Assembly: GCF_019693215.1 (NCBI RefSeq)
Contig: NZ_CP081183.1
Coordinates: 2,235,226-2,299,225 of the forward strand
Origin: Salinarchaeum sp. IM2453
GTDB lineage: Archaea > Halobacteriota > Halobacteria > Halobacteriales > Salinarchaeaceae
Length of the DNA stretch: 64,000 bases
Direction of reading: 5' to 3'
The stretch's first letter is position 1, and the number at the start of each line of letters is the position of its first letter. The position numbers and the translations under genes were made by a program. Positions 1-64,000 of this stretch are shown here, one piece after another. The notes beneath the pieces are model-generated. The model saw only the letters and a list, made by a program, of their open reading frames with translations, ran no database searches and was not told where the DNA came from.

Positions 1-39
1 ATAGATTTAATAAATTAGAGAACAAAGGTAGGTATAGCA

Positions 40-1290
40 ATGGAAAGTTTTCGATGTGCGATTGTCGGAGGCGGTATTCATGGTGTTTATATGGCTGGTC
101 GAATACTCGAGGAGACACAGATTACAGCATCAGAACTTGTCGTCATTGATCCAAATAAGAAATTGCTGAGTACATTCAGACAGCGAGTTTCAGCCTGTGG
201 GATGGAGACACTTCGATCACCATATGTCCATCACGTCGGAACAGATCCGTTCTCATTAGAGACTTACGCAGAAGCAAATCACCGCGGAGGAGAACTTGTG
301 GAGACCGTTCATTATCCTGAGCGTCCAACACAGTCATTATTTTTTGACCACGCTGACAATGTTATTAGCCGGTCGAAACTTGACAAATTACATTGGACTT
401 CTAAGCTTGAAAATGCACAGTATGTCACTAATTCGTCGAGCGAATCTAGTGTCCAACTTATTCTTGAGACTGATGATGGTTCCATGATGGTTGATACGTG
501 CATTCTCGCCATTGGAGTTGGCGATCAGCTAACAATTCCTGAATGGGCTGCCAACGTTGAAGATATTAAGCATGTTTGGGGGGAGTTTAATCGATCGAGA
601 CGCTGTGAGCGGACGATTGTTGTAGGAGGTGGAATCACTGCTGGACAATTAGCAACAACCATTGCTGGCAGACAAATTAAAAATACCGGGTCAGAAACAG
701 AACACATCCAAGTTCTTACTAAATCACCAATTGAGTGGGAAACCACTGAAGCACCTCCCCCATGGCTCAACTGGGATCACATCGAACGAGAACTTCATCA
801 GTATCCGCCGGCGTCACAACAGCGGTATAACCTGATATGTGAGGTAAGAAATGACGGAACAATGCCTCCATACCTATATGATAAAATTGACAGCTATCGG
901 TCGGATGGTATTCTTGATCTTACGGAAGGGAATGTTGTATCAGCACGGCAGGAGGGTGATCAAGTCGAGCTTAGACTTGCCTGCGGTGACAAAATAACTG
1001 CAGACCGGGCTGTTCTTGCTACAGGGTTTGATTCTTCATTTCAGATTCCATTAGTTGACCGGCTTGCAAATTCGTTAAACTTGGAGCGGGGTTATCGGGG
1101 GTCTCCTGTCCTTGATGATGATACGCTTGGGTGGCACCACCATGATAAAACAGATACACCGTTGTATGTGACGGGGGCATTAGCGCTGTGTACTGTTGGG
1201 CCATTCGCATCAAATATTGTTGGTGCTCGTCGGAGTGCTGACCGTATTATTCCTGCAATTAAACAGAGACTAATATGTAAACCATCTTAG
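40..1290 (+). CDS. FAD/NAD(P)-binding oxidoreductase, N-hydroxylase-like
   Basis: A 416-residue flavoprotein with two Rossmann dinucleotide sites: an N-terminal GGGIHG (residues about 9-14) for FAD and a second VVGGGITAG near residue 195 for NAD(P)H. A late ATGF motif ('LATGFDSS') matches the pattern of class B flavoprotein monooxygenases of the lysine/ornithine N-hydroxylase (SidA/IucD/PvdA) kind, which use NADPH and O2. The substrate cannot be told from the sequence, and no siderophore gene is nearby. It is a single gene with AT-rich DNA directly upstream; the 1.3 kb region after it holds only transposon debris. The family assignment is fairly secure, the reaction is not. Confidence 0.75.
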   Translation: MESFRCAIVGGGIHGVYMAGRILEETQITASELVVIDPNKKLLSTFRQRVSACGMETLRSPYVHHVGTDPFSLETYAEANHRGGELVETVHYPERPTQSLFFDHADNVISRSKLDKLHWTSKLENAQYVTNSSSESSVQLILETDDGSMMVDTCILAIGVGDQLTIPEWAANVEDIKHVWGEFNRSRRCERTIVVGGGITAGQLATTIAGRQIKNTGSETEHIQVLTKSPIEWETTEAPPPWLNWDHIERELHQYPPASQQRYNLICEVRNDGTMPPYLYDKIDSYRSDGILDLTEGNVVSARQEGDQVELRLACGDKITADRAVLATGFDSSFQIPLVDRLANSLNLERGYRGSPVLDDDTLGWHHHDKTDTPLYVTGALALCTVGPFASNIVGARRSADRIIPAIKQRLICKPS

Positions 1291-1330
1291 CACTGAAACT
1301 ATTTCTTTGCCCTCGGGTAGTTGACTAGTC

Positions 1331-1672
1331 AACGGCCTCGGCGTCAAGTGGCTCGAGAAGTGAAGTGTCTTGTCATCAGGGGAATCTTCGATCTCTGTAC
1401 GACCCCGAGGTTTGTCAGTGGGCTCTCGCTCTACTAGACCGTAGTTCGGTAGGTCTGGTCTGACCAGTCACGTTCACTGCCCCTAAGTTAAGAGCTAGTC
1501 AACTGGTGGCCCATCCACCGCGAGACATCTGCCTGTAATAGATCCATTCATATCCCAAGCCACTACCTGACAAATGTTTATACAATAGAGAGAACCAGCC
1601 CCACTGTTGAACGTTGTTGGCGTCATTGAGTGTCGGCCGCCTCCAAGGGGGCAAGCCCCGTGGTATCCGCCT
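1331..1672 (-). repeat. Decayed tnpB 3' fragment, repeat copy A
   Basis: About 340 bases that recur with roughly 85-90 percent identity at 26890-27213 in the same orientation. Read on the minus strand, it gives RGGWATS, a stop, then LALNLGAVNVTGQTRP, which resembles the C-terminal tail of haloarchaeal IS1341-type TnpB proteins (from memory, not searched). Frames are broken, so it is a fossil. The high-coordinate edge ends in a small GC-rich hairpin (arms about GGGGC/GCCCC near 1647-1662), as expected of IS200/IS605 subterminal structure. Confidence 0.55.
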
Positions 1673-1685
1673 CATACCGTCTGTG

Positions 1686-1745
1686 AAATACCCCTGCCTA
1701 CTCGCTTCCGTCGTTCGCTCCTTGAGAATGGGGGACTTAGTCTGT
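1686..1745 (-). mobile_element. Solo tnpB tail/right-end remnant 1
   Basis: The minus strand reads as a TnpB C-terminal tail (SPILKERTTEASRQG) and shares the 'cgctccttgag.a.gggg' core with remnants at 3530, 5358, 5761 and 14480. No other part of that element remains, and it lies beside repeat copy A, suggesting nested insertions. It may be the 3' part of a guide-RNA (omega RNA) scaffold, which in TnpB elements overlaps the end of the gene. Confidence 0.45.
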
Positions 1746-2078
1746 GAGAGCTAAATGCTACTTCCTTGTTTCAAACTAGATAACGAGGCGGGGTCCCCGA
1801 TCTACTGCAGATGGACTCATCAGCCGTCCGGTTAGAGAGGTGTTCGTCAATATCTTATCAAGTCAGGAGCGAGGACGCTATGGAAGCCAAATGCACTGGA
1901 TTTCTCTTTTTTGGATAGGGCCGAGTTTGCTGACAGGTCCCGAGCCCCGTGTTTGAGGCCGATGACAGAATAAAACAACAATCGTGACAAGTAAGCTTTA
2001 TTGATATATCTAATGTATACATTGCTTCTTGAGATAGTCGTATATGTAGTCAGTGTATACCATACATCACGAGAAGAC
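1746..2078. other. Intergenic, no gene seen
   Basis: No convincing coding frame is seen between the transposon debris and the small gene at 2079. The last 80 bases are AT-rich with TATA-like stretches (for example 'gatatatctaatgtatac' near 2003-2020), probably the promoter of the next gene. Confidence 0.4.
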
Positions 2079-2306
2079 ATGACATCGTTTGCACTTGGTG
2101 ACCGCGTACGGGTTGACATCCCGGACGTGACTCATCCTGCATACGAAGAATATCATGGACGTCATGGCATAGTTGTGCAGTTGCTTGTACACTCTATGGG
2201 GATGAATAGAGCCAAAAATCACGGAGAACCGAGCTATCGAGTTCAACTTGATGATGGCACCATCCAAGATTTTGGGTCTCCGCATCTTCGTCCACCGATT
2301 GAGTAA
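2079..2306 (+). CDS. Small L21e-like (SH3-fold) protein
   Basis: A 75-residue protein beginning MTSFALGDRVRVDIPD and ending with a DFGSPHLRPPIE tail. The pattern GDRVRVDIPD...HGRHG.V..L...YRVQLDDG looks like the small beta-barrel found in ribosomal protein L21e and in a widespread set of short haloarchaeal proteins of unknown role. I start at 2079 because an in-frame ATG 26 codons upstream would add a hydrophobic segment absent from the family. It is followed by a hairpin and converges on msrA. A role in RNA or protein binding is only a guess. Confidence 0.6.
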   Translation: MTSFALGDRVRVDIPDVTHPAYEEYHGRHGIVVQLLVHSMGMNRAKNHGEPSYRVQLDDGTIQDFGSPHLRPPIE

Positions 2307-2311
2307 TATTT

Positions 2312-2328
2312 GGCCGTCTCTCACGGCC
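2312..2328 (+). terminator. Hairpin after the L21e-like gene
   Basis: GGCCG-(7 nt)-CGGCC, flanked by AATATT on both sides, starts 6 bases after the stop at 2306 and lies between two convergent genes. It could end transcription from either side, although archaeal termination usually relies on T-runs rather than hairpins. Confidence 0.35.
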
Positions 2329-2407
2329 GATCACATAATATTTTGACATATTTCCCGGTGAATGTAGCAGTAACCAATATAACTCGGTTGAGATACAGAG
2401 GAATCGT

Positions 2408-3001
2408 TCAGTTGATAAATGGAACATCGACTGAATGTCCCGCTACATGAGCGTTTAGCATCGCAGCTGTAGGTGAGTCTCTGATATCGTTATCGTTGTA
2501 GCCCGCATTGTAGAATGCCTCCATAATCCATCGCTTTCCCTGGATATTATACTTCTGATGGTAATCTTCTGCCATGTAAAATTTGTCTATTTGCTCAATG
2601 CGCGTTTTTATATCTGATTGATTGCATAACTTTTCTTCAAGATATGTATCAAGATCTTCTCTTTGCTGCGGCGTTATAGTAAAAATGACATTTTGGTACT
2701 GGCGCTTTGAGGGCTGATAAGACGGATTGTGTTGGTCAAATGCATAATCCAATAGCTCAGTAAACGAAATTCGGCTGTGATCATACTCAATTTGAACTAC
2801 TTCTGTATGATTACCTATGAGCTGATATGAAGGATTGTCTTTTGTTCCACCTGCGTATCCAACACGTGTTCGCACAACGCCATTGAGAGATCCAAATGCT
2901 GCATCTGGTCCCCAAAAGCATCCCAATCCAAATGTTGCTGTATCGAGATCTGCAGGAACTTTCCTATCATACTCTTTGATGAGTGCTGGTGTCAAATTCA
3001 T
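2408..3001 (-). CDS. msrA: Peptide methionine sulfoxide reductase MsrA
   Basis: A 197-residue protein with the MsrA signature GCFWGPDAAFG near residues 27-37, where the Cys in GCFWG is the catalytic nucleophile, followed by VRTRVGYAGG and the NPSYQ..GNHTEVVQIEYD stretch typical of the family. It reduces the S-form of methionine sulfoxide in oxidised proteins in the cytoplasm, using thioredoxin-type reductants. Length and motif order are normal. It stands alone, transcribed towards the L21e-like gene. An AT-rich stretch lies just upstream of the ATG at 3001. Confidence 0.93.
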   Translation of the reverse strand: MNLTPALIKEYDRKVPADLDTATFGLGCFWGPDAAFGSLNGVVRTRVGYAGGTKDNPSYQLIGNHTEVVQIEYDHSRISFTELLDYAFDQHNPSYQPSKRQYQNVIFTITPQQREDLDTYLEEKLCNQSDIKTRIEQIDKFYMAEDYHQKYNIQGKRWIMEAFYNAGYNDNDIRDSPTAAMLNAHVAGHSVDVPFIN

Positions 3002-3278
3002 TTTAGATATTTATCTGATGATATAATATTTGAGTTTGAACTGCTTAACCGTATCTCGACAGATCCACCAAGATAGCAAGTAGGGTTGCTCAGGGGCTGA
3101 TCTCAGAGCAACTTGCTGTTCATAATATTGTCTTTATTTATACGCGTTCAGCAAACAATGAACCTCTCCGGGGTCAAGCCCCGTAGCAGTCGCTTCGACC
3201 GCCTGTACATAGTGTTATATTCTTGCTAGTATTACTCATAGCAGCCTTTTAGTCATTAACGCACAGCGGGTTAATTGT

Positions 3279-3524
3279 ATGGTAATAATCATTGATGGGT
3301 CCATTACCTACGAAACACCTGAAGGTTCAAAAACAGTTGAACAAGATGAGATTGTCTACGATAAGACCACAGACCACTGGTGGTTTGTAGCTGAAGGACA
3401 AGAGCTCACTCGGATCCCACGCGAACGTGTTTATCTGATTACGGGAACGAAAGGATCAGCAACAAAAGAATTGGATTCGAAGGAATCAGGTCGAGAAACA
3501 GACGAATACGGACACCCAGTTTGA
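3279..3524 (+). CDS. Small protein of unknown function
   Basis: An 81-residue acidic protein (starts MVIIIDGSITYETPEG, contains TTDHWWFV, ends in a charged, probably disordered tail). Codon use and acidic composition look haloarchaeal and no longer frame overlaps it. No family is recognised. The core (about residues 1-60) predicts mostly beta strands. The gene lies between a 277-base spacer with a GGGGTCAAGCCCC hairpin (about 3168-3180), resembling IS ends elsewhere in the window, and a tnpB-tail remnant, so it sits in transposon debris. Confidence 0.5.
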   Translation: MVIIIDGSITYETPEGSKTVEQDEIVYDKTTDHWWFVAEGQELTRIPRERVYLITGTKGSATKELDSKESGRETDEYGHPV

Positions 3525-3529
3525 ACTAC

Positions 3530-3595
3530 TTTGTCTACTCGCCGCATTCGGTTACTCTTTGAGGACGTGGACGTAGCTTGTAGAAGTTAAAAACT
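3530..3595 (-). mobile_element. Solo tnpB tail/right-end remnant 2 (diverged)
   Basis: 'ctactcgcc...ctctttgaggacgtgg' followed by 'acgtagcttgtagaagttaa' is a diverged copy of the better preserved remnants at 5761-5820 and 14480-14560. The order of blocks is the same, so it is the same element end in minus-strand orientation, with perhaps a quarter of positions changed. Confidence 0.4.
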
Positions 3596-3840
3596 GGAAG
3601 TCAGATGGGACTTATGATTAACTTGTTTTGTCGCCCAGCCAAAGTGGAGCCTCTCGCCTTGGTACCATTGTAGTCCATTTTGAACTAACTGCTCTGGCAC
3701 TTATCCTTATTTATATATCCCATGTGGATTTTGTATTTGAGATTAACGCCAGATATCTACAGGCGGAGCAGGCCGAGGCGGTTCACGAAAAGTACCGTAG
3801 CGTATGGATTATGTGTCTCACTATACCAGTATATTCTGGA

Positions 3841-3858
3841 AAATATAAATATTATAAT
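3841..3858 (+). promoter_or_regulatory. TATA-rich promoter of the phosphatase gene
   Basis: 'aaatataaatattataat' lies 34-51 bases before the ATG at 3892. An archaeal start site about 25 bases downstream would give a very short leader, which supports the downstream start codon over the far-upstream frame opening. Confidence 0.45.
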
Positions 3859-3891
3859 ACTTTTTGTAAGGTGCTTGTGTCAATTCAGGTG

Positions 3892-5331
3892 ATGTCAGAA
3901 AGCAACACAAATGACATCGATCACGGTGGCACAGATAATACAGACCGGCGGACATTTATGGGAGCCTTGGGGGCGATGGGAAGTGGAGCGGCTATTGACA
4001 TTGGTCTTGGTGACCGATTTGGTGGTTCTAACCAGGGACTTGGTGTCTCAGATCCGAAGAACTTGATTCTCTTTATTCCTGATGGAGGCGGGCAAACACA
4101 GGATACAGCGGCACGCTACTACCGAGCGTATGAAAAGAATCCTGAGGCGTTTCCATTGAATATTAACACCGGAATGATTGAAGACGTGGAAATGGGTATT
4201 GACCAGGCTGATATTAAAGGTTCAATGTCAACGTATCCTGATGATCCAGATGGTCAGTTGATTACGGATTCAGCGGCAGCCGGAACTGCAATGTCGACAG
4301 GATATAAAACATATTCTGGAGCAGTCTCAGTTGACCATGCTGGGCGCCCGATAGAAACAATCTTAGAGAAAGCAAACGATGCCGGATACGCAACTGGATT
4401 AGTTACGACGACACAGATGACACATGCGACTCCAGCAACATTCGGAGCTCACGTAGAGAGCCGTGGTATGCAGGAAGAAATTGCACGACAATATATCCAG
4501 GAACAAGATATCGATGTACTCCTTGGAGGAGATCGGTCACACTTTAGCCCAGAAGATCGTAGCGACGGCCAAGATTTGATCGCGCAAGCAGAGTGGCAGG
4601 GTTATGAATATGTAACAACAAAAGATGGCCTTGAGTCAGTCTCTGGGGGGAAGGTGCTGGGACTGTTCAGTGAAAGCGGACATCTTGACTACTACATTGA
4701 CCGGTTACATAATCCAGACAATACACAGCCTGGATTGGAACTAATGACGGAAGTTGCTATCTCAATACTGCAGGAGCAATCAGACAGAGGGTTCTTTTTA
4801 ATGGTTGAGGGTGGTCGTGTTGATCACTACGGACACGCCAACGATCCAGCAATGATCCCTGAGCAGGTTGAGCATGACTACGCGGTCGAAGTTGGCATGG
4901 ATTATGCAGATGAAACTGATAACACTCTTGTCGTTAACGTCGCAGACCACGAAACAGGCGGATTGTCTCTCAGCCGTGATTCGTACTATATGGATTGGGA
5001 TCCGATTGTAAATCAAGAGGTCTCACAATGGCGAATTGCAGAAGAATTAGAAGACGCAATTAGTATTGGCGAGGTCCGTGATACGATTGAAGAATACACT
5101 GGGATTGATGACCTTTCTGATGATGAAGCTGCAGAACTGATCAATGACCCAAACGCAATTCGTGGCCGAGATAGTGTTATTAATGAGCGGGCAGGCCTTG
5201 CATGGGGAACAGACGCACACAGTGCTCAGGATGTTCCGATATATGCCAAGGGCCCCTCCGCGGAATACTTTAAAACAGGGATTGACAACACCGAGCTTAT
5301 GAATGGATTTACTTCCCACCTTGATATTTGA
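3892..5331 (+). CDS. phoA: Alkaline phosphatase (PhoA superfamily), exported
   Basis: A 479-residue protein of the alkaline phosphatase fold. Near residue 64 it has FIPDGGGQ (metal-binding Asp); near 126 DSAAAGTAMSTG carries the catalytic Ser; near 350 VADHETGGLS and near 440 GTDAHSAQDVP carry the metal-binding Asp/His residues. These are the two-zinc/one-magnesium site residues of phosphomonoesterases. The N-terminus has a twin-arginine-like NTDRRTFMGALGAMG stretch, suggesting Tat export, which is the norm in haloarchaea. The open frame extends 88 codons further upstream, but that part does not look coding and lies across a TATA box, so I start at 3892. Probably used to scavenge phosphate; no Pho-box identified. 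Confidence 0.88.
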   Translation: MSESNTNDIDHGGTDNTDRRTFMGALGAMGSGAAIDIGLGDRFGGSNQGLGVSDPKNLILFIPDGGGQTQDTAARYYRAYEKNPEAFPLNINTGMIEDVEMGIDQADIKGSMSTYPDDPDGQLITDSAAAGTAMSTGYKTYSGAVSVDHAGRPIETILEKANDAGYATGLVTTTQMTHATPATFGAHVESRGMQEEIARQYIQEQDIDVLLGGDRSHFSPEDRSDGQDLIAQAEWQGYEYVTTKDGLESVSGGKVLGLFSESGHLDYYIDRLHNPDNTQPGLELMTEVAISILQEQSDRGFFLMVEGGRVDHYGHANDPAMIPEQVEHDYAVEVGMDYADETDNTLVVNVADHETGGLSLSRDSYYMDWDPIVNQEVSQWRIAEELEDAISIGEVRDTIEEYTGIDDLSDDEAAELINDPNAIRGRDSVINERAGLAWGTDAHSAQDVPIYAKGPSAEYFKTGIDNTELMNGFTSHLDI

Positions 5332-5357
5332 GCCAACTTTGGCTGTTACCTACACTC

Positions 5358-5640
5358 GTGAACTACCCCTGTCTACTCACTCACCGCTGACGCGGGTCGT
5401 TCCTTGAGGCAGGGGCTTCCTGGTTCAACGACGCGCTTTGGAGACACCTTATCGGATGGGTCCTCAGTCTCCCCAGAGAGCACAGTCTCCGCAGGCACTG
5501 ATTCGGCCATGCCCTGACCTACTGCCTGCGCAGTTGCTTTAACTCCAAGCTTGTCCAATCCGAGGCGTGGCCGATATTCTTGTGTGAGCGCGTGATTGTA
5601 TACTTCTCGACACGTCTGAATATGGGGCCCATGCAGTAGT
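5358..5640 (-). pseudogene. tnpB internal-deletion fragment with right end
   Basis: The minus strand gives an N-terminal TnpB-like segment (TCREVYNHALTQEYRPRLGL) that runs in frame into a C-terminal tail ending KRVVEPGSPCLKERPASAVSE and a stop at 5373-5375. The catalytic RuvC and zinc-finger middle is missing, so this is a deletion derivative, not a working nuclease. Beyond the stop, the 'aggggtagttcac' end matches the remnant at 14480-14560 closely. The upstream limit is uncertain because an in-frame stop occurs near 5648. Confidence 0.6.
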
Positions 5641-5760
5641 AGCTATCTCAGTGTCTTCCGGCGTTGCAGCGTACTTGAATGTCTCCTCAACCACTACTAA
5701 TATGTTAGTTTTCCTATCACTTGAACATTCGGGAAGTAAAGGAGCGGACGGCTGTATCCT

Positions 5761-5820
5761 CTCCCTACTCGCTCCCTTCGCTCGCTCCTTGAGGACGGGG
5801 ACGTAGCCTGCAAAAGTTAA
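5761..5820 (-). mobile_element. Solo tnpB tail/right-end remnant 3
   Basis: The last 41 bases match the inverted copy at 14480-14520 with three differences. The minus strand reads LTFAGYVPVLKERAKGASR, a TnpB C-terminal tail. It sits just after the dld1 gene end and is oriented opposite to the 14.5 kb copy, so the two bracket the dld1-lctP-dld2 segment as inverted repeats. Confidence 0.5.
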
Positions 5821-5920
5821 GATAGATCCAAATCGTACTACGTTGATATATCTTTTTAGGACAGAGTAAGAGTACGTTACAGTACAACGGTGGTCTTGAT
5901 TAGGGGATACTGTTCACTTG

Positions 5921-8900
5921 TTAGTCATCGCTTGTTGCGGTTGTTGATGGTGAAGACGCACTGATATGTTCTGATTGAGCAGAGCCAGTAACTGCTTTTG
6001 CAACCATTTCGATTGGGTGATCTGGCTTATCACCGACTGGACCATCCTCAATCTGTGTCCGGCACGACGCTCCAGGAGCAACAACACGGTCTCCATCACT
6101 CTGGCGAATCTTGTCATACACCAGACGCCCAATGGCCTTTGAGATTCCATAGTGTTCTTTTTCATAACCGAATGACCCGGCCATTCCACAACAGCTTGAG
6201 TCAAGCGGATCAACAGCATATCCCGCCCGTCTCATCACACCAACAGCGTGATGGTCTTTGTTTGTTGCCTTCTGGTTGCAGTGGCCGTGATATGTAAGGT
6301 GGTGATCCGGTGCATCAAACGTAAGTCGTTCGTCTACTCTAAACTGATCCATATACTCAAGAACGCCAAAGGCGGCACCAGAAACTCGTCCGACTGCTTC
6401 TCCGTCGAGTATATCCAGATATTCATCCTGGAACATGACAGCGTCAGATGGTTCAACAAAGATGACGGAATATCCATCCTGAACCTTTGGATCGAGCAAC
6501 TCAACGTTTTGTTCTGCTCGGGTTCGAACCGTGTCAAGGAATCCCTTTGAGAAAGCAGCCCGTCCTGACGGAGCAAGATTATCCATGATCTCGACGCGAA
6601 TGCCTGCCGATTCTAGTGTTTTGATAGCGGCTATCCCAGGCTCCGGGTAGCTGTATGTCGTGTATGTGTCCGGGAACAAGACAACCTTGTCGATCGCCTC
6701 TCGCTCGGAAATTTGTGGTCCGCCTCGCTGTTCGAACCAATCAAGAAGTGTTGTGCGACGGAATGTCGGAAGCTTTCTATCTTTTGCAATACCCATTACC
6801 TTAGATAGAATCTCTCTGCTTCCCGGAACTTTCTGCGCGATATTTGAGATTGGGGCCAACATGCTTCCGACCTTTGAGAGTCGATCAACATCTCTGAAGA
6901 GTTTATCCCGGATACCAGCCCCATCTTTTTCGTGATGCTGATGTTTAACCTCTGCACGAAGCTTTGCCATGTCAACTCCAGTTGGACAATCACTCTTGCA
7001 GCCTTTGCAACCAATACAGAGGTTCATGATCTCTTCTTGGAAGCGTTCTGAGTGAAGTTCTTTTTCAGGGAGGTTGCCGCTGATTGCGGCGCGAAGCATG
7101 TTTGCTCGACCGCGCGTTGTTTGTGTCTCTTCTTTAGATACACGATATGTTGGACACATCACGTCACTCTCTGTCTGGCGACAAGTTCCACACCCATTAC
7201 ATAGTTCAACTAAATGTGAGAACCCGCCTTCTTCGGTGAAGTCAAGTTCGGTCTGCGGCTCAATGGACTGATAATCTGCCCCATAGCGAAGGTTCTTCCG
7301 CATATCAGCTCCAACGCCGCGACCACTGTCGGGTCCATAGTCTTCGGGATCATCTCGGTACACGACATTACCAGGATGCATGATCCAGTCTGGATCAAAA
7401 GCAGTCTTGATCTGCTTGAATGCATCCCACAGATCTTCACCATACATCTTTGGGGTAAACTCAGTTCGTGCCATTCCATCGCCGTGCTCACCGGAAAATG
7501 ACCCATGGTGTTCAACGACAAGATCGGTCACGTCCTGCGTAATTGATCGCATCTTCTCAATCCCTTCTTGTTCTTTGAGATTCAGGATTGGGCGGATATG
7601 CAATGTCCCAGAGCCTGCATGAGCGAAGTATGCGGCCGATGTACTGTGATCATTAAGGACTTCTTCAAACCCTTGCACATACTCGGCTAGTTCTTCTGGT
7701 GGGACAGTAGCATCTTCAATGAACGGATAAGGTTTAGGATCTCCTTCCATTGACATCAGCAGTGGAATAACCGCCTTTCGAAGCTTCCAGATACGGTCTT
7801 GTTTCTTCTGAGAGTATGCCTCAACGACATCGAAGGCATTGCCATTCTTAACAAAAAAATCATTTGTCTCGGCGATTGCGTCCTCAAAGTCATGAACTAG
7901 TTCAGAATCAAATTCAAGCATGAGCGCGGCTTTTGCGCCTTCGGGGATTGGATCTGTATACTCTGAATAGCCTTCTGATTCTGCTGCCATTCTAAAGACA
8001 TCATCATCCATCAATTCAACGGCGCTTACATCAAATTCAAGCGCCTCTGGGACCGCCTTCATCGTGTCGACAAGATTATCGAAAAAATACAGCGCGAGAG
8101 CTGTTTCCTCTGGGACAGAAACCAGTGAGACTTCAGCTTCAACGATCACTCCAAGCGTTCCTTCGGCTCCAACAAAAAGCTTGGACAGATTGATAACGTC
8201 TTCTCCTTCTTCGTTTTCGTAGATTACACGGTCAAGATTATAGCCAGTTACTACGCGCTTAAGATTCGGATACCGATTTTCAATTTCTTCCTTGTTCTCC
8301 TCGACCAGCTGTCTAACCGTCTGATAGATACGAGACTCAGCGTTGTCTTTTTGTATAATCTCATTGTACTCATCTGAGTCTAGCACAATCTCTCGGGTGT
8401 GAATAAGATCACCGTTTGCCAGAACAACCTGCAGCTCCTCTGTATATGCGTCAGTAATTCCATATCGAACTGAGTGCGCGCCTGTGGAGTTGTTTCCGAT
8501 ACCCCCACCAATTGTGGATCGGTTAGATGAAGCAGGGTCTGGAGCAAATTTAAGATCATATTCAGCAAGAGCTTCGTCAAGATGGTCTTGTACAAGACCA
8601 GGCTGAACAACTGCTCGTTGGTCCTCGGGACGGAGTTCGATGATATCATCCATGTGGCGGGTGAAATCAAGAACAATGCATCCTGGTCCTACTGTCTGTC
8701 CACCAAGAGATGACCCGGCTCCACGTGGTAAAACAGGCACATCATGCTTTGATGCAACCTCAATAACCGCTTGCACGTCGGCAGCTGATTTGGGCAAAAC
8801 AGCACCTGCTGGCTGTGCTTGATAGATGCTGCCATCGGTTGCATACAGTACCTGAGCGTAGCGGTCAAATTTCACTTCGCCACTTACCCGGGAGCGCAAT

Positions 8901-9025
8901 TCACTAGCAAGGTCTTGATACTCCTCAACATCTGGGCGGTCGAGATTTAGATTGCCAGCTGACGCAATCTCTGTATGTCGTTCGGTATCCGACATTGGCA
9001 ATTCATTGTTATCTTCCATGTACAT
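5921..9025 (-). CDS. D-lactate dehydrogenase-type FAD/Fe-S protein 1
   Basis: A 1034-residue fusion. Residues about 50-280 form a PCMH-type FAD-binding domain (PVLPRGAGSSLGGQT near 97-111), about 285-540 the FAD-oxidase C-terminal domain. Two iron-sulfur motifs follow: CNGCGTC near 608 and CIGCKGCKSDCP near 669, then two CCG domains (HGHCNQ near 913 and SSCCGMAGSFGY near 944) that bind Fe-S in GlpC/LutA/HdrB proteins. This is the GlcD plus GlpC-like architecture of respiratory D-lactate (or D-2-hydroxyacid) dehydrogenases, oxidising the acid to its keto form and passing electrons to quinone. The first Fe-S motif has a long gap (C-x2-C-x2-C-x8-C). Divergent from a lactate permease, which supports lactate as substrate; glycolate or D-2-hydroxyglutarate are alternatives. 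Confidence 0.85.
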   Translation of the reverse strand: MYMEDNNELPMSDTERHTEIASAGNLNLDRPDVEEYQDLASELRSRVSGEVKFDRYAQVLYATDGSIYQAQPAGAVLPKSAADVQAVIEVASKHDVPVLPRGAGSSLGGQTVGPGCIVLDFTRHMDDIIELRPEDQRAVVQPGLVQDHLDEALAEYDLKFAPDPASSNRSTIGGGIGNNSTGAHSVRYGITDAYTEELQVVLANGDLIHTREIVLDSDEYNEIIQKDNAESRIYQTVRQLVEENKEEIENRYPNLKRVVTGYNLDRVIYENEEGEDVINLSKLFVGAEGTLGVIVEAEVSLVSVPEETALALYFFDNLVDTMKAVPEALEFDVSAVELMDDDVFRMAAESEGYSEYTDPIPEGAKAALMLEFDSELVHDFEDAIAETNDFFVKNGNAFDVVEAYSQKKQDRIWKLRKAVIPLLMSMEGDPKPYPFIEDATVPPEELAEYVQGFEEVLNDHSTSAAYFAHAGSGTLHIRPILNLKEQEGIEKMRSITQDVTDLVVEHHGSFSGEHGDGMARTEFTPKMYGEDLWDAFKQIKTAFDPDWIMHPGNVVYRDDPEDYGPDSGRGVGADMRKNLRYGADYQSIEPQTELDFTEEGGFSHLVELCNGCGTCRQTESDVMCPTYRVSKEETQTTRGRANMLRAAISGNLPEKELHSERFQEEIMNLCIGCKGCKSDCPTGVDMAKLRAEVKHQHHEKDGAGIRDKLFRDVDRLSKVGSMLAPISNIAQKVPGSREILSKVMGIAKDRKLPTFRRTTLLDWFEQRGGPQISEREAIDKVVLFPDTYTTYSYPEPGIAAIKTLESAGIRVEIMDNLAPSGRAAFSKGFLDTVRTRAEQNVELLDPKVQDGYSVIFVEPSDAVMFQDEYLDILDGEAVGRVSGAAFGVLEYMDQFRVDERLTFDAPDHHLTYHGHCNQKATNKDHHAVGVMRRAGYAVDPLDSSCCGMAGSFGYEKEHYGISKAIGRLVYDKIRQSDGDRVVAPGASCRTQIEDGPVGDKPDHPIEMVAKAVTGSAQSEHISASSPSTTATSDD

Positions 9026-9418
9026 AATTGTTCAGGATTGATCTCTGATATAAACCCGAAGGAGGCAGGACATAAGAATAAAGGCCGGTGAAATAGTCGG
9101 GAAACATCCTTTGCGGTGGCTCCCTCAATTGTCCTGTAAACTGTTCTGTTCTCCCCGACAATCGTATCCGTGGATGGTCCTTAAGAGCAGAGAGGTAGCT
9201 TAGAAAAGCTACTTCAGTCAGCTCCTGACGTGAGGATTCATAACGATGACATTCGAGCTGAATTGTACATTTATTTTCATCATTAATATAGAGAAATAAT
9301 ATCGATGGAAATACATGCAGTCGAAAAAATTCTGACACGATGGCATCGTTATCTTGCTTAACCTGTCGTTTCTCGCATAGCCGATATAGACGTGGTGTAA
9401 AATCTCCGGAGGTAAGCG
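9026..9418. other. Divergent spacer between dld1 and lctP1
   Basis: 393 bases separating oppositely transcribed genes, presumably with both promoters and any operator for lactate control. AT-rich patches near 9030-9050 and 9265-9300 could be TATA regions. No clear palindrome, RNA gene or coding frame is seen. Confidence 0.4.
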
Positions 9419-11173
9419 ATGGCTAGCTTTGTGGAAATTGGTGCCGCCATTTCCCCACTTGTTATTGTAGCCATTCTACTCATCGGATTTCTATGGCCGG
9501 CTGAGCGAGCAATGCCGGTTGCATGGGTCGTTGCTGGCGTTGCTGCATTCGTTATTTGGGACATGCCTGTAGATTGGATTACTGCTGCGAGTATTAGGGG
9601 AGGATTGGCAGCCATTGAGATTCTATGGATTGTATTTGGTGCGCTTGTCCTGTTATACACGCTTATGAACTCAGGAGCAGTTGATCGGATTAACGAAGGA
9701 TTTGCGTCAATTAGTGAGGACCGGCGTGTGCAGATTGTTCTATTAGCATTCTTTGTTGCAACATTTATTGAAGGGGTTGCTGGATTTGGAACGCCAGCTG
9801 CTGTTGTCGCCCCGCTGTTGCTTGCATTGGGATTCCCAGCCCTTGCAGCAGTCATCGCCGCGTTAATTGGACACGCCATAGCAACGGTCTTTGGGGCCGT
9901 TGGAACCCCTATTATTGTTGGCTACCAACAGCCATTAGAAAGTGTTGAGCCAGAAATCGTTGCAGAAGGGATGAGCGTTGCTGGATATTCGGCGTCGGCA
10001 GCTGGATGGGCAGCAGTTTTTAACGGGCTACTCGGTATTTTGATGCCACTGTTTGCCGTCGGAATGATAACATATTTCTTCGGAGAACAACGTTCACTTG
10101 CACCGATATGGGGTGTGCTTCCCCTTTGCCTGTTCTCCGGTGCTGCATTCGCGGTCCCATATATGTTGACAGCATGGTTTATCGGGCCAGAGCTGCCATC
10201 GCTTTTTGCCGCGATGGTTGGAGGTGCAATTGTTGTTGCTGTCCTGCGGGCCGGGTACCTTGAACCGAGTGATACTTGGACGTTCCCACCACGGAACGAG
10301 TGGCCAGAGTACTGGGTCGGGACAATTGAACCAGGGAGTGATGAGACCACAGCTGATGGGTCGGGTTCAATGTCACTGCTTCGAGCTTGGTCTCCATATG
10401 TTGTGCTTGTCATCGTTCTTATCGGAACGCGGGTAATCGAACCAGTTGCAGACACCCTACAAGGCGGCCCGATTGCTACCGTTAGTACTCCGATTGGTGA
10501 CTTTTCATTTGGACCAATTATTGAATGGTCTGGGATTCTTGGCACTGAGCTCAGCGGAGCAGTTGAATGGGCATACGTGCCAGGAACGTGGCTTTTACTT
10601 AGCGCGTTGATTGCCATTCCGATATTCAGCATGAACTCCGAAGACATTGTGGATGCATGGCGTGAAGCTGGTAGCAAAATCATATCACCACTAATTGCGC
10701 TTGTCTTTGTCATTGCGATGGTTGAGATTATGCTCGAAACAAACGCCCATGTTCAGGCCGGTGTAACAGCCGCCGAGGCAACTCCTGATGGAAGTATGAT
10801 TGTTATACTCGCTGATGCAACGGCAGCGACAATAGGTCCTGCATATCCGATGATTGCACCAATCGTCGGCGCATTGGGCGCATTTATTGCTGGCTCAATT
10901 ACAGTGAGTAACATTACATTCAGCGCGTTCCAGTTTGAAGTCGCCCGCAGCCTTGATATGCCAACTCAGATTCTGGTTGGTGCACAGTCTGTTGGTGGTG
11001 CGATTGGTAATGTAATCGCTATTCATAATGTCATTGCTGCACTAGCAACAGTTGGATTAGTCGGAAAAACAGGCCGGGTTATTCGTCTAAATCTTATACC
11101 AGTTGCGTACTATCTGATTGCTGGTGGTATATTGGCGACCGTATCTGTATACCTGTTCCCAGCTGTGTTTTGA
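9419..11173 (+). CDS. lctP: Lactate permease LctP family, copy 1
   Basis: A 584-residue, very hydrophobic protein with about 13-14 membrane helices and the LctP-family stretches FIEGVAGFGTPAAVVAPLLL, LIGHAIATVFGAVGTPI and VGGAIGNVIAIHNVIAA. LctP proteins import lactate (and glycolate) with protons. A clear ribosome site (GGAGG, eight bases upstream) fixes the ATG at 9419. Divergent from dld1 and followed 178 bases later by dld2, so uptake and oxidation are encoded side by side. About 55-60 percent similar by eye to the second copy at 14578-16305. Confidence 0.9.
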   Translation: MASFVEIGAAISPLVIVAILLIGFLWPAERAMPVAWVVAGVAAFVIWDMPVDWITAASIRGGLAAIEILWIVFGALVLLYTLMNSGAVDRINEGFASISEDRRVQIVLLAFFVATFIEGVAGFGTPAAVVAPLLLALGFPALAAVIAALIGHAIATVFGAVGTPIIVGYQQPLESVEPEIVAEGMSVAGYSASAAGWAAVFNGLLGILMPLFAVGMITYFFGEQRSLAPIWGVLPLCLFSGAAFAVPYMLTAWFIGPELPSLFAAMVGGAIVVAVLRAGYLEPSDTWTFPPRNEWPEYWVGTIEPGSDETTADGSGSMSLLRAWSPYVVLVIVLIGTRVIEPVADTLQGGPIATVSTPIGDFSFGPIIEWSGILGTELSGAVEWAYVPGTWLLLSALIAIPIFSMNSEDIVDAWREAGSKIISPLIALVFVIAMVEIMLETNAHVQAGVTAAEATPDGSMIVILADATAATIGPAYPMIAPIVGALGAFIAGSITVSNITFSAFQFEVARSLDMPTQILVGAQSVGGAIGNVIAIHNVIAALATVGLVGKTGRVIRLNLIPVAYYLIAGGILATVSVYLFPAVF

Positions 11174-11351
11174 ACCAGTAATATCATATATCTACAACCA
11201 AAGAAAACGGAAGTTATTAACACGACATAAGTCATTAATTTTTAGCGTAAACTGTATTGCAACACAATCCTAATCCAAATCAGCAAACAAGATAATTCAC
11301 ATTGGTATAGGTCGGGAGAGATACCAAATTAAGCAAAACTCACCGCATCAT

Positions 11352-14300
11352 ATGACAGCTACACCACCTCTTTACGACGATCCTGCAGATGATCCGCGCG
11401 CAAACTACGATTATCAAAGTAATACACTTGAGCACACTGATCTGGTCGACCAACTCGACCAGCGTATTGACGGAGACGTTCGGTTTGACACGTACTCTCG
11501 TCAGCTATATGCGACCGATGCTAGTATTTACGAGGTAACGCCGATTGGCGTTATTTATCCAAAGACAACGGCAGATGTCGCAGGTGTCGTTGAGCTCTGT
11601 GCTGAGAAGAATATCCCTGTTCTTCCCAGAGGTGGTGGCACAAGTCTCGCCGGACAGACAGTCAACGAGGCGGTTGTTCTTGACTTTACGAGATATATGG
11701 ATAATGTCATTGATATTGACGCTGACAATCGCCTTGCAACCGCACAAGCTGGGATTTATCTTGAGTCACTGAATGAGGCACTTGAATCACATAATCTAAA
11801 GTTCGCTCCGGATCCAGCGTGGGGGGATAAAAGCGCACTTGGGGGTGCGATCGGAAACAATTCTACGGGAGCACATTCACTCCAATATGGAAAAACAGAC
11901 GCGTACATCGAAGAGGTTGAAGTGGTTTTAGCTGATGGAACAACTACAACATTCGGCGAAGTCGATATTAGTGATCTTCCCAAGTTAGCTGAAGGGGACA
12001 GTCTTGAGTCTACAATATATGCAGAGGTTGCCAGGATTATTGACGAAAAAAGTGATTTGATCGAGGAAGTATATCCAGACCTCAAACGTAATGTTTCAGG
12101 GTATAACTTAGATTGGCTGATTGAGGATGCACAGGGAGCCCAGAGAGGTATTGGTGAACCAGATGCAGAAGGCGGCACAGTAAATATTGCAAAATTACTC
12201 TGTGGCAGCGAAGGAACATTAGCAATTGTTACCGAAGCAACAGTCTCTCTTGAGCCGATTCCGGAAGAAAAGAGCATGGCGTTACTCGCGTATGATACTG
12301 TGCTTGATGCGATGGATGACGTGGCGCCAATCACTGAACATAATCCTGCCGCTGTTGAGGTTCTTGATAATGTAATGATAGACTTGGCGCAGGAAACACC
12401 CGAGTTTTCCTCTGTCGCTGATATGCTCCCAGAGGGAACAGCAGCAGTTCTTATTGTTGAGTTTTATGCCGACAGCGTTGAGGAAGGCAAACAAAAAGTC
12501 GCAAATCTGTTAGCTGATCGGTGTCCGACTGTTGAGCCGGAAAAGAGTGCTGATTCAGATGAAGATCGCCTCGTTACAGATGCGGAGGCACTTGCATTTG
12601 ACGCACTTGAGGCATACGACGCTGATCGACAAAAGAAAATCTGGAAATTACGAAAGTCTGGACTTCCAATCCTACTGTCTCGAACCACCGATGAAAAACA
12701 CGTTGCATTCATTGAAGATACTGCAATTCCACCAGAGAATCTCCGTAATTTCGTTGCGGACTTCCAAGACGTGCTTGAGGATCATGATACCTACGCGAGC
12801 TTCTATGCACACGCTGGGCCTGGAGTTCTCCACATTCGGCCCTTAGTAAATACAAAAACACAGGAAGGTGTAGAAATGATGGAATCAATTGCTGACGCTG
12901 TAACCTCTCTGGTGGTGAAGTATGATGGCTCTGTGTCGGGAGAACATGGAGACGGACGAGCACGAACTCAATGGAACCGAAAGCTCTACGGTGACGAGAT
13001 GTGGGAGGAGTTTAAAATATTAAAAACTGCATTCGACCCAGAATGGCTTCTGAATCCAGGACAAGTGGTTTTCCAAGAGAATAACCCAACAGACATGAAG
13101 GAAAATCACCGATTTGGACCAGACTATTCATTTGATGCTGGCTTCGACCCTGAACTAGAGTGGGACAATGATAACGGCTTCCAGGGGATGGTTGAGCTGT
13201 GTCACGGTTGTGGCGGCTGTCGGGGAGAACAATCAACCACCGGCGGTATAATGTGTCCGACTTTCCGGGCTGAGGAAGAGGAATTACTCTCTACTCGTGG
13301 TCGTGCCAATGCGCTACGTGAAGCCATGCGCGGTGGTCTGTCTGAAGAGGAGCAGTTTAGTGACGAATTTGTTGAAGAAGTACTGGACCTTTGTATTGGC
13401 TGTAAGGGGTGTAAGCACGACTGTCCAAGTGGCGTGGATATGGCTAAGATGAAAGCAGAGCTCAAATATGAACATCACCAGCAGAATGGAACACCACTTC
13501 GGGATCGAATGTTTGCAAATTTCGAGACATTAGCTAAGCTAGGCTCTGCAACTGCACCACTTTCGAACTGGGCAACAAAGGTCCCGGGAAGCGGCTTTAT
13601 TACAGAAAAGGTTCTTGGAATTTCTCGAGAACGGGATTTGCCAACGTTCCGCCGCAACACATTTGCCAAGCGGACATCTGACTATGAGCCTACAGTACCC
13701 CAAGAAGCAGCGGAACACAAAGTTGTCCTTGTTCCTGATATATATACTAACCACGAGCATCCACAGGTCGGAGAAGCAGCACTTTCCGTTCTTGAAGCAG
13801 CAAATACCCATGTTGAACTTCTGCAGCCTCGCGATGTGGGCCGTCCAGCATATTCAAAAGGAATGATTGGTAAGGCTGCTGAAAAGGCACGAGAGACAGT
13901 CGATGAACTCCTTCCATATGTCCGGTCCGGTTACGATGTAGTGCTAATCGAACCGTCAGACGCTGTTATGGTTCAATCAGATTATCTTGATATCTTCGAT
14001 CATGATGAAGTCAAGTTGGTTGCTGAGAACACATACGGAATCTGTGAGTACCTTGACCGGTACAAGCTTGATCGGGAAGTCTCATTTGATGCACCAAATG
14101 AGCATCTTGCATATCACGGGCACTGCCATCAGAAGTCACATGCAAAAGATCATCACGCTGTTGGGCTTCTGCGACGAGCGGGATATGCTGTTGATCCACT
14201 TGATTCCACATGCTGTGGAATGGCCGGCTCGTTCGGATACGAAGCTGAGCATTACTCAATGAGTAAATCCATTGGAGAAGTCCTCTATGATCAAATTAGA

Positions 14301-14432
14301 GAAAGTTCAGGAGATCGTGTTGTAGCACCGGGCGCGTCGTGCAGAACTCAGCTTGAAGATAGACCAGAAGCGGACGAAAGTCCGCCTACACCTATCGAAG
14401 CACTCGCCAAAGCACTTGGCGAACAACAGTAA
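11352..14432 (+). CDS. D-lactate dehydrogenase-type FAD/Fe-S protein 2
   Basis: A 1026-residue paralogue of the protein at 5921-9025 with the same domain order: FAD-binding domain (PVLPRGGGTSLAGQT near 90-104), FAD-oxidase C-terminal domain, Fe-S motifs CHGCGGC (near 616) and CIGCKGCKHDCP (near 680), and CCG domains (HGHCHQK near 920, STCCGMAGSFGY near 953). The first Fe-S motif has an 11-residue gap before its last Cys, longer than in copy 1. It may serve a different stereoisomer, chain length or condition. Preceded by lctP1 in the same direction and convergent with lctP2. The 178-base upstream spacer is AT-rich and likely carries its own promoter. Confidence 0.85.
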   Translation: MTATPPLYDDPADDPRANYDYQSNTLEHTDLVDQLDQRIDGDVRFDTYSRQLYATDASIYEVTPIGVIYPKTTADVAGVVELCAEKNIPVLPRGGGTSLAGQTVNEAVVLDFTRYMDNVIDIDADNRLATAQAGIYLESLNEALESHNLKFAPDPAWGDKSALGGAIGNNSTGAHSLQYGKTDAYIEEVEVVLADGTTTTFGEVDISDLPKLAEGDSLESTIYAEVARIIDEKSDLIEEVYPDLKRNVSGYNLDWLIEDAQGAQRGIGEPDAEGGTVNIAKLLCGSEGTLAIVTEATVSLEPIPEEKSMALLAYDTVLDAMDDVAPITEHNPAAVEVLDNVMIDLAQETPEFSSVADMLPEGTAAVLIVEFYADSVEEGKQKVANLLADRCPTVEPEKSADSDEDRLVTDAEALAFDALEAYDADRQKKIWKLRKSGLPILLSRTTDEKHVAFIEDTAIPPENLRNFVADFQDVLEDHDTYASFYAHAGPGVLHIRPLVNTKTQEGVEMMESIADAVTSLVVKYDGSVSGEHGDGRARTQWNRKLYGDEMWEEFKILKTAFDPEWLLNPGQVVFQENNPTDMKENHRFGPDYSFDAGFDPELEWDNDNGFQGMVELCHGCGGCRGEQSTTGGIMCPTFRAEEEELLSTRGRANALREAMRGGLSEEEQFSDEFVEEVLDLCIGCKGCKHDCPSGVDMAKMKAELKYEHHQQNGTPLRDRMFANFETLAKLGSATAPLSNWATKVPGSGFITEKVLGISRERDLPTFRRNTFAKRTSDYEPTVPQEAAEHKVVLVPDIYTNHEHPQVGEAALSVLEAANTHVELLQPRDVGRPAYSKGMIGKAAEKARETVDELLPYVRSGYDVVLIEPSDAVMVQSDYLDIFDHDEVKLVAENTYGICEYLDRYKLDREVSFDAPNEHLAYHGHCHQKSHAKDHHAVGLLRRAGYAVDPLDSTCCGMAGSFGYEAEHYSMSKSIGEVLYDQIRESSGDRVVAPGASCRTQLEDRPEADESPPTPIEALAKALGEQQ

Positions 14433-14479
14433 GACCAGCGTTCGCACTTGAATTAGCGGGGGACGGTCTGTTTTCACAT

Positions 14480-14560
14480 TTAACTTTTGCAGGCTACGTC
14501 CCCATCCTCAAGGAACGAACCGCGTCAGCGGTGAGTGAGTAGGCAGGGGTAGTTCACAAT
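14480..14560 (+). mobile_element. Solo tnpB tail/right-end remnant 4
   Basis: The plus strand reads AGYVPILKERTASAVSE followed by a stop at 14539-14541 and 'gcaggggtagttcac', matching the 5358-5410 element end over about 50 bases and the 5761-5820 remnant over 41 bases. It occupies most of the space between the convergent dld2 and lctP2 genes. This is the best preserved of the solo ends. In TnpB systems the gene 3' end and the following bases also form the guide-RNA scaffold, so a residual RNA function is conceivable. Confidence 0.55.
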
Positions 14561-14577
14561 AGTATGGCTATGCTTAA

Positions 14578-16305
14578 TCAGAAGACATCAGGGAAGAACA
14601 CATAGCTAAACAGCAAGGCAAGAACTCCAGTAACAACTGCATAGTATACAAGTGGAATTAAATTCAGCCGCATAACACGACCTTCCTGTCCAACAAGACC
14701 CACTGTTGCCAACGCAGCAACAACATTATGAATTGCTACAAGATTACCAATTGCTCCACCAACTGCTTGTGCACCAACAATAATCTGCTTTGGCAAATCA
14801 AGCTGATCAGCAGAAACAAACTGGAAATTTGAGAATGTAATGTTCGAAACGGTAGCAGATCCAGCCATTGCAGCTCCGAGCGCTCCGATTAATGGGGCAA
14901 TAAACGGATACCCATCTCCAGCGATGTCTGCCGTCGTAATTGCAAGTGCCTCAATCATGCTAACACTGGTTTCTTCATCCTCTACAATCATCTGAAGTGC
15001 TGCTTCATGTCCACCAGACTGTAACATCACCTGCACCATTGCGATCACAAAAATAAGTGCAATAAATGGTGCGGCGATCTTTCTCCCTGCTTTGCTCCAT
15101 GCCGCTTTGACATCGTCAGTAGACATTCCGTACAGTGGAATAGCAATAAGAGCACTCAGAATTAGCCAGAACCCGGGGACGTTCATCCACTCAATGCTCT
15201 CATCTAGACCAGTACCAAGGATATTCTCATACTGTATTGTGAATACTGACTGAGTGATAAAGTCGGCAGCAGGCTCCCAAATTCTAGTAACAATAAGTAA
15301 CGCAATTAGCACAATGTATGGGGCCCATGCCTTGAGGATCGGCATATCCAGCGTTTCATCCGCACTATCGTTTGATTGCCCAGGTTCAATGGTTCCAACC
15401 CAGTGGTCTGGCCATTCTTCGCGAGCGGGGAAATCCCATTCGTCTTCCGGTCTGAAGTATCCAGCTCGCAGTGCTCCAACAACGATTGCTCCACCAACCA
15501 TTGCACCGATAAGTGCTGGGAACTCAGCTGTCAAGAACCATGCAGATGCCCAGTATGGAATAGCAAATGCGATCCCCGCAAACAGACATAGTGGCGCTAC
15601 TTCTAGTGCTGGTTTAATTGACCGTTCTTCACCGAAGAAGTACACAATCATCCCGACAGCAAATAGCGGCATTATAAATCCGGCAATTGCATGATACGTT
15701 GCCGCCCATGCCGCAACCTCAATAGCGAAGTCGGCCACTTCAATACCCTCTGCTTGAATTGCCTCTCTTGTCGTGTCAACATCGCCGAGCGGGGACTCAA
15801 CTCCGACAATAATCGGCGTGCCAACAGCACCGTAGGTGACAGCAATAATATGACCGATGAGGGCAGCAATAACTGCTGCAAGGGCTGGGAAACCAAGTGC
15901 AAGTAATAACGGCGCAACAACTGCAGCTGGTGTTCCAAATCCAGCTGCCCCCTCAATAAACGTTGCCATGAAAAATGCCAGTAAGATAATTTGAACACGC
16001 CGATCGTCACTGACAGCCGCAAATCCTGCATTGATCCGATCAAACGCCCCTGTTTGCATCAATGTATACAATAACACGAGCGCTCCAAATACAATCCAGA
16101 GAATCTCTAACGCGGTCATAACGCCCACAATCGATGCCCCAGCAAGCCATTCCCAGGGCATGTTCCACACTACGTAACCAACAACGAGTGCAGTTACCCA
16201 TGCAACAGGCATTGCCCGAGTTGCCGGCCAGAAAAAGCCAACCAACAGGACTGCTGCAATTACAAGTGGAATCGTTGCAAGTAGTAATTCTACAGTTCCA
16301 ACCAT
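14578..16305 (-). CDS. lctP: Lactate permease LctP family, copy 2
   Basis: A 575-residue multi-spanning membrane protein with the same hallmarks as copy 1: FIEGAAGFGTPAAVVAPLLL, ALIGHIIAVTYGAVGTPIIV and VGGAIGNLVAIHNVVAA. It should import lactate or a related 2-hydroxyacid. It is transcribed away from lutC, sharing a 290-base upstream region, so this permease is probably co-regulated with the LutCB system, whereas copy 1 is paired with dld1. The stop lies 17 bases from a tnpB-end remnant. Confidence 0.9.
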   Translation of the reverse strand: MVGTVELLLATIPLVIAAVLLVGFFWPATRAMPVAWVTALVVGYVVWNMPWEWLAGASIVGVMTALEILWIVFGALVLLYTLMQTGAFDRINAGFAAVSDDRRVQIILLAFFMATFIEGAAGFGTPAAVVAPLLLALGFPALAAVIAALIGHIIAVTYGAVGTPIIVGVESPLGDVDTTREAIQAEGIEVADFAIEVAAWAATYHAIAGFIMPLFAVGMIVYFFGEERSIKPALEVAPLCLFAGIAFAIPYWASAWFLTAEFPALIGAMVGGAIVVGALRAGYFRPEDEWDFPAREEWPDHWVGTIEPGQSNDSADETLDMPILKAWAPYIVLIALLIVTRIWEPAADFITQSVFTIQYENILGTGLDESIEWMNVPGFWLILSALIAIPLYGMSTDDVKAAWSKAGRKIAAPFIALIFVIAMVQVMLQSGGHEAALQMIVEDEETSVSMIEALAITTADIAGDGYPFIAPLIGALGAAMAGSATVSNITFSNFQFVSADQLDLPKQIIVGAQAVGGAIGNLVAIHNVVAALATVGLVGQEGRVMRLNLIPLVYYAVVTGVLALLFSYVFFPDVF

Positions 16306-16483
16306 ACTCTCACCCAGTTATTTACTAAACAATGCATACCGTTATCATGCTTCATATGCATGTCCACTGTTATATGTGGAGAGGTAACTCAAATAAGTTT
16401 CCATTTCTTAAGTAATAATTATTATATAATGCGTGTTTGGGTGAAATAAAGATTATGTATAATATATTGGTTCACCGCGCGCG

Positions 16484-16500
16484 CAAAATTTATAATTTTG
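16484..16500. promoter_or_regulatory. Perfect palindrome in the lctP2-lutC divergent promoter
   Basis: CAAAATT-TAT-AATTTTG, two perfect 7-base arms around 3 bases, lies between the divergent genes, 96 bases before lutC and beside a CGCGCGCGC run. Nearby AT-rich TATA candidates are at about 16412-16428 and 16452-16468 (towards lctP2) and 16530-16537 (towards lutC). It could be the operator of a dimeric regulator controlling both genes. No regulator gene is adjacent. Confidence 0.4.
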
Positions 16501-16595
16501 TACATTTCGCCCTACTGAGTAAAATATAAGCAATAAGTGTACAACTGTTAGGGGACAGAACGCACAAATACGGTCAGTCAAAACGTACAATCGGA

Positions 16596-17108
16596 ATGAG
16601 TCAATCTGCTGTTGAGACCTTTCGGTCTTCATTAAATGATCATGGGATCTCGTTATATCATACTTCTCCTGAAGCATGTGCTGATCTGATTGAGGAGCAT
16701 TTGGTTCAGCCTGCCACTGGCGTTTCGCTGCCGTTCGACGGTGTAACGCTTCCTGATTCAATTAGTACAGATATCACCGCTGGTGAATTAAAGGAAGCAC
16801 ATACCGGTGTGACGCCTGCTGCTGCTGGTGTTGCAGATTATGGGAGCGTATTAATTGAGTCCACGCCTGAAGGAACCGAGCCGATTAGTCTTTTTAATAA
16901 CCGTCATATTGTTGTGCTGCATGAGGACGATCTTTTAGCAAGTATGCGGCAGGCGATTACGTGGATTGGTGGTAGAACTCAAGAGAGTGATGCATCCTTT
17001 GTCGTTGCCACGGGGCCAAGTGCTACGGCAGACATGGGAGGACTTGTTCAGGGTGCACACGGACCGGAGGAAGTAATCGTTATTATGATCGGGGAAAACA
17101 ATGAGTAG
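16596..17108 (+). CDS. lutC: Lactate utilisation protein LutC (LUD domain)
   Basis: A 170-residue LUD-domain protein. The C-terminal half has the family pattern VTPAAAGVADYGSVLIES, RHIVVLHEDDLL and TGPSATADMGGLVQGAHGP. LutC is one subunit of the LutABC L-lactate dehydrogenase that oxidises L-lactate to pyruvate. Slightly shorter than bacterial LutC (about 230-240 residues), as common in archaea. Its end overlaps the start of lutB by 8 bases (ATGAGTAG), indicating translational coupling in one operon. Confidence 0.85.
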   Translation: MSQSAVETFRSSLNDHGISLYHTSPEACADLIEEHLVQPATGVSLPFDGVTLPDSISTDITAGELKEAHTGVTPAAAGVADYGSVLIESTPEGTEPISLFNNRHIVVLHEDDLLASMRQAITWIGGRTQESDASFVVATGPSATADMGGLVQGAHGPEEVIVIMIGENNE

Positions 17109-19302
17109 CAAACGATCTGATATCGCTGAGCACATTCGTAGACACATGGAAGCAGAGGGCGACGCAATTGCTGAAAATACTCGGGGATTCAATCAGGGGA
17201 GATATGAAACGACATCCCAACTGGAAGATTATGAATCACTGAAAGATGAAGCCAGAGAGATCAAGGAAGAAGCAATTGAGCAGCTTCCGGAATTGATAGA
17301 TACAGTAACAGAGACGATTGAACAGCGGGGAGGATCAGTCTACATCGCCGAGGACGCAGCTGACGCAAATCGATATATTTCAGAAGTGTCTACCAATGCG
17401 GATCGGGTTGTTAAGTCTAAATCGATGACGTCTGAGGAATTAGAAGTCAATGACGCGTTAGAATCATCTGGTATCGACGTTGTTGAAACAGACCTTGGTG
17501 AATGGGTCTTACAGCTTGCAGAAGAAGCACCATCCCACATTGTTGCCCCAGCAATCCACAAGTCCCGAGAAAGTATCAGTGAGTTATTCGAATCAGAGTT
17601 TGATCCGGATGAACCTCTTGATACGCCAGAGGATTTGACTGCATTTGCCAGAGAAAAGCTTGGGAATCTGATTGAAGATGCCGACGTAGGGATCACTGGT
17701 GCAAACTTCATTGCCGCCGATTCAGGCACAATCGCACTCGTGACAAGTGAAGGAAACGCAAGAAAGACAGTTACTGCTCCAGACACTCATATTGCTGTAG
17801 CCGGTGTCGAAAAATTAGTTCCGTCTGTTGAAGATATTGCCCCGTTTGTTGAACTAATTGGCAAGTCTGGAACTGGTCAAGATATTACGTCCTATGTGTC
17901 TTTCTTTACTCCACCCGTTGAAACCCCAATTCCTAACTTCAATAACCCAGATAGAAAGCTACAGTCAGAAACAGACCGAGAATTTCATCTTGTGCTTGTT
18001 GATAACGGTCGCATGTCGATGCGTGAGGATCCTGATCTCCGTGAAACATTGTACTGTATTCGTTGCTCCGCCTGTTCTAACGTATGCGGGAACTTTCAGA
18101 GTGTTGGTGGTCATGTATTCGGGGGTGAAACATACTCAGGTGGGATTGCAAGTGGATGGGAAGCAGGAGTTGAAAGTCTTGATGTAGCGGGCGAATTCAA
18201 TGATCTTTGTACTGGCTGCTCTCGATGTGTTGAGGCATGTCCTGTGAAGATTGATATTCCGTGGATTAATACAGTTGTTCGTGATCGGCTCAACCACCAG
18301 AATCATGATTCAAGCGAATATGGCTGGGTATACGAGCCTTTACTTCCTGACGAGGAACCAGCCAGAATGGATCTAACAAAGCGAGTTGCTGGTAACTACG
18401 AACAACTTGTCAAGCTTGGATCGATGTTCGCGCCTGTGTCGAATTGGATCACGGACTTGTCACCTACGCGATCTATAGCAGAAAAAATCACTGGATTTGA
18501 TAGCCAGCGTGATTTACCTAGGTTTGCAACGACAACATTTACCGAGTGGTTTGAGCAACGGGGAAATGCGAAAGTTCCGGCTGAAGATGCCACTCGTGAG
18601 ATTGTTTTGTATCCTGATCTATATACAAATTATACGAACCCAGAGCGCGGGAAAGCTGCCGTGTTTGTACTTGAGGCATTAGATGTTCATATCAAAGTTC
18701 CCGAGGTTGGTGGAAGCGGTCGTCCACCCCTATCTCAAGGAATGGTGGCTACCGCTCGAAGAAAAGCAGAAAACGTGTATGCTGTTCTTGCTGATCATCT
18801 TGACGCTGGCCGAGACATCGTTATCATTGAGCCAAGTGATGTAGCGATGTTCACTTCTGAATACGAGCGTCTTCTTAACAATCGAGACGTAACTCAACTC
18901 CAACAATCTTCATACGAAATTATGGAGTACGTCTACGGGCTACTTGAAAATGGTGCCGATCATGATGCTCTTGCCCCACCAACAAACAACTCCGATATCG
19001 CGTACCACCCGCACTGTCAAGCCCGTACGATTGGTGTTGCAAAATACACCGATGCTGTGTTCGAACGGCTTGGATATGATGTAATTCGTTCTGATACTGA
19101 GTGCTGTGGAATGGCTGGTTCGTTTGGATATAAGTCCGACTATTATGATCTAAGTATTGATGTCGGTGAGCCACTCGTCGAACAGTTTGGAGACACTGAC
19201 AGAACAATAGTTGCAACGGGAATCTCTTGTTCTGAACAACTACACGCACTAGTTAACCAATCTGTTTCACATCCGATTGAGGTCATTTCTCCCCGTCTAT
19301 AG
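17101..19302 (+). CDS. lutB: LutB-LutA fusion, L-lactate oxidation iron-sulfur protein
   Basis: A 733-residue protein. Residues about 60-310 form a LUD domain (VGITGANFIAADSGTIALVT near 197-216); two ferredoxin-type 4Fe-4S motifs follow, CIRCSACSNVCG near 319 and CTGCSRCVEACP near 369; the rest contains CCG domains (HPHCQA near 638, TECCGMAGSFGY near 666). The first part equals bacterial LutB and the CCG part corresponds to LutA, so one chain replaces two subunits; with LutC it should make the complete L-lactate dehydrogenase. The C-terminal half is also similar to the ends of both D-LDH-type proteins nearby, showing shared module ancestry. Confidence 0.85.
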   Translation: MSSKRSDIAEHIRRHMEAEGDAIAENTRGFNQGRYETTSQLEDYESLKDEAREIKEEAIEQLPELIDTVTETIEQRGGSVYIAEDAADANRYISEVSTNADRVVKSKSMTSEELEVNDALESSGIDVVETDLGEWVLQLAEEAPSHIVAPAIHKSRESISELFESEFDPDEPLDTPEDLTAFAREKLGNLIEDADVGITGANFIAADSGTIALVTSEGNARKTVTAPDTHIAVAGVEKLVPSVEDIAPFVELIGKSGTGQDITSYVSFFTPPVETPIPNFNNPDRKLQSETDREFHLVLVDNGRMSMREDPDLRETLYCIRCSACSNVCGNFQSVGGHVFGGETYSGGIASGWEAGVESLDVAGEFNDLCTGCSRCVEACPVKIDIPWINTVVRDRLNHQNHDSSEYGWVYEPLLPDEEPARMDLTKRVAGNYEQLVKLGSMFAPVSNWITDLSPTRSIAEKITGFDSQRDLPRFATTTFTEWFEQRGNAKVPAEDATREIVLYPDLYTNYTNPERGKAAVFVLEALDVHIKVPEVGGSGRPPLSQGMVATARRKAENVYAVLADHLDAGRDIVIIEPSDVAMFTSEYERLLNNRDVTQLQQSSYEIMEYVYGLLENGADHDALAPPTNNSDIAYHPHCQARTIGVAKYTDAVFERLGYDVIRSDTECCGMAGSFGYKSDYYDLSIDVGEPLVEQFGDTDRTIVATGISCSEQLHALVNQSVSHPIEVISPRL

Positions 19303-19526
19303 GCTAAAACGGACGTTCCACATCTAACCTATGTTCACAGAAAATTAATGAGATGCCAGGGACATGATTCCGAGAGAGTTGATAGCTAAGTCAAATTTCA
19401 ACGTGTACACCGACCATTTTGGTTAGAAGCCGCATTCACTGTCAGGCCCCATGTCACTGCGCACCAATCCGTTGACAATTGTAGCAGGCTAAGACTGGTA
19501 GGCTCTAATTCCCGTTTAATCTCCTT
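19303..19526. other. Intergenic, nothing recognised
   Basis: 224 bases between the lutB stop and the element end at about 19527, with no coding frame, repeat or RNA gene that I can identify. Confidence 0.35.
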
Positions 19527-20074
19527 CCCGACTGAAGTCGTGGGATTCCTCCGTGGGTAATCCAACCAGATTGATTACCCCGGCTGTGAACGTGCGGGTT
19601 CGCTGATGCACCTCCGGCCCACACGGTGTAGGTGTGGCGTGTTGGGTATCCGCTCGATGTTGCCCTCCAATAATGGAGTGACACTCACAGGCGTCCAGCG
19701 CCGTGAGCAGCAGGCCGGGCCATCGGCCCCACTCCCCGTTACAGCCACACGTGGGGAGCGCTTGGGTGACATGCCAACCGCTGCTGGTTGGGCTGCAAAG
19801 GTGTGTAAGTTGTGTAAGAGTTGAGACGCACTCGTGGCCATCTTGAGCATGAGTGCGTTCCCCGCAGCAGCATGTCGCATGTCTATCGTTGTATGATAAC
19901 TCGGATACAATCACTGTTGGGATTACAACCAGCCTATGTCACGTGGTTCGTGGCATATTACGTCGGCTTCAGCCCACGTTCACAAGACCGAAGGTCTTGT
20001 GCAGCCCATCAGAACGCGAAGCGTTCTGAGGACGGCGAAAGCCAGTGGGCGTTCGCCTTGCTACCGCTGTAATC
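19527..20074 (-). mobile_element. Short non-autonomous derivative of the TnpB element
   Basis: Both ends match the full element at 25125-26704 in the same orientation. The right end shares 'gactgaagtcgtgggattc' and 'ccccggctgtgaacgtgcgg' (about 19528-19610 with 25130-25205). The left end shares 'ttgggattacaaccagccta' and 'cttgctaccgctgtaatc' (about 19918-20074 with 26605-26704). The middle keeps only a frameshifted trace of the tnpB 3' end, ending in the same SEPARSQPG. The left part has two hairpins (AGACC/GGTCT and CAGAACGC/GCGTTCTG at about 19984-20029). It looks like a MITE-like relic that could still yield a guide RNA used by TnpB in trans. Confidence 0.65.
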
Positions 20075-20122
20075 ACAAGGCTATGGCACACAGTTATTCT
20101 TCTCTGACACTAACTATCTTCG

Positions 20123-21571
20123 ATGACAATTATACTCGACGGAGAATACACAACAGCTGAAATACTGGTTGACGATGAGTCTTTGATCGAAGAAAACTGC
20201 ATAGAGCAGATTAGAGAGCTAGTTAATCACCCTGCATTCACCAAGCCAATACGAATAATGCCCGACGCCCATTGGGGGGCTGGTGCACCGGTTGGATTCA
20301 CAATGGAACTGCCAGACAAGATCGTTCCAAACATTGTTGGTGTTGATGTCGGGTGCGGAATGACAGCAACGAATATTGGCGATGAATTACCACTTGATGC
20401 ACCAATCCGTGACCGTTGTATTCGTGAGGCTGTGCCGATGGGACGAGAGGTACATGACTACAATGAATCACAACACCTGATCAAACAGTTCCCATTTAGG
20501 CGCGCAAACGCCGTTTTCAGCAGATTTGCGGCCGCATATCAAGATCGATTTGGTTATGAGATTGATCCGCTAGAATTTGAGTTCAATGGTTATGATGGTG
20601 AATATTTCAAGGAATTGTGCCGCCGAGTGCTTTCACAGCAGCGTCGAGGGATCGGCCATGTCATCCGTAGCGCAGGGACGCTTGGGGGTGGAAACCATTT
20701 TATTGAGTTTGCGCAGGCACGTGAATCAGGTGATTATTGGGTAGTGGTTCACAGTGGATCAAGATATTTAGGAAAGTCTGTTGCTGAATTCTGGCAACAT
20801 AAAGCCTGTCAATATCGTAGCGCTGATGCAATTCGTGACGCGATTCCAGCAAAATACACTGAGTTTCTTAAGTTCGACCCATATCAGGTTAGCGATCACG
20901 ATCTTTATGAGTGGGTGACTGGAGGTAAAGGTGAATCTCATCTTCGAAAAGAACGTATAAGAGAGACATTCGATGGTAAGAAGGTTGAAGAAGTGTTTAA
21001 TATACTTTCACAACCAGAGGAATCTCTGAGAGCCCGAAACGAAAATCTTGACTGGTTAAATGGGAAGGAAGCTCATGGATACTACGTTGACATGTTGTTT
21101 GCACAGCAGTATGCTCGCTGGAACCGAGATTTGATAACTGAAGCAATCTGTGACGTGCTTGGGGTTGAGCCTATGGACCAGATTGAGTCGGTTCACAACT
21201 ACATCGACTTTGAGGACATGACAATTCGAAAGGGAGCAACTCCAGCACGCGAAGGACAGCGACTTATTATTCCGTTTAATATGGCGGAAGGATCGATGCT
21301 GGCACGTGGAAAAGGGACTGATGCGTGGAATCATTCTGCCCCCCATGGTGCCGGTCGTATAATCGGGCGAAGTGACGCCCACGAACAATTTAGTGTGGAA
21401 GATTTCAAGAAGGCGATGAGTGGAGTCTATTCTGAATCAATTGTCGAAAGCGTGGTTGATGAGGCTCCAATGGCGTACAAATCAACTGAGTCTATTGCAA
21501 ATGCAATTGAGTCCACTGCAGAGATTATCGACTGGCTCGATGTTGTTCATAACCTCAAGGCTACAAAGTGA
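20123..21571 (+). CDS. rtcB: RtcB-type RNA-splicing ligase
   Basis: A 482-residue RtcB-family protein. Key sites are visible: MPDAHWGAGAPVGFT near 47-61, GVDVGCGM near 73-80 (Mn-binding Asp and Cys78), LGGGNHFIEF near 187-196, HSGSR near 210, and HSAPHGAGR near 404-412 with the His that is guanylylated. RtcB joins RNA ends with 2',3'-cyclic phosphate and 5'-OH using GTP and manganese, as in archaeal tRNA splicing and RNA repair. No intein is present. It starts about 50 bases beyond the TnpB-derived relic and is a single gene. Whether it is the main tRNA-splicing ligase or a repair paralogue cannot be told here. Confidence 0.88.
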   Translation: MTIILDGEYTTAEILVDDESLIEENCIEQIRELVNHPAFTKPIRIMPDAHWGAGAPVGFTMELPDKIVPNIVGVDVGCGMTATNIGDELPLDAPIRDRCIREAVPMGREVHDYNESQHLIKQFPFRRANAVFSRFAAAYQDRFGYEIDPLEFEFNGYDGEYFKELCRRVLSQQRRGIGHVIRSAGTLGGGNHFIEFAQARESGDYWVVVHSGSRYLGKSVAEFWQHKACQYRSADAIRDAIPAKYTEFLKFDPYQVSDHDLYEWVTGGKGESHLRKERIRETFDGKKVEEVFNILSQPEESLRARNENLDWLNGKEAHGYYVDMLFAQQYARWNRDLITEAICDVLGVEPMDQIESVHNYIDFEDMTIRKGATPAREGQRLIIPFNMAEGSMLARGKGTDAWNHSAPHGAGRIIGRSDAHEQFSVEDFKKAMSGVYSESIVESVVDEAPMAYKSTESIANAIESTAEIIDWLDVVHNLKATK

Positions 21572-21681
21572 TTACTGTTCAGCACTTCTTGGGGACTGCT
21601 CTGCCTCAGAGTCAATAAGTGTAGCCTAACAATCGGTTACTTTTTGCTGTAGGTCAAAGAGTGGCCAGAAGAGGCGATGAA

Positions 21682-22938
21682 CTATTCGTTGAATTGACCA
21701 ACACTGACGGTTAATCCAGCATTTTGAAGTCGATCAGATAGTGGCATTCCGATTCCAGATGCAGGTGTTAGAACTCCTCCGGACAGAGGGGATTCAATCT
21801 CGTTATTCACCAAGCACATAGCTGCCTCGCTTACCATTCGGGCTGTTGCTCCGTACCCGGGCCCCTGATCAGCGCTAATCCGACCCTGCACGCTAAATGG
21901 ACCATCAACGGAGACTCCTGATCCAAGAATACGAACAGTAAAACTACCTCGCGCAGTCTCTTCTCTCGTTGGCCCTTTTCCTGGATCTGGAAAGACAAAC
22001 CGTTGTAGAGCTGATCGAAGTGGCTCGATCGATAATCCCGCCTTTCCAGCTGCAAGTCCGCCAGTAATTATTACCGCTTTGAGAGCCCCTTCCGCTCCAT
22101 GCCCAGTTGGGACAACTTCACTACATTGAAAATCACGTCCCCATGGATATTCCAAAAGTGCATTACTTCGCCGGATAACCCGTTCATTTACGATTGCCAT
22201 TGGTGACGGGGCGGTCCATTCTGATGTAATAGAGTCTTTTTGTGGCATCCGCTGTATCCCGGTGTCAATACCGGTCCGTTCATCAGGTGGTGCTAGTGAG
22301 TATGGATTTTCTAACGTTGCACGTGCTATCGGATTTTCCGAGACTGCTTTGAAGACTTCAACAGCACTTGCCAGCGTCCCTCCGCTGATTCCGCCTTTTC
22401 CATCTTCTATGTAGATTCTTACAATAGTACAGGGTCTGTCGTATGTTTCAATTGCAAATGCTTGAACAAGTAATGTTCCGAGATCGGCCGGGACTGAATC
22501 AAATCCGCAACTGTGAATAATTCGTACATCTGCGTCGGCTGCTCTATCATGATATCGATCGACCATCTCTCGTATCCAGTTGACTTCTCCGGTAAGATCA
22601 CAATAATCAGTGCCAGTAGATATACAGGCCTCCACCAGTGGAGTTCCATACTTTGTGTACGGCCCTACCGTTGTACACACAACCTGTGTTTGTTCGGCCA
22701 TCTCCTCAAGACTTTCTGGATCTTCAGCATTGCCAAGTATCACTGGCAGTTTGTTCCACTCTGTTTTCTCTACAACATCTCGCCTTACCGCATCCAAGCG
22801 ATTCTTATTCCTCCCGGCGATGGCAAGTGCAAGTTCAGACGGCGTATATTCTTCGGTAAGGTAATCTACAACAAGTTTTCCTGCTACTCCGGTTGCTCCC
22901 CACACAACAAGATCATATGGGCGGGCAGTTACAGACAT
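21682..22938 (-). CDS. Saccharopine dehydrogenase-like NAD(P) oxidoreductase
   Basis: A 418-residue protein with an N-terminal Rossmann site (VVWGATGVAGKLV near 11-23), then PVILGNAEDPESL and TTVGPYTKYGTPLVEAC, typical of the saccharopine dehydrogenase/trans-acting enoyl reductase group. Members found outside lysine metabolism reduce membrane or lipid-linked substrates. The sequence HSCGFDSVPADLG near 142-154 is also characteristic of this group. No lysine-pathway gene is nearby, so lipid metabolism is the more likely setting, by inference only. Confidence 0.75.
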   Translation of the reverse strand: MSVTARPYDLVVWGATGVAGKLVVDYLTEEYTPSELALAIAGRNKNRLDAVRRDVVEKTEWNKLPVILGNAEDPESLEEMAEQTQVVCTTVGPYTKYGTPLVEACISTGTDYCDLTGEVNWIREMVDRYHDRAADADVRIIHSCGFDSVPADLGTLLVQAFAIETYDRPCTIVRIYIEDGKGGISGGTLASAVEVFKAVSENPIARATLENPYSLAPPDERTGIDTGIQRMPQKDSITSEWTAPSPMAIVNERVIRRSNALLEYPWGRDFQCSEVVPTGHGAEGALKAVIITGGLAAGKAGLSIEPLRSALQRFVFPDPGKGPTREETARGSFTVRILGSGVSVDGPFSVQGRISADQGPGYGATARMVSEAAMCLVNNEIESPLSGGVLTPASGIGMPLSDRLQNAGLTVSVGQFNE

Positions 22939-23094
22939 TGATATTACTAAAGGTATGAGTCGAGGCGATACAACTGTTTGGACGACTACAGTAGATAGTA
23001 ACAGTATATCCCGATAAACTTGGTAAGTAGATGTAATTTAGTACTCTTCAATGAATACAATGTTCCACCTATTTGAGTCAGAGTTGAATTCACT

Positions 23095-23425
23095 GACAAG
23101 CCCCGCGCCACCGTGCGCGGGGCAGTTGACATTCGGCAGCGCTCGAAAGAAGTATTGACTGCTTGGGAAGCTACATCCTGAGTTGACCGTGTTTGTTGGA
23201 ATTCACTACCGACGGTCCGAGGGAGGACTCACTCAGATGTGGTGTGGTCCGAATTCCGATATTCCCTATTTCCTTGCTCGACAAAATCCCACTGGTCTGC
23301 CAAATATGCATTCTATACGAAAATAATCCAGTCCTGTTGTTTGACTCTTAGTTGTCGAACTTATCAACACTTCTTAAGAAAGAGGTTTTGTCTTGCTACC
23401 GCTGTGATTCTCCAAGCTGTAGTTT
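23095..23425. mobile_element. Probable decayed IS200/IS605-type remnant
   Basis: No coding frame is credible here. A strong hairpin GCCCCGCGC-(6 nt)-GCGCGGGGC lies at 23100-23123, and 'cttgctaccgctgtgattc' at 23392-23410 matches the left-end tip of the TnpB elements ending at 20074 and 26704. Together they look like the two edges of an eroded element about 310 bases long. Confidence 0.4.
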
Positions 23426-23501
23426 CCGTGTTGCAGTAAGATATTTTTGTTACCAAGAGTGATATAACATATACCTTATCAGATATGCAGAGGTGTCACT
23501 C

Positions 23502-23828
23502 ATGAAACGTAAATTGCAAGCGATTAACCTAGAAGACGAGTTAGTGCAATTAATTGTCAGAGAACTTGTTGAAGCTGGTCTGGATTCACCCCTCCGTGAA
23601 ACAATTATTGAAGCAGTCGAAGGTGAGGTTGATAGACCATCTGAGTTAATCGGTGATCGACACCAAGACAGCGATCAAGAATCCGATAAGACAATAGAGG
23701 AACCGACTGCTGAGCCAGAACATAGCCATCTTACGAAGTTAGTACAAGGAGGAACTGTTTTTGTTATTATGTTCGTTATCCTGTATTTTATATTTCGGCA
23801 ATTAACGAGAGATAACAACTCTGAGTAG
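23502..23828 (+). CDS. Small tail-anchored protein of unknown function
   Basis: A 108-residue protein: an alpha-helical, acidic N-terminal part (MKRKLQAINLEDELVQLIVRE...), a low-complexity acidic linker (about residues 45-75, many D/E/S/T/P), and one C-terminal membrane helix (GTVFVIMFVILYFIFRQL, about 84-101). The overall plan is a cytoplasmic helix bundle on a membrane anchor. I prefer the ATG at 23502 over the GTG three codons upstream because AGAGGTG is then well placed. No family recognised. Confidence 0.5.
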   Translation: MKRKLQAINLEDELVQLIVRELVEAGLDSPLRETIIEAVEGEVDRPSELIGDRHQDSDQESDKTIEEPTAEPEHSHLTKLVQGGTVFVIMFVILYFIFRQLTRDNNSE

Positions 23829-23922
23829 CCTCATACAGATATCCATGTCATTTTACTAGTTTTTAATTTAACCATTACCAGCGCTAATGTTATATATGTG
23901 AGACGGTAACACATTAATAGAC

Positions 23923-24138
23923 ATGGACTCTGCCGGTCGGTCCCCCACTGACCTGCCTAAGACGTACTGTCTCACAGATGAAAATCAGGAAGAATTGTTA
24001 GCAAAAATTCGACTGCTCTCCATCGATGATAACAAAGGATACGGAGTAAAGTACTCCACAGGTAACCGAGTTGTGATAGAGCCAATTGACGAGTACCTCC
24101 AAAACGGTCGGCTTCACGAAGATTACTGCTCCGTTTGA
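23923..24138 (+). CDS. Small protein of unknown function
   Basis: A 71-residue protein (MDSAGRSPTDLPKTYC...) with no recognised domain. A TATA-like 'gttatatatg' lies about 34 bases upstream of the ATG, fitting a short-leader haloarchaeal promoter. The DENQEELLAKIRLL and VVIEPIDEYL stretches suggest a small alpha/beta fold. Same direction as the tail-anchored gene before it, with a 94-base gap, so they may be unrelated transcription units. Confidence 0.45.
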   Translation: MDSAGRSPTDLPKTYCLTDENQEELLAKIRLLSIDDNKGYGVKYSTGNRVVIEPIDEYLQNGRLHEDYCSV

Positions 24139-24407
24139 CTGCCTTCTCCGGTTACAACGTGACCGTTCGTCTTGCTGTGAGATAACTTCCCGTTTTGCTT
24201 ATAATCCAGATATGAGAGTTTTCTTTGCTACATACTTTATCAATTCTGAGCCCTGACAGTGAGCCGTTTGACTTAGTCTCAAATTGAGTTATTAACTGAT
24301 TGGGCGTTCAACTACTTGCTGTTAATACTTACAGCAAATGAAATTAAATGATTATGTCCACTAAAGGTGACAAAACATAAGAATTCCCTTGTTATATGGG
24401 GTAATGT
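24139..24407. other. Intergenic before doxX-like gene
   Basis: A 269-base AT-rich spacer without a coding frame. The last 60 bases contain AT-rich runs probably serving as the promoter of the downstream gene. Confidence 0.3.
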
Positions 24408-24995
24408 ATGTCAGCTGAACGTGCCTCTGAGAAGAAACAACTTAACACTGAGGTCTTTGGTCGAGATGTATCGTTCGCCTACTCTGAGACGTGGGTTGGA
24501 TATTCGCTGGTTGGCCTCCGCCTCGTGATGGCATGGATATTTCTGACAGCCGGTTTTGGGAAATGGGCTGAAGACGGATGGAGCGATCCATTAGCGTGGT
24601 CCTCTGCCAACTTCCTTGAGAATGCTGTCGCAGACGCAAACCCATTGCACGGCTTATTTATGTGGTTCGCTGAGTATACAGCTGTTGTTGACCCACTAGT
24701 TATCTTTGGACAGGTACTCATCGGGCTGGCACTCCTGCTTGGTGTAGTACTACGATTTGCTGCGCTCATGGGTGGATTGCAGATGTTACTGTTTTGGACC
24801 GCTGCTTGGGAAGGCGGGGTCTTAGCAGGTCTTCCAGTTGAAAATGGATACGTATTCGACAGTTCATTCGTGTACTTATTATTACTATTCGCTCTTGGTG
24901 CATGGGGTGCTGGAAGAATTTTGGGGGTAGATGCAAAACTCGAAGAGACACAATTTGTCCAGAATAATCTATGGTTGAAGTATCTTCTCGGATAG
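24408..24995 (+). CDS. DoxX family membrane protein
   Basis: A 195-residue protein with four predicted membrane helices (about 33-49, 88-112, 117-133, 150-167) and the DoxX/DoxD pattern VGLRLVMAWIFLTAGFGKWA near 35-54, where the helix ends in GFGKW. DoxX proteins are small membrane oxidoreductase-associated proteins (DoxD is part of a thiosulfate:quinone oxidoreductase in Acidianus); many haloarchaeal members have no proven role. No thiosulfate or sulfide genes are near. The TnpB element follows downstream. Confidence 0.75.
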   Translation: MSAERASEKKQLNTEVFGRDVSFAYSETWVGYSLVGLRLVMAWIFLTAGFGKWAEDGWSDPLAWSSANFLENAVADANPLHGLFMWFAEYTAVVDPLVIFGQVLIGLALLLGVVLRFAALMGGLQMLLFWTAAWEGGVLAGLPVENGYVFDSSFVYLLLLFALGAWGAGRILGVDAKLEETQFVQNNLWLKYLLG

Positions 24996-25119
24996 TATTC
25001 TGTATAGCTGTCTTGTAGTCTATGTTGTGCTCACGGGGTTCCCATCAAGTCTAGGTTTAGCTTGACCGTCCGAGTCTCTATTCTCGAAGGGGAGAACAAG
25101 GATAGCCTACCTTTTTGAC

Positions 25120-25400
25120 CTCCTCCCACGACTGAAGTCGTGGGATTCCTCTGTGGGTAATCCAACCAGACGATTACCCCGGCTGTGAACGTGCGGGTTC
25201 GCTGAGGCTGGGTTGGTCGAGTGAACGCGACTGTTCCTCAACATCGGCAGGTATCCAGTCGTGTTCGTTCCACTGCCAGTACGCCCCCTCGTGGGGTGCG
25301 TCCCTGCCGCGTTCAGCAGACAGGGCAGCAGGCCGGGCCATCGGCCCTCCTTCTTGCTGCAAGATGTTCCACGCCCCTGCCACGTCACTGTGAGCATCCA
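25120..25400 (-). ncRNA. Putative omega RNA (TnpB guide RNA) scaffold
   Basis: In known TnpB elements the guide RNA overlaps the tnpB 3' end and reaches the right end, with the guide just outside. Here the strongly conserved part shared with the relic at 19527-19900 spans the gene end and ends in the hairpin at 25125-25144. The guide would then be the minus-strand reading of the bases just below 25120. Conservation of this part in an otherwise gutted copy supports a structured RNA. Exact ends are unknown. Confidence 0.4.
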
Positions 25401-26704
25401 ATTCACAGTCGTGACACCGGAACGAATCGCCTGTTCGAGTTACATCACTACTTCCACACTCGGGACACTCGCTACTCGAATCGGCTTCGTTCACTTCCTG
25501 GAACACAATCCCCACATCACCGAGTGTCAGTTCTACCCGCTCCAGTATTTGTCGGTGTGACCAGAAGGCATGATTCTTCTCGTTCACCTCAGCACTCCAG
25601 TGCGTGTTCAACACCCCGGTCAAGTCACCAACGTACACAGTATCGACATTCCGTTCGAGCAGCCAGTCAGCGGCGTGTTTCACCGCCGCATCACGACTAT
25701 GATCGCGTTTGCGTGATCGAGCGTCGTAGTGTCGCTTGATGCGATTGCTCGTGTATTCATCCTCTGGAAGTTCCGACTGGAGTGTGGCGATTCGCTCGGA
25801 ATAGCTCTGGAACCGCTCGAATCCCGGGCGGGCATGGTAGACCGCCGTCTCACCAGGTTCAGTGACGACAGCCAGTGTATTGTTTGCACCTACGTCGATG
25901 GCGGCTGCCTGCGTCGTGTTCTCGGTGTCGAGCGTGTGAGTGAAGGCATCCTCCCGCTGTTGTTGAAGATTGTCTGGTTGAATGCGGACAGGATGCTGGA
26001 CACGAAGCTGGTCAGCGTGCTCCTCGTAGATGAGCTCAAGTCGGCTGTCGTCACCGCTCCACTGTGGGTTGCCGTTGACTTCGAGCGTGACACGCTCGTT
26101 GTACTCGAAGTCGTAGCGGTCTTCGAGTACATCACCGACGCCAAATTCAAGCGTGCTCTTGATCTCGTTCCAGTCGAGCGTATAGAGGTCGCTTCGGACG
26201 AGGCCGTGCAACTCGTAGCCTTCTTTTCGGTTCCCCCAGTAGCCCGGTGGTGACGGTTTCTCAGTTATCGCTGGGTTGGAGTCGTCGTGGTACTGGTCGA
26301 GCAACCGGAAGTGACTGCGCTATGCTTTGCTGTTCTTGCGAGCGATCTGCTGGCAGATTGCTTTGCCAAGAATTGACGCGTAGTCGTAGAGGTAGGTGTA
26401 CTCGGCGTCCCACACGTCACCGTCACCGCTGAAGTATTGGTGTCGGCGTCGGTAGGTGATCTGATTCCAGAGCAGGGCGTGGGCGGCCAGCCAGTCGAAC
26501 AGACACTGCCGGTACCTGTCGCTGGGTGCTTCAGCAGTGTAGGTATTCGTTCGTTGTGGCCGGTCGCTCAAACAGTTCGTTATGTGATAGATTATCGTAA
26601 ACGTTGGGATTACAACCAGCCTATGTCAGGTGGTTTGTGGCATATTATGTCGGCTTCATCCACACCCCTGAAGGGGTGGGCTTTCGCCTTGAACTGCTGT
26701 AATC
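25125..26704 (-). mobile_element. IS1341-type (TnpB-only) element of the IS200/IS605 superfamily
   Basis: A complete-looking element of about 1.6 kb, defined by ends shared with the short relic at 19527-20074. The right end has a perfect 8-base hairpin CCCACGAC-TGAA-GTCGTGGG at 25125-25144; the left end runs to 'ctgctgtaatc' at 26694-26704 with a CCCCT/AGGGG hairpin near 26666-26679. No TnpA (Y1 transposase) gene is present, so it would depend on one elsewhere. It is visibly richer in GC than the surrounding genes, consistent with recent arrival from a higher-GC haloarchaeon. Confidence 0.7.
25174..26571 (-). pseudogene. tnpB: TnpB RNA-guided nuclease gene with in-frame amber stop
   Basis: Two open frames on the minus strand, 26571-26320 (83 residues, ending KNSKA) and a downstream part opening at 26304, are in the same frame, separated by one TAG at 26320-26322. 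Read through, they give a TnpB of about 465 residues. RuvC-I is AAIDVGANN; a zinc finger CPECGS...CHDC and RuvC-III HSDVAGAWN follow. The usual RuvC-II Glu position appears as Gly (VYVGDLTGV), a variant I recall from other haloarchaeal members. The protein ends SEPARSQPG. TnpB is a guide-RNA-directed DNA nuclease favouring retention of its element. With the stop it is probably inactive unless readthrough occurs. Confidence 0.75.
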
Positions 26705-26779
26705 TAGCTAATCACGAAGGATTAGACATATACGGTACATAATTGGCTGGACGGTCGAATGGCATATTTGAGCTATAAC

Positions 26780-27340
26780 TAGTGAACGGCCTCAAGGTCA
26801 ATCCCAAAGGCACTCCGTTCGTCCCGCCTGTGAGATCTCTTGGGAAAGCCCGAGGCTTCACCGTTTAACGTCAGCACTGTACGCAAGTCAACGGCCTCGG
26901 GATGAAGCGTCTTGTCATCAGGGGAATCTTCGATCTCTGTACGACCCCGAGGTTTGTCAGTGGACTCTCGCTCTACCAGACCGTAGTTCGGTAGGTCTGG
27001 TCTGACCAGTCACGTTCACTGCCCCTAAGTTAAGAGCTAGTCAACTGGTGGCCCATCCACCGCGAGACATCTGCTCGTAATGGATACATCTATCTCCCAA
27101 ATCACTATCAGATAAACGTTTATACAGTAGAGAGAACCAGCCCCACTGTTGAACGTTGTTGGCGCCATCGAGTATCGGCCGCCTCCACGGGGGTAAGCTC
27201 CGTGGCATCCGCCTTGATCCCTCTGTGAACGTAATTCCCTCCGCTCCTTCCATACGGAGTCGACTGGAGTTCACGCCAAAACACAGTGCTATGTCCCTGA
27301 AGGTCGGTGGCTCCACCTCCGCCAGACAACTTCTGTTATA
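26780..27340 (-). repeat. Decayed tnpB 3' fragment, repeat copy B
   Basis: The 26890-27213 part matches copy A at 1331-1672. The minus strand reads ...RGGWATS, stop, LALNLGAVNVTGQTRP, so both copies share the same nonsense codon: the copy that spread was already damaged, or the stop is the true end of the protein. A longer flanking part (26780-26889, 27214-27340) extends this copy, including a reading tail ending in EAVH and a stop. It directly abuts the left end of the TnpB element. Confidence 0.5.
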
Positions 27341-27410
27341 TTCTTCCGGACTACTGTTGTTATTCTCCGAGTGACAAATTTTTATGTCAGACAGTAACTA
27401 ATAACAAGTT

Positions 27411-29585
27411 GTGACTGCCCTCCCGCCTGAAGTAGTTCCCAAAGTTCCTGACACTGTTGAGATACTCCAAGTAGATGACGACCCTCAGTTCCTTGAAGTT
27501 AGCTCTGAACTCCTTGAGCGACAACATGACTCGTTTGATGTCCGGACATTTACAGATCCACAGGTAGCCTTAGAACAACTCAACGATGACACTGACTGTA
27601 TCCTGAGTGATTATGAGATGCCAAACATGGACGGAGTTGAGTTATTAGAGGAGGTACGCAGTATATATCCAGATCTCCCATATATTCTATTTACCGGAAA
27701 AGGTAATGAGGAAATCGCCAGTAAGGCCATGTCGGCTGGTGTAACGGACTATTTTCAAAAACGGCAAGGCTCCAGTCGATACAAAATTCTGGCTAATCGT
27801 ATTGAGAACGCTGTCGAACAATATAATGCACAGCAAGCTCTTGCCAACAGCCAACAGCGACTGTCGTTGTTTTTTGAACAAACCCCGCTTGGGGTTATTG
27901 AGTGGAATAAGGATTTTACTGTCCGCCGCGTTAACGATGCTGCAGTCGATATTCTTGGATACACAGAGGAAGAATTACGCGGCGAATCATGGGAAAAAAT
28001 TGTTCCTGAATCGGATCGAGATGATGTTCAAAAGGTTGTTTCACTAATACTGGAGAATCGAGGGGGATACCAACACACGAATCAAAATCTTCGAAGCGAT
28101 GGGGAAGAAATTATATGTGAATGGCACAATCGCGTAGTAACTGATGACGGAGAAATCATTGGAGTATTCTCACAGTTTCAGGACATTACAGACTGGAAAG
28201 AAGATAAACGCCGGCTTGAAGCCTTGACAGATAATATCCCTGGCTTGGTCTGTCAGTTCTATGACAGACCTGGATGGCCAGTTGAGCTATTGCGTGGTTC
28301 CGCAGAAGATGTGTTCGGTTATACAACTGAAGAGATTTTATGGAAATTCTCCCGTTTGAGGACATTAATTCATCCAGATGATCTAAGCCGGGTTAGAAAA
28401 GAAGTAAACGAGCAACTAGCTAAACGTGGAGAGTATGAAGTAGAATACCGAATTATCCACAAAGACAACGACCACCGATGGATTTGGGACCGAGGACAGT
28501 ATGCAAACATTCCAGCGGAAGAAGAGCCACAAATATTGGAAGGTATCCTGATGGATATTACATCACGAAAACAGCAGGAACGGGATCTAAAGGAAACAAA
28601 TACAATCTTATCAGCACTTCTTGAGAACCTACCGGTCGGGATTCTTGTTGAAAACACGGAGGGAGAAATTATCAATGGAAACGTAGCATTCTGTGAGTTG
28701 CATGGAGTTGATGTGCGGCTTGATGAATTTATTGGGGTCCACCGTGAAGATGTAGCCGAGTACCTTGCGGATAAATTTACTGATCCAGAGGCAATCAGAG
28801 CAGAGAACAAAGAGCTCATTCAAGACAAAAGTACAACTAAAGGTGACATCGTTGAACTGACTGACGGACGAATGCTTGAACGGCACTATATACCATATGA
28901 ACATCCAAATGGAACGGCTAATATCTGGATGCTTCGGGACATAACAGAACAGATTAACCGTCAGCAAGAACTTGAAGAGCAGAACCAGCAACTTGAGGAG
29001 TTTGCACATACTGTTTCTCACGACCTTCGCAACCCTCTCAATGTAGCCGAAGGGCGGTTGGAAATGGTACAACAGTCCGACAATGCCCATATCAAGGAAG
29101 CAAAAGAAGCAATTGACCGTTCACAGAATTTGATCGATGATCTACTTGCGCTGGCACGGGAAAAAGATACACTTCAACAAACGACAACGGTGTCTATTGA
29201 AAACGCTGCTTATGAAAGCTGGCAGAATGTATCAACAGGAAGTGCGAATCTTGATGTGACAAGTGACCGATTGATCGAAGCAAATCCTCAACGTCTACAG
29301 CAGCTATTTGAGAATCTAATGCGGAATGCCACTGATCACTGTGGTAATTCCGTTACAATACAAATCGGCACAACAACAGACGGATTCTTTATATCTGATG
29401 ATGGGCCGGGCGTACCTCCAGACCAGCGAGAAAAAGTGTTCGAGCGAGGGTACACTACATCTCCAGAAGGAACCGGATATGGCCTTTCAATTGTTCAGCA
29501 AATTGTGAATGAACATGGTTGGAGAATCTCTATAGAAGAAAGCAAGGGTGGCGGTGCAAGATTTCTGATTAGAACGAATGTGTAG
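27411..29585 (+). CDS. Hybrid sensor: receiver, three PAS domains, histidine kinase
   Basis: A 724-residue cytoplasmic signalling protein starting with GTG. Residues about 16-130 form a response-regulator receiver (VDDD near 21-24, phospho-acceptor Asp67 in ILSDYEM, Lys in FQKRQG near 116). Three PAS domains follow (about 145-265, 270-390, 400-515). The kinase has the H box HTVSHDLRNPLN (His537), N box NLMRNATDH, G1 box ISDDGPGVP and G2 box GTGYGLSI, all intact. It lacks membrane helices, so it should sense an internal cue (redox, light or a ligand bound by PAS). No partner regulator is adjacent; in haloarchaea orphan kinases of this plan are common. Confidence 0.88.
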   Translation: MTALPPEVVPKVPDTVEILQVDDDPQFLEVSSELLERQHDSFDVRTFTDPQVALEQLNDDTDCILSDYEMPNMDGVELLEEVRSIYPDLPYILFTGKGNEEIASKAMSAGVTDYFQKRQGSSRYKILANRIENAVEQYNAQQALANSQQRLSLFFEQTPLGVIEWNKDFTVRRVNDAAVDILGYTEEELRGESWEKIVPESDRDDVQKVVSLILENRGGYQHTNQNLRSDGEEIICEWHNRVVTDDGEIIGVFSQFQDITDWKEDKRRLEALTDNIPGLVCQFYDRPGWPVELLRGSAEDVFGYTTEEILWKFSRLRTLIHPDDLSRVRKEVNEQLAKRGEYEVEYRIIHKDNDHRWIWDRGQYANIPAEEEPQILEGILMDITSRKQQERDLKETNTILSALLENLPVGILVENTEGEIINGNVAFCELHGVDVRLDEFIGVHREDVAEYLADKFTDPEAIRAENKELIQDKSTTKGDIVELTDGRMLERHYIPYEHPNGTANIWMLRDITEQINRQQELEEQNQQLEEFAHTVSHDLRNPLNVAEGRLEMVQQSDNAHIKEAKEAIDRSQNLIDDLLALAREKDTLQQTTTVSIENAAYESWQNVSTGSANLDVTSDRLIEANPQRLQQLFENLMRNATDHCGNSVTIQIGTTTDGFFISDDGPGVPPDQREKVFERGYTTSPEGTGYGLSIVQQIVNEHGWRISIEESKGGGARFLIRTNV

Positions 29586-29642
29586 TGAGTCAACTCAAGA
29601 CAAACAATACGATTAACATAGTAGTCTTTCTAATGTACAAGT

Positions 29643-30038
29643 ATGGTGCGGGCTATCTTTGCAATGGTTGGCGCGATCACGGCGCTGTTCCCGGATCGTG
29701 TCCTTGACGCTGTTGAACGGTATGCTATTGAGCAGGGTGAAAAGCATCAACGAGAATCCCATGTACGACCAGCAATACAGGTTGAAGGTGTAGCAGTAGC
29801 TGCTGCGAGTATTCTCGGTGGCAAAGCATATAGCTGGATGATGAGTCTTACTGGTATATTTGGAGTCCTGATTGTCTTTTTCCCTGATCACTATCTTAAT
29901 GTAGCAGCAAAATTCGTGTACGAAGATCCTGAAAAAGTTACGTGGAAGAAGCGGTTCATCGCAGGGCTGCGTATCATCGGCATATTCTACCTACTTATAT
30001 CGTTGAAAGCGCTTATTGACGAACAACAAGAAAAATAA
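29643..30038 (+). CDS. Small membrane protein of unknown function
   Basis: A 131-residue protein with about three hydrophobic segments (near 1-17, 50-82, 108-124). Both halves contain a similar phrase (ALFPDRVLDAVERYA and VFFPDHYLNVAAKFV), hinting at an internal duplication. This pattern is seen in haloarchaeal proteins of unknown role. It begins 57 bases after the hybrid kinase and ends 8 bases from the convergent thioredoxin reductase-like gene. No function can be offered. Confidence 0.6.
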   Translation: MVRAIFAMVGAITALFPDRVLDAVERYAIEQGEKHQRESHVRPAIQVEGVAVAAASILGGKAYSWMMSLTGIFGVLIVFFPDHYLNVAAKFVYEDPEKVTWKKRFIAGLRIIGIFYLLISLKALIDEQQEK

Positions 30039-30046
30039 AGAGTCAG

Positions 30047-31054
30047 CTAGTCATCTGAAGCTGCTGGCGTGGTTGAGTCAGCTGTTTTGTGTGAGAGTTC
30101 TTCAAGTGACTTTGGATATGTTCGAAGGTCCTTGTGAATTGCAATACCTGCTTTTGCTCCTTGTCCCATCGCGATCGGAATTTGATTGTGACCTGGTATA
30201 AGATCACCAACCGCGTATACCCCGTCAACGGTTGTTTCATTGTGCTCATCTACGACTACCGTTCCATCGTCGTTTAGCTCACAGCCAAGTCCCTCGGCAA
30301 GTCCATTATTATATTTAGATCCATACAGTGCGAAGCCGCCAGTATACTCTCGAATCGTTCCATCAGCAAACTCAAACCCGCCGAGCCATGCTGGGTCTTC
30401 TTTATCTTTGAACATACCTGTGATCTCTTCATCAATAATGTTGACAGGATGTGCATGTAGTAACTTTTCTGTGTGCTCATCCCATGTTGGCTCGTCTCCT
30501 CTGAGTAGCAAATCCACACTGTCGGTAAAATTAAGCATAATCATCGCAACGTATGCCGCTGAATTACTGTGTCCCATCACATATACTGGTTCATCCTGAA
30601 ACATGTATCCGTCACAGTGAAGACAGTAGTGTAGCCCATGACCTGTCCGAGGCAAAGGCGGATCTGGCTTTTTATCAGCAAATCCAGTTGCAAGCACGAC
30701 CCGATCTGTGTAGAGCGTTTCTTCATTTAATGCAATCTCAAATTCATATCCTGACGCCTGAGATTTAGAAACGTCTGTTGCGATATCACGATAGAACTCG
30801 GTCCCGTAGTACTGTAGTTGATCACGTGCTGTCTGCAGGAATTCATTTCCTGAAGTTTCTTCTGGAACCCCAATAACATTGTGCGTATCAACCATCATTG
30901 CTGACCGCCCACCCCCCCGGTCAACCAATGCTGTATCATGATTAAGTCGAGTTGTATATAGAGCCGTGCTAAGTCCAGCTGGCCCTCCACCTATTATGAC
31001 AACTTCATGTGTCTCACTACTTTCAGACGATGGTGATCCAGAATTTTTTGGCAT
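30047..31054 (-). CDS. Thioredoxin reductase-like FAD/NAD(P) oxidoreductase
   Basis: A 335-residue protein of the class II pyridine nucleotide-disulfide family: FAD site VVIIGGGPAGLSTALYTTR near 18-36, NAD(P) region VYVMGHSNSAAYVAM near 157-171, and GVYAVGDLIPGHNQIPIAMGQG near 272-293 for flavin binding. A CLHC pair near 142-145 matches the redox CxxC of thioredoxin reductases, where the usual form is CATC. The NAD(P) motif is GHSNSA rather than GGGNSA, so coenzyme use may differ. It may reduce a thioredoxin or a related dithiol protein and could supply MsrA. Confidence 0.8.
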   Translation of the reverse strand: MPKNSGSPSSESSETHEVVIIGGGPAGLSTALYTTRLNHDTALVDRGGGRSAMMVDTHNVIGVPEETSGNEFLQTARDQLQYYGTEFYRDIATDVSKSQASGYEFEIALNEETLYTDRVVLATGFADKKPDPPLPRTGHGLHYCLHCDGYMFQDEPVYVMGHSNSAAYVAMIMLNFTDSVDLLLRGDEPTWDEHTEKLLHAHPVNIIDEEITGMFKDKEDPAWLGGFEFADGTIREYTGGFALYGSKYNNGLAEGLGCELNDDGTVVVDEHNETTVDGVYAVGDLIPGHNQIPIAMGQGAKAGIAIHKDLRTYPKSLEELSHKTADSTTPAASDD

Positions 31055-31140
31055 TGTGTTATATGCACAATAGCGGTCCTGGGTTTAAACGGTTGTTTGT
31101 TCACGGCTTTGTTTGCCAGTTTTGAATTTCCGCAACAATG

Positions 31141-31689
31141 TTATTCTATTTGATGGCTACTAGCTAGTCCAGCAAGGTGTGGTGCCTCTGGCAGAATTAG
31201 CTTCGACATGCCTGTTTGAACTGCTCCTTTGCTACCTGGAAGACAGAATACTGGGGTATTGATGACAATTCCAGCAGTTGCTCTGGAAGCCATTGCTCTG
31301 TGTCCAATCTCTTCGTATGATATTTGTCGAAATAACTCACCAAATCCAGGGATATCACGCTCAAACAACCGGCTACAGGCTTCAGGTGTTACGTCATCAA
31401 CTGTAACTCCAGTACCACCGGTTGTCACAACACAATCAACATATTCACTACGAGCAAGCGACTTGACAGTTTTTTGAATTTCTGCAACATCGTCTTGCAC
31501 AACCTCCCGTCGGGTAACCACCCCGTTTTGGTTATCAACCAATTCTTCAGCCTTGTCTCCCCCCGGGTCATTTTGTATATCTCTGGTACTTGTTACAGTG
31601 ATAATACCGACATATAGCGGTTGTAATATGTCATGCCCATCTGAGTCGGTTTGTCTGCGTTCATTTGGTGGAAGTAAGTTATCGGACAT
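31141..31689 (-). CDS. moaB: Molybdenum cofactor biosynthesis protein MoaB/MogA family
   Basis: A 182-residue protein with the MoCF-binding fold: VGIITVTSTRD near 27-37, VVTTGGTGVTVDDVTPEA near 86-103, and PVFCLPGSKGAVQTGMSKLILPEAPHL near the end. MoaB/MogA adenylates molybdopterin before metal insertion; in archaea MoaB does this step. Length is usual for a MoaB. It lies alone, 57 bases downstream of the geranylgeranyl reductase-family gene in the same direction, possibly co-transcribed without functional link. Confidence 0.88.
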   Translation of the reverse strand: MSDNLLPPNERRQTDSDGHDILQPLYVGIITVTSTRDIQNDPGGDKAEELVDNQNGVVTRREVVQDDVAEIQKTVKSLARSEYVDCVVTTGGTGVTVDDVTPEACSRLFERDIPGFGELFRQISYEEIGHRAMASRATAGIVINTPVFCLPGSKGAVQTGMSKLILPEAPHLAGLASSHQIE

Positions 31690-31746
31690 TGATACACCGT
31701 TTCAAAATATAGCACTATAGATATTTGTCTTCGTTGCTGATGTATA

Positions 31747-32988
31747 TCAAATTGAGTTCTCAATGTAATACTCTTTGAGGAATTGCCCAAGTAGCGGTGC
31801 GTCTGACATCTGGAATAGTTTTGCCATCCCCAGTGGATTACCTTTGTTTGCTGCCGATAGTGCGTCCACATCAAGATCTTTGAGATCTGCCATCAACTGA
31901 TCGTAGCGCTCGTTTGGTGCATAATAAAGTAGTTTTGTCATCAGTAGTCGTCGGTCTGCTCGTGGAGCAACACGCTGATGCCAAAGATCCTCATAGAGGG
32001 AGATCCGATCTGCTGAGGTGTCAGGCGATGAGAGTGATAAACAGTGGTCAATTGTTGTTGCTGCTGCCCTTGCTGACCTCATCCCTTTGTCGATTCCCTC
32101 TCCCCACAGTGGATCAATCGTTGGGACTGTGTCTCCAATAGCAATGAATGAATCTGTTGTCATTTGTTCCGGTTTTTGGATGTGTGCCGAGCCTCGATGA
32201 TGCTCTTCTTCAATTCGCTCTGCATCAGTAAAGCGAGGGTCTTCGTCAAGCCAGTGATCAAGATAGTCATCAATTCGATCAAACTCATCACTATGCCGCC
32301 GATATCGCTCGTTTTGGATATATGTAACTCCGACCTTGGCTGTGTCTTCCCCCGTGTGGAATATCCAAGCATAACCGCCAGGTGCATACCGCTCATCGAG
32401 TCGTAGCATCATTGACGATGAAACGTCTGCATAGTCTGGATGGTCTAATTCGACCCCCTCAAATAGGTACTCGACCCCAACTGCCTGATTAGTTCGTTCA
32501 AGATCACTCACACCTAGCTTCTGTGCTAGTGGAGCAGCTGGACCTGTAGCATCGATAATTACATCAGCATACACTTCCTGATCCCCGTTATATTTTACAC
32601 CAACAACGTCTCCCCCGCTGGTTATTGGTGCAGTAACATGTGCGTCAAACCAATATTCAGCACCGTTCTGTTCACTGTCTTCAACAAGGAAATTTTTGAA
32701 ATCTGCGAACTCAAGGACGGCTCCCGGTTGCTGTTTCACAAAATAGTTATCTGGTGACTCAAGAACAACTTTGTCAGTAAACTTCATTACCACCTCATCT
32801 GGGATATTGAATGCAGACATCATCGACGGGAATGTCCCGCCAGTTGACTTATTACTTTGCTGTGGAAATCCGTCCCGAGATTCTCGCTCAAGAACAACAA
32901 CATCGTAACCTCGTGCTGTGAGATCACGCGCACATTGTGCACCGGCGGGCCCGGCTCCGGCAATGACGACATCGTACTGTTCAGCCAT
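31747..32988 (-). CDS. Geranylgeranyl reductase family flavoprotein
   Basis: A 413-residue FAD protein starting MAEQYDVVIAGAGPAGAQCA. It contains the family phrase YAWIFHTGEDTAKVGV near 234-249 (PxxYxWxFP region) and a late FAD motif FIAIGDTVPTIDPLWGEGI near 278-296. Relatives saturate the geranylgeranyl chains of archaeal lipids or quinones, or act on carotenoids. I start at 32988, because the 25 codons upstream do not match the family and the Rossmann motif normally begins a few residues from the N-terminus. It follows the sensory rhodopsin gene by 144 bases; a link to retinal or carotenoid chemistry is speculative. Confidence 0.78.
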   Translation of the reverse strand: MAEQYDVVIAGAGPAGAQCARDLTARGYDVVVLERESRDGFPQQSNKSTGGTFPSMMSAFNIPDEVVMKFTDKVVLESPDNYFVKQQPGAVLEFADFKNFLVEDSEQNGAEYWFDAHVTAPITSGGDVVGVKYNGDQEVYADVIIDATGPAAPLAQKLGVSDLERTNQAVGVEYLFEGVELDHPDYADVSSSMMLRLDERYAPGGYAWIFHTGEDTAKVGVTYIQNERYRRHSDEFDRIDDYLDHWLDEDPRFTDAERIEEEHHRGSAHIQKPEQMTTDSFIAIGDTVPTIDPLWGEGIDKGMRSARAAATTIDHCLSLSSPDTSADRISLYEDLWHQRVAPRADRRLLMTKLLYYAPNERYDQLMADLKDLDVDALSAANKGNPLGMAKLFQMSDAPLLGQFLKEYYIENSI

Positions 32989-33132
32989 ATGCTCTCGTAA
33001 GGAGACTACCGGATTAGGAGTATCGATATGGGAAGCAATATAGCGACATATCAATGAAAGCAAGTCGTATGTTGTTGTAGTTTTACTCCTGAGATAGTTA
33101 ATACGCTTTGTCTGTGAGAATATTATAGCGAT

Positions 33133-33873
33133 TTAGTCGTCTGCTGGCACCGATTGTTTACTCACTGGTTGAGTGGGCTGTTGTTGATCAACTGAGAAGA
33201 TATCTTTACGTAAGTAGAAGAAAAGTACATATGGTACTTTGGCGATTGCATCAAGAAATGCATACATGAGACTTGCTCCAAGGAAGGACACATATCCTAA
33301 TCCAGTTGGAGCAAGCATCCAAACAAGAGGATATGCTAACCAGAGCAGGCCAATGTGATGTTTTAGTAGCTGAAAAAATCCGGTTTCTCGCGGAGTATCT
33401 GGGTATTTAGGAAGAACCAGATACAGATAGAAGAACAAAATAACATGAAATCCTGCCGACACTGTAAAGAGTACCCACTGCAGTATTCCATCGGCCATCA
33501 CGGCTCCCGCTCCAACAATAATCATCATAGCATCAGCGGTCATAATCTGCAAAATACGCTTTCTTGGTGCTTGCGCAACATATGCAACTAATCCAACGAG
33601 GATTGGGGTTGTCACCAGCCAGTCTACGTATCGCATACCAACGAGTGTCACCTCAGATGAGAGAATACTGATAGTCCCTAGATCAACTGTCCCAATTCCG
33701 AGCGCCATAATTAGATATGATATGCCTGCAAATGCTGGAATTATCACAAGCCCTGCTGCAGCAAGCTTATGCTTCTGATCTGCAGACTGATAAACAAAAT
33801 ACGCAATTAAGACCCCCGGGATGAATGCTATTGCGGTGAACAGATACGCTGCTTGTATGATCGGATCCACCAT
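33133..33873 (-). CDS. sopI: Sensory rhodopsin I
   Basis: A 246-residue seven-helix retinal protein. Lys212 in LDAIAKVPYVLFF is the retinal Schiff-base site; Asp84 in RYVDWLVTTPILV is the counter-ion (Asp85 in bacteriorhodopsin, Asp76 in SRI). The proton-donor position (Asp96 of bacteriorhodopsin) is Leu, as expected of a sensor rather than a pump. His173 in LLKHHIGLLW matches the SRI-specific His166 region. It should signal via HtrI for phototaxis (attractant in orange light, repellent in blue with near-UV). The gene overlaps htrI by one base, with GGAGGTGAT upstream of the ATG encoded in the htrI tail. Confidence 0.92.
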   Translation of the reverse strand: MVDPIIQAAYLFTAIAFIPGVLIAYFVYQSADQKHKLAAAGLVIIPAFAGISYLIMALGIGTVDLGTISILSSEVTLVGMRYVDWLVTTPILVGLVAYVAQAPRKRILQIMTADAMMIIVGAGAVMADGILQWVLFTVSAGFHVILFFYLYLVLPKYPDTPRETGFFQLLKHHIGLLWLAYPLVWMLAPTGLGYVSFLGASLMYAFLDAIAKVPYVLFFYLRKDIFSVDQQQPTQPVSKQSVPADD

Positions 33874-35426
33874 TATTTATCACCTCCTGCAACCATTGGC
33901 TGTGTGGGTTGTTCATTTGCTGTTTCAAGCTGCGCTGTATTTGCTGTTGTTTGTGACTCTGTTAATTCGGACTCAAGCGTAAACTGATCGACTGTGGTAA
34001 GTAATTGATCGACGGTTGACTGCTCAAACTTTTGTATCCGATCTGCGATTACCGTTACTGTTTTCTGTTGTTCCTCAAGTTGCGATACTGTCTCTGACGC
34101 GGTATCTGCTGTCTCCTCCCCAAGCGAAGCAACGCGTTCAACACCTTGTGCTGTTTGTTGTACTGTCGCAGCTTGATTTGATGTTGCGTCACGAATTTCC
34201 GCGATAGAAGTTGAAATCTCTTCGACCGATTCAGTGATCGTCTCAATGTCCTCTAGCGTTGATTCAACAGTTTCAGACTCACGCTCAACGCGCCGATCAG
34301 TTTCCTGTATTGACGCTGTGACCTCATCGATCTGCGTTTGCACAGTCTCAATTGTCTCTTCGATATCATTTGCCCGATCCTGTGTTCGCTCAGCCAGTTC
34401 TTTAATCTCATCTGCAACGACGCTAAATCCAGCTGTGTCTGCTTGTTCAGTTTGTGCTGAATTTCGGGCTGCTTCAATTGATGCGTTCAATGCCAGCATA
34501 TTTGTTTGTTCTGCGATATCCGAGATCACATCAGCAATTCCTGTAATTTCATCCGCTTTCTCTGAAAGTTGTTCGACCTGATCTACGACCTCTTTGACAT
34601 CCGTTCGAACGTTTTCCATTTCCTCAAGTGCCTGTTGCGAAGATGTTTGTGCATCTGCACTGGCAGCGGATGCACTTTGGCTTCTATCTGAAAGGTTCTC
34701 CACGGTCGCCGCTATCTCTTCAGCTGAAGCACTCACCTGTTCAATATCTTGTGAGATTGAAGACAATTCATCTTGCTGCTGTGTAGCTTGCGTCTGAATC
34801 TCGGTTGCTGCGTCAACCGCTTCATTCATTACCTGATTTGCTCGTTTACTCTGTTGTTGAATTGAATCAGTTTCATCTTGGATTGTTTCAACACTCGCAA
34901 CAACTGTTTGAAGTGTATCCTCAAGATTATCCATCATCCTATTGAATGACGTTCCGATTCGCTGCAGGGCCTCATGCTCCTCGTTGACATCAACTCGCTG
35001 TGTTAGATCACCGTTTGCCCCTGCCTCCATCACTTGACTGTAATCCTGTGCAATCTCTTTGTATTCCTGTGCGACATTTTCATACTCTTGTGCTACTTCC
35101 TCGTATTCATTTTGTCGGCGAACCAGTGTTTTTCGCATTGTTTCAATAGAATCCGCTAGTTCACCAAACTCATCAACTCGCGTTGACTGAATGTCTGACT
35201 CAAAATCACCTTCTGCAATTTGCCTTGTTTGCTGATTTAATTCCTTGATTGAGCCGAGTGTTTCTGCCGCATTGAGTGATCCCAACGCAAGTAACCCAAC
35301 TATACCAGCGACAATTGTTGCATTCGCTTCTCCAGTAGCGAGACCAACGATGAGTATAAATGATCCAACTGCAACATATCCCAGCCCAAGCTTCACTGCA
35401 TATGAACTGCGAAGTTCCCGTAACAT
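33873..35426 (-). CDS. htrI: Phototaxis transducer HtrI
   Basis: A 517-residue transducer. Two closely spaced membrane helices (about 11-30 and 36-52) end in a GSLNAAETLGSIKEL stretch close to Halobacterium HtrI; HAMP domains follow (about 55-110 and 130-170), then a long coiled-coil with the signalling tip MLALNASIEAARNS and GFSVVADEIKELAERTQ. There is almost no extracellular domain, so it senses only through its rhodopsin partner. It should relay the sensory rhodopsin I signal to CheA/CheW and the archaellum motor, although no che genes are in this window. A TATA-rich stretch before it suggests its own promoter. Confidence 0.92.
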   Translation of the reverse strand: MLRELRSSYAVKLGLGYVAVGSFILIVGLATGEANATIVAGIVGLLALGSLNAAETLGSIKELNQQTRQIAEGDFESDIQSTRVDEFGELADSIETMRKTLVRRQNEYEEVAQEYENVAQEYKEIAQDYSQVMEAGANGDLTQRVDVNEEHEALQRIGTSFNRMMDNLEDTLQTVVASVETIQDETDSIQQQSKRANQVMNEAVDAATEIQTQATQQQDELSSISQDIEQVSASAEEIAATVENLSDRSQSASAASADAQTSSQQALEEMENVRTDVKEVVDQVEQLSEKADEITGIADVISDIAEQTNMLALNASIEAARNSAQTEQADTAGFSVVADEIKELAERTQDRANDIEETIETVQTQIDEVTASIQETDRRVERESETVESTLEDIETITESVEEISTSIAEIRDATSNQAATVQQTAQGVERVASLGEETADTASETVSQLEEQQKTVTVIADRIQKFEQSTVDQLLTTVDQFTLESELTESQTTANTAQLETANEQPTQPMVAGGDK

Positions 35427-35491
35427 GGCCTACTTCTAGAATTGTCTGGATACTGAAATTGGTTTTGCAAACAGGGATGCTTTCCCCTACT

Positions 35492-35512
35492 CAAATAAAT
35501 ATAATATATTTT
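35492..35512 (-). promoter_or_regulatory. TATA-rich promoter of htrI-sopI
   Basis: Minus-strand 'aaaatatattatatttat' lies just after the stop of the degenerate kinase gene and about 65-85 bases before the htrI ATG. A start near 35467 would give a leader of about 40 bases. This suggests htrI-sopI is transcribed separately from the kinase, at least in part. Confidence 0.4.
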
Positions 35513-35517
35513 ATCAA

Positions 35518-36966
35518 TCAGTGGCTTATACAAGGTATTTCAATTTCTAATGTATCTGCATCAAGAGTATCTGGAACTTCAATATTACCCCCTATTGCAG
35601 TTGTCACGAGACATGCTTGCGCGATATCTAATCCCTCTTCGTGTCGGACAGCTGTTTCCCGGCCAAGTTCTATCAATGCCCGATCAGAGTCTGGTAAAAG
35701 AGCCTCGTCAGCTGAGATCGTGACCTCAACATAATGAGGGTTAACGTTAATATCAAGCATTACCGTGGCTACATCTGGCTGGCTGTCAATTCGTTGACCC
35801 AGTGCCCTGATGATCTGTTCGCTTTCCCGTGGAACTAAAGTTTCATACCTGTCTTCTGGTTCACTTAGGTGTGTCGTGATCTCTTTGTTACCGGTTACCT
35901 CTGTGAAGCTTTCTTCCAGCTCAAATACTGTAGTAGATGTCGACTGCTCCTGAGCGTTTTTGACGAGTTCTCGAGTTTCTCGTGCTTGTTCGCTCAATTC
36001 AATCAGCTCATTGACGCCTGCAATGATAGTTTCTGCCGCATCTCGAATCTGCCGCTGTTCGGCTACTTTCATTTCGGCTTTTTCCCGTTCAACTCTATCT
36101 ATAAGCCATTCTGCAGATCCTTGTACAACATTGAGTTTGTTTCGGAGATTATGCCGAAGAACCCGGTGAAGAACATCGAGCATTCGATTCTGCCTTTTTT
36201 TCTCAGTAATGTCAATTGCTGAACCAACAATTCCTGTCAGGACCCCATCTACGTACACTGGCTGCACATATATTTCCACATGTAGAATAGCACCATCTTT
36301 TGAGCGATGTATGGTTTCATATCCGTTGATCGGGTTTCCTTCTAACACTCGATCTAGCTGCTTTGTTAGCTCTCCATGATCTGTGAATAACGGATATAGC
36401 TCTCCGGCGATTTCGTCTTCTGTATATCCATATGTTTCTTCAGCAGCTTGGTTCCACAATTCAACCGTTCCATCCAGATCAAGGACTGCTGCTGGCAACG
36501 GTACTGCATCTAGGAATGCTTCAAACCGGGATGAAAAACGCTTAAGTCTCTGTTCTCGCTTCACCTGCTGTTCGATTTTTCGGAATACTGCAAGAATAAT
36601 TTCACCCGTCTCGGATTGTATTGATTGTACATTTATTTCGACAGGGACCTTTTCACCTTCAAATGTTTCAATATACAATGGTTGGCCGTCCTGTCTTCGA
36701 CTAATCTGTTCCTGCTCAAATCCTGATTCAAGCCGACTCTTTATTTCTTCTGCACTATCTTTGGTACACGTCAAGAAGGGATCTGTCTCCTCAAGTTCTT
36801 CTGGGGAGCACGCAAATAACTCACCGGCTGCTTCGTTTGCCCGAATCGTCTCTTGATCCTCCAAGTCGATAACAAGGAGAGCATCGGGCACCATTTCGAC
36901 AATCATATCAGACGAGATACCCTTTTGCGAAGGCTGACCATCAGCAGGGCCATCGGCTTTCGACAT
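35518..36966 (-). CDS. PAS-domain protein with degenerate histidine kinase end
   Basis: A 482-residue cytoplasmic protein with two PAS domains (about 20-130 and 145-258; NQAAEETYGYTEDEIAGE near 171-188) and a DHp-like helix pair beginning VLRHNLRNKLNVVQGSAEW near 268-286, where His is the usual phospho-acceptor. The C-terminal third should be an ATPase domain, but no N box (N.l.NA..H), G1 (DxGxG) or G2 (GxGxG) motif can be found; it holds an IGGNIEV stretch instead. It is either a pseudokinase that binds a signal and a partner, or a divergent kinase. Its place directly upstream of htrI-sopI suggests a role near light sensing. Confidence 0.75.
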   Translation of the reverse strand: MSKADGPADGQPSQKGISSDMIVEMVPDALLVIDLEDQETIRANEAAGELFACSPEELEETDPFLTCTKDSAEEIKSRLESGFEQEQISRRQDGQPLYIETFEGEKVPVEINVQSIQSETGEIILAVFRKIEQQVKREQRLKRFSSRFEAFLDAVPLPAAVLDLDGTVELWNQAAEETYGYTEDEIAGELYPLFTDHGELTKQLDRVLEGNPINGYETIHRSKDGAILHVEIYVQPVYVDGVLTGIVGSAIDITEKKRQNRMLDVLHRVLRHNLRNKLNVVQGSAEWLIDRVEREKAEMKVAEQRQIRDAAETIIAGVNELIELSEQARETRELVKNAQEQSTSTTVFELEESFTEVTGNKEITTHLSEPEDRYETLVPRESEQIIRALGQRIDSQPDVATVMLDINVNPHYVEVTISADEALLPDSDRALIELGRETAVRHEEGLDIAQACLVTTAIGGNIEVPDTLDADTLEIEIPCISH

Positions 36967-37277
36967 ACGTTATTATCCAACACAATACATTTGATTGATA
37001 TTAAACTGTTGGTATAATTTCGATATATGTGATATAAAAAAGGCTATAATAAATGCCGTCTGCCATTTTGTAAATATAATCTATTACAACACTTAACTGA
37101 AACCCTCATATGTATTTATTCAGGATTGTATTGAATATTTAATTTGACAGCTGATGTTGTTGACTGAGGAATTATTCTGTATGCACATGCTCATATCTAA
37201 TAGCTTAAAACAACATATGTGTAATTTTTGTTTCATGATAGAATAGATTTATACTCATCAATGTTGAATAATATTGT
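36967..37277. promoter_or_regulatory. AT-rich divergent promoter region, PAS protein and Usp
   Basis: 311 bases, roughly 75 percent AT, between divergent genes. TATA-like 'atttatac' at 37247-37254 lies about 27 bases before the universal stress protein ATG at 37278, predicting a leaderless transcript. On the other strand, AT-rich runs near 37005-37040 may serve the PAS gene. No coding frame. Confidence 0.5.
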
Positions 37278-37700
37278 ATGTACGATAAAATATTGGTGCC
37301 AACAGACAACAGCGACCCGTCTCGACGAGCGATTGAGCACGCAGTTCACGCCGCTTCACAGTCTGGCTCAGAATTACATGGGCTTTTTGTCACCGATAGT
37401 GGAACTGTTGAGAATCTTGCAGGACGATATCCTCAACAGGAGGATGCATTAACTGCAATCGGCGAGGACGCACTTGAACACGTAAAGGCTGCTGGAGAAG
37501 ATCATGGTGTGTCTGTTAAAACTGAGATTGTATCTGGTGTTGCTCATGAAGAGATCATCAATTACGCAGAAGAGAATGACATCGATGTTATTATTATGGG
37601 GACACATGGACGAAGGGGAATCGAGCGTGTTCTTATGGGATCAGTTACAGAACGTGTTATCAAAACTGCTGACATACCCGTCATGGTAATTGGAGATTAG
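37278..37700 (+). CDS. Universal stress protein (UspA family)
   Basis: A 140-residue Usp-fold protein: starts MYDKILVPTDNSDPSRRAIEHA and ends with the ATP-binding pattern GTHGRRGIERVLMGSVTERV (G-x2-G-x9-GS). Such proteins are dimeric nucleotide-binding stress or regulatory factors in the cytoplasm. Haloarchaea encode dozens; the individual role is unknown. Single gene with its own promoter. Confidence 0.88.
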   Translation: MYDKILVPTDNSDPSRRAIEHAVHAASQSGSELHGLFVTDSGTVENLAGRYPQQEDALTAIGEDALEHVKAAGEDHGVSVKTEIVSGVAHEEIINYAEENDIDVIIMGTHGRRGIERVLMGSVTERVIKTADIPVMVIGD

Positions 37701-37926
37701 TGTATTGATCAATGTCCTCGAAGTTGAACCATTGTATCGTCCTTGGCTGTCCTATGAATACATCCATATTCCTACTCCGACTCCACAGTAACTTGTTGAA
37801 CTCAAAACGCTTGCCCAGTTTACCCACTAACCGTGAAATAAATTAGCTAATTAGTACAAAATTGGTGATAGTAAGGGGCATATCACCGGCACACTAAAAA
37901 ATGATCTCTCACAGAAGATAATTTCA

Positions 37927-38667
37927 TTACGATTCTGTGTACACAATCTGCATTGGTAATCCAGTCTTGTCCGTAGGTGGATCATCAGGTAGCGTACTAA
38001 GATTTTCTGTAGCAAGCTTCGCAGTCACAGCAAGAGCCAGTGCGTCTACCAGGTCATCACGGTTTGATTTTCCAATTCGTCTAGACCACTGTGGTAAACT
38101 GGTAATGTATCTATCAACAAAATTTTCGTAAATCGCTGTTGCAGATGTATAGTTATCTAGAATAGCTAGCCGCTGGTCAAAGCCGTCACCGTCAAGCTTT
38201 GATGATATCGAGATATTTGATCCACTGCTTAGTGCAGTGAAGCAGACTTCCGGATGTGACTCAAGAATGGTCTTCCTCGCCACCTTGCTGTCCCGTAATA
38301 GACAATCAACTTCCTGGATTCGCGGAAGGATGTGCCAGGTTTGACTCGAGATTTTATTCCCCCTACGCTTGTGGTTAATTTGCTTGGCTTCTTCGTATGT
38401 CATCGCGTTAAGTACATCCCGGCACGGCGTCCAGAAGACGCTACTTGCTCTATCTGTACCAATATACTCTTTTGCTTGCTGGTCACATACTCGTCGCTGA
38501 CTCTCAGGAAGCCCAATTGGGATATCAATGAGTATGTTCTGTGCATGTCGATATGAAAACCAAACACTATGAATTGAAGGATGCATTTCAGCTTTCCAAT
38601 CGCCGTCCTCGTGAACAACAGCTACCCATCCTTTTGAGGCCCAGTCAACACCAACGTAGGTACTCAT
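37927..38667 (-). CDS. DUF429 domain protein (RNase H-like fold)
   Basis: A 246-residue protein beginning STYVGVDWASKGWVAV, with IDIPIGLP near 47-54 and DDLVDALALAVTA near 204-216. These acidic positions match the DUF429 family, which is related to RNase H-like nucleases and seems to keep the acidic triad. The biological role is unknown; some members are near DNA-repair or nucleotide genes, but here the neighbours are a stress protein and a long AT-rich spacer. Normal length for the family. Confidence 0.75.
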   Translation of the reverse strand: MSTYVGVDWASKGWVAVVHEDGDWKAEMHPSIHSVWFSYRHAQNILIDIPIGLPESQRRVCDQQAKEYIGTDRASSVFWTPCRDVLNAMTYEEAKQINHKRRGNKISSQTWHILPRIQEVDCLLRDSKVARKTILESHPEVCFTALSSGSNISISSKLDGDGFDQRLAILDNYTSATAIYENFVDRYITSLPQWSRRIGKSNRDDLVDALALAVTAKLATENLSTLPDDPPTDKTGLPMQIVYTES

Positions 38668-39154
38668 ATTGTACGTTATCAGTATTTATTCCTGAATAAG
38701 GCATTTCATTTCTACTGGCAGAACAAACTAGACACATGAGAGTTAAGTCTGGGGCGCTTCACTAAACATGAATCTCTCTGAGTAAATCCCAATAATGAAT
38801 AAATGTCGAACTATGATCGTATTTTAATTCGAATATAATCCATATGTTTGGAATTAATATATGATATAAGCAATTTATGCGATTTACTAGTTATCTCTGA
38901 ACTCTTCTGGAGTATTGGTTAAAATACTATTATTACTATCGATAAATATACTTTTACTACTCATATCCGGCGTTTTGAGCGCTTTTAATTCCCAAAAGAC
39001 ATTTTTTATTACCGCATAATATAGTTAGATATAATTAGTATTTTATAACAGTATTCAACGTCTTATCTTGTCCGAGATTGGTTGTCTGATTTCCACAATT
39101 TTTCCAGACATATGGTTGGAAAATCTTTTGTATTTGGTTTCTCTACCAAGATAC
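38668..39154. other. Long AT-rich spacer before rdfA
   Basis: 487 bases with very low GC and no credible coding frame. TATA-like runs occur near 39025-39050 ('gatataattagtatttta'). It is long for a haloarchaeal promoter, so it may hold several regulatory sites for the rdfA operon or an undetected RNA. No inverted repeats stand out. Confidence 0.35.
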
Positions 39155-39763
39155 ATGAGTGATCGTTGTAAGGTCTGTAACGCGATAGAGAAGTATGGTC
39201 TATCTGGATTCGACGAGAAACTTATTAACAAGAGAACTGTTGAAGAAATGAGTCTTCGCGATCTAACTGACTACACAAATAAAGAGATACTCCGCGTCGG
39301 TCTCTCAGATTCAACTATTCAATCTACAGCGAATATCTATGGATCTCTTCCAGGAAATAACGCCGTTGAGACTATTTATCAGCTCTTACATGATAAAGAC
39401 GGGACAGCAGACCAACGTGCCCGTATTCGAACACAGCTGCAACAAGAAGATATCGACATCGGTTCCATAGAATCTGACTGGGTAACCCATCCAACAATAC
39501 GTAAACACCTTCAGGAGTGTCTTGATGTGGATACAAGCAGGACAGTTGAGATTACCATCTCGGATGGCGTCGATACCATTGAATGGGGACGAACAAGGTG
39601 TCGAGGTGTGGTAGACCAGACGATTCAGCGACTTATGTCTGCTGATAAACTGGATATCGATTCTCCTCGAGTTACTGTTGATATTCAAATCACATGTGAA
39701 CAGTGTAATCGAACATACCGTCCTGATGAGCTACTCGAAAGCGGTACATGTGATTGTCAGTAA
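39155..39763 (+). CDS. rdfA: RdfA-family rod-determining factor
   Basis: A 202-residue protein with CxxC at the start (MSDRCKVCNAIEKYGL), a helical middle (LLHDKDGTADQRARIRTQL) and a C-terminal zinc-ribbon-like end (CEQC...GTCDCQ). The start, 'R..C.V..AIEKYGL', and the order of motifs match the RdfA family, named from Haloferax volcanii, where it is needed to form or keep rod-shaped cells. It is placed 126 bases before an SMC-related gene, as in other haloarchaea. I start at 39155 because the upstream 29 codons are hydrophobic and unlike the family. Confidence 0.72.
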   Translation: MSDRCKVCNAIEKYGLSGFDEKLINKRTVEEMSLRDLTDYTNKEILRVGLSDSTIQSTANIYGSLPGNNAVETIYQLLHDKDGTADQRARIRTQLQQEDIDIGSIESDWVTHPTIRKHLQECLDVDTSRTVEITISDGVDTIEWGRTRCRGVVDQTIQRLMSADKLDIDSPRVTVDIQITCEQCNRTYRPDELLESGTCDCQ

Positions 39764-39851
39764 CTATTAGATTGAGTGTTAAAATAGACAAATACTCCAA
39801 ATCCGGCCTTAACGTTGTTTCCAGAATCTAGTCTTAACAGCGTTAGATATG

Positions 39852-39866
39852 TGTATATTTATATGC
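39852..39866 (+). promoter_or_regulatory. TATA box of the SMC-related gene
   Basis: 'tgtatatttatatgc' is centred about 30 bases before the ATG at 39890, the classical spacing for a leaderless haloarchaeal transcript, so the SMC-related gene has a promoter of its own in addition to any read-through from rdfA. Confidence 0.5.
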
Positions 39867-39889
39867 TTGCGTAATCAGACAGTAGGTGT

Positions 39890-41821
39890 ATGGACAATCA
39901 AGAAGCACAAACGTCTAGTGCAGTATCTGGGCCCCTTTCCGTTGATGTTACAAATATTGGAGGGATAGATCAGTGCTCAATTATATTAAAACCGGGTGTA
40001 AACGTTTTAGTAGGTCGAAATGCAACAAATAGAACCAGTTTTCTTCATGCAGTTGCCAGCGGCCTTGGAGGAAATAAACCAAATCTAAAAAGTGATGCAA
40101 CAGAGGGACTAGTAACACTAAAAGCAGATAATCAACAGTATGCCAGACAACAATACCGACGGAATGACACTATTCATGTTGAGGGCAATGGGTACACAAC
40201 TAAATCATCATTAGTTGATTTGTTTGTTGCAACGCTAGAAGAGAACCCAGTTCGATCGGCGGCACGCCGGGGTGATAATCTTCGGGAAATTATTATGGAT
40301 CCAATTGACACTGAACAGATTAACCGCAGAATCCGTGACCTTCGGCGTAATAAATCGGATCTAGAATCACAACAGCAAAAAGTGACCCAACGCCGAAGTC
40401 AGCTGCCGAAGCTGGAAGAGCGTCGTCAAAAACTCAAAAGCGAACTTGAGTCAATTGACCAGCAAATTGAATCCCATCGGACTGAACTGTCCGAGTACCA
40501 ATCAGATTTGGATCAAACAGACAATACTGAACTTGTTAATCGACTAGAAAACCGCCGACAGCAACTAAATCAAGCAAAGGATCGTCTCGAAGTTTTAGAG
40601 GCTGAGCTAAAAGCATTAAACGAAAAAAGAGACTCATTACTTGAAGACGAAGAATCGCTTTCCGGGCGTTCACAGGGAGATCTTGATCAAGTGCAACGTG
40701 ACTTGCGGTCCCTCCGCCAGAAGAAACGTGAGTTAGAAGGAACCATTTCGGACTTAACAACGATTGTTGATTTCAATGATAATTTAATTGAAGGAGAAAC
40801 CGAACTTCCTGACGAAGTCCATCCTTCGGACACGACACTTGACCAACTGGCTCCAGAGGAAGATCGTCCAGTCTACTGCTGGACATGCGGGTCAGAGACA
40901 ACAATTGGGTCAATAAAGAGTCAACTACAGTCGCTCCGCCAGATAGTACAGGAAAAAAGAGATGACCGCACCAGTATTGAACAACAAATAAATGAATTAC
41001 AGGCTGAAGAGAAGGAAATTAGAAAGGCAATCGACAAACAGCAAAGCATCGAAAATAATATCGATCAGACAACGCGTAAAATTAGGGAAAAAGAAAACCA
41101 GGTAGACCAAACACGTGATCGAATTACAGCACTAAAGGATGAAGTCGCAACGCTTGAGAAACAGGTTGCAGATGTAGAAGCTGTTAATGAGGACGCTGCG
41201 CTTGAGATACATGAAAAAATTAGTGAACTTCAATATCAGCGAGGCCAGGTTGAAGAAAATCTCCAGCGCGTAGAAGAAGATATTAATGAAATTGAGGCCC
41301 TTCCGGATGAAGAAGAAATTCTGGACCAGATAGGCCAGATACAGGACCAATTAGAGGATGAACGAGCACGCATTCGGGATATCGAGAATGAAGTGGTTGA
41401 AGAATTTAACAACCATATGGATGTAATATTGGAGTTATTGGATTATCAAAATATTGAGCGCGTTTGGATCGAACGCCATGTAAGAGATGCAGAAGATACT
41501 TCATCCACATTTGAACTACATATTGTCAGAACAGACGCCTCTGGGGCTGGATACGAGGACTCCATCGAGAACCTAAGTGAAAGTGAACGGGAAGTTATCG
41601 GACTAATATTGGCTCTTGCTGGGTTCCTTGCGCATGAAGTCTACAAAGATGTCCCATTTATTCTTCTGGATTCGCTTGAAGCAATTGACGCTACGAGGAT
41701 TACTAATCTTGTTGAGTACTTTGCAAAGTACACTGAATACCTAATTGTTGCACTGCTACCGGAAGACGCAGGTGATATTACAGGAGAAGCCAACTACATC
41801 TCAGCAGACAAATTATCGTAA
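39890..41821 (+). CDS. Archaea-specific SMC-related protein
   Basis: A 643-residue SMC/Rad50-like protein: N-terminal ATPase half, two long coiled coils (about 135-300 and 340-500) and C-terminal half. The Walker A loop is unusual (VLVGRNATNRTSF near 42-54, not GxxGxGK[ST]), the signature region is NLSESEREVIGL near 560, and the Walker B is FILLDSLEAID, with Ser in place of the usual catalytic Glu. Between the coils is CWTCGS (Cys329/Cys332), placed like the Rad50 zinc hook. It may dimerise through zinc and bind nucleotide weakly. The pair with rdfA is conserved in haloarchaea (from memory), suggesting joint action on DNA or cell shape. Confidence 0.8.
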   Translation: MDNQEAQTSSAVSGPLSVDVTNIGGIDQCSIILKPGVNVLVGRNATNRTSFLHAVASGLGGNKPNLKSDATEGLVTLKADNQQYARQQYRRNDTIHVEGNGYTTKSSLVDLFVATLEENPVRSAARRGDNLREIIMDPIDTEQINRRIRDLRRNKSDLESQQQKVTQRRSQLPKLEERRQKLKSELESIDQQIESHRTELSEYQSDLDQTDNTELVNRLENRRQQLNQAKDRLEVLEAELKALNEKRDSLLEDEESLSGRSQGDLDQVQRDLRSLRQKKRELEGTISDLTTIVDFNDNLIEGETELPDEVHPSDTTLDQLAPEEDRPVYCWTCGSETTIGSIKSQLQSLRQIVQEKRDDRTSIEQQINELQAEEKEIRKAIDKQQSIENNIDQTTRKIREKENQVDQTRDRITALKDEVATLEKQVADVEAVNEDAALEIHEKISELQYQRGQVEENLQRVEEDINEIEALPDEEEILDQIGQIQDQLEDERARIRDIENEVVEEFNNHMDVILELLDYQNIERVWIERHVRDAEDTSSTFELHIVRTDASGAGYEDSIENLSESEREVIGLILALAGFLAHEVYKDVPFILLDSLEAIDATRITNLVEYFAKYTEYLIVALLPEDAGDITGEANYISADKLS

Positions 41822-42173
41822 ACTGTTCTGATGTTAATCCCTGAAGCAAATCTTTGTATTTAGATTAGATCAACCATCCTAAACACAATCTGAAATGATT
41901 CATCTTGTCTGTTCGTCCACATTTCTATGACGCATGTTTATTTCGACTAGGTTCGCTGTTAGGAAAAGTTGAACATAATATTTGAACATTAGATATAGAA
42001 TTCACTAATTCAAAATAAAAAGAGGCGTTTCAGGGAATATCAGTTATTTTCTGTGTATTTAGGTGACTATCCACTTTCTAATTCACTAATATTGAATGTT
42101 TTCTACGGATGAAACTAGATATGGTCCAATTGTGCCGATAAATATATACAAATCGCTCTGTCACGTAAACCAA
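41822..42173. other. AT-rich spacer before the IclR gene
   Basis: 352 bases without a convincing gene. A frame opening at 42096 runs into the IclR gene but its first 26 codons do not match the family. Likely contains the IclR promoter and perhaps its autoregulatory site; no clean palindrome was found. Confidence 0.35.
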
Positions 42174-42926
42174 ATGCACTCAAATGACTCATCGCGGCAG
42201 ATTCAGTCGGTCGCGACAGCGTTTGAAATCCTCTCTTTTGTCCAGAGGCAAGGCAGTGTTACACTTCAGAATGTATCTGATCGCTTTGATATTGCTAAAA
42301 GCACGGCTCATAATCACTTGAGTACTTTACATGCGATGGGATATGTTTCATCAGAGGGGAATACATACCGTCTGGGTCTCCGGCTTCTAACACATGGAAT
42401 GGCTGCTAGAGAAGCTATCCAATCGAAAGAAATGATCAGGGATGTACTTGCAACAGTAGCATCCAGTATTGATTTTCCGGTCTGGTGGATTGTTGAGGAT
42501 CACGGCCGTGGTATCTTCGTCGAGAAAATGGGAGATGCTGATGAAAGTTATGGACGCGTCGGAAAACGCTCGTATCTCCACACACATGCACCAGGAAAAG
42601 CAATCTTAGCTGAACTGTCTGAAAAGCAGGTGCAAAATATTATCGATATACATGGACTTCCGGTTCACACGGCACAGACAATTACAGATCCCGATGAATT
42701 GTACGGTGAGCTAAAGTCGATTCGGAAGCAAGGATATGCGCGTTCAAGCGATGAGGCAGCACTTGGAATTGAGTCACTTGGTGTAGCATTTTCAGGAGAA
42801 TATAACCGAGTTCATGCAATTGGAGTCTTTGGATATTCGCACGGCTTTGGGGAGAAACAGCACAGCACTGCTATTGTTGACGAGTTAGTGCGTGCTAAAC
42901 AGGAACTAACTGAGAAGCGCTCCTGA
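42174..42926 (+). CDS. IclR-family transcriptional regulator
   Basis: A 250-residue regulator: winged helix-turn-helix about 8-70 (VATAFEILSFVQRQGSVTLQ then IAKSTAHNHLSTLHAMGYV) and an IclR effector domain about 80-245 (SYLHTHAPGKAILAELSE, ARSSDEAALGIESLGVAFSG). IclR proteins bind small carboxylic acids and control catabolic operons. It is convergent with and 3 bases from the CitE-like gene, and the acyl-CoA genes follow, so it probably controls this island. The start at 42174 gives the usual length. Confidence 0.88.
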   Translation: MHSNDSSRQIQSVATAFEILSFVQRQGSVTLQNVSDRFDIAKSTAHNHLSTLHAMGYVSSEGNTYRLGLRLLTHGMAAREAIQSKEMIRDVLATVASSIDFPVWWIVEDHGRGIFVEKMGDADESYGRVGKRSYLHTHAPGKAILAELSEKQVQNIIDIHGLPVHTAQTITDPDELYGELKSIRKQGYARSSDEAALGIESLGVAFSGEYNRVHAIGVFGYSHGFGEKQHSTAIVDELVRAKQELTEKRS

Positions 42927-42929
42927 CTA

Positions 42930-43877
42930 TCAGCTTATTTGTTGCTCAACCGTTTCCATGTCCGGGATTTCCCGGTCAAGATCAAGCTCGTGTTCAAACA
43001 TCGCAGCTCGCTGTAACTGTTGTTTAGCTGTTTTCATGGTGGCAGTATCGATCATATCACCATTGTACCGAACTGCGCTTTTCCCTTCAGAAATTGCAGC
43101 AGAAAGTGCCTGATACGCACCAATCCAATACTCAACTGTTTCCTCCTCAGGCAAAAAAATATCATTTGCGGGCTCCACATGAGACGGATGAATAATCGTA
43201 TAGCCAGTATACCCTATCTCCCGTGCAAAGTTCATATCTTGCTGTAATCCATCGATATCATCGATGTCAACGTACGGACCTGATAGCGGATATTGGACGC
43301 CAGCGGCCTTAGCATCCATTAATACTTTTTCCCGAAGATGTAGTGTCTCAAGTCCTTCTCTTCCAGGGCCAGTCCATTCGAAGCCCAATGAACGAGCTGT
43401 GTCAGCCCCTTTTACTGCCCCGCACGCAATGGCGCCAATTCGATTCGATTCTTTACAGATTTCATATGTTTGCTTCATACCTTCGGCTGTTTCGATAAGC
43501 ACAGCTAATTCTGTCGGAGAAAGGTTTTCTCGTCGCTCGATATGTTTCATTATTGTTTCTAAGCGTGCAATCTCATCAGGAGAGCTCACTTCAGGAACAA
43601 GTAGTGCTTCAACTTCGAGTGGTAGAACAGATTCAAGATCTGCTGTTACTTCTAGACTGCTTTCTGGCGTGCCGTTAATTCTGACAAATATGCGCTGGCC
43701 CTTATCTTGCAATGTGGGAATTGTATCCTCAAGCGTATCTCGTGCTTGCTGTTTTTCTGCTGGCGGTACAGCGTCTTCTAAATCAAGAATAATAGCATCT
43801 GACCCATGCTGATGCGCTGAACGAATCCATTCCTCTCTGTTACCAGGAACATATAGTGCTGATCGAATCGGCTGCAT
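42930..43877 (-). CDS. CitE/HpcH-type CoA lyase
   Basis: A 315-residue TIM-barrel lyase: starts MQPIRSALYVPGNREEWI, then IILDLEDAVPPAEKQQAR near 28-45 (metal-site Glu/Asp), ETAEGM near 131-136 and GYTIIHPSHV near 228-237. The CitE-like group includes citramalyl-CoA, malyl-CoA and beta-methylmalyl-CoA lyases, which split hydroxyacyl-CoAs into acetyl- or propionyl-CoA plus glyoxylate or pyruvate. It is divergent from the methyltransferase gene. I start at 43877, since the 56 codons above are not family-like. Substrate unknown. Confidence 0.85.
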   Translation of the reverse strand: MQPIRSALYVPGNREEWIRSAHQHGSDAIILDLEDAVPPAEKQQARDTLEDTIPTLQDKGQRIFVRINGTPESSLEVTADLESVLPLEVEALLVPEVSSPDEIARLETIMKHIERRENLSPTELAVLIETAEGMKQTYEICKESNRIGAIACGAVKGADTARSLGFEWTGPGREGLETLHLREKVLMDAKAAGVQYPLSGPYVDIDDIDGLQQDMNFAREIGYTGYTIIHPSHVEPANDIFLPEEETVEYWIGAYQALSAAISEGKSAVRYNGDMIDTATMKTAKQQLQRAAMFEHELDLDREIPDMETVEQQIS

Positions 43878-43950
43878 ATTGATATACGATATTCTACAGA
43901 AAAATATAACTACGGGATTAAACATTGACATATTGTACAGCATTGACAAC

Positions 43951-44667
43951 ATGAAAGAAGCAATTGAGAGGAATTTTGATCTCAGTGTTGAGAAATATGT
44001 CCAATATGAGCAAACAGCGGGAGTGTTCCAGTCACTCGCAGACAAGCTTGTTCAAGAGGTGAGTGCTGCTTCTACCTCTGCCCCTGAGATAGTCATCGAA
44101 CTCGGGGCTGGAACAGGGGCTGGAACAAACATCTTACTTGAGCAAGTTGGATGTCCTGTTGCAATAGACCTTAGTGAGAATATGCTTCAGTCAAATCCAT
44201 CACCGATCCGGATACAAGGCGATTTTGAGCAACTTCCAATCGCAAATTCATCCACCGACTGGACTATATATACCGCCTCGTTGTTTCTCGCTGAACATCC
44301 GGATAAAGCAGCAGCAGAGGCTTGTCGTGTCCTCCGACCGTCAGGAGTAATTGGTGCAACTGCTCCAGTTGGATGGTACCGTAATGATCAACCGATATTT
44401 GCGAGCTTAGATGTCACATCCCAGTCGCCCAGCTCTGCGGAAGAAATTCATACCACCCTAAAAGAATATTTTGACTTGAGAACTGGTAATTTTGAAATTA
44501 CTGTATCAGCGGAAAGTTTTCGTGATTTCTTCTCTATTCCAGCACTGGCTGCTCGATTATATCCCAGATTGCCTCCTGACGAACGTGTTAACAAAGCAAA
44601 TAAAGTATTAGCTGACATTAATGGTCCAGTCAACCAACGCTGGAAATGGTTTGTGGGTAGGAAATAG
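43951..44667 (+). CDS. Class I SAM-dependent methyltransferase
   Basis: A 238-residue protein with motif I VIELGAGTGAGTNILLEQ near 49-66 (SAM-binding), then VAIDLSENML, and a late WFVGRK end. The middle TDWTIYTASLFLAEHPDKAA replaces the usual motif-IV region. It resembles methyltransferases of the BioC/UbiE kind; BioC (malonyl-ACP methyltransferase) is a possible alternative but no biotin genes are near. Divergent from the CitE-like lyase. Confidence 0.75.
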   Translation: MKEAIERNFDLSVEKYVQYEQTAGVFQSLADKLVQEVSAASTSAPEIVIELGAGTGAGTNILLEQVGCPVAIDLSENMLQSNPSPIRIQGDFEQLPIANSSTDWTIYTASLFLAEHPDKAAAEACRVLRPSGVIGATAPVGWYRNDQPIFASLDVTSQSPSSAEEIHTTLKEYFDLRTGNFEITVSAESFRDFFSIPALAARLYPRLPPDERVNKANKVLADINGPVNQRWKWFVGRK

Positions 44668-44714
44668 ACGAATACGAGTGCAGAAGTAGCTAACTAAGAA
44701 AAGACATACTGCAG

Positions 44715-45881
44715 TTAGTATGAACGGGGAAATCCAATCTGCTGGCTAATGTGATTGTATGCCATCTGTTGAGTCACTGGTGCAAGTCGGGCAAGATTGA
44801 TCTCTCGCCACCACCGCTCGACATCGTACTCTTTGGCGAATCCCCATCCCCCAAACGCTTGCATTGACTGTTTAACGGCCTCAATTCCAGCTTCAATGGA
44901 TGTTGCCTTAGCGACGTTTGTTTCGTAGCCACACTCCTTATCATTATCATATAGCCACGATGCCTTTCGCCGCATCAGTGATGCTGTTTCCATCCGTGCG
45001 TACGCTTTGGTTATTGGGAATGAAACTGCTTGATGCGTTCCAACGGGTGCATCGAATACCTCTCGTTCATTCGCATAATCAATTGCTTCACGAGCTGCCA
45101 ATTTGCCGATTCCTGTCGCGGCGGCAGCGAATCCAATTCTTTCGGGGTTGATCATCTCTAAAAGAGGCTTCCAGCCTTGGTCTTTTTTACCGAGAATATT
45201 CTCTTCTGGCACTCGCACATCATTAAAAAACACTTCACAAGATTTTGAATAATTCATGGCATGCTTCGGTATAGGTGACACTTCGATGCCAGGACTATCC
45301 ATATTAACAATGAATAGACTGATTCCGTCTGTTTTTCGATCTACATCTTCAATCGGAGTTGTCCGGGTGACAGCGATCATGTTATCAGCCCGATCAGAAA
45401 AAGTGATCCACGCTTTTTGTCCATTAATTACGTATTCGTCGCCGTCTTTCTCTGCGAACGTTTCAGTGTTTAGCGTGTTTGTTCCTGCTTCTGGTTCTGT
45501 GATGCCGATTGAAAAGTTTCGTTCGCCAAGCGCAATATCAGTAAGGTAGTTTCTTTTCTGTGCTTTTGTGCCGTACTCTTTAATGCCAACAGTAGCCATT
45601 CCAGCAGTCAGAACTAAATACCACGTCCCAGCCATTCCGCATCCTTCTGCGCAGAGTGTTTCCATCGCTGTTCCCATCTCTTGCATTCCCATACCAGCCC
45701 CTTCGTACTCGATTGGCACCATCAACCCGTGAAAACCAGCATCGCTAAGAGCATCCCAGAACTCTTCTGCAAACTCTTCGTTTTCTTCTTTTTCTCGCCA
45801 GTATTCCGGGCCATATTCATTCGCAATTTCTGTCGCTGTCGATTCGATCATAGAATGCTCTTCCGAACGGCTAAAATCCAT
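44715..45881 (-). CDS. Acyl-CoA dehydrogenase
   Basis: A 388-residue flavoprotein of the acyl-CoA dehydrogenase fold. It has the FAD/substrate loops GITEPEAGTNTLNTETFAEK and FGGWGFAKEYDVERWWRE near 349-366. The catalytic Glu near the C-terminus in medium-chain enzymes (IYEGT) is replaced here (LAPVTQ), so the base is likely supplied elsewhere, as in isovaleryl- and long-chain enzymes. It oxidises an acyl-CoA to the 2-enoyl-CoA, with electrons to ETF. Start at 45881 (MDFSRSEEHSM). The substrate cannot be told; neighbours point to a branched or dicarboxylic acyl group. Confidence 0.85.
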   Translation of the reverse strand: MDFSRSEEHSMIESTATEIANEYGPEYWREKEENEEFAEEFWDALSDAGFHGLMVPIEYEGAGMGMQEMGTAMETLCAEGCGMAGTWYLVLTAGMATVGIKEYGTKAQKRNYLTDIALGERNFSIGITEPEAGTNTLNTETFAEKDGDEYVINGQKAWITFSDRADNMIAVTRTTPIEDVDRKTDGISLFIVNMDSPGIEVSPIPKHAMNYSKSCEVFFNDVRVPEENILGKKDQGWKPLLEMINPERIGFAAAATGIGKLAAREAIDYANEREVFDAPVGTHQAVSFPITKAYARMETASLMRRKASWLYDNDKECGYETNVAKATSIEAGIEAVKQSMQAFGGWGFAKEYDVERWWREINLARLAPVTQQMAYNHISQQIGFPRSY

Positions 45882-46060
45882 GGTAATTCTAACCAAGAAT
45901 GTGGGCTTGATGTATTAATAGTTTTTGAACAGCGATATCTCATGGTAATTGTTCAGTTTCACGTCCAAGAAAAAGAAGATTAATCCGAATTTTATTTCAT
46001 TGAATCTAAAAGTACGGAAAGTTTTAAATATTCATAGCATATTTCTTGTCTTGAGATACC

Positions 46061-46218
46061 ATGTCGAATGGTAACAGTAGATCTGAGACTTCTAGATATA
46101 ACCGTCGATCCTTTCTAGCAGCTACAGGAACGGCTGCTGTTGGGGCGGGAGTATCGACTGCAGGTTGTATTGATGCTTTGACCAGCGAGGAGATTGAAGG
46201 GATCCTTATTCCGGGACT
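46061..46218 (+). pseudogene. livK: livK 5' part, split by ISH8-like insertion
   Basis: Residues 1-52 of a periplasmic-binding protein. A Tat lipoprotein signal is clear: RR at 15-16 (YNRRSFLAATG), hydrophobic core, lipobox STAGC (Cys36). The coding part stops at the insertion after GILIPG. Translation would run on into the element to a stop at 46280-46282, giving a 73-residue dead-end product. Joining 46218 to 47656 continues in frame as L-Y-D-L-S-G-G-T-A-D-V-G, the standard N-terminal motif of branched-chain amino-acid binding proteins. Confidence 0.88.
46209..46218 (+). repeat. Target site duplication, left copy
   Basis: TTCCGGGACT immediately before the insertion, identical to 47646-47655. 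A 10-base duplication is typical of ISH8-group IS4 elements, and the perfect match marks a recent insertion. Confidence 0.9.
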
Positions 46219-47645
46219 CATTCGTTCTAGTTTAGGCAGCGAACCAGCAGACGTGGCTACGGAAATCGCTGAAGCTACATGAGTAAGGAACCCGGTAGGA
46301 GATATGACCTACTCTCCACCGGATTCGGTAGTAGTTGAGCGAATCAAAAGAGCGTTTCCCTCCGATGAATTGCGCGACCGCGGTCGCGCAATGACAGAAC
46401 GTGACCGAAAATTCGACTTCGTCGCACTGTTCTACACACTCTCGTTTGGATTTGCTGCTGGGTCAGATCGGTCTCTTCAGGCGTTTCTTGAACGCTACGT
46501 GGAGATGGCTGACTGTGATTCTCTCTCATATCCCTCCTTCTACGAGTGGTTCTCACCAGCGTTCGTTGCACTCCTTCGAGAGATCCTCGATGACGCTATC
46601 GAGGATCTCGACCCCGGCAGAAACGACTTGAGAGGGCGTCTCGAACACTTTCGAGACGTTCTCATCGTTGACGCAACATTCATCTCACTCTACCAAGACG
46701 CTAAAGATGTCTACAGAGCAACTGGTGATGACCAAGCTGGGCTGAAGTTACACTTGACCGAGTCGCTTTCGACCGGCCTTCCAACCCGGTTTCGAACCAC
46801 CGATGGAGCGACCCATGAACGGAGTCAGCTACCCACCGGCGAGTGGGTAGCTGACGCCCTCATCCTGTTCGATCTCGGGTTCTACGATTTCTGGCTGTTC
46901 GACCGTATAGACGCCAATGACGGGTGGTTTGTCTCCCGCGTCAAGTCCAATGCTAACCCGAAGGTCGTCGAAGAGTTACGAACATGGCGGGGCAACAGTA
47001 TCACGCTGGAAGGGAAGTCGCTGAAGGGCGTCCTCGACGACCTTCAGCGACAGGAGATCGACGTTCTCGTGGAATTGGAGTTCGACCGCAAACGTGGTTC
47101 TTCAGCCACTGCAACACGTCAGTTCAGATTGGTTGGGCTGCTCAACGAAGACGAAGACGAGTACCATCTCTACTTCACGAATCTACCGCGTAACGAGTAC
47201 TCCGCGCCCGATATCGCGCAACTCTATCGGGCGCGGTGGGAAGTAGAGCTACTGTTCAAAGAGCTGAAATCGCGGTTTGGACTCGATGAGATCAACACGA
47301 CTAAACCTTACATCATCGAGGCATTGGTGATCATGGCGGCGATTTCGCTGATGATCAGCCGCGAGATTGTCGATGAACTCCACAAGCTGGACGCGAAACG
47401 ACGTGAGGCCGCGGACGCCGACGAGTCGGCGTCGCGGCTTCCTCCTCGTCGTGGTTCACTGGCGGTTGAGCGACATTCCCATCTGATTCAGTTGTACTTG
47501 ATGCTTGAGCTGGGCTACGAACTGCCAGATCTGGACGAATTATTGTTGTGGGCGTCGCAGAATCCAAATCCACACAGGGAACGGTTACGCAGAGAGGTTG
47601 AATCGGGTGAGTTCGCCTTTGACCGCGACTAAACTAGAACGAATG
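46219..47645 (+). mobile_element. ISH8-like IS4-family insertion sequence
   Basis: 1427 bases bounded by inverted repeats: left CATTCGTTCTAGTTTAGGC and right (reverse complement) CATTCGTTCTAGTTTAGTC, 16-17 matching bases, and by a perfect 10-base direct repeat. It encodes one transposase. Composition is visibly richer in GC than the flanking livK, consistent with an origin in another haloarchaeon or a shared mobile pool. Confidence 0.92.
46304..47632 (+). CDS. IS4-family (ISH8-group) DDE transposase
   Basis: A 442-residue DDE transposase. First Asp in LIVDATFISLYQD near 126-131, second in ILFDLGFYDFWLFD near 189, and the Glu region YRARWEVELLFKELKSRFG near 308-326 (Y-x2-[R]..E..FK.LK signature). 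The frame is intact and the ends are good, so the element is probably still mobile. It has its start 85 bases inside the left end and stops 13 bases before the right end. It lies in the same direction as livK, so read-through from or into the liv operon is possible. Confidence 0.9.
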   Translation: MTYSPPDSVVVERIKRAFPSDELRDRGRAMTERDRKFDFVALFYTLSFGFAAGSDRSLQAFLERYVEMADCDSLSYPSFYEWFSPAFVALLREILDDAIEDLDPGRNDLRGRLEHFRDVLIVDATFISLYQDAKDVYRATGDDQAGLKLHLTESLSTGLPTRFRTTDGATHERSQLPTGEWVADALILFDLGFYDFWLFDRIDANDGWFVSRVKSNANPKVVEELRTWRGNSITLEGKSLKGVLDDLQRQEIDVLVELEFDRKRGSSATATRQFRLVGLLNEDEDEYHLYFTNLPRNEYSAPDIAQLYRARWEVELLFKELKSRFGLDEINTTKPYIIEALVIMAAISLMISREIVDELHKLDAKRREAADADESASRLPPRRGSLAVERHSHLIQLYLMLELGYELPDLDELLLWASQNPNPHRERLRREVESGEFAFDRD

Positions 47646-47655
47646 TTCCGGGACT
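47646..47655 (+). repeat. Target site duplication, right copy
   Basis: TTCCGGGACT directly after the right inverted repeat, a perfect copy of 46209-46218. In the uninterrupted gene it occurs once. Confidence 0.9.
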
Positions 47656-48778
47656 ATACGATCTCAGTGGTGGAACCGCTGATGTCGGTGAACCAACGGC
47701 AATTGGTTCCCGAGATGCAATGAAGTGGATTAACGAAAACGGAGACCTAGAGAACAATTTAGATCACCGCTGGATTGATTATGAATACGAGGAATCTGAA
47801 GCTCAGGAACACTATGATGAATACATCGAGGATGATCCACCGGCAATCATCGGCTGGGGAACAGCTGACACCGAATTACTTGCCGGCGATGCTGCTGCCG
47901 ATGAAGTTGTATACATCTCAGCATCATACAGTGATGAACTGCTTGATCCTGATACTGATTATAATTTCTTCACCAATCTGGACTACACAAGCAAAGCCCG
48001 TGCACACATCGATTGGATCGCAGACAATGATCCCGACGCCACAATTGCATTTATTCGAAATGGTACTGCTTTCGGTACTACCCCGGTAGCAGGGGGAGAA
48101 GCTTATGCTGAGGAGCAAGGTCTTGATGTCGCTGAAGAAGGAGGTATTGAGCTAGCACTTGATGCCAGCGACGCTGACACAGAAGTATCTAGTGCGGAGA
48201 ATGCAGGCGTAGATTACCTTATTCACCAGAATACGGGGGCCCCAATGGAAGTACTAATGAACTCAGTTGATAGTCGAGGGTCAGATATTGATGTCATGGG
48301 CTTAACTTGGACAGTTGACGAGTATCGTGCTGCGCAGAACGACGATATATTTGAAGGTGTACGCTATGTGAACTCAAACATCTCCTTTACCGAAGCTAGA
48401 GAAGACGAGCCAGACGGGTGGGAAATTATTGAAGACTCATTCGAACGAGAGGATCGGGATATGGATGATCTGGAAGTTGCAAATATCAACTATGTTCGAG
48501 GAGTTACGCATACACTGCTACTCGCTGAAGCGATAAGCCTCGCAGAAGAAGATGATGACCTCGATCCGTATGATGGATCTGATGTCCGCGAAGCGATGCT
48601 TATGCTCGATGATTTTGATGCTTGGGGCTTACTTGTTGACACGGTGGACTTCCAGGATGATGACCGTCGCCCAACGATGACCGGCCGAATGTACGTTGTC
48701 GAGGACGGAGATCTCAACCCAGAAGAGGACATCGAGTTATCACGAGACGAAGGATGGATACCACCATTTGATTTCTAA
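47656..48778 (+). pseudogene. livK: livK 3' part, branched-chain-type substrate-binding protein
   Basis: The remaining 373 codons of the binding protein, in frame with 46061-46218 (158 + 1123 bases = 427 codons, 426 residues). It has the periplasmic-binding fold type I with ITAxG-like GWGTADTELLAG and GVDYLIHQNTGAPMEVL. An internal ATG at 47720 could start a truncated, signal-less protein, but this would lack export. The stop at 48776-48778 is followed 3 bases later by livF. The loss of the receptor likely disables the transporter. Confidence 0.85.
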
Positions 48779-48781
48779 ATT

Positions 48782-49609
48782 ATGAGCAAAGCACGAAGAC
48801 GAGATACACATGAAACTCCGGTTGTTGAGCTTGACAATGCTGAGATTGTCTATGATCGGCACTTCCTTGCTGTCCAAGGAGTGTCGATGAAAGCCCATGA
48901 AGGGGAGATTGTTGCACTGCTCGGACCAAATGGAGCAGGGAAGTCGACCATTTTGAAGATGATCTCAGGGATAGGACGCACAGAACGAGGCGAAGTGACA
49001 AGAGGGTCAATTCATTATGAAGGCGATGACATTACTAATGCAAAAACCAAGGACATGGTCGACCGGGGAGTAACGCATATTTTAGAGGGACGCCGTGTGT
49101 TTCCGGACCTAACCGTGGAAGAAAACCTGCGCTGTGGCCTCTACCGAGAAGGAAGGCGGCTCCGTTACGATGAGTCCGATTATGAACTTGCATTTGAATA
49201 CTTCCCACAACTTGAGGACCTATTGGATGTGAACGCTGGATACACAAGTGGTGGTGAGCAGCAGATGTTGGTTATTGCTCGAGCATTAATTCACCGTCCC
49301 AAGTTATTGCTGCTTGATGAACCGTCGCTTGGACTTGCACCACAGCTTGTCCAAGATATCTTCGAGACGATGCGAGAGATTAACCGCAAGGAAGATATCA
49401 CGATGATTGTTGCAGATCAGAATGCCAAACGAACACTTGAAATTGCTGATTACGGCTATGTTCTTGAGAATGGACAAATTGAGTTGCATGATCCTGCTGA
49501 CGAGCTAGCAGAACGCGAAGAGATCAAAGAGTTCTACCTTGGAGCAACAAGCGACGAAAGCAGGTACTCGGATGTTAGACATTACAAGATTCGAAAGCGA
49601 TACAACTGA
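48782..49609 (+). CDS. livF: Branched-chain-type ABC transporter ATPase LivF
   Basis: A 275-residue ABC ATPase: Walker A GPNGAGKST near 41-49, signature YTSGGEQQMLVIARAL near 155-170 (SGGE instead of LSGGQ), Walker B LLLLDEPSLGLA near 176-187. Shape and order match LivF, one of two ATPases powering a Liv-type uptake system. Starts 3 bases after livK and ends 3 bases before livG, so the operon is tightly packed. The C-terminal 25 residues are an archaeal extension. Confidence 0.88.
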   Translation: MSKARRRDTHETPVVELDNAEIVYDRHFLAVQGVSMKAHEGEIVALLGPNGAGKSTILKMISGIGRTERGEVTRGSIHYEGDDITNAKTKDMVDRGVTHILEGRRVFPDLTVEENLRCGLYREGRRLRYDESDYELAFEYFPQLEDLLDVNAGYTSGGEQQMLVIARALIHRPKLLLLDEPSLGLAPQLVQDIFETMREINRKEDITMIVADQNAKRTLEIADYGYVLENGQIELHDPADELAEREEIKEFYLGATSDESRYSDVRHYKIRKRYN

Positions 49610-49612
49610 ATT

Positions 49613-50449
49613 ATGTCGATGGCAAAAAAAGACCCCGATCTACGATCCGGGCCGCATGTTAAGCCTGAAGAGGCTGCTCTGGGTTGCCGAAATGTGACAA
49701 AAACATTCGGAGCAATTACTGCAGTCGATGATGTCTCAATTGGAATCGAACAAGGTGAGTGGATTTCAATTGTTGGTCCGAATGGTGCTGGAAAGACGAC
49801 GCTACTGAATATTCTCAATGGCTTCTATGAGCCCGACAAAGAAAACAATGAGCAAGATGGACGTGTGTTCCTCAAAGGAGAAGATGTCACTGATGATGCT
49901 GCATACAAACGAGCAAGAAATGGACTCGGGCGTACGTTTCAAGGCCTTGAGCTATATGAAGAAGAAGATGTTCTTGAAAATATTATGACGATACAGTCGG
50001 TGAAACAACGTCCCAGCCTCCTCTCTTCGGTTGCTTACTTCGGATTAGGGAGATCTACCGAAGCAGATAATATGCGCCGCGTTGAGGAGATTATCGACTA
50101 TTTGGAACTATGGGAATACAGACATAGCAAGGTTGCGAGCTTGCCTCTTGGTATTCAACGACGAGTGGACTTAGCTCGGACGTTGGCACTGGACCCAGAT
50201 GTAATGCTCCTTGACGAGGCAATGAGTGGTCTTACGTTTGATGAAAAATATGATATGTACCGGTTCTTAGCTGACCTACATGAAGAAGAAGACATTACTC
50301 TGGTCATGATTGAACACGACCTTGAGGTTGTAACAGACGTATCGGAACGTATGATTGTACTGGACCAAGGAGGGGTCGTTGCACGGGGAGAGCCTGAGCG
50401 TGTCGTCAACGATCCAGAAGTTCAGACAATCTACACGGGGGTCGATTGA
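49613..50449 (+). CDS. livG: Branched-chain-type ABC transporter ATPase LivG
   Basis: A 278-residue ABC ATPase: Walker A VGPNGAGKTT near 49-58, a LivG-type inserted segment (ENIMTIQSVKQRPSLLSSVA near 122-141), signature LPLGIQRRVDLARTLALD near 181-198 (LPLGIQ where most have LSYGQQ), Walker B VMLLDEAMSG near 200-209. It pairs with LivF. Its stop (50447-50449) lies two bases before the ATG of the acyl-CoA ligase gene. The deviant signature suggests tuned ATP hydrolysis or a special substrate class. Confidence 0.87.
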   Translation: MSMAKKDPDLRSGPHVKPEEAALGCRNVTKTFGAITAVDDVSIGIEQGEWISIVGPNGAGKTTLLNILNGFYEPDKENNEQDGRVFLKGEDVTDDAAYKRARNGLGRTFQGLELYEEEDVLENIMTIQSVKQRPSLLSSVAYFGLGRSTEADNMRRVEEIIDYLELWEYRHSKVASLPLGIQRRVDLARTLALDPDVMLLDEAMSGLTFDEKYDMYRFLADLHEEEDITLVMIEHDLEVVTDVSERMIVLDQGGVVARGEPERVVNDPEVQTIYTGVD

Positions 50450-50451
50450 AT

Positions 50452-52497
50452 ATGAGTGGCCAGCAAGAAACCTCAGAAGCAAGCTCACGAACCGAAGGAC
50501 CAACGATTGAGCGTATCGTTTCTGCTCCTGAGGGAGATATTGACATAGTTGATGATAAGGCGCTGCCTGAGGTTTTACTTGATCACGTTCAAGAGAATCG
50601 GTCAGATATCGCTCTCCGGTGGAAACAGTACGGTGTTTGGAATGAGTTTACGTGGGAAGAATACTATGAGCGTGTCAAGCACTTTTCACTTGGGTTAGAA
50701 ACGCTTGGTTTTGGTGAAGATGATGTATTGTTTACAATCGGCTATAACCGTCCACATCAGCTCTGGTCTTGGATGGGTGCGCAAGTCCTTGGGGGCGTTG
50801 CAGCACCGAACTATGAGGATATGCTACCAGATGCAATTGGAAATCAACTGGAATTACTCTCTCCAAAGGTAGCATATGCAGAAGACCAAGAAATGGTTGA
50901 TAAGCTCCTTGAAGTGGCAGACCGGGCTCCGTCGCTTGAAGCAATTATTTATCGCGATGAGAAAGGAATGTTCCGGTACGATAATACGTCTCCAAAGGTC
51001 ATAAGCTACGACGAAATTGAGCGACGGGGGCAGGAACGACTGAGCAGCGGCGAGATAAGTGACTCAACATTTGAGGAGCGGTTGCGAAGCGTGAACCCAG
51101 AGTCACCAGCGATTATGCCACCAACATCTGGAACAACGGGTATGCCAAAGCGAGTTAAGCTATCACATGTAAACTTCGTCAATCTAGCACACGCCGCAAT
51201 TGAAATTGATCCGTTACCAAAGGAATCTGATTACTTCTCGTACCTGCCAATGGCTTGGGTCGGTGAACAGATGATTCTCATGGCAGCTGCCTTTGTTGGT
51301 GGTTGGACTGTCAATTTCCCCGAGCAACCAGAAACAGAGAGCGAAGACCTCCGTGAGATTGGTCCTGAGATAATCTTTTCATCACCAAACACATACGAGG
51401 GTTGGGTTGCGGATATCAAGGCTAAAATTGAGAACACAACCCGATTAAAACGATGGGCCTACAAGCAAGCTATGAGTATTGGAGAAAAATACGCCGAATA
51501 CGTTAGTGGTGAAAAACGGGACTCAGATCCACCGCTAACTCTTCGACTCAAACATCGGATTGCACACTGGCTTGTGTACAGACCACTGCTTGATAAAATT
51601 GGGTTAAAGAGAGCAAAGAACGTGTACAGTGGCGGTGGGCCACTTGGTGAAGAGCATTTCCAATATTATCATGCCCTTGGTGTTCCACTCAAGCAGATCT
51701 GGGGACAGTCAGAAGTCTGTGGGTTCGTAACGATGCACCGCAATGACGACATTCAAGTTGACACCGTCGGAGAAGTGTTCCCAAATGTAGAGGTTGGGAT
51801 TACCCCTGAGGGGGAACTGGTTGTTCGTGGTCCTGTCGTTACATCTGGATATTTCAATCAGCCGGAAAAAACTGAGGAAGCGCTCGATGGAGAATGGTTG
51901 CATACTGACGATTTCGGAGAGATCACCGAAGACGGACACATCAAAGTGCTTGACCGGATGGATGATGTAATGGAGCTAAACGATGGAAGTGCAATTGCTC
52001 CGATTAGTGTCGAAACTAAACTGAAATTTAATCCATATGTAAAGGAAGCGCTGATTGTTGGGGATGGTCGGGATTCGCTAGCCGCAGTCTTGAACATCAG
52101 ATACGATAACGTTTCTGAGTGGGCAGACCAGCGTGACATCCAGTACTCTGGTTACAAAGAACTTACTCAGAAACCACAAGTCCTTGAACTCCTCCGACAG
52201 GAAGTACAGGATGTAAACGAGAAACTTGGAGAACATCCAATCGAGAGATTTGTTGTTTTGTTCAAAGAATTTGATGCAGATGACGGCGAACTTACACGAA
52301 CTGGTAAGATCCGGCGTGAAGTTGTAACAAACAAATACCAGTCTATGATCGATGGCATCTACGCAAATAACGACTTTGTTGAGATGGAGGTCACTATTAC
52401 ATATCAAGATGGTCGTGAATCGGTTGAGAGCGGGAAAATGCAGGTCGTAGATATTGACAAAAAAGTAGAAACGAAGAGAGGTGAAAACAATGGTTGA
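50452..52497 (+). CDS. Long-chain-type acyl-CoA synthetase within the liv operon
   Basis: A 681-residue adenylate-forming ligase. The P-loop-like motif is PPTSGTTGMPKR near 222-233; IWGQSEVCGF near 417-426 and LHTDDFGEI near 484-492 are the A5/A7-like motifs; the C-terminal Lys is in TRTGKIRRE near 620. It joins a carboxylate to CoA via an acyl-adenylate. The gene sits between ATPase and permease genes and overlaps livH by 8 bases, so transport and activation are coupled: the imported acid is trapped as its CoA ester. Substrate not defined. Start taken at 50452 rather than the TTG at 50446, which overlaps the livG stop. Confidence 0.87.
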   Translation: MSGQQETSEASSRTEGPTIERIVSAPEGDIDIVDDKALPEVLLDHVQENRSDIALRWKQYGVWNEFTWEEYYERVKHFSLGLETLGFGEDDVLFTIGYNRPHQLWSWMGAQVLGGVAAPNYEDMLPDAIGNQLELLSPKVAYAEDQEMVDKLLEVADRAPSLEAIIYRDEKGMFRYDNTSPKVISYDEIERRGQERLSSGEISDSTFEERLRSVNPESPAIMPPTSGTTGMPKRVKLSHVNFVNLAHAAIEIDPLPKESDYFSYLPMAWVGEQMILMAAAFVGGWTVNFPEQPETESEDLREIGPEIIFSSPNTYEGWVADIKAKIENTTRLKRWAYKQAMSIGEKYAEYVSGEKRDSDPPLTLRLKHRIAHWLVYRPLLDKIGLKRAKNVYSGGGPLGEEHFQYYHALGVPLKQIWGQSEVCGFVTMHRNDDIQVDTVGEVFPNVEVGITPEGELVVRGPVVTSGYFNQPEKTEEALDGEWLHTDDFGEITEDGHIKVLDRMDDVMELNDGSAIAPISVETKLKFNPYVKEALIVGDGRDSLAAVLNIRYDNVSEWADQRDIQYSGYKELTQKPQVLELLRQEVQDVNEKLGEHPIERFVVLFKEFDADDGELTRTGKIRREVVTNKYQSMIDGIYANNDFVEMEVTITYQDGRESVESGKMQVVDIDKKVETKRGENNG

Positions 52498-53407
52498 TCC
52501 AGCAAATATACTCGAACAATTCGCAATCGGCCTTGGACGAGGGTCACTTTATGCTCTCGTCGCAATTGGATTTGCACTGATCTACAAAGTAACGGGCGTG
52601 TTGAACTTCGCACAAGGCTGGTTCTCAGCACTTGGAGCATACGTTGTTGTTTTCCTGTCGACACCTGTGCTGATATCACTTGAAATACCGGCTATCGCGT
52701 CCGTTGCGATAGCCGTTGTTATAGGGCTATTGCTTGGAATAATACTTGAACGAGGGATTTTCAGATACTTCATTGGGGAGCCCGTGCTGTCAGTCATTAT
52801 TGTTACGCTTGCATTAGGCTCGATTATTGAGGGCTTACTCCGGTATCTCGTAGGACCAGGTTTCTACTCATATCCCGACGCTCTTCAGCCAGACTGGAGT
52901 GTGCCACTTCCACTAGGCGTTGAGCTGAGTGCCCCATTTGCACTTGGGGTAGTATTTGCTGTTCTTTCTGTCGTGTTATTGATGTTGTTTTTCAAATATA
53001 CTGTAATTGGGTCAATCTTGCAGGCTGCTTCAAGTGACCAGCAAGCAGCGATGGTACTCGGTGTGTCTATTGAGCGGACGATCGTCATTGCTTGGGCAAT
53101 CTCGCTGGGAATTACCGCAGTTGGCGGTGTTCTCCTCTCGATGTCTGCCGGTGGAGCAGCAATTGGACCTCTTGAGGCCGTGGGAATCCTTATTTTTGCC
53201 GCAGTAGTTTTCGGTGGTATCGACAGTATTCTAGGAGCCTTTATTGGTGCAATCACTGTTGGGGTTGTCGAATCATTTGGAACATTTTATCTCGATGGCA
53301 TTGTTGGCGGTGGCTTTGGTCAAGTGCTGCCAATGATTTTGTTGCTCATCGTGATTATCGTCATGCCGTACGGACTATTTGGAACAGAACGAATCGAACG
53401 ATTATAA
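52490..53407 (+). CDS. livH: Branched-chain-type ABC transporter permease LivH
   Basis: A 305-residue permease with about eight membrane helices and LivH hallmarks: GLGRGSLYALVAIGFALIYK near 14-33, FAQGWFSALGAYVV near 41-54, LGVSIERTIVIAWAISLGI near 198-216 and ILGAFIGAITVGVVE near 256-270. It overlaps the ligase gene by 8 bases. I use the ATG at 52490, because the AGAGGTG is ideally placed there; the GTG at 52481 lies inside it. Confidence 0.9.
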   Translation: MVDPANILEQFAIGLGRGSLYALVAIGFALIYKVTGVLNFAQGWFSALGAYVVVFLSTPVLISLEIPAIASVAIAVVIGLLLGIILERGIFRYFIGEPVLSVIIVTLALGSIIEGLLRYLVGPGFYSYPDALQPDWSVPLPLGVELSAPFALGVVFAVLSVVLLMLFFKYTVIGSILQAASSDQQAAMVLGVSIERTIVIAWAISLGITAVGGVLLSMSAGGAAIGPLEAVGILIFAAVVFGGIDSILGAFIGAITVGVVESFGTFYLDGIVGGGFGQVLPMILLLIVIIVMPYGLFGTERIERL

Positions 53408-53489
53408 ACAATGTATGTAAATACCAGTCTCAAGGCGACAACGCATCGCGACTTCAAAATAGTTGGATCAAAGAAAGGAGGTGATCGCA

Positions 53490-54524
53490 ATGCCATGTGG
53501 TGAATACTTTACGTCATATGAATCCCGAATGGGACTCATCCGTTGGCGAATTGAATGGGCAGCGTTTATACTTGCGCTTCCAATTCCATTTCTTCTACCA
53601 TTTGTTTTGGGTGGAGGAATGGTATCAACATTAACACAGATATACATATTCATCATTGCTGTGCTCGGATTGAATGTGATTCTTGGATATGCAGGCGAGA
53701 TTGTTCTTGCACAGGGAGCGTTCATGGCAATTGGGGCATATACTGCTGTTCGAGTGGTCAATGATCTCGGAGCAGGATTAATCCCAGCAATGTTATTAGG
53801 AGGAATCTTTACGGCGATGATTGCAGTCATCTTCGGCCTTCCATCTTGGAAGGTCAAAGGATTCTATATTGCGATCTCCACACTTGCATTGCAGTTTATT
53901 GCTGAGTGGTTTTTTGCAGAGAGTGCCTTATCGTGGATCCATGGGGGCGTAGAACAGTCGATGCCACGAGAAGTCGGACTTGTTGGCGACTACTTGACAA
54001 TTGGATCCCTCACTGAACAGTACTTTCTTGCCTTTTTTGTGATGGCTCTGTTTGCTTTGATCTCGCTGAATCTTAGTAGATCCAGTACTGGACGAGTCTT
54101 CCGAGCTGTGCATGAAAATGATCTCTCATCTGCTGTCCTTGGGATCAATGTCTTCAAGACAAAATTGACTGCCTACGCTATTGGTGGTTTTATGATTGGT
54201 GTTGCAGGAGCGATATACGCATTTTATTTTGGGTTTGTCAGCCCTGATCTTTACACCATTACGCTGACGCTGGAGCATTATGTTATGTTGCTCCTTGGAG
54301 GACTCGGCCGCGTTTGGGGAGTTATTACGGGGGTTAGCGTCGTGACATTAGTTGAAGATGAAATCGATTCATTCTTACAGACTTTCTATCCAGAAGCAAC
54401 AGCCCTTGAGCCACTCTTCTTTGGCGTCGTGATTATTATCGTCTTAGCACTGGAGCCAAAGGGGTTAATTGCTGCATTAGGACAAATTAAAGAATATTTA
54501 CGAAAGTGGCCATACGCATATTAG
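53490..54524 (+). CDS. livM: Branched-chain-type ABC transporter permease LivM
   Basis: A 344-residue permease with about nine to ten membrane helices; GLNVILGYAGEIVLAQGAFMA near 62-82, KVKGFYIAISTLALQFIAEW near 121-140 and FRAVHENDLSSAVLGINVF near 206-224 are LivM landmarks. A full GGAGGTGAT ribosome site sits 4-12 bases before the ATG at 53490, which decides the start over the ATG at 53463. It follows livH by 82 bases and completes the membrane part of the transporter. Confidence 0.9.
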   Translation: MPCGEYFTSYESRMGLIRWRIEWAAFILALPIPFLLPFVLGGGMVSTLTQIYIFIIAVLGLNVILGYAGEIVLAQGAFMAIGAYTAVRVVNDLGAGLIPAMLLGGIFTAMIAVIFGLPSWKVKGFYIAISTLALQFIAEWFFAESALSWIHGGVEQSMPREVGLVGDYLTIGSLTEQYFLAFFVMALFALISLNLSRSSTGRVFRAVHENDLSSAVLGINVFKTKLTAYAIGGFMIGVAGAIYAFYFGFVSPDLYTITLTLEHYVMLLLGGLGRVWGVITGVSVVTLVEDEIDSFLQTFYPEATALEPLFFGVVIIIVLALEPKGLIAALGQIKEYLRKWPYAY

Positions 54525-54585
54525 CACCCCTAATCAGCAATAACATCTTGTAACTGTCAACATCGACACGAGATAGAGTATACAC

Positions 54586-55449
54586 ATGACTGAAAGCAGT
54601 AATCCACCACATTGTCCAGCAATCGACGCACATACCCATCTATTTCCTAAACCGCTAAGTGCGGCAATACAGCGAACGTTAAGTCGGCAGATGGACTGGT
54701 CGTTTGCTCATCCGCTAGATAGAGAAAATATCGAAGAGATATACAAGCAGGCTGGAGTCGAGCACTATGTTGCACTGCCATATATACACGAACCAGAAGG
54801 CGCAAGGGAACTCAACCAGTGGCTCTGCGATCAGGCCAGACAGTCAGACATGATGATCCCATTCGCAACTGTTCATCCAAGTGATGATAATCCAGAAAAA
54901 ATAGTCCGGGAGGCTTTTCAAAGTGGGGCAAAAGGGTTAAAATTCCATTGCCCGGTCCAACAATGTTACCCAGCAGACACTAGGATTGAACCAGCGTTAG
55001 AAGTTGCAACGTCATTTAATCGTCCAGTTACATATCATGGGGGTACTGCTCCAATGTTCAAGGATAGTAAATATGTAGGTATTAAACCATTCAAAGAGTT
55101 AATTAGATCATTTCCTGACCTACGGGTTTGCTGTGCACACATGGGAACGTATCAACATGAAGAATTTATCCAGTTAGCTCGCGAACGAGACAATGTATAT
55201 TTAGATACAACATTTGCGATGTCTGCGCAGGCCAAGCAGACAATGGGATTTGACCCCCGAACAATTTCAAATGAAACCTTCATAGAGCTTTCTGGCTCAA
55301 TAATGTATGGTTCTGACTTTCCAAATATACCGTACGATTATAGAGAAGAACGTGCTGATTTACTTGATCGAGAATTACCTGATGAAGTATTTCGTGATAT
55401 ATTTTACCATACTTCACAGGATTATCTTTGTCTAGAAAATAACGGCTGA
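54586..55449 (+). CDS. Amidohydrolase family 2 (ACMSD/decarboxylase-like) protein
   Basis: A 287-residue TIM-barrel metal enzyme: IDAHTHLFP near 13-21 (two metal-binding His), GLKFHCP near 121-127, then HMGTYQHEEF near 186-195 (His), and YGSDFPNIPY near 246-255 (Asp). These fit the amidohydrolase 2 family, which contains ACMSD and resorcylate-type decarboxylases and some hydrolases. It lies 61 bases after livM in the same direction and probably ends the operon. It may decarboxylate or hydrolyse the imported acid or its product; the substrate is unknown. Confidence 0.8.
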   Translation: MTESSNPPHCPAIDAHTHLFPKPLSAAIQRTLSRQMDWSFAHPLDRENIEEIYKQAGVEHYVALPYIHEPEGARELNQWLCDQARQSDMMIPFATVHPSDDNPEKIVREAFQSGAKGLKFHCPVQQCYPADTRIEPALEVATSFNRPVTYHGGTAPMFKDSKYVGIKPFKELIRSFPDLRVCCAHMGTYQHEEFIQLARERDNVYLDTTFAMSAQAKQTMGFDPRTISNETFIELSGSIMYGSDFPNIPYDYREERADLLDRELPDEVFRDIFYHTSQDYLCLENNG

Positions 55450-55531
55450 TATCACTCCCAATATATCACTTCAATCTTACAAGCTATCAATTTGTACTGT
55501 AGCGATTTACGGTTATGTTGTCCTGTACAAC

Positions 55532-56698
55532 TCACTCGTATCGCTTATCAAATACGCCTGTCTCATCAAGGTCGTCAACGAGTGAAACCTCATCTGGTGT
55601 AATCAACAGTCGCTCTGCAAGTGCATTAGTTACCTCTTCGGTATTTGCAGTTCCCTCACACGTAATTGAGAGGTAATCTGTTGTATCTGGCTGGGTAACT
55701 GTTACTCTATACTCGCCAGACAGGTCATCAAACCCGGCTAAGACTGCTGGAATCGTCTCTGGATATATCTTAACACCTTTGACCTTGAGCCGATTATCTG
55801 TTCGTCCAATTACACCGCTCGGTAGGACAAGGTCGTCTCCACGACGTTCTAGTTCTGCAAGATCACCGGTTCGGTATCGGACCAGTGGCAGTCCTTCTTT
55901 GCGCCGATGAGTTACTACCAATTCACCGCGTTGTCCTAATTCGAGAGGCTGACCTGTATCTGGATCAACAAGCTCAACGATGACATATTCATCAGCTACG
56001 TACAGCCCGTCTTCGTCGGTCGTTTCCGCTGCGATCGGTAGAAATTGTCGGGTGCCAAAGTAATCAATCGCTGTGTTACAGTTCAGCGCTTTTTTGACTT
56101 TCTGCCTGTATCCTGGAACGGATGTAAAAGGCTCTCCCGCTCCAACGAATAGATCAACATCTGCCCCTTGTTCAGCGATCTTGAGCGCAAAACTCGGGTT
56201 TCCGAGCAGAACGTCAGCATCATATGTTGAAATGATATCAGCCGCCTGCTCCGAGTCACCAGGACCAACGGGTATTACCTCAGCTCCGAGATGTTCAAGA
56301 CCCCGTTGGAGGATATACCCTGTACCAAATAGGTGGTATCCAAAGGTATTGACAACCCGATCATCAGCCGTAATCCCAGCTTTCTTGAAAAGCCCTGCAT
56401 GTACTTCCTCTTCATATACAAGATCTTCCGTCGTATCGTAGACTGGAGCTAAATCATCGCCAAGTGGTGAAAATGTAATCATTGCACTGTCGGTATATAG
56501 CGAACCTTGAGGAGGGTTATCGTCAAAGTCTTTTTTCAGTTCTTCTGGCTCAGTGAATGGTACATCAGTGAAATCTTCCCAGTCCGTTACATTGCTTGGA
56601 TTCACGTCAGCATCAGAAAACTTCTGCTTATACAGTTCGTGTGATGCTGCGCGGGATAGTTGCTGCTGAATGTCTGCGAGTGTCTCACTATCGTACAT
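55532..56698 (-). CDS. Phenylacetate-CoA ligase-like protein, degenerate P-loop
   Basis: A 388-residue protein of the PaaK branch of adenylate-forming enzymes. It shows NTFGYHLFGTGYILQRG, GELVVTHRRKEGLPLVRYRTGDL and a C-terminal KVKGVKIYPETIP. The usual SSGTTGKPT nucleotide motif is replaced by FSPLGDDLAPVYDT near 88-101, and the final Lys-loop is DETGVFDKRYE. It may be a diverged ligase or one without adenylation. Start at 56698 (MYDSETLADIQQQLS), since the 50 codons above do not look like the family. Convergent with the amidohydrolase gene. Confidence 0.72.
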   Translation of the reverse strand: MYDSETLADIQQQLSRAASHELYKQKFSDADVNPSNVTDWEDFTDVPFTEPEELKKDFDDNPPQGSLYTDSAMITFSPLGDDLAPVYDTTEDLVYEEEVHAGLFKKAGITADDRVVNTFGYHLFGTGYILQRGLEHLGAEVIPVGPGDSEQAADIISTYDADVLLGNPSFALKIAEQGADVDLFVGAGEPFTSVPGYRQKVKKALNCNTAIDYFGTRQFLPIAAETTDEDGLYVADEYVIVELVDPDTGQPLELGQRGELVVTHRRKEGLPLVRYRTGDLAELERRGDDLVLPSGVIGRTDNRLKVKGVKIYPETIPAVLAGFDDLSGEYRVTVTQPDTTDYLSITCEGTANTEEVTNALAERLLITPDEVSLVDDLDETGVFDKRYE

Positions 56699-56812
56699 CA
56701 CATGATATAATGATAAATACATACATAAATCCTGTTCCCTATCACACCACCGTTCGAATCGCTGTATATTCAGCAACAATTGGTTGGCTGAGGTGAGGAA
56801 CCAAGAATTATT

Positions 56813-57238
56813 ATGGTAGACAATAACGTTAGTGATAGTATGTACCAAGTTTTACTTGGCGTGGACACAGATGAAACCAGAGCACGCACACAAGCAAATA
56901 TGGTCGCTGATATGCCAGCTGCTAATGAGGATATTGAAGTTTTTGTTGTGCACGTATTTCAAGAGAATCCAGAGGGTGCATCAATTGGCCAGGTAGGCTC
57001 TGTTCGGACAGTTACTGAATCATTTGATGAGCATGATATCTCGTATGAACTCGTAGAAGCAAGCGGTGATCCAGCGGATAAAATTCTTGAAATTGCCTCA
57101 GAGCGAGATGTGGATATGATTTGTGTTTCTGGGCGGGATCGTACGCCGACCGGCAAAGTATTATTCGGAAGCACAACTCAATCCGTTATTCTTGGAACCA
57201 ACAAACCAGTCGTTACTGTTGGTCCTGAGACCGCTTGA
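56813..57238 (+). CDS. Universal stress protein (UspA family)
   Basis: A 141-residue Usp protein (MYQVLLGVDTDETRA after a short lead, SGRDRTPTGKVLFGSTTQSV near 115-134). The ATP motif is degenerate compared with the copy at 37278 (GRDRTPTGKVLFGST). Such proteins sit next to uptake genes and may monitor energy state. The ATG at 56813 or the one at 56840 could be the start; the latter gives the more usual N-terminus. Confidence 0.8.
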   Translation: MVDNNVSDSMYQVLLGVDTDETRARTQANMVADMPAANEDIEVFVVHVFQENPEGASIGQVGSVRTVTESFDEHDISYELVEASGDPADKILEIASERDVDMICVSGRDRTPTGKVLFGSTTQSVILGTNKPVVTVGPETA

Positions 57239-57254
57239 GCTAAACTCTATACCC

Positions 57255-58409
57255 TCACTCAGGAAGGATTTTCCTTTGAATAGTATCATCAACACCTGCT
57301 TGCTTCAATATCTCCTCAGTATGCTCGCCTAAATCTGGAATCGTTTCGCCTTCCAAAGAGGATGGCAGGTTTGGCATAGGAACCCCAACCCGCGGAGGTG
57401 TACCATCGACATTCCGGATCAATCCTCGATCATGCAAATACTCTTTTTCCAGTACTTCGCTCATCATGGTGACCGGTGCAAATGGGACGTCTGTTTTACT
57501 AAATTGGTCTTCCCACATCGATAGTGTATCTGACTTTATCTCATCGGCAATTTCATTTCTGACCATGTCTCTGATTTCTGCATTAGACGATCGATGATGT
57601 TCGATTAATTCGGGCCGATCAAGTGTTTCACATAATTCTGCCCAGAACTTCTTTTCAAGTGCGGCAATTGCGATGTATCGATTATGAGCAGTCTCATAGA
57701 CATCATAGCACGGGTATTTCCCAGTCAGAGTTGTTTCTCCAGGACAGACCTTTGATCCTGTAAGTACTGGTTGAGCAATCATTTGCGAAAAAGAAATAAG
57801 GGCATCCGTCATTGATATGTCAAGATATGTTCCGTTGTTGTCTGACAGCTCTCTTGACAGCAGAGCGGTAAGAATACTGATAGTTGCATGTGCGCTTCCG
57901 GCGGCATCTGCAATTGGGATTGCCGGCATTGTGGGTTTTTCCTCTGAATTTGGTCGGTTCATACTTAGGAGGCCAGAACTCGCGAGATAGGTAAGATCAT
58001 GTCCAGGTCGATTTTGGTAGGGGCCTGTCTGCCCATATCCAGTTAACGAGCAGTAAATAATCTCAGAGTTATACTCCGTTAATGTTTCATAGTCAACACC
58101 AAGTCGGTCAACCACGCCTGGCCGAAACTGCTCAATTACGACATCTGCTGTTTCAGTCAATTTATAAAATGCTTGTCGTCCAGCTTGTGCTGTTAAGTCA
58201 AGTTGAATGCTCTTCTTTCCCCGGTTCACAGCATAAAATAGCTCACTCAGCTCGTCGTCTGCATTTTCAGCTAGCTGTCTAGCCGGGTCTCCTCCTTGCG
58301 GTCGTTCTACTTTAATAACCTCCGCTTGGTAATCCCGTAGGATCTGTGTTGCGTATGGTCCAGGAAAAAACTGCGTTAAGTCGAGAACACGAATATTGCT
58401 AAGATCCAT
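57255..58409 (-). CDS. CaiB/BaiF family CoA transferase (class III)
   Basis: A 384-residue class III CoA transferase: LSNIRVLDLTQFFPGPYATQ near 3-22, VNRGKKSIQLDL near 62-73, and a catalytic-Asp region near residue 167 in PAIPIADAAGS (Asp169 in formyl-CoA transferase). These enzymes move CoA between acids, or racemise 2-methylacyl-CoAs in the AMACR subgroup. Next to an enoyl-CoA hydratase and acyl-CoA ligases in the same direction, it fits activation or isomerisation of a branched or dicarboxylic acid. Confidence 0.87.
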   Translation of the reverse strand: MDLSNIRVLDLTQFFPGPYATQILRDYQAEVIKVERPQGGDPARQLAENADDELSELFYAVNRGKKSIQLDLTAQAGRQAFYKLTETADVVIEQFRPGVVDRLGVDYETLTEYNSEIIYCSLTGYGQTGPYQNRPGHDLTYLASSGLLSMNRPNSEEKPTMPAIPIADAAGSAHATISILTALLSRELSDNNGTYLDISMTDALISFSQMIAQPVLTGSKVCPGETTLTGKYPCYDVYETAHNRYIAIAALEKKFWAELCETLDRPELIEHHRSSNAEIRDMVRNEIADEIKSDTLSMWEDQFSKTDVPFAPVTMMSEVLEKEYLHDRGLIRNVDGTPPRVGVPMPNLPSSLEGETIPDLGEHTEEILKQAGVDDTIQRKILPE

Positions 58410-58466
58410 TGCTGTTGAATATTCAACATGCAGTTAATATATATTTATTCGTTAGTGAAGAAGAGT

Positions 58467-59240
58467 TTACTCAAACTCAGGATTACGATCTTCGAGGAAT
58501 GCTGTCATGCCTTCTTTTTGGTCATGCGTGTCAAATAGACTGGCAAATGCACGTTTTTCATGTGCAAGTCCTGCTTCTAGAGAGGCCTCATGTGCCTGGT
58601 TGATTGATTGTTTTGCAGTCTGCAATGCAAAAGATGGCTTATTGGCTAGCTCTTCTGCGAGACCAAATAATCGAGATTCGAATTCAGCGTTTGGAATTAC
58701 TTCACTTACTAACCCTCGCTGTTTTGCTGTCTCAGCATCAATGCGTTCACCGAGGTATATCATTCGTCGGGCCATCTCATCTCCAACAATTCTTGGTAGA
58801 CGCTGTGTCCCTCCCCAGCCTGGAATTATTCCAATCTCGATCTCAGTTTGTCCTAGCATTGCATCATCACTCGCAATACGTATGTCACACGCAAGCGATA
58901 GCTCTGTTCCTCCTCCAAATGCATACCCATCAATAGCAGCAATTGTTGGCATCGGATAGTTCTCAAGTTTCTTTGCAACATTGTGTCCTAGATCGCCCCA
59001 TTCTTCTGCCTCACTTGTTGAAAGATCCTGCATATAGCCAATATCTGCACCAGCAATGAACGCTTCATCACCAGCCCCCCGGAGTAACAGCACATCTGCC
59101 TTTTCGTCAGCTGTCTGGTCAATTTTCTTCTCCATCTCACGTAGTGTAGAAACATTGAGTGCATTGAGCGAATCAACACGATCAACAATTACTGATGCAA
59201 TATTGTTGTGCCATTCTACTCGGACATTTGTCTCAGACAT
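58467..59240 (-). CDS. Enoyl-CoA hydratase/isomerase
   Basis: A 257-residue crotonase-fold protein. Both catalytic Glu residues of the hydratase are in place: GYAFGGGTELSLACDIRIAS near 98-117 and GQTEIEIGIIPGWGGTQRLP near 123-142; the oxyanion-hole GADIGYM is near 62-68. It hydrates 2-enoyl-CoA in beta-oxidation. Start at 59240 (MSETNVRVEWHN); the 12 codons above are unlike the family. It lies between the CoA transferase and a ligase, forming a minus-strand run of three acyl-CoA genes. Confidence 0.9.
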   Translation of the reverse strand: MSETNVRVEWHNNIASVIVDRVDSLNALNVSTLREMEKKIDQTADEKADVLLLRGAGDEAFIAGADIGYMQDLSTSEAEEWGDLGHNVAKKLENYPMPTIAAIDGYAFGGGTELSLACDIRIASDDAMLGQTEIEIGIIPGWGGTQRLPRIVGDEMARRMIYLGERIDAETAKQRGLVSEVIPNAEFESRLFGLAEELANKPSFALQTAKQSINQAHEASLEAGLAHEKRAFASLFDTHDQKEGMTAFLEDRNPEFE

Positions 59241-59368
59241 ATATCTCACATATTCATGTGATGCCTTGTAAAACATTCCCTCGTTGACGGGATGGCTTCA
59301 AAAATATCTCATCAATCCTCCAGATTCCCCTCTGCTAATTTCTGTCTCAGGAAATCCCATCTAAGAAC

Positions 59369-60997
59369 CTAGTCCCCGAACTTTTGTCTCTCTTCCTTTC
59401 GGAGTTCAACACGCCGGATCTTTCCGCTTGAAGTCTTTGGAAGCTCGTCAACATACTCGATTCGCCGTGGATACTTGTATGGAGCAGTTTCTTCTTTAAC
59501 ATAGTTCTGAAGATTTTCAGTTAACTCATCGCTGCCTCTGTAACCCTCATTCAGAACGGTGTAGGCTTTCACAACGGCGCCACGTTCGTCATGTGGACTC
59601 TCTATCGCCGCTGCCTCGGCGATAGCCTCGTGACTAACAAGTGCGTCCTCTACTTCAAACGGTCCGATTCGGTATCCAGCTGAGATGATAACATCGTCCG
59701 CACGACCCTCAAAGAAGTAATAGCCGTCCTCATCAAACGAGGCGAGATCTCCCGTCCGATAGTAGTCATTTGATAATGTCTTTTCGTCAAGATGAGGCTT
59801 TTCGTAGTACCCATCAAAAATCGCTGGAGAATCAACCGGGACTGCAATTTCACCAATCTTATTAGGCTCATCAATCTCCTTCTCCTCGTCGAGATCAAGT
59901 AGCGTCGCTCCCACACCGGGAGTTGGCTTTCCCATACTACCAGGTTTAATATCAATTCCTGGATAGTTTGTCACAAGCGCAATAGTTTCTGTCTGTCCAT
60001 ACCCGTCTCGTGGAGCAATATCAAAGTGCTCACGCATCTGCTCAATCGGTTCTACGTTCAGAGGCTCACCCGCCGAGAGCAGATCATTGACATCAAGATC
60101 GAACTTCGATAGATCTGCCTCATTGGCAAACATTCGGTACTGTGTAGGCACGGCACAGAGTTTGGTAACTCCTTTGTTTTCCATGATCTGGAGGAATGCT
60201 TCAGGCTCGAATTCTCCATCGTAGATGAGTTGGCTTGCCCCAGTTGTGAGTCCAACGCCAACTGGACTCCAAAACCACTTTGCCCAGCCTGTTCCGGTAG
60301 TTGCCCACAGAAGTTCTTCGTCAAGATTCGTCTCGTCGTTGATTCCCCACCAGTACGGGCCGTTAATCCGGTTAAAGCAGTACATCCACCTATGCTTGTG
60401 CAAGACTGGCTTTGGGTTGCCGGTTGTTCCACTGGTGTAATTTATTGACATTGGGTCGTCCGATGTTAGTCCAGAGCTGTCGTATTTAGCCGATTGACCT
60501 TTAACAACTTCGTTGAATGTCGGCCATTCACCGTTGGAACCATCCAACACAATTACGTTCTCTATCGGAGTATCGTCTAAGACCGGCTCAATCATATCCG
60601 TAAGTGAATTATGGATAACGATAGTTGTAGCACTACAGTCTCTGGACCGGTACTTGATATCTTTGGTCCGCAACATTGGCGAGCACGGAACAACAAGTGA
60701 TCCTGTTGTGAGTATCCCAAGCTGGATTGCGAAAGCATCGGGATGCCGAGGGAACAAATGCATCACACGATCTCCTTCTTTGATCCCCATCTCTTCAAGA
60801 CCGTTTGCGAACTTGTTCATGCCGTCTCTAATATCAGCGTAAGTCCGCTTATCCTGATTATCATCTTCGTCTAAAAAGTGAACAGCAATCCGATCACCAA
60901 ATTCCTCCGCATGTGAGTTAATTACGGATGGTATTGCACACGACTCTGGGATATCCCACTCAAATCCATCGACTGCTTGTCGATAATTAGCTCTCAT
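59369..60997 (-). CDS. Acyl-CoA synthetase (medium-chain ACSM-like)
   Basis: A 542-residue adenylate-forming ligase: INYTSGTTGNPKP near 184-196, RDGYGQTETIAL near 334-345, YYRTGDLASFDEDGY near 414-428, AGYRIGPFEVEDAL near 444-457, and the final Lys in PKTSSGKIRRVELR near 521-534. The WATTGTGWAKWFWSP stretch is typical of the medium-chain/acetyl-CoA synthetase-like branch. It should activate a small or medium carboxylic acid with ATP and CoA. All motifs are complete. Confidence 0.88.
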   Translation of the reverse strand: MRANYRQAVDGFEWDIPESCAIPSVINSHAEEFGDRIAVHFLDEDDNQDKRTYADIRDGMNKFANGLEEMGIKEGDRVMHLFPRHPDAFAIQLGILTTGSLVVPCSPMLRTKDIKYRSRDCSATTIVIHNSLTDMIEPVLDDTPIENVIVLDGSNGEWPTFNEVVKGQSAKYDSSGLTSDDPMSINYTSGTTGNPKPVLHKHRWMYCFNRINGPYWWGINDETNLDEELLWATTGTGWAKWFWSPVGVGLTTGASQLIYDGEFEPEAFLQIMENKGVTKLCAVPTQYRMFANEADLSKFDLDVNDLLSAGEPLNVEPIEQMREHFDIAPRDGYGQTETIALVTNYPGIDIKPGSMGKPTPGVGATLLDLDEEKEIDEPNKIGEIAVPVDSPAIFDGYYEKPHLDEKTLSNDYYRTGDLASFDEDGYYFFEGRADDVIISAGYRIGPFEVEDALVSHEAIAEAAAIESPHDERGAVVKAYTVLNEGYRGSDELTENLQNYVKEETAPYKYPRRIEYVDELPKTSSGKIRRVELRKEERQKFGD

Positions 60998-61717
60998 ACA
61001 ATGCTGAATTCAAACTCATTGGATATATTATTTTTGTAATATTTTTAATACATATCACTATTGCCAGATTAGTCTGCAGGATCTCCGTCTAAGAAATGTA
61101 ACAACATGTATCGTCAATAGATCGAGAGTTAACAAGGATATACTGGTCTGCAAGCGGTTCAGTGACATATCAAACAGACGAGCCAATGTCTCTGAGAAGT
61201 TCTATAATAAGGTCTTACAGAAGTTGACGGAAGTGCTTGTCAGTCCATTATGATCCCTGTCTTAGCTCAAAGACAGTTCGGCTGCCCCGTTTTCCGTAGA
61301 CTGCCTCATAATCATGTTCTGGATAATCAGCTTGCTCGATCATAGATACACGAGCAAGCAGTTATACAAACACAAGCCATACGAGGTGAATCCATTAAGC
61401 ATGCAGCAATATCAGACAATTCTTCACCTGACATTATGCAATGAATCTTCGGATTGGTGTGGCCATCACTTGGTGGTTATATAGTCGGAGCAAAACAAGA
61501 CGCTGCATACGCCGAGCGTGATAAGAGAGATACAGGTAGATTGTAGTCAGAGCATGATACTTACCCGAAACTGCAATGGGATAAAACGCAACATAGATAA
61601 CACGCGCTAGTGCGCCGGGTATCGGTAAGCACTATATCACACTTAGCAAAACTCAACGCGGTTGAATAACGGAAAGAGTTATACTACCGATGCCAAAAAC
61701 TACGATAACTACAAGCA
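60998..61717. other. 720-base gap, probable eroded DNA
   Basis: No frame longer than a few dozen codons. On the minus strand at 61248-61343 a 31-codon piece (MIEQADYPEHDYEAVYGKRG...) has haloarchaeal-looking acidic composition and may be the start of a lost gene. The left 100 bases are very AT-rich and the right 70 bases hold the promoter for the next gene. No repeat shared with the rest of the window was found. Confidence 0.4.
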
Positions 61718-63727
61718 ATGTCAAAAACAGATTCTGAATTAATGGATAGGGTTCTCCACGAGCCGACAGAAGATTTTGTCAAACAAACGAACATCTGGAA
61801 GTTTATGCAGGAGTATGGATTCGAGACGTATGATGAACTCCATACTCGAAGTGTTTCCTCATTTTCAAATGAACCAAAATCAGGACTTGATTGGTTCTGG
61901 GATGAGATTGTCGATTACTTAGACATTGAATTTTACACACCGTATGAAGATGTACGGGACGCCTCCCAAGGACCGCAGTTTACCGACTGGTATCCAGGTG
62001 GGACAATTAATATCGCTCATAATGTGCTGGATCGACACGCAGATATAAACAACGAAAGCCGTAACAGAGTAGCATGTATCTGGGAAGCTGAAGATGGTGA
62101 GATTCGACGAGTAACATATCATGATCTTCAACGTGAAGCAAATCAGGTTGCAAATCTACTAGAACAACGAGGTGTTGGGAAAGGCGATACCGTCGGATTG
62201 TATATGCCGATGACTCCTGAGGTAATCTCTATTCTGTACGGGTGTTTCAAGGTAGGTGCAATTGCTGTGCCAATCTTCTCTGGGTTTGGTACCGAAGCAA
62301 CTGCAACCCGAATTCGTGACTCTGAATGCACGGTATTATTTACAGGAGATGGATTTTATCGCCGAGGAGAAGAAGTTCTACTCAAGGAGGCTGCCGATGA
62401 AGCCATTGATGAAGCGGGGTATGTTGAGCATACTGTTGTCGTGGACAGGCTCGGTCACGCTAGCAGCCGAGAAGTTCCATGGAATGATGATCGCGATGAA
62501 TTGTGGGGCGAGGCTGTCTTACCACAATCAGCAACTTACGATACGAAAGAGGTTCCTTCTGATCACCCAGCGATGCTATTATACTCATCTGGAACAACGG
62601 GAATGCCGAAGGGAATTATACAGACACATGCAGGGGCCCAGGTGCAAAGTGCCAAAGAATTGCACTTTGGGTTCGATTTACAACCTTCTGATCGGTTCTT
62701 TTGGGTCTCCGATATTGGTTGGATGATGGGACCATGGACGTTGATCGGAACGCACACATTCGGGGCTACAATGTTCATGTATGAAGGTGCTCCTGATTAT
62801 CCAGAACCAGATCGATTCTGGGAAATGATTGATAGGCATAAAATTACACAATTTGGGATTTCTCCAACTGCTATTAGGGCATTACGTAAACAAGGAGATC
62901 ACTGGGTGAAAAAGCATGACCTTTCTTCACTGCGTCTGCTTGGCTCAACAGGTGAGCCGTGGGATCCAGAGTCTTGGGAATGGTTCTACAAACACGTAGG
63001 GAACAGCGAAACACCGATTATTAATATATCAGGCGGAACAGAAATTTTCGGGTGCTTCCTGATGCCAATGCCTACCCAAGAACTGAAACCATGTACGCTT
63101 GGAGGCCCTGGCCTTGGAATGGATATTGACATTGTAAACGAGCGTGGTGAATCTATTGTTGATAAACATGAACGAGGTTACTTAGTCGCTCGAAGCTCCT
63201 GTCCTTCAATGACAAATAGCCTCTGGTCTGGTGACCAACGGTATCTTGACGAATACTGGTCAACGTGGGAAAATCTCTGGGACCACGGAGACTGGGCGCA
63301 GAAAGATGAAGACGGCTTTTGGTTCCTTCATGGCCGAGCGGATGACGCACTGAATGTTGCTGGCCGCAAGGTTGGCCCCGCTGAAATTGAAGCAGTCGCT
63401 ATGGAACATTCTGGTATCAATCAGGCTGCTGCGGTTGGTGTGCCCGACGACGTTACTGGGACAGCTGTTGTGCTATATCTTATTGCCGAGGACGGTCATG
63501 AGCCTTCAGAAGATTTGCGTGATGAGGTTAGGAAAATGGTGGATGATGAGCATGGAAAGCCATTCCGGCCTCGTGAGATCCTTTTTGTTAATGAGTTTCC
63601 AAAAACTCAGTCTGGAAAAGTAGTTCGCCGTGCTATTCGATCAAAACATATTGGCGAGGACCTTGGAGACTTATCAAGTATCGAAAATCCGGAAGCTCTT
63701 GAAGCAATTGGGGAAGCAAGTGATTGA
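61718..63727 (+). CDS. Acyl-CoA synthetase (acetyl/propionyl-CoA synthetase-like)
   Basis: A 669-residue AMP-forming ligase with an N-terminal extension of about 90 residues typical of acetyl-CoA synthetase relatives (GPQFTDWYPGGTINIAHNVLDRH). Motifs: YSSGTTGMPKG near 290-300, DIGWMMGPW near 331-339, LLGSTGEPWDPESW near 408-421, GDWAQKDEDGFWFLHGRADDALNVAGRKVGP near the hinge, and KTQSGKVVRRAIR near 630-642 for the acetylatable Lys. It activates acetate, propionate or a similar acid. Followed 96 bases later by another ligase gene. Confidence 0.88.
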   Translation: MSKTDSELMDRVLHEPTEDFVKQTNIWKFMQEYGFETYDELHTRSVSSFSNEPKSGLDWFWDEIVDYLDIEFYTPYEDVRDASQGPQFTDWYPGGTINIAHNVLDRHADINNESRNRVACIWEAEDGEIRRVTYHDLQREANQVANLLEQRGVGKGDTVGLYMPMTPEVISILYGCFKVGAIAVPIFSGFGTEATATRIRDSECTVLFTGDGFYRRGEEVLLKEAADEAIDEAGYVEHTVVVDRLGHASSREVPWNDDRDELWGEAVLPQSATYDTKEVPSDHPAMLLYSSGTTGMPKGIIQTHAGAQVQSAKELHFGFDLQPSDRFFWVSDIGWMMGPWTLIGTHTFGATMFMYEGAPDYPEPDRFWEMIDRHKITQFGISPTAIRALRKQGDHWVKKHDLSSLRLLGSTGEPWDPESWEWFYKHVGNSETPIINISGGTEIFGCFLMPMPTQELKPCTLGGPGLGMDIDIVNERGESIVDKHERGYLVARSSCPSMTNSLWSGDQRYLDEYWSTWENLWDHGDWAQKDEDGFWFLHGRADDALNVAGRKVGPAEIEAVAMEHSGINQAAAVGVPDDVTGTAVVLYLIAEDGHEPSEDLRDEVRKMVDDEHGKPFRPREILFVNEFPKTQSGKVVRRAIRSKHIGEDLGDLSSIENPEALEAIGEASD

Positions 63728-63823
63728 CCCCTAAAGGACTGTAATATAAAAGTGTAGTTCTAATTATAATTGTAACTCATTACCAAAACAGTTATTAAGG
63801 TATATTATCTTTTTCTGCAATGC

Positions 63824-64000
63824 ATGACTGATAGCCACAACCTGCAGGACTACAAGTCATTAGTAGAGGAATTCTCTTGGGACGATATCTATAATAAAGC
63901 TGACTGGGATGCTCCTGAACAACTCAATATTGGACATGAAGTGTGCGATCGGCACGCTGGGAACCAGAACCAAGCAGCACTATATCAAGTTGGAACCGAC
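63824..64000 (+). CDS. Acyl-CoA synthetase, N-terminal part (runs off window)
   Basis: 59 codons open to the window end: MTDSHNLQDYKSLVEEFSWD then ADWDAPEQLNIGHEVCDRHAG and ALYQVGTD. The 'NIGHEVCDRHAG' phrase matches the start of haloarchaeal acetyl/propionyl-type acyl-CoA synthetases and parallels NIAHNVLDRHAD in the preceding gene. The ATG at 63824 follows an upstream ATG in another frame that stops at once. The rest of the gene lies outside. Confidence 0.75.
   Translation, partial: MTDSHNLQDYKSLVEEFSWDDIYNKADWDAPEQLNIGHEVCDRHAGNQNQAALYQVGTD

Follow-up and report, generated by a model that had tools for sequence, protein, structure and literature searches.

A divergent RdfA and SMC-related protein pair in Salinarchaeum sp. 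IM2453 and the conserved non-canonical ATPase site of its relatives

How haloarchaea choose between rod and disk shapes is an open question, and pairs of RdfA with an Sph protein are among the few determinants known. In Haloferax volcanii rdfA (HVO_2174) and sph3 (HVO_2175) are adjacent, deletion of either abolishes rods and motility, and a survey of 24 genomes found 42 of 54 RdfA and 42 of 50 SMC-like genes next to each other (Schiller et al., 2024, PMC10869688). The abundances of RdfA and Sph3 drop together in conditioned medium (PMC12240190). The introduction and discussion of the CsmR paper (PMC13286277) state that Sph3 promotes plates and that sph3 deletion leads to rods, which contradicts the source cited there (PMC10869688), where the sph3 deletion was unable to form rods. 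A 2024 study of Haloferax found lower gene-conversion survival in all four sph deletions, normal growth of a triple sph1/3/4 deletion under standard conditions, and opposite shape phenotypes for sph2 and sph3 (PMC11276520). Because the phenotypes of these paralogues differ or oppose one another, shape is not the sole output of such proteins. Sph proteins and coalescin were defined as archaea-specific SMC-related proteins (ASRPs), in most of which a zinc hook is found and in which Walker A and B motifs were described as present (Yoshinaga et al., 2022, PMC9389158). Coalescin (ClsN) of Sulfolobus, a hook-bearing member of the same family (PMC9389158), works in the chromosome compartments of cells without SMC, and PMC10869688 and PMC9389158 both cite Arcadin-4 of the Thermoproteales as an SMC-like protein tied to a cytoskeletal role in cell shape.

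The window is the whole stretch of DNA analysed here, 64,000 nucleotides from Salinarchaeum sp. IM2453 (NCBI RefSeq assembly GCF_019693215.1, contig NZ_CP081183.1, positions 2,235,226 to 2,299,225 of the forward strand). The features of the pair that it carries, and of the gene that follows, are given here in window coordinates.

39155..39763, + strand: rdfA, RdfA-family protein of 202 aa (PF21811)
39167..39178, + strand: N-terminal C-x-x-C of RdfA, CKVC, aa 5-8 (sequence)
39695..39757, + strand: C-terminal zinc-ribbon-like cysteines of RdfA, C181-x2-C184 ... C199-x-C201 (alignment A2)
39857..39865, + strand: TATA-like TTTATATGC, about 30 bp before the ASRP start (sequence only)
39890..41821, + strand: asrp/sph, archaea-specific SMC-related protein of 643 aa, Sph2-4-type clade (NF045487, tree)
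40013..40039, + strand: variant Walker A GRNATNRTS, aa 42-50, Lys to Arg48 and Gly to Asn47 (sequence, alignment)
40877..40888, + strand: zinc-hook CWTC between coiled coils, aa 330-333, C330 and C333 (invariant in alignment A1)
41573..41590, + strand: variant ABC signature LSESER, aa 562-567 (sequence, alignment)
41663..41680, + strand: variant Walker B LLDSLE, aa 592-597, catalytic Glu replaced by Ser595, D594 invariant (alignment)
42096..42926, + strand: IclR-family transcriptional regulator (PF01614 70.6 bits, PF09339 40.9 bits)

A sequence-only reading of this DNA had placed the pair at 39155-41821, where both ORFs indeed lie, and had taken the upstream gene for a homologue of the Haloferax shape determinant RdfA. 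The family profile bears this out: residues 5-202 align to positions 1-195 of the 195 in PF21811 at 169.8 bits, against a cut-off of 27. The ATG at 39155 agrees with the family as the start, and an in-frame TTG at 39068 would yield a protein of 231 aa. In the family alignment the first cysteine of the N-terminal C-x-x-C is variable and K6 is nearly invariant, and the C-terminal zinc-ribbon-like cysteines are found in most haloarchaeal members (alignment A2). AlphaFold2 models of RdfA and the ASRP were each built from two sequences and reached a pLDDT of 70, with the ASRP head poorly modelled. The model of RdfA is helical and includes a short pair of helices at 102-122 as well as a ribbon at the C-terminus, and structure comparison of this model (two input sequences, pLDDT 70) returned no fold match. 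Searches of the protein against DNA-binding families gave no match above chance level, and those against known SMC partner families no sequence match.

The second gene follows in tandem on the + strand after a gap of 126 bp, and its product covers the entire NF045487 profile (1-593 of 593) at 579.7 bits, with a cut-off of 300. The TATA-like TTTATATGC suggests a separate promoter and a leaderless mRNA for this gene. The N-terminal Walker A and the C-terminal signature and Walker B are in place, and GRNATNRTS and LLDSLE were both found as the earlier reading had quoted them; with Arg48 for Lys and Ser595 for Glu, the protein lacks the Walker-A Lys and the catalytic Walker-B Glu of a hydrolysing ABC ATPase. 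The same reading had likened a CxxC between coiled coils to the Rad50 hook, and the quoted CWTCG is indeed present: CWTC at aa 330-333 is the single CxxC of the protein and is flanked by two long coiled coils. It had also named poor conservation of the CxxC as evidence against itself, and the opposite was found, CWTC being present in 97 of 123 ASRPs and another C..C in all remaining rows but one. The head and coiled coil of the ASRP model match Rad50/SMC structures (AlphaFold2, two sequences, pLDDT 70), and the models support no more than an ASRP folded like SMC/Rad50 and an RdfA that is helical and matches no known fold.

The window pair belongs to a known module, whose pairing, zinc hook and rod role are already published, and is one of its divergent members. 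It has the same two families, adjacent, as the RdfA-Sph3 pair that Haloferax volcanii needs for rods and motility (PMC10869688), but is part of a divergent branch. In a tree of 123 ASRPs the window protein sits in a Sph2-type clade of 98 rows (support 96), apart from the Sph1 type. Sph1 and Sph2 of Halobacterium salinarum lie beside rdfA as in the window, and Sph2, an accepted ASRP member, shares the Arg/Ser variant (GRNATGRTS, LLDSLE), whereas Sph1 belongs to the other clade, with ASNFQGKSS and LLDGIG, its Lys kept and Glu replaced by Gly. In the control genome of S. acidocaldarius the ASRP model cut-off was exceeded, and an RdfA search of the Sulfolobus control genome found nothing. Rad50/SbcC resembles the ASRP in having an ABC head split between the N- and C-termini, a coiled coil and a CxxC hook, and the heads are homologous, but its ATPase is canonical and its partner is Mre11, while the active site of the ASRP is a variant one and its partner is RdfA. 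Rad50 identity is rejected (best Rad50 model 53.9 bits against 700, and no GK[ST] or DE), as is that of a canonical SMC (TIGR02168 38.3 bits against 567; 643 aa, not about 1200; a hook instead of a hinge), and Arcadin-4 is a separate clade (NF053563 31.6 bits, cut-off 860). A defence system was likewise rejected, the best PADLOC match of the ASRP being LmuB at 48.9 bits, spanning the coiled coil and part of the head, and RdfA having none. So was a viral origin: phage records held no RdfA, an IMG/VR scan with the ASRP profile found no relative, and the back-translated GRNATNRT pattern led to 15 stretches, none with a convincing ASRP.

Across the 123 ASRPs the Walker-A position and the one that follows the Walker-B Asp read Arg/Ser in 92, Lys/Gly in 12, Lys/Glu in nine, Lys/Ala in five, Lys/Arg in three and Lys/Gln in one, with one truncated row carrying Ser. 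Walker-A Arg, present in 92 of 122, is coupled to Walker-B Ser in 92 of 92; Arg is never found without Ser, nor Lys with Ser. Lys/Ala appears at two separate places within the Arg/Ser clade of the tree, so that the two active-site positions change together. The second clade (Lys with Gly, Arg or Gln) corresponds to Sph1, where the Lys is kept and the catalytic Glu is absent; the Lys/Glu rows are all non-haloarchaeal, and the catalytic Glu is absent from every haloarchaeal ASRP examined. The ATPase motifs had been called degenerate in the earlier reading; that they are altered stands, but decay does not, given their near-invariance within the clade, and the word needs replacing by 'conserved non-canonical'. 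The texts of PMC10869688 and PMC9389158 do not discuss the active-site change, and the word Walker is absent from PMC10869688. As far as the searched literature shows, the coupled change is undocumented, as are the methanogen operon and the IclR link described below. In ABC ATPases loss of the catalytic Glu strongly slows hydrolysis, and nucleotide binding can persist. The same would probably apply to haloarchaeal ASRPs, and because the altered active site of the Arg/Ser clade is conserved, its members most likely bind nucleotide and hydrolyse it very slowly or not at all.

The two genes are rarely separated. A scan of genomes for strict co-occurrence, proposed as a check of the pair, was run over 394 haloarchaeal genomes, 354 of them with RdfA and 349 with a strong ASRP match: both genes were present in 349, RdfA only in five, ASRP only in none and neither in 40. 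When the five RdfA-only genomes were rechecked with all candidates scored, no ASRP appeared, and their RdfAs were divergent or fragmentary. The genomes with neither gene are scattered across many genera, several of which include carriers, and repeated joint loss or gain therefore follows. The Fisher value for co-occurrence, 1e-49, ignores kinship and is a rough guide only. In the complete listing of 61 haloarchaeal genomes (92 ASRPs, 111 RdfAs) an RdfA lies within 1.5 kb of 80 of the 92 ASRPs, where chance would give about 0.2% per gene, and within 1.7 kb of two further ones; 31 of the 111 RdfAs have no ASRP within 1.5 kb. Frequent separation, which had been named as the outcome that would count against the pair, is thus not what the genomes show, and with both genes in 349 of 394 genomes and 80 of 92 ASRPs adjacent to an RdfA the linkage is strong enough to suggest one functional unit. 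Adjacent pairs occur as rdfA-asrp tandems (45), asrp-rdfA tandems (15), convergent (12) and divergent (8) arrangements, and that the genes stay adjacent whatever their order and strand points to selection for keeping them together as a unit, over and above any common transcript.

The Salinarchaeum genome itself has three ASRPs with an RdfA beside each; the further pairs (1938806-1941526 and 1179299-1181761) are both of Sph1 type, and the second ASRP has H. salinarum Sph1 among its best matches, at 43% identity. Over 103 distinct adjacent pairs, partner distances in the ASRP and RdfA trees correlate with rho 0.92 overall, 0.82 in clade A and 0.90 in clade B, with means near 0 for shuffled pairs in the same mirror-tree comparison. 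Where a genome has several pairs, the actual partners agree better than swapped ones in 28 of 29 comparisons, those made within one genome not being independent, and the RdfA partners of Sph1-type ASRPs form one group in the RdfA tree, bar two lone members. The RdfA-ASRP pair moves as a module, although the mirror-tree match is no proof of contact, linked and co-inherited genes yielding matching trees anyway. The host falls in a small family of Halobacteria of which two other genomes were in the sample. For both genes of the window the closest relatives are at four plasmid loci of Natrinema and Halococcus (Natrinema halophilum, N. caseinilyticum, N. gelatinilyticum and Halococcus dombrowskii), plasmid-borne, 43-47% identical and with the pair and its order kept; a named-genome scan with the ASRP protein gave a single relative. 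Haloarchaeal plasmid records with an ASRP number 130 and those with an RdfA 124, nearly all of them typed as non-mobilizable.

The IclR-family gene of the window begins 275 bp downstream of the ASRP gene, and the association recurs. Over 20 genomes an IclR gene lies within 2 kb of 17 of 52 RdfA/ASRP loci against 0.4 expected from genome averages, and about 30% of loci have one within 1 kb. Regional bias explains little of this enrichment, because IclR density collapses from 0.144 per kb within 1 kb to 0.000-0.005 per kb in the 2-50 kb bins, a ratio of about 30-40x. IclR is absent from the text of the Haloferax synteny paper (PMC10869688). The adjacent regulator probably controls the RdfA-ASRP locus or senses its signal; that of the window also borders a lyase-like gene on the opposite strand and could serve the lyase-like cluster instead. 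Farther on, 4.5 kb downstream of the pair, a 442-aa ORF at 46304-47632 looks by eye like an IS-type transposase.

Beyond the haloarchaea, NF045487 scores above cut-off in six of 112 Methanosarcinaceae genomes (six genera), and a match to the RdfA profile is found in exactly those six. The gene order is the same in all of them: ASRP, RdfA, then a winged-helix protein of 161-177 aa. The methanogen RdfAs match a haloarchaeal-only profile with E-values of 5e-12 and 6e-10, and by Pfam one scores 35.7 bits, above cut-off, and another 26.4, slightly below. The methanogen ASRPs have canonical motifs, NASGKTS or NATGKTS and LDEL. Because of these operons the pair is not restricted to haloarchaea and has a canonical active site outside them; the methanogens may have kept the ancestral form or may have acquired theirs by transfer. 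The third protein may contain two winged-helix domains like those of KITE subunits, and its matches are generic MarR/TrmB-like ones. SMC-ScpA-ScpB and JetABC are similar in that an SMC-like ATPase is encoded with small partners, the methanogen set including a winged-helix protein, but RdfA has no sequence match to the known partner families, and a kleisin-like role for it is conjecture. With its ATPase apparently intact, the methanogen set turns what the same pair does there into a testable question.

The explanation that we favour, with roughly even confidence, is a partner complex in which the SMC-like subunit binds nucleotide and hydrolyses it poorly, RdfA is its dedicated partner, and the rod state is what results in Haloferax. 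One inherited module would have RdfA and the ASRP as its two subunits. The ASRP would be a short SMC/Rad50-like protein, its ABC heads joined by a coiled coil and two copies meeting at the zinc hook, and the conserved Arg/Ser head would hold nucleotide and hydrolyse it very slowly or not at all, which would make the protein a stable scaffold and not a cycling motor. RdfA, with its helical N-terminal part and C-terminal zinc ribbon, would dock on its own ASRP and tie it to a target; the output of rdfA-sph3 in Haloferax would be the rod, motile state, and paralogous pairs would be adapted to other outputs. We infer the physical RdfA-ASRP complex, the slow hydrolysis and the zinc-mediated dimer, as we would any role in the shape of Salinarchaeum cells. 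What makes this mechanism testable is the coupled change in the active site, together with the operon of the methanogens and the link to IclR: the coupled Arg/Ser site predicts that ATP hydrolysis is dispensable for Sph2-4-type proteins, and joint inheritance predicts partner specificity.

Shape could also be reached indirectly, through gene expression, were RdfA a DNA-binding transcription factor built of an HTH-like segment and a zinc ribbon, with the ASRP as a chromosome-binding helper. The helical RdfA model with its helix pair at 102-122 and C-terminal ribbon would suit such a protein, regulators are adjacent (IclR in haloarchaea, the winged-helix protein in methanogens), and RdfA and Sph3 levels shift along with a large motility and shape programme (PMC12240190). 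We nevertheless consider it unlikely, for RdfA matches neither a DNA-binding family above chance nor a known fold, and a hook that is strictly conserved, along with a long coiled coil, suggests a structural role for the ASRP. Somewhat more doubtful still is a Rad50-like system of DNA recombination, repair or replicon maintenance, with shape change secondary to altered chromosome handling. The reduced gene-conversion survival of all four sph deletions (PMC11276520) speaks for it, together with the ASRP genes on 130 plasmid records, the chromosome-organising activity of the crenarchaeal ASRP coalescin (PMC9389158) and a zinc hook as in Rad50. Yet the loci showed no nuclease partner, their recurrent neighbours being RdfA and IclR, the triple sph1/3/4 deletion grows normally under standard conditions (PMC11276520), and Rad50 is a separate family (models at 54 bits against a cut-off of 700).

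It is very improbable that the window pair is decaying and that its ATPase motifs are damage. Its RdfA (169 bits) and ASRP (580 bits) do score lower than most homologues and there is a transposase-like gene 4.5 kb downstream, but both frames are open from end to end, about 90 other ASRPs carry identical motifs, and the nearest Natrinema and Halococcus relatives retain the same pair in the same order; near-invariant motifs in the clade rule out decay of the gene.

A more speculative extension of the partner-complex explanation, which we regard as improbable, concerns its origin. At first ASRP-RdfA may have been an SMC-like complex that hydrolysed ATP and had RdfA for its non-SMC subunit, a condition that would persist in the operon of the Methanosarcinaceae, and haloarchaea may have turned this complex into a hydrolysis-poor, nucleotide-held shape scaffold through the coupled change from Lys/Glu to Arg/Ser or Lys/Gly. 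If so, the haloarchaeal site would be a natural counterpart of the laboratory trapped-ATP mutants (Walker-B Glu-to-Gln).

Other archaeal ASRPs have neighbours of a different kind. RdfA was considered as a homologue of the Zn-ribbon proteins beside them, and this was rejected (hhalign probability 0.1). At five loci in Halobacteriota a Zn-ribbon protein of about 290 aa, a small AAA+ ATPase, a protein of 130-260 aa and an ASRP with canonical ATPase motifs form a conserved cassette that is possibly an undescribed system, and at three of these loci the cassette also has a second Zn-ribbon protein (267-334 aa), with a PAPS-reductase-like gene close by.
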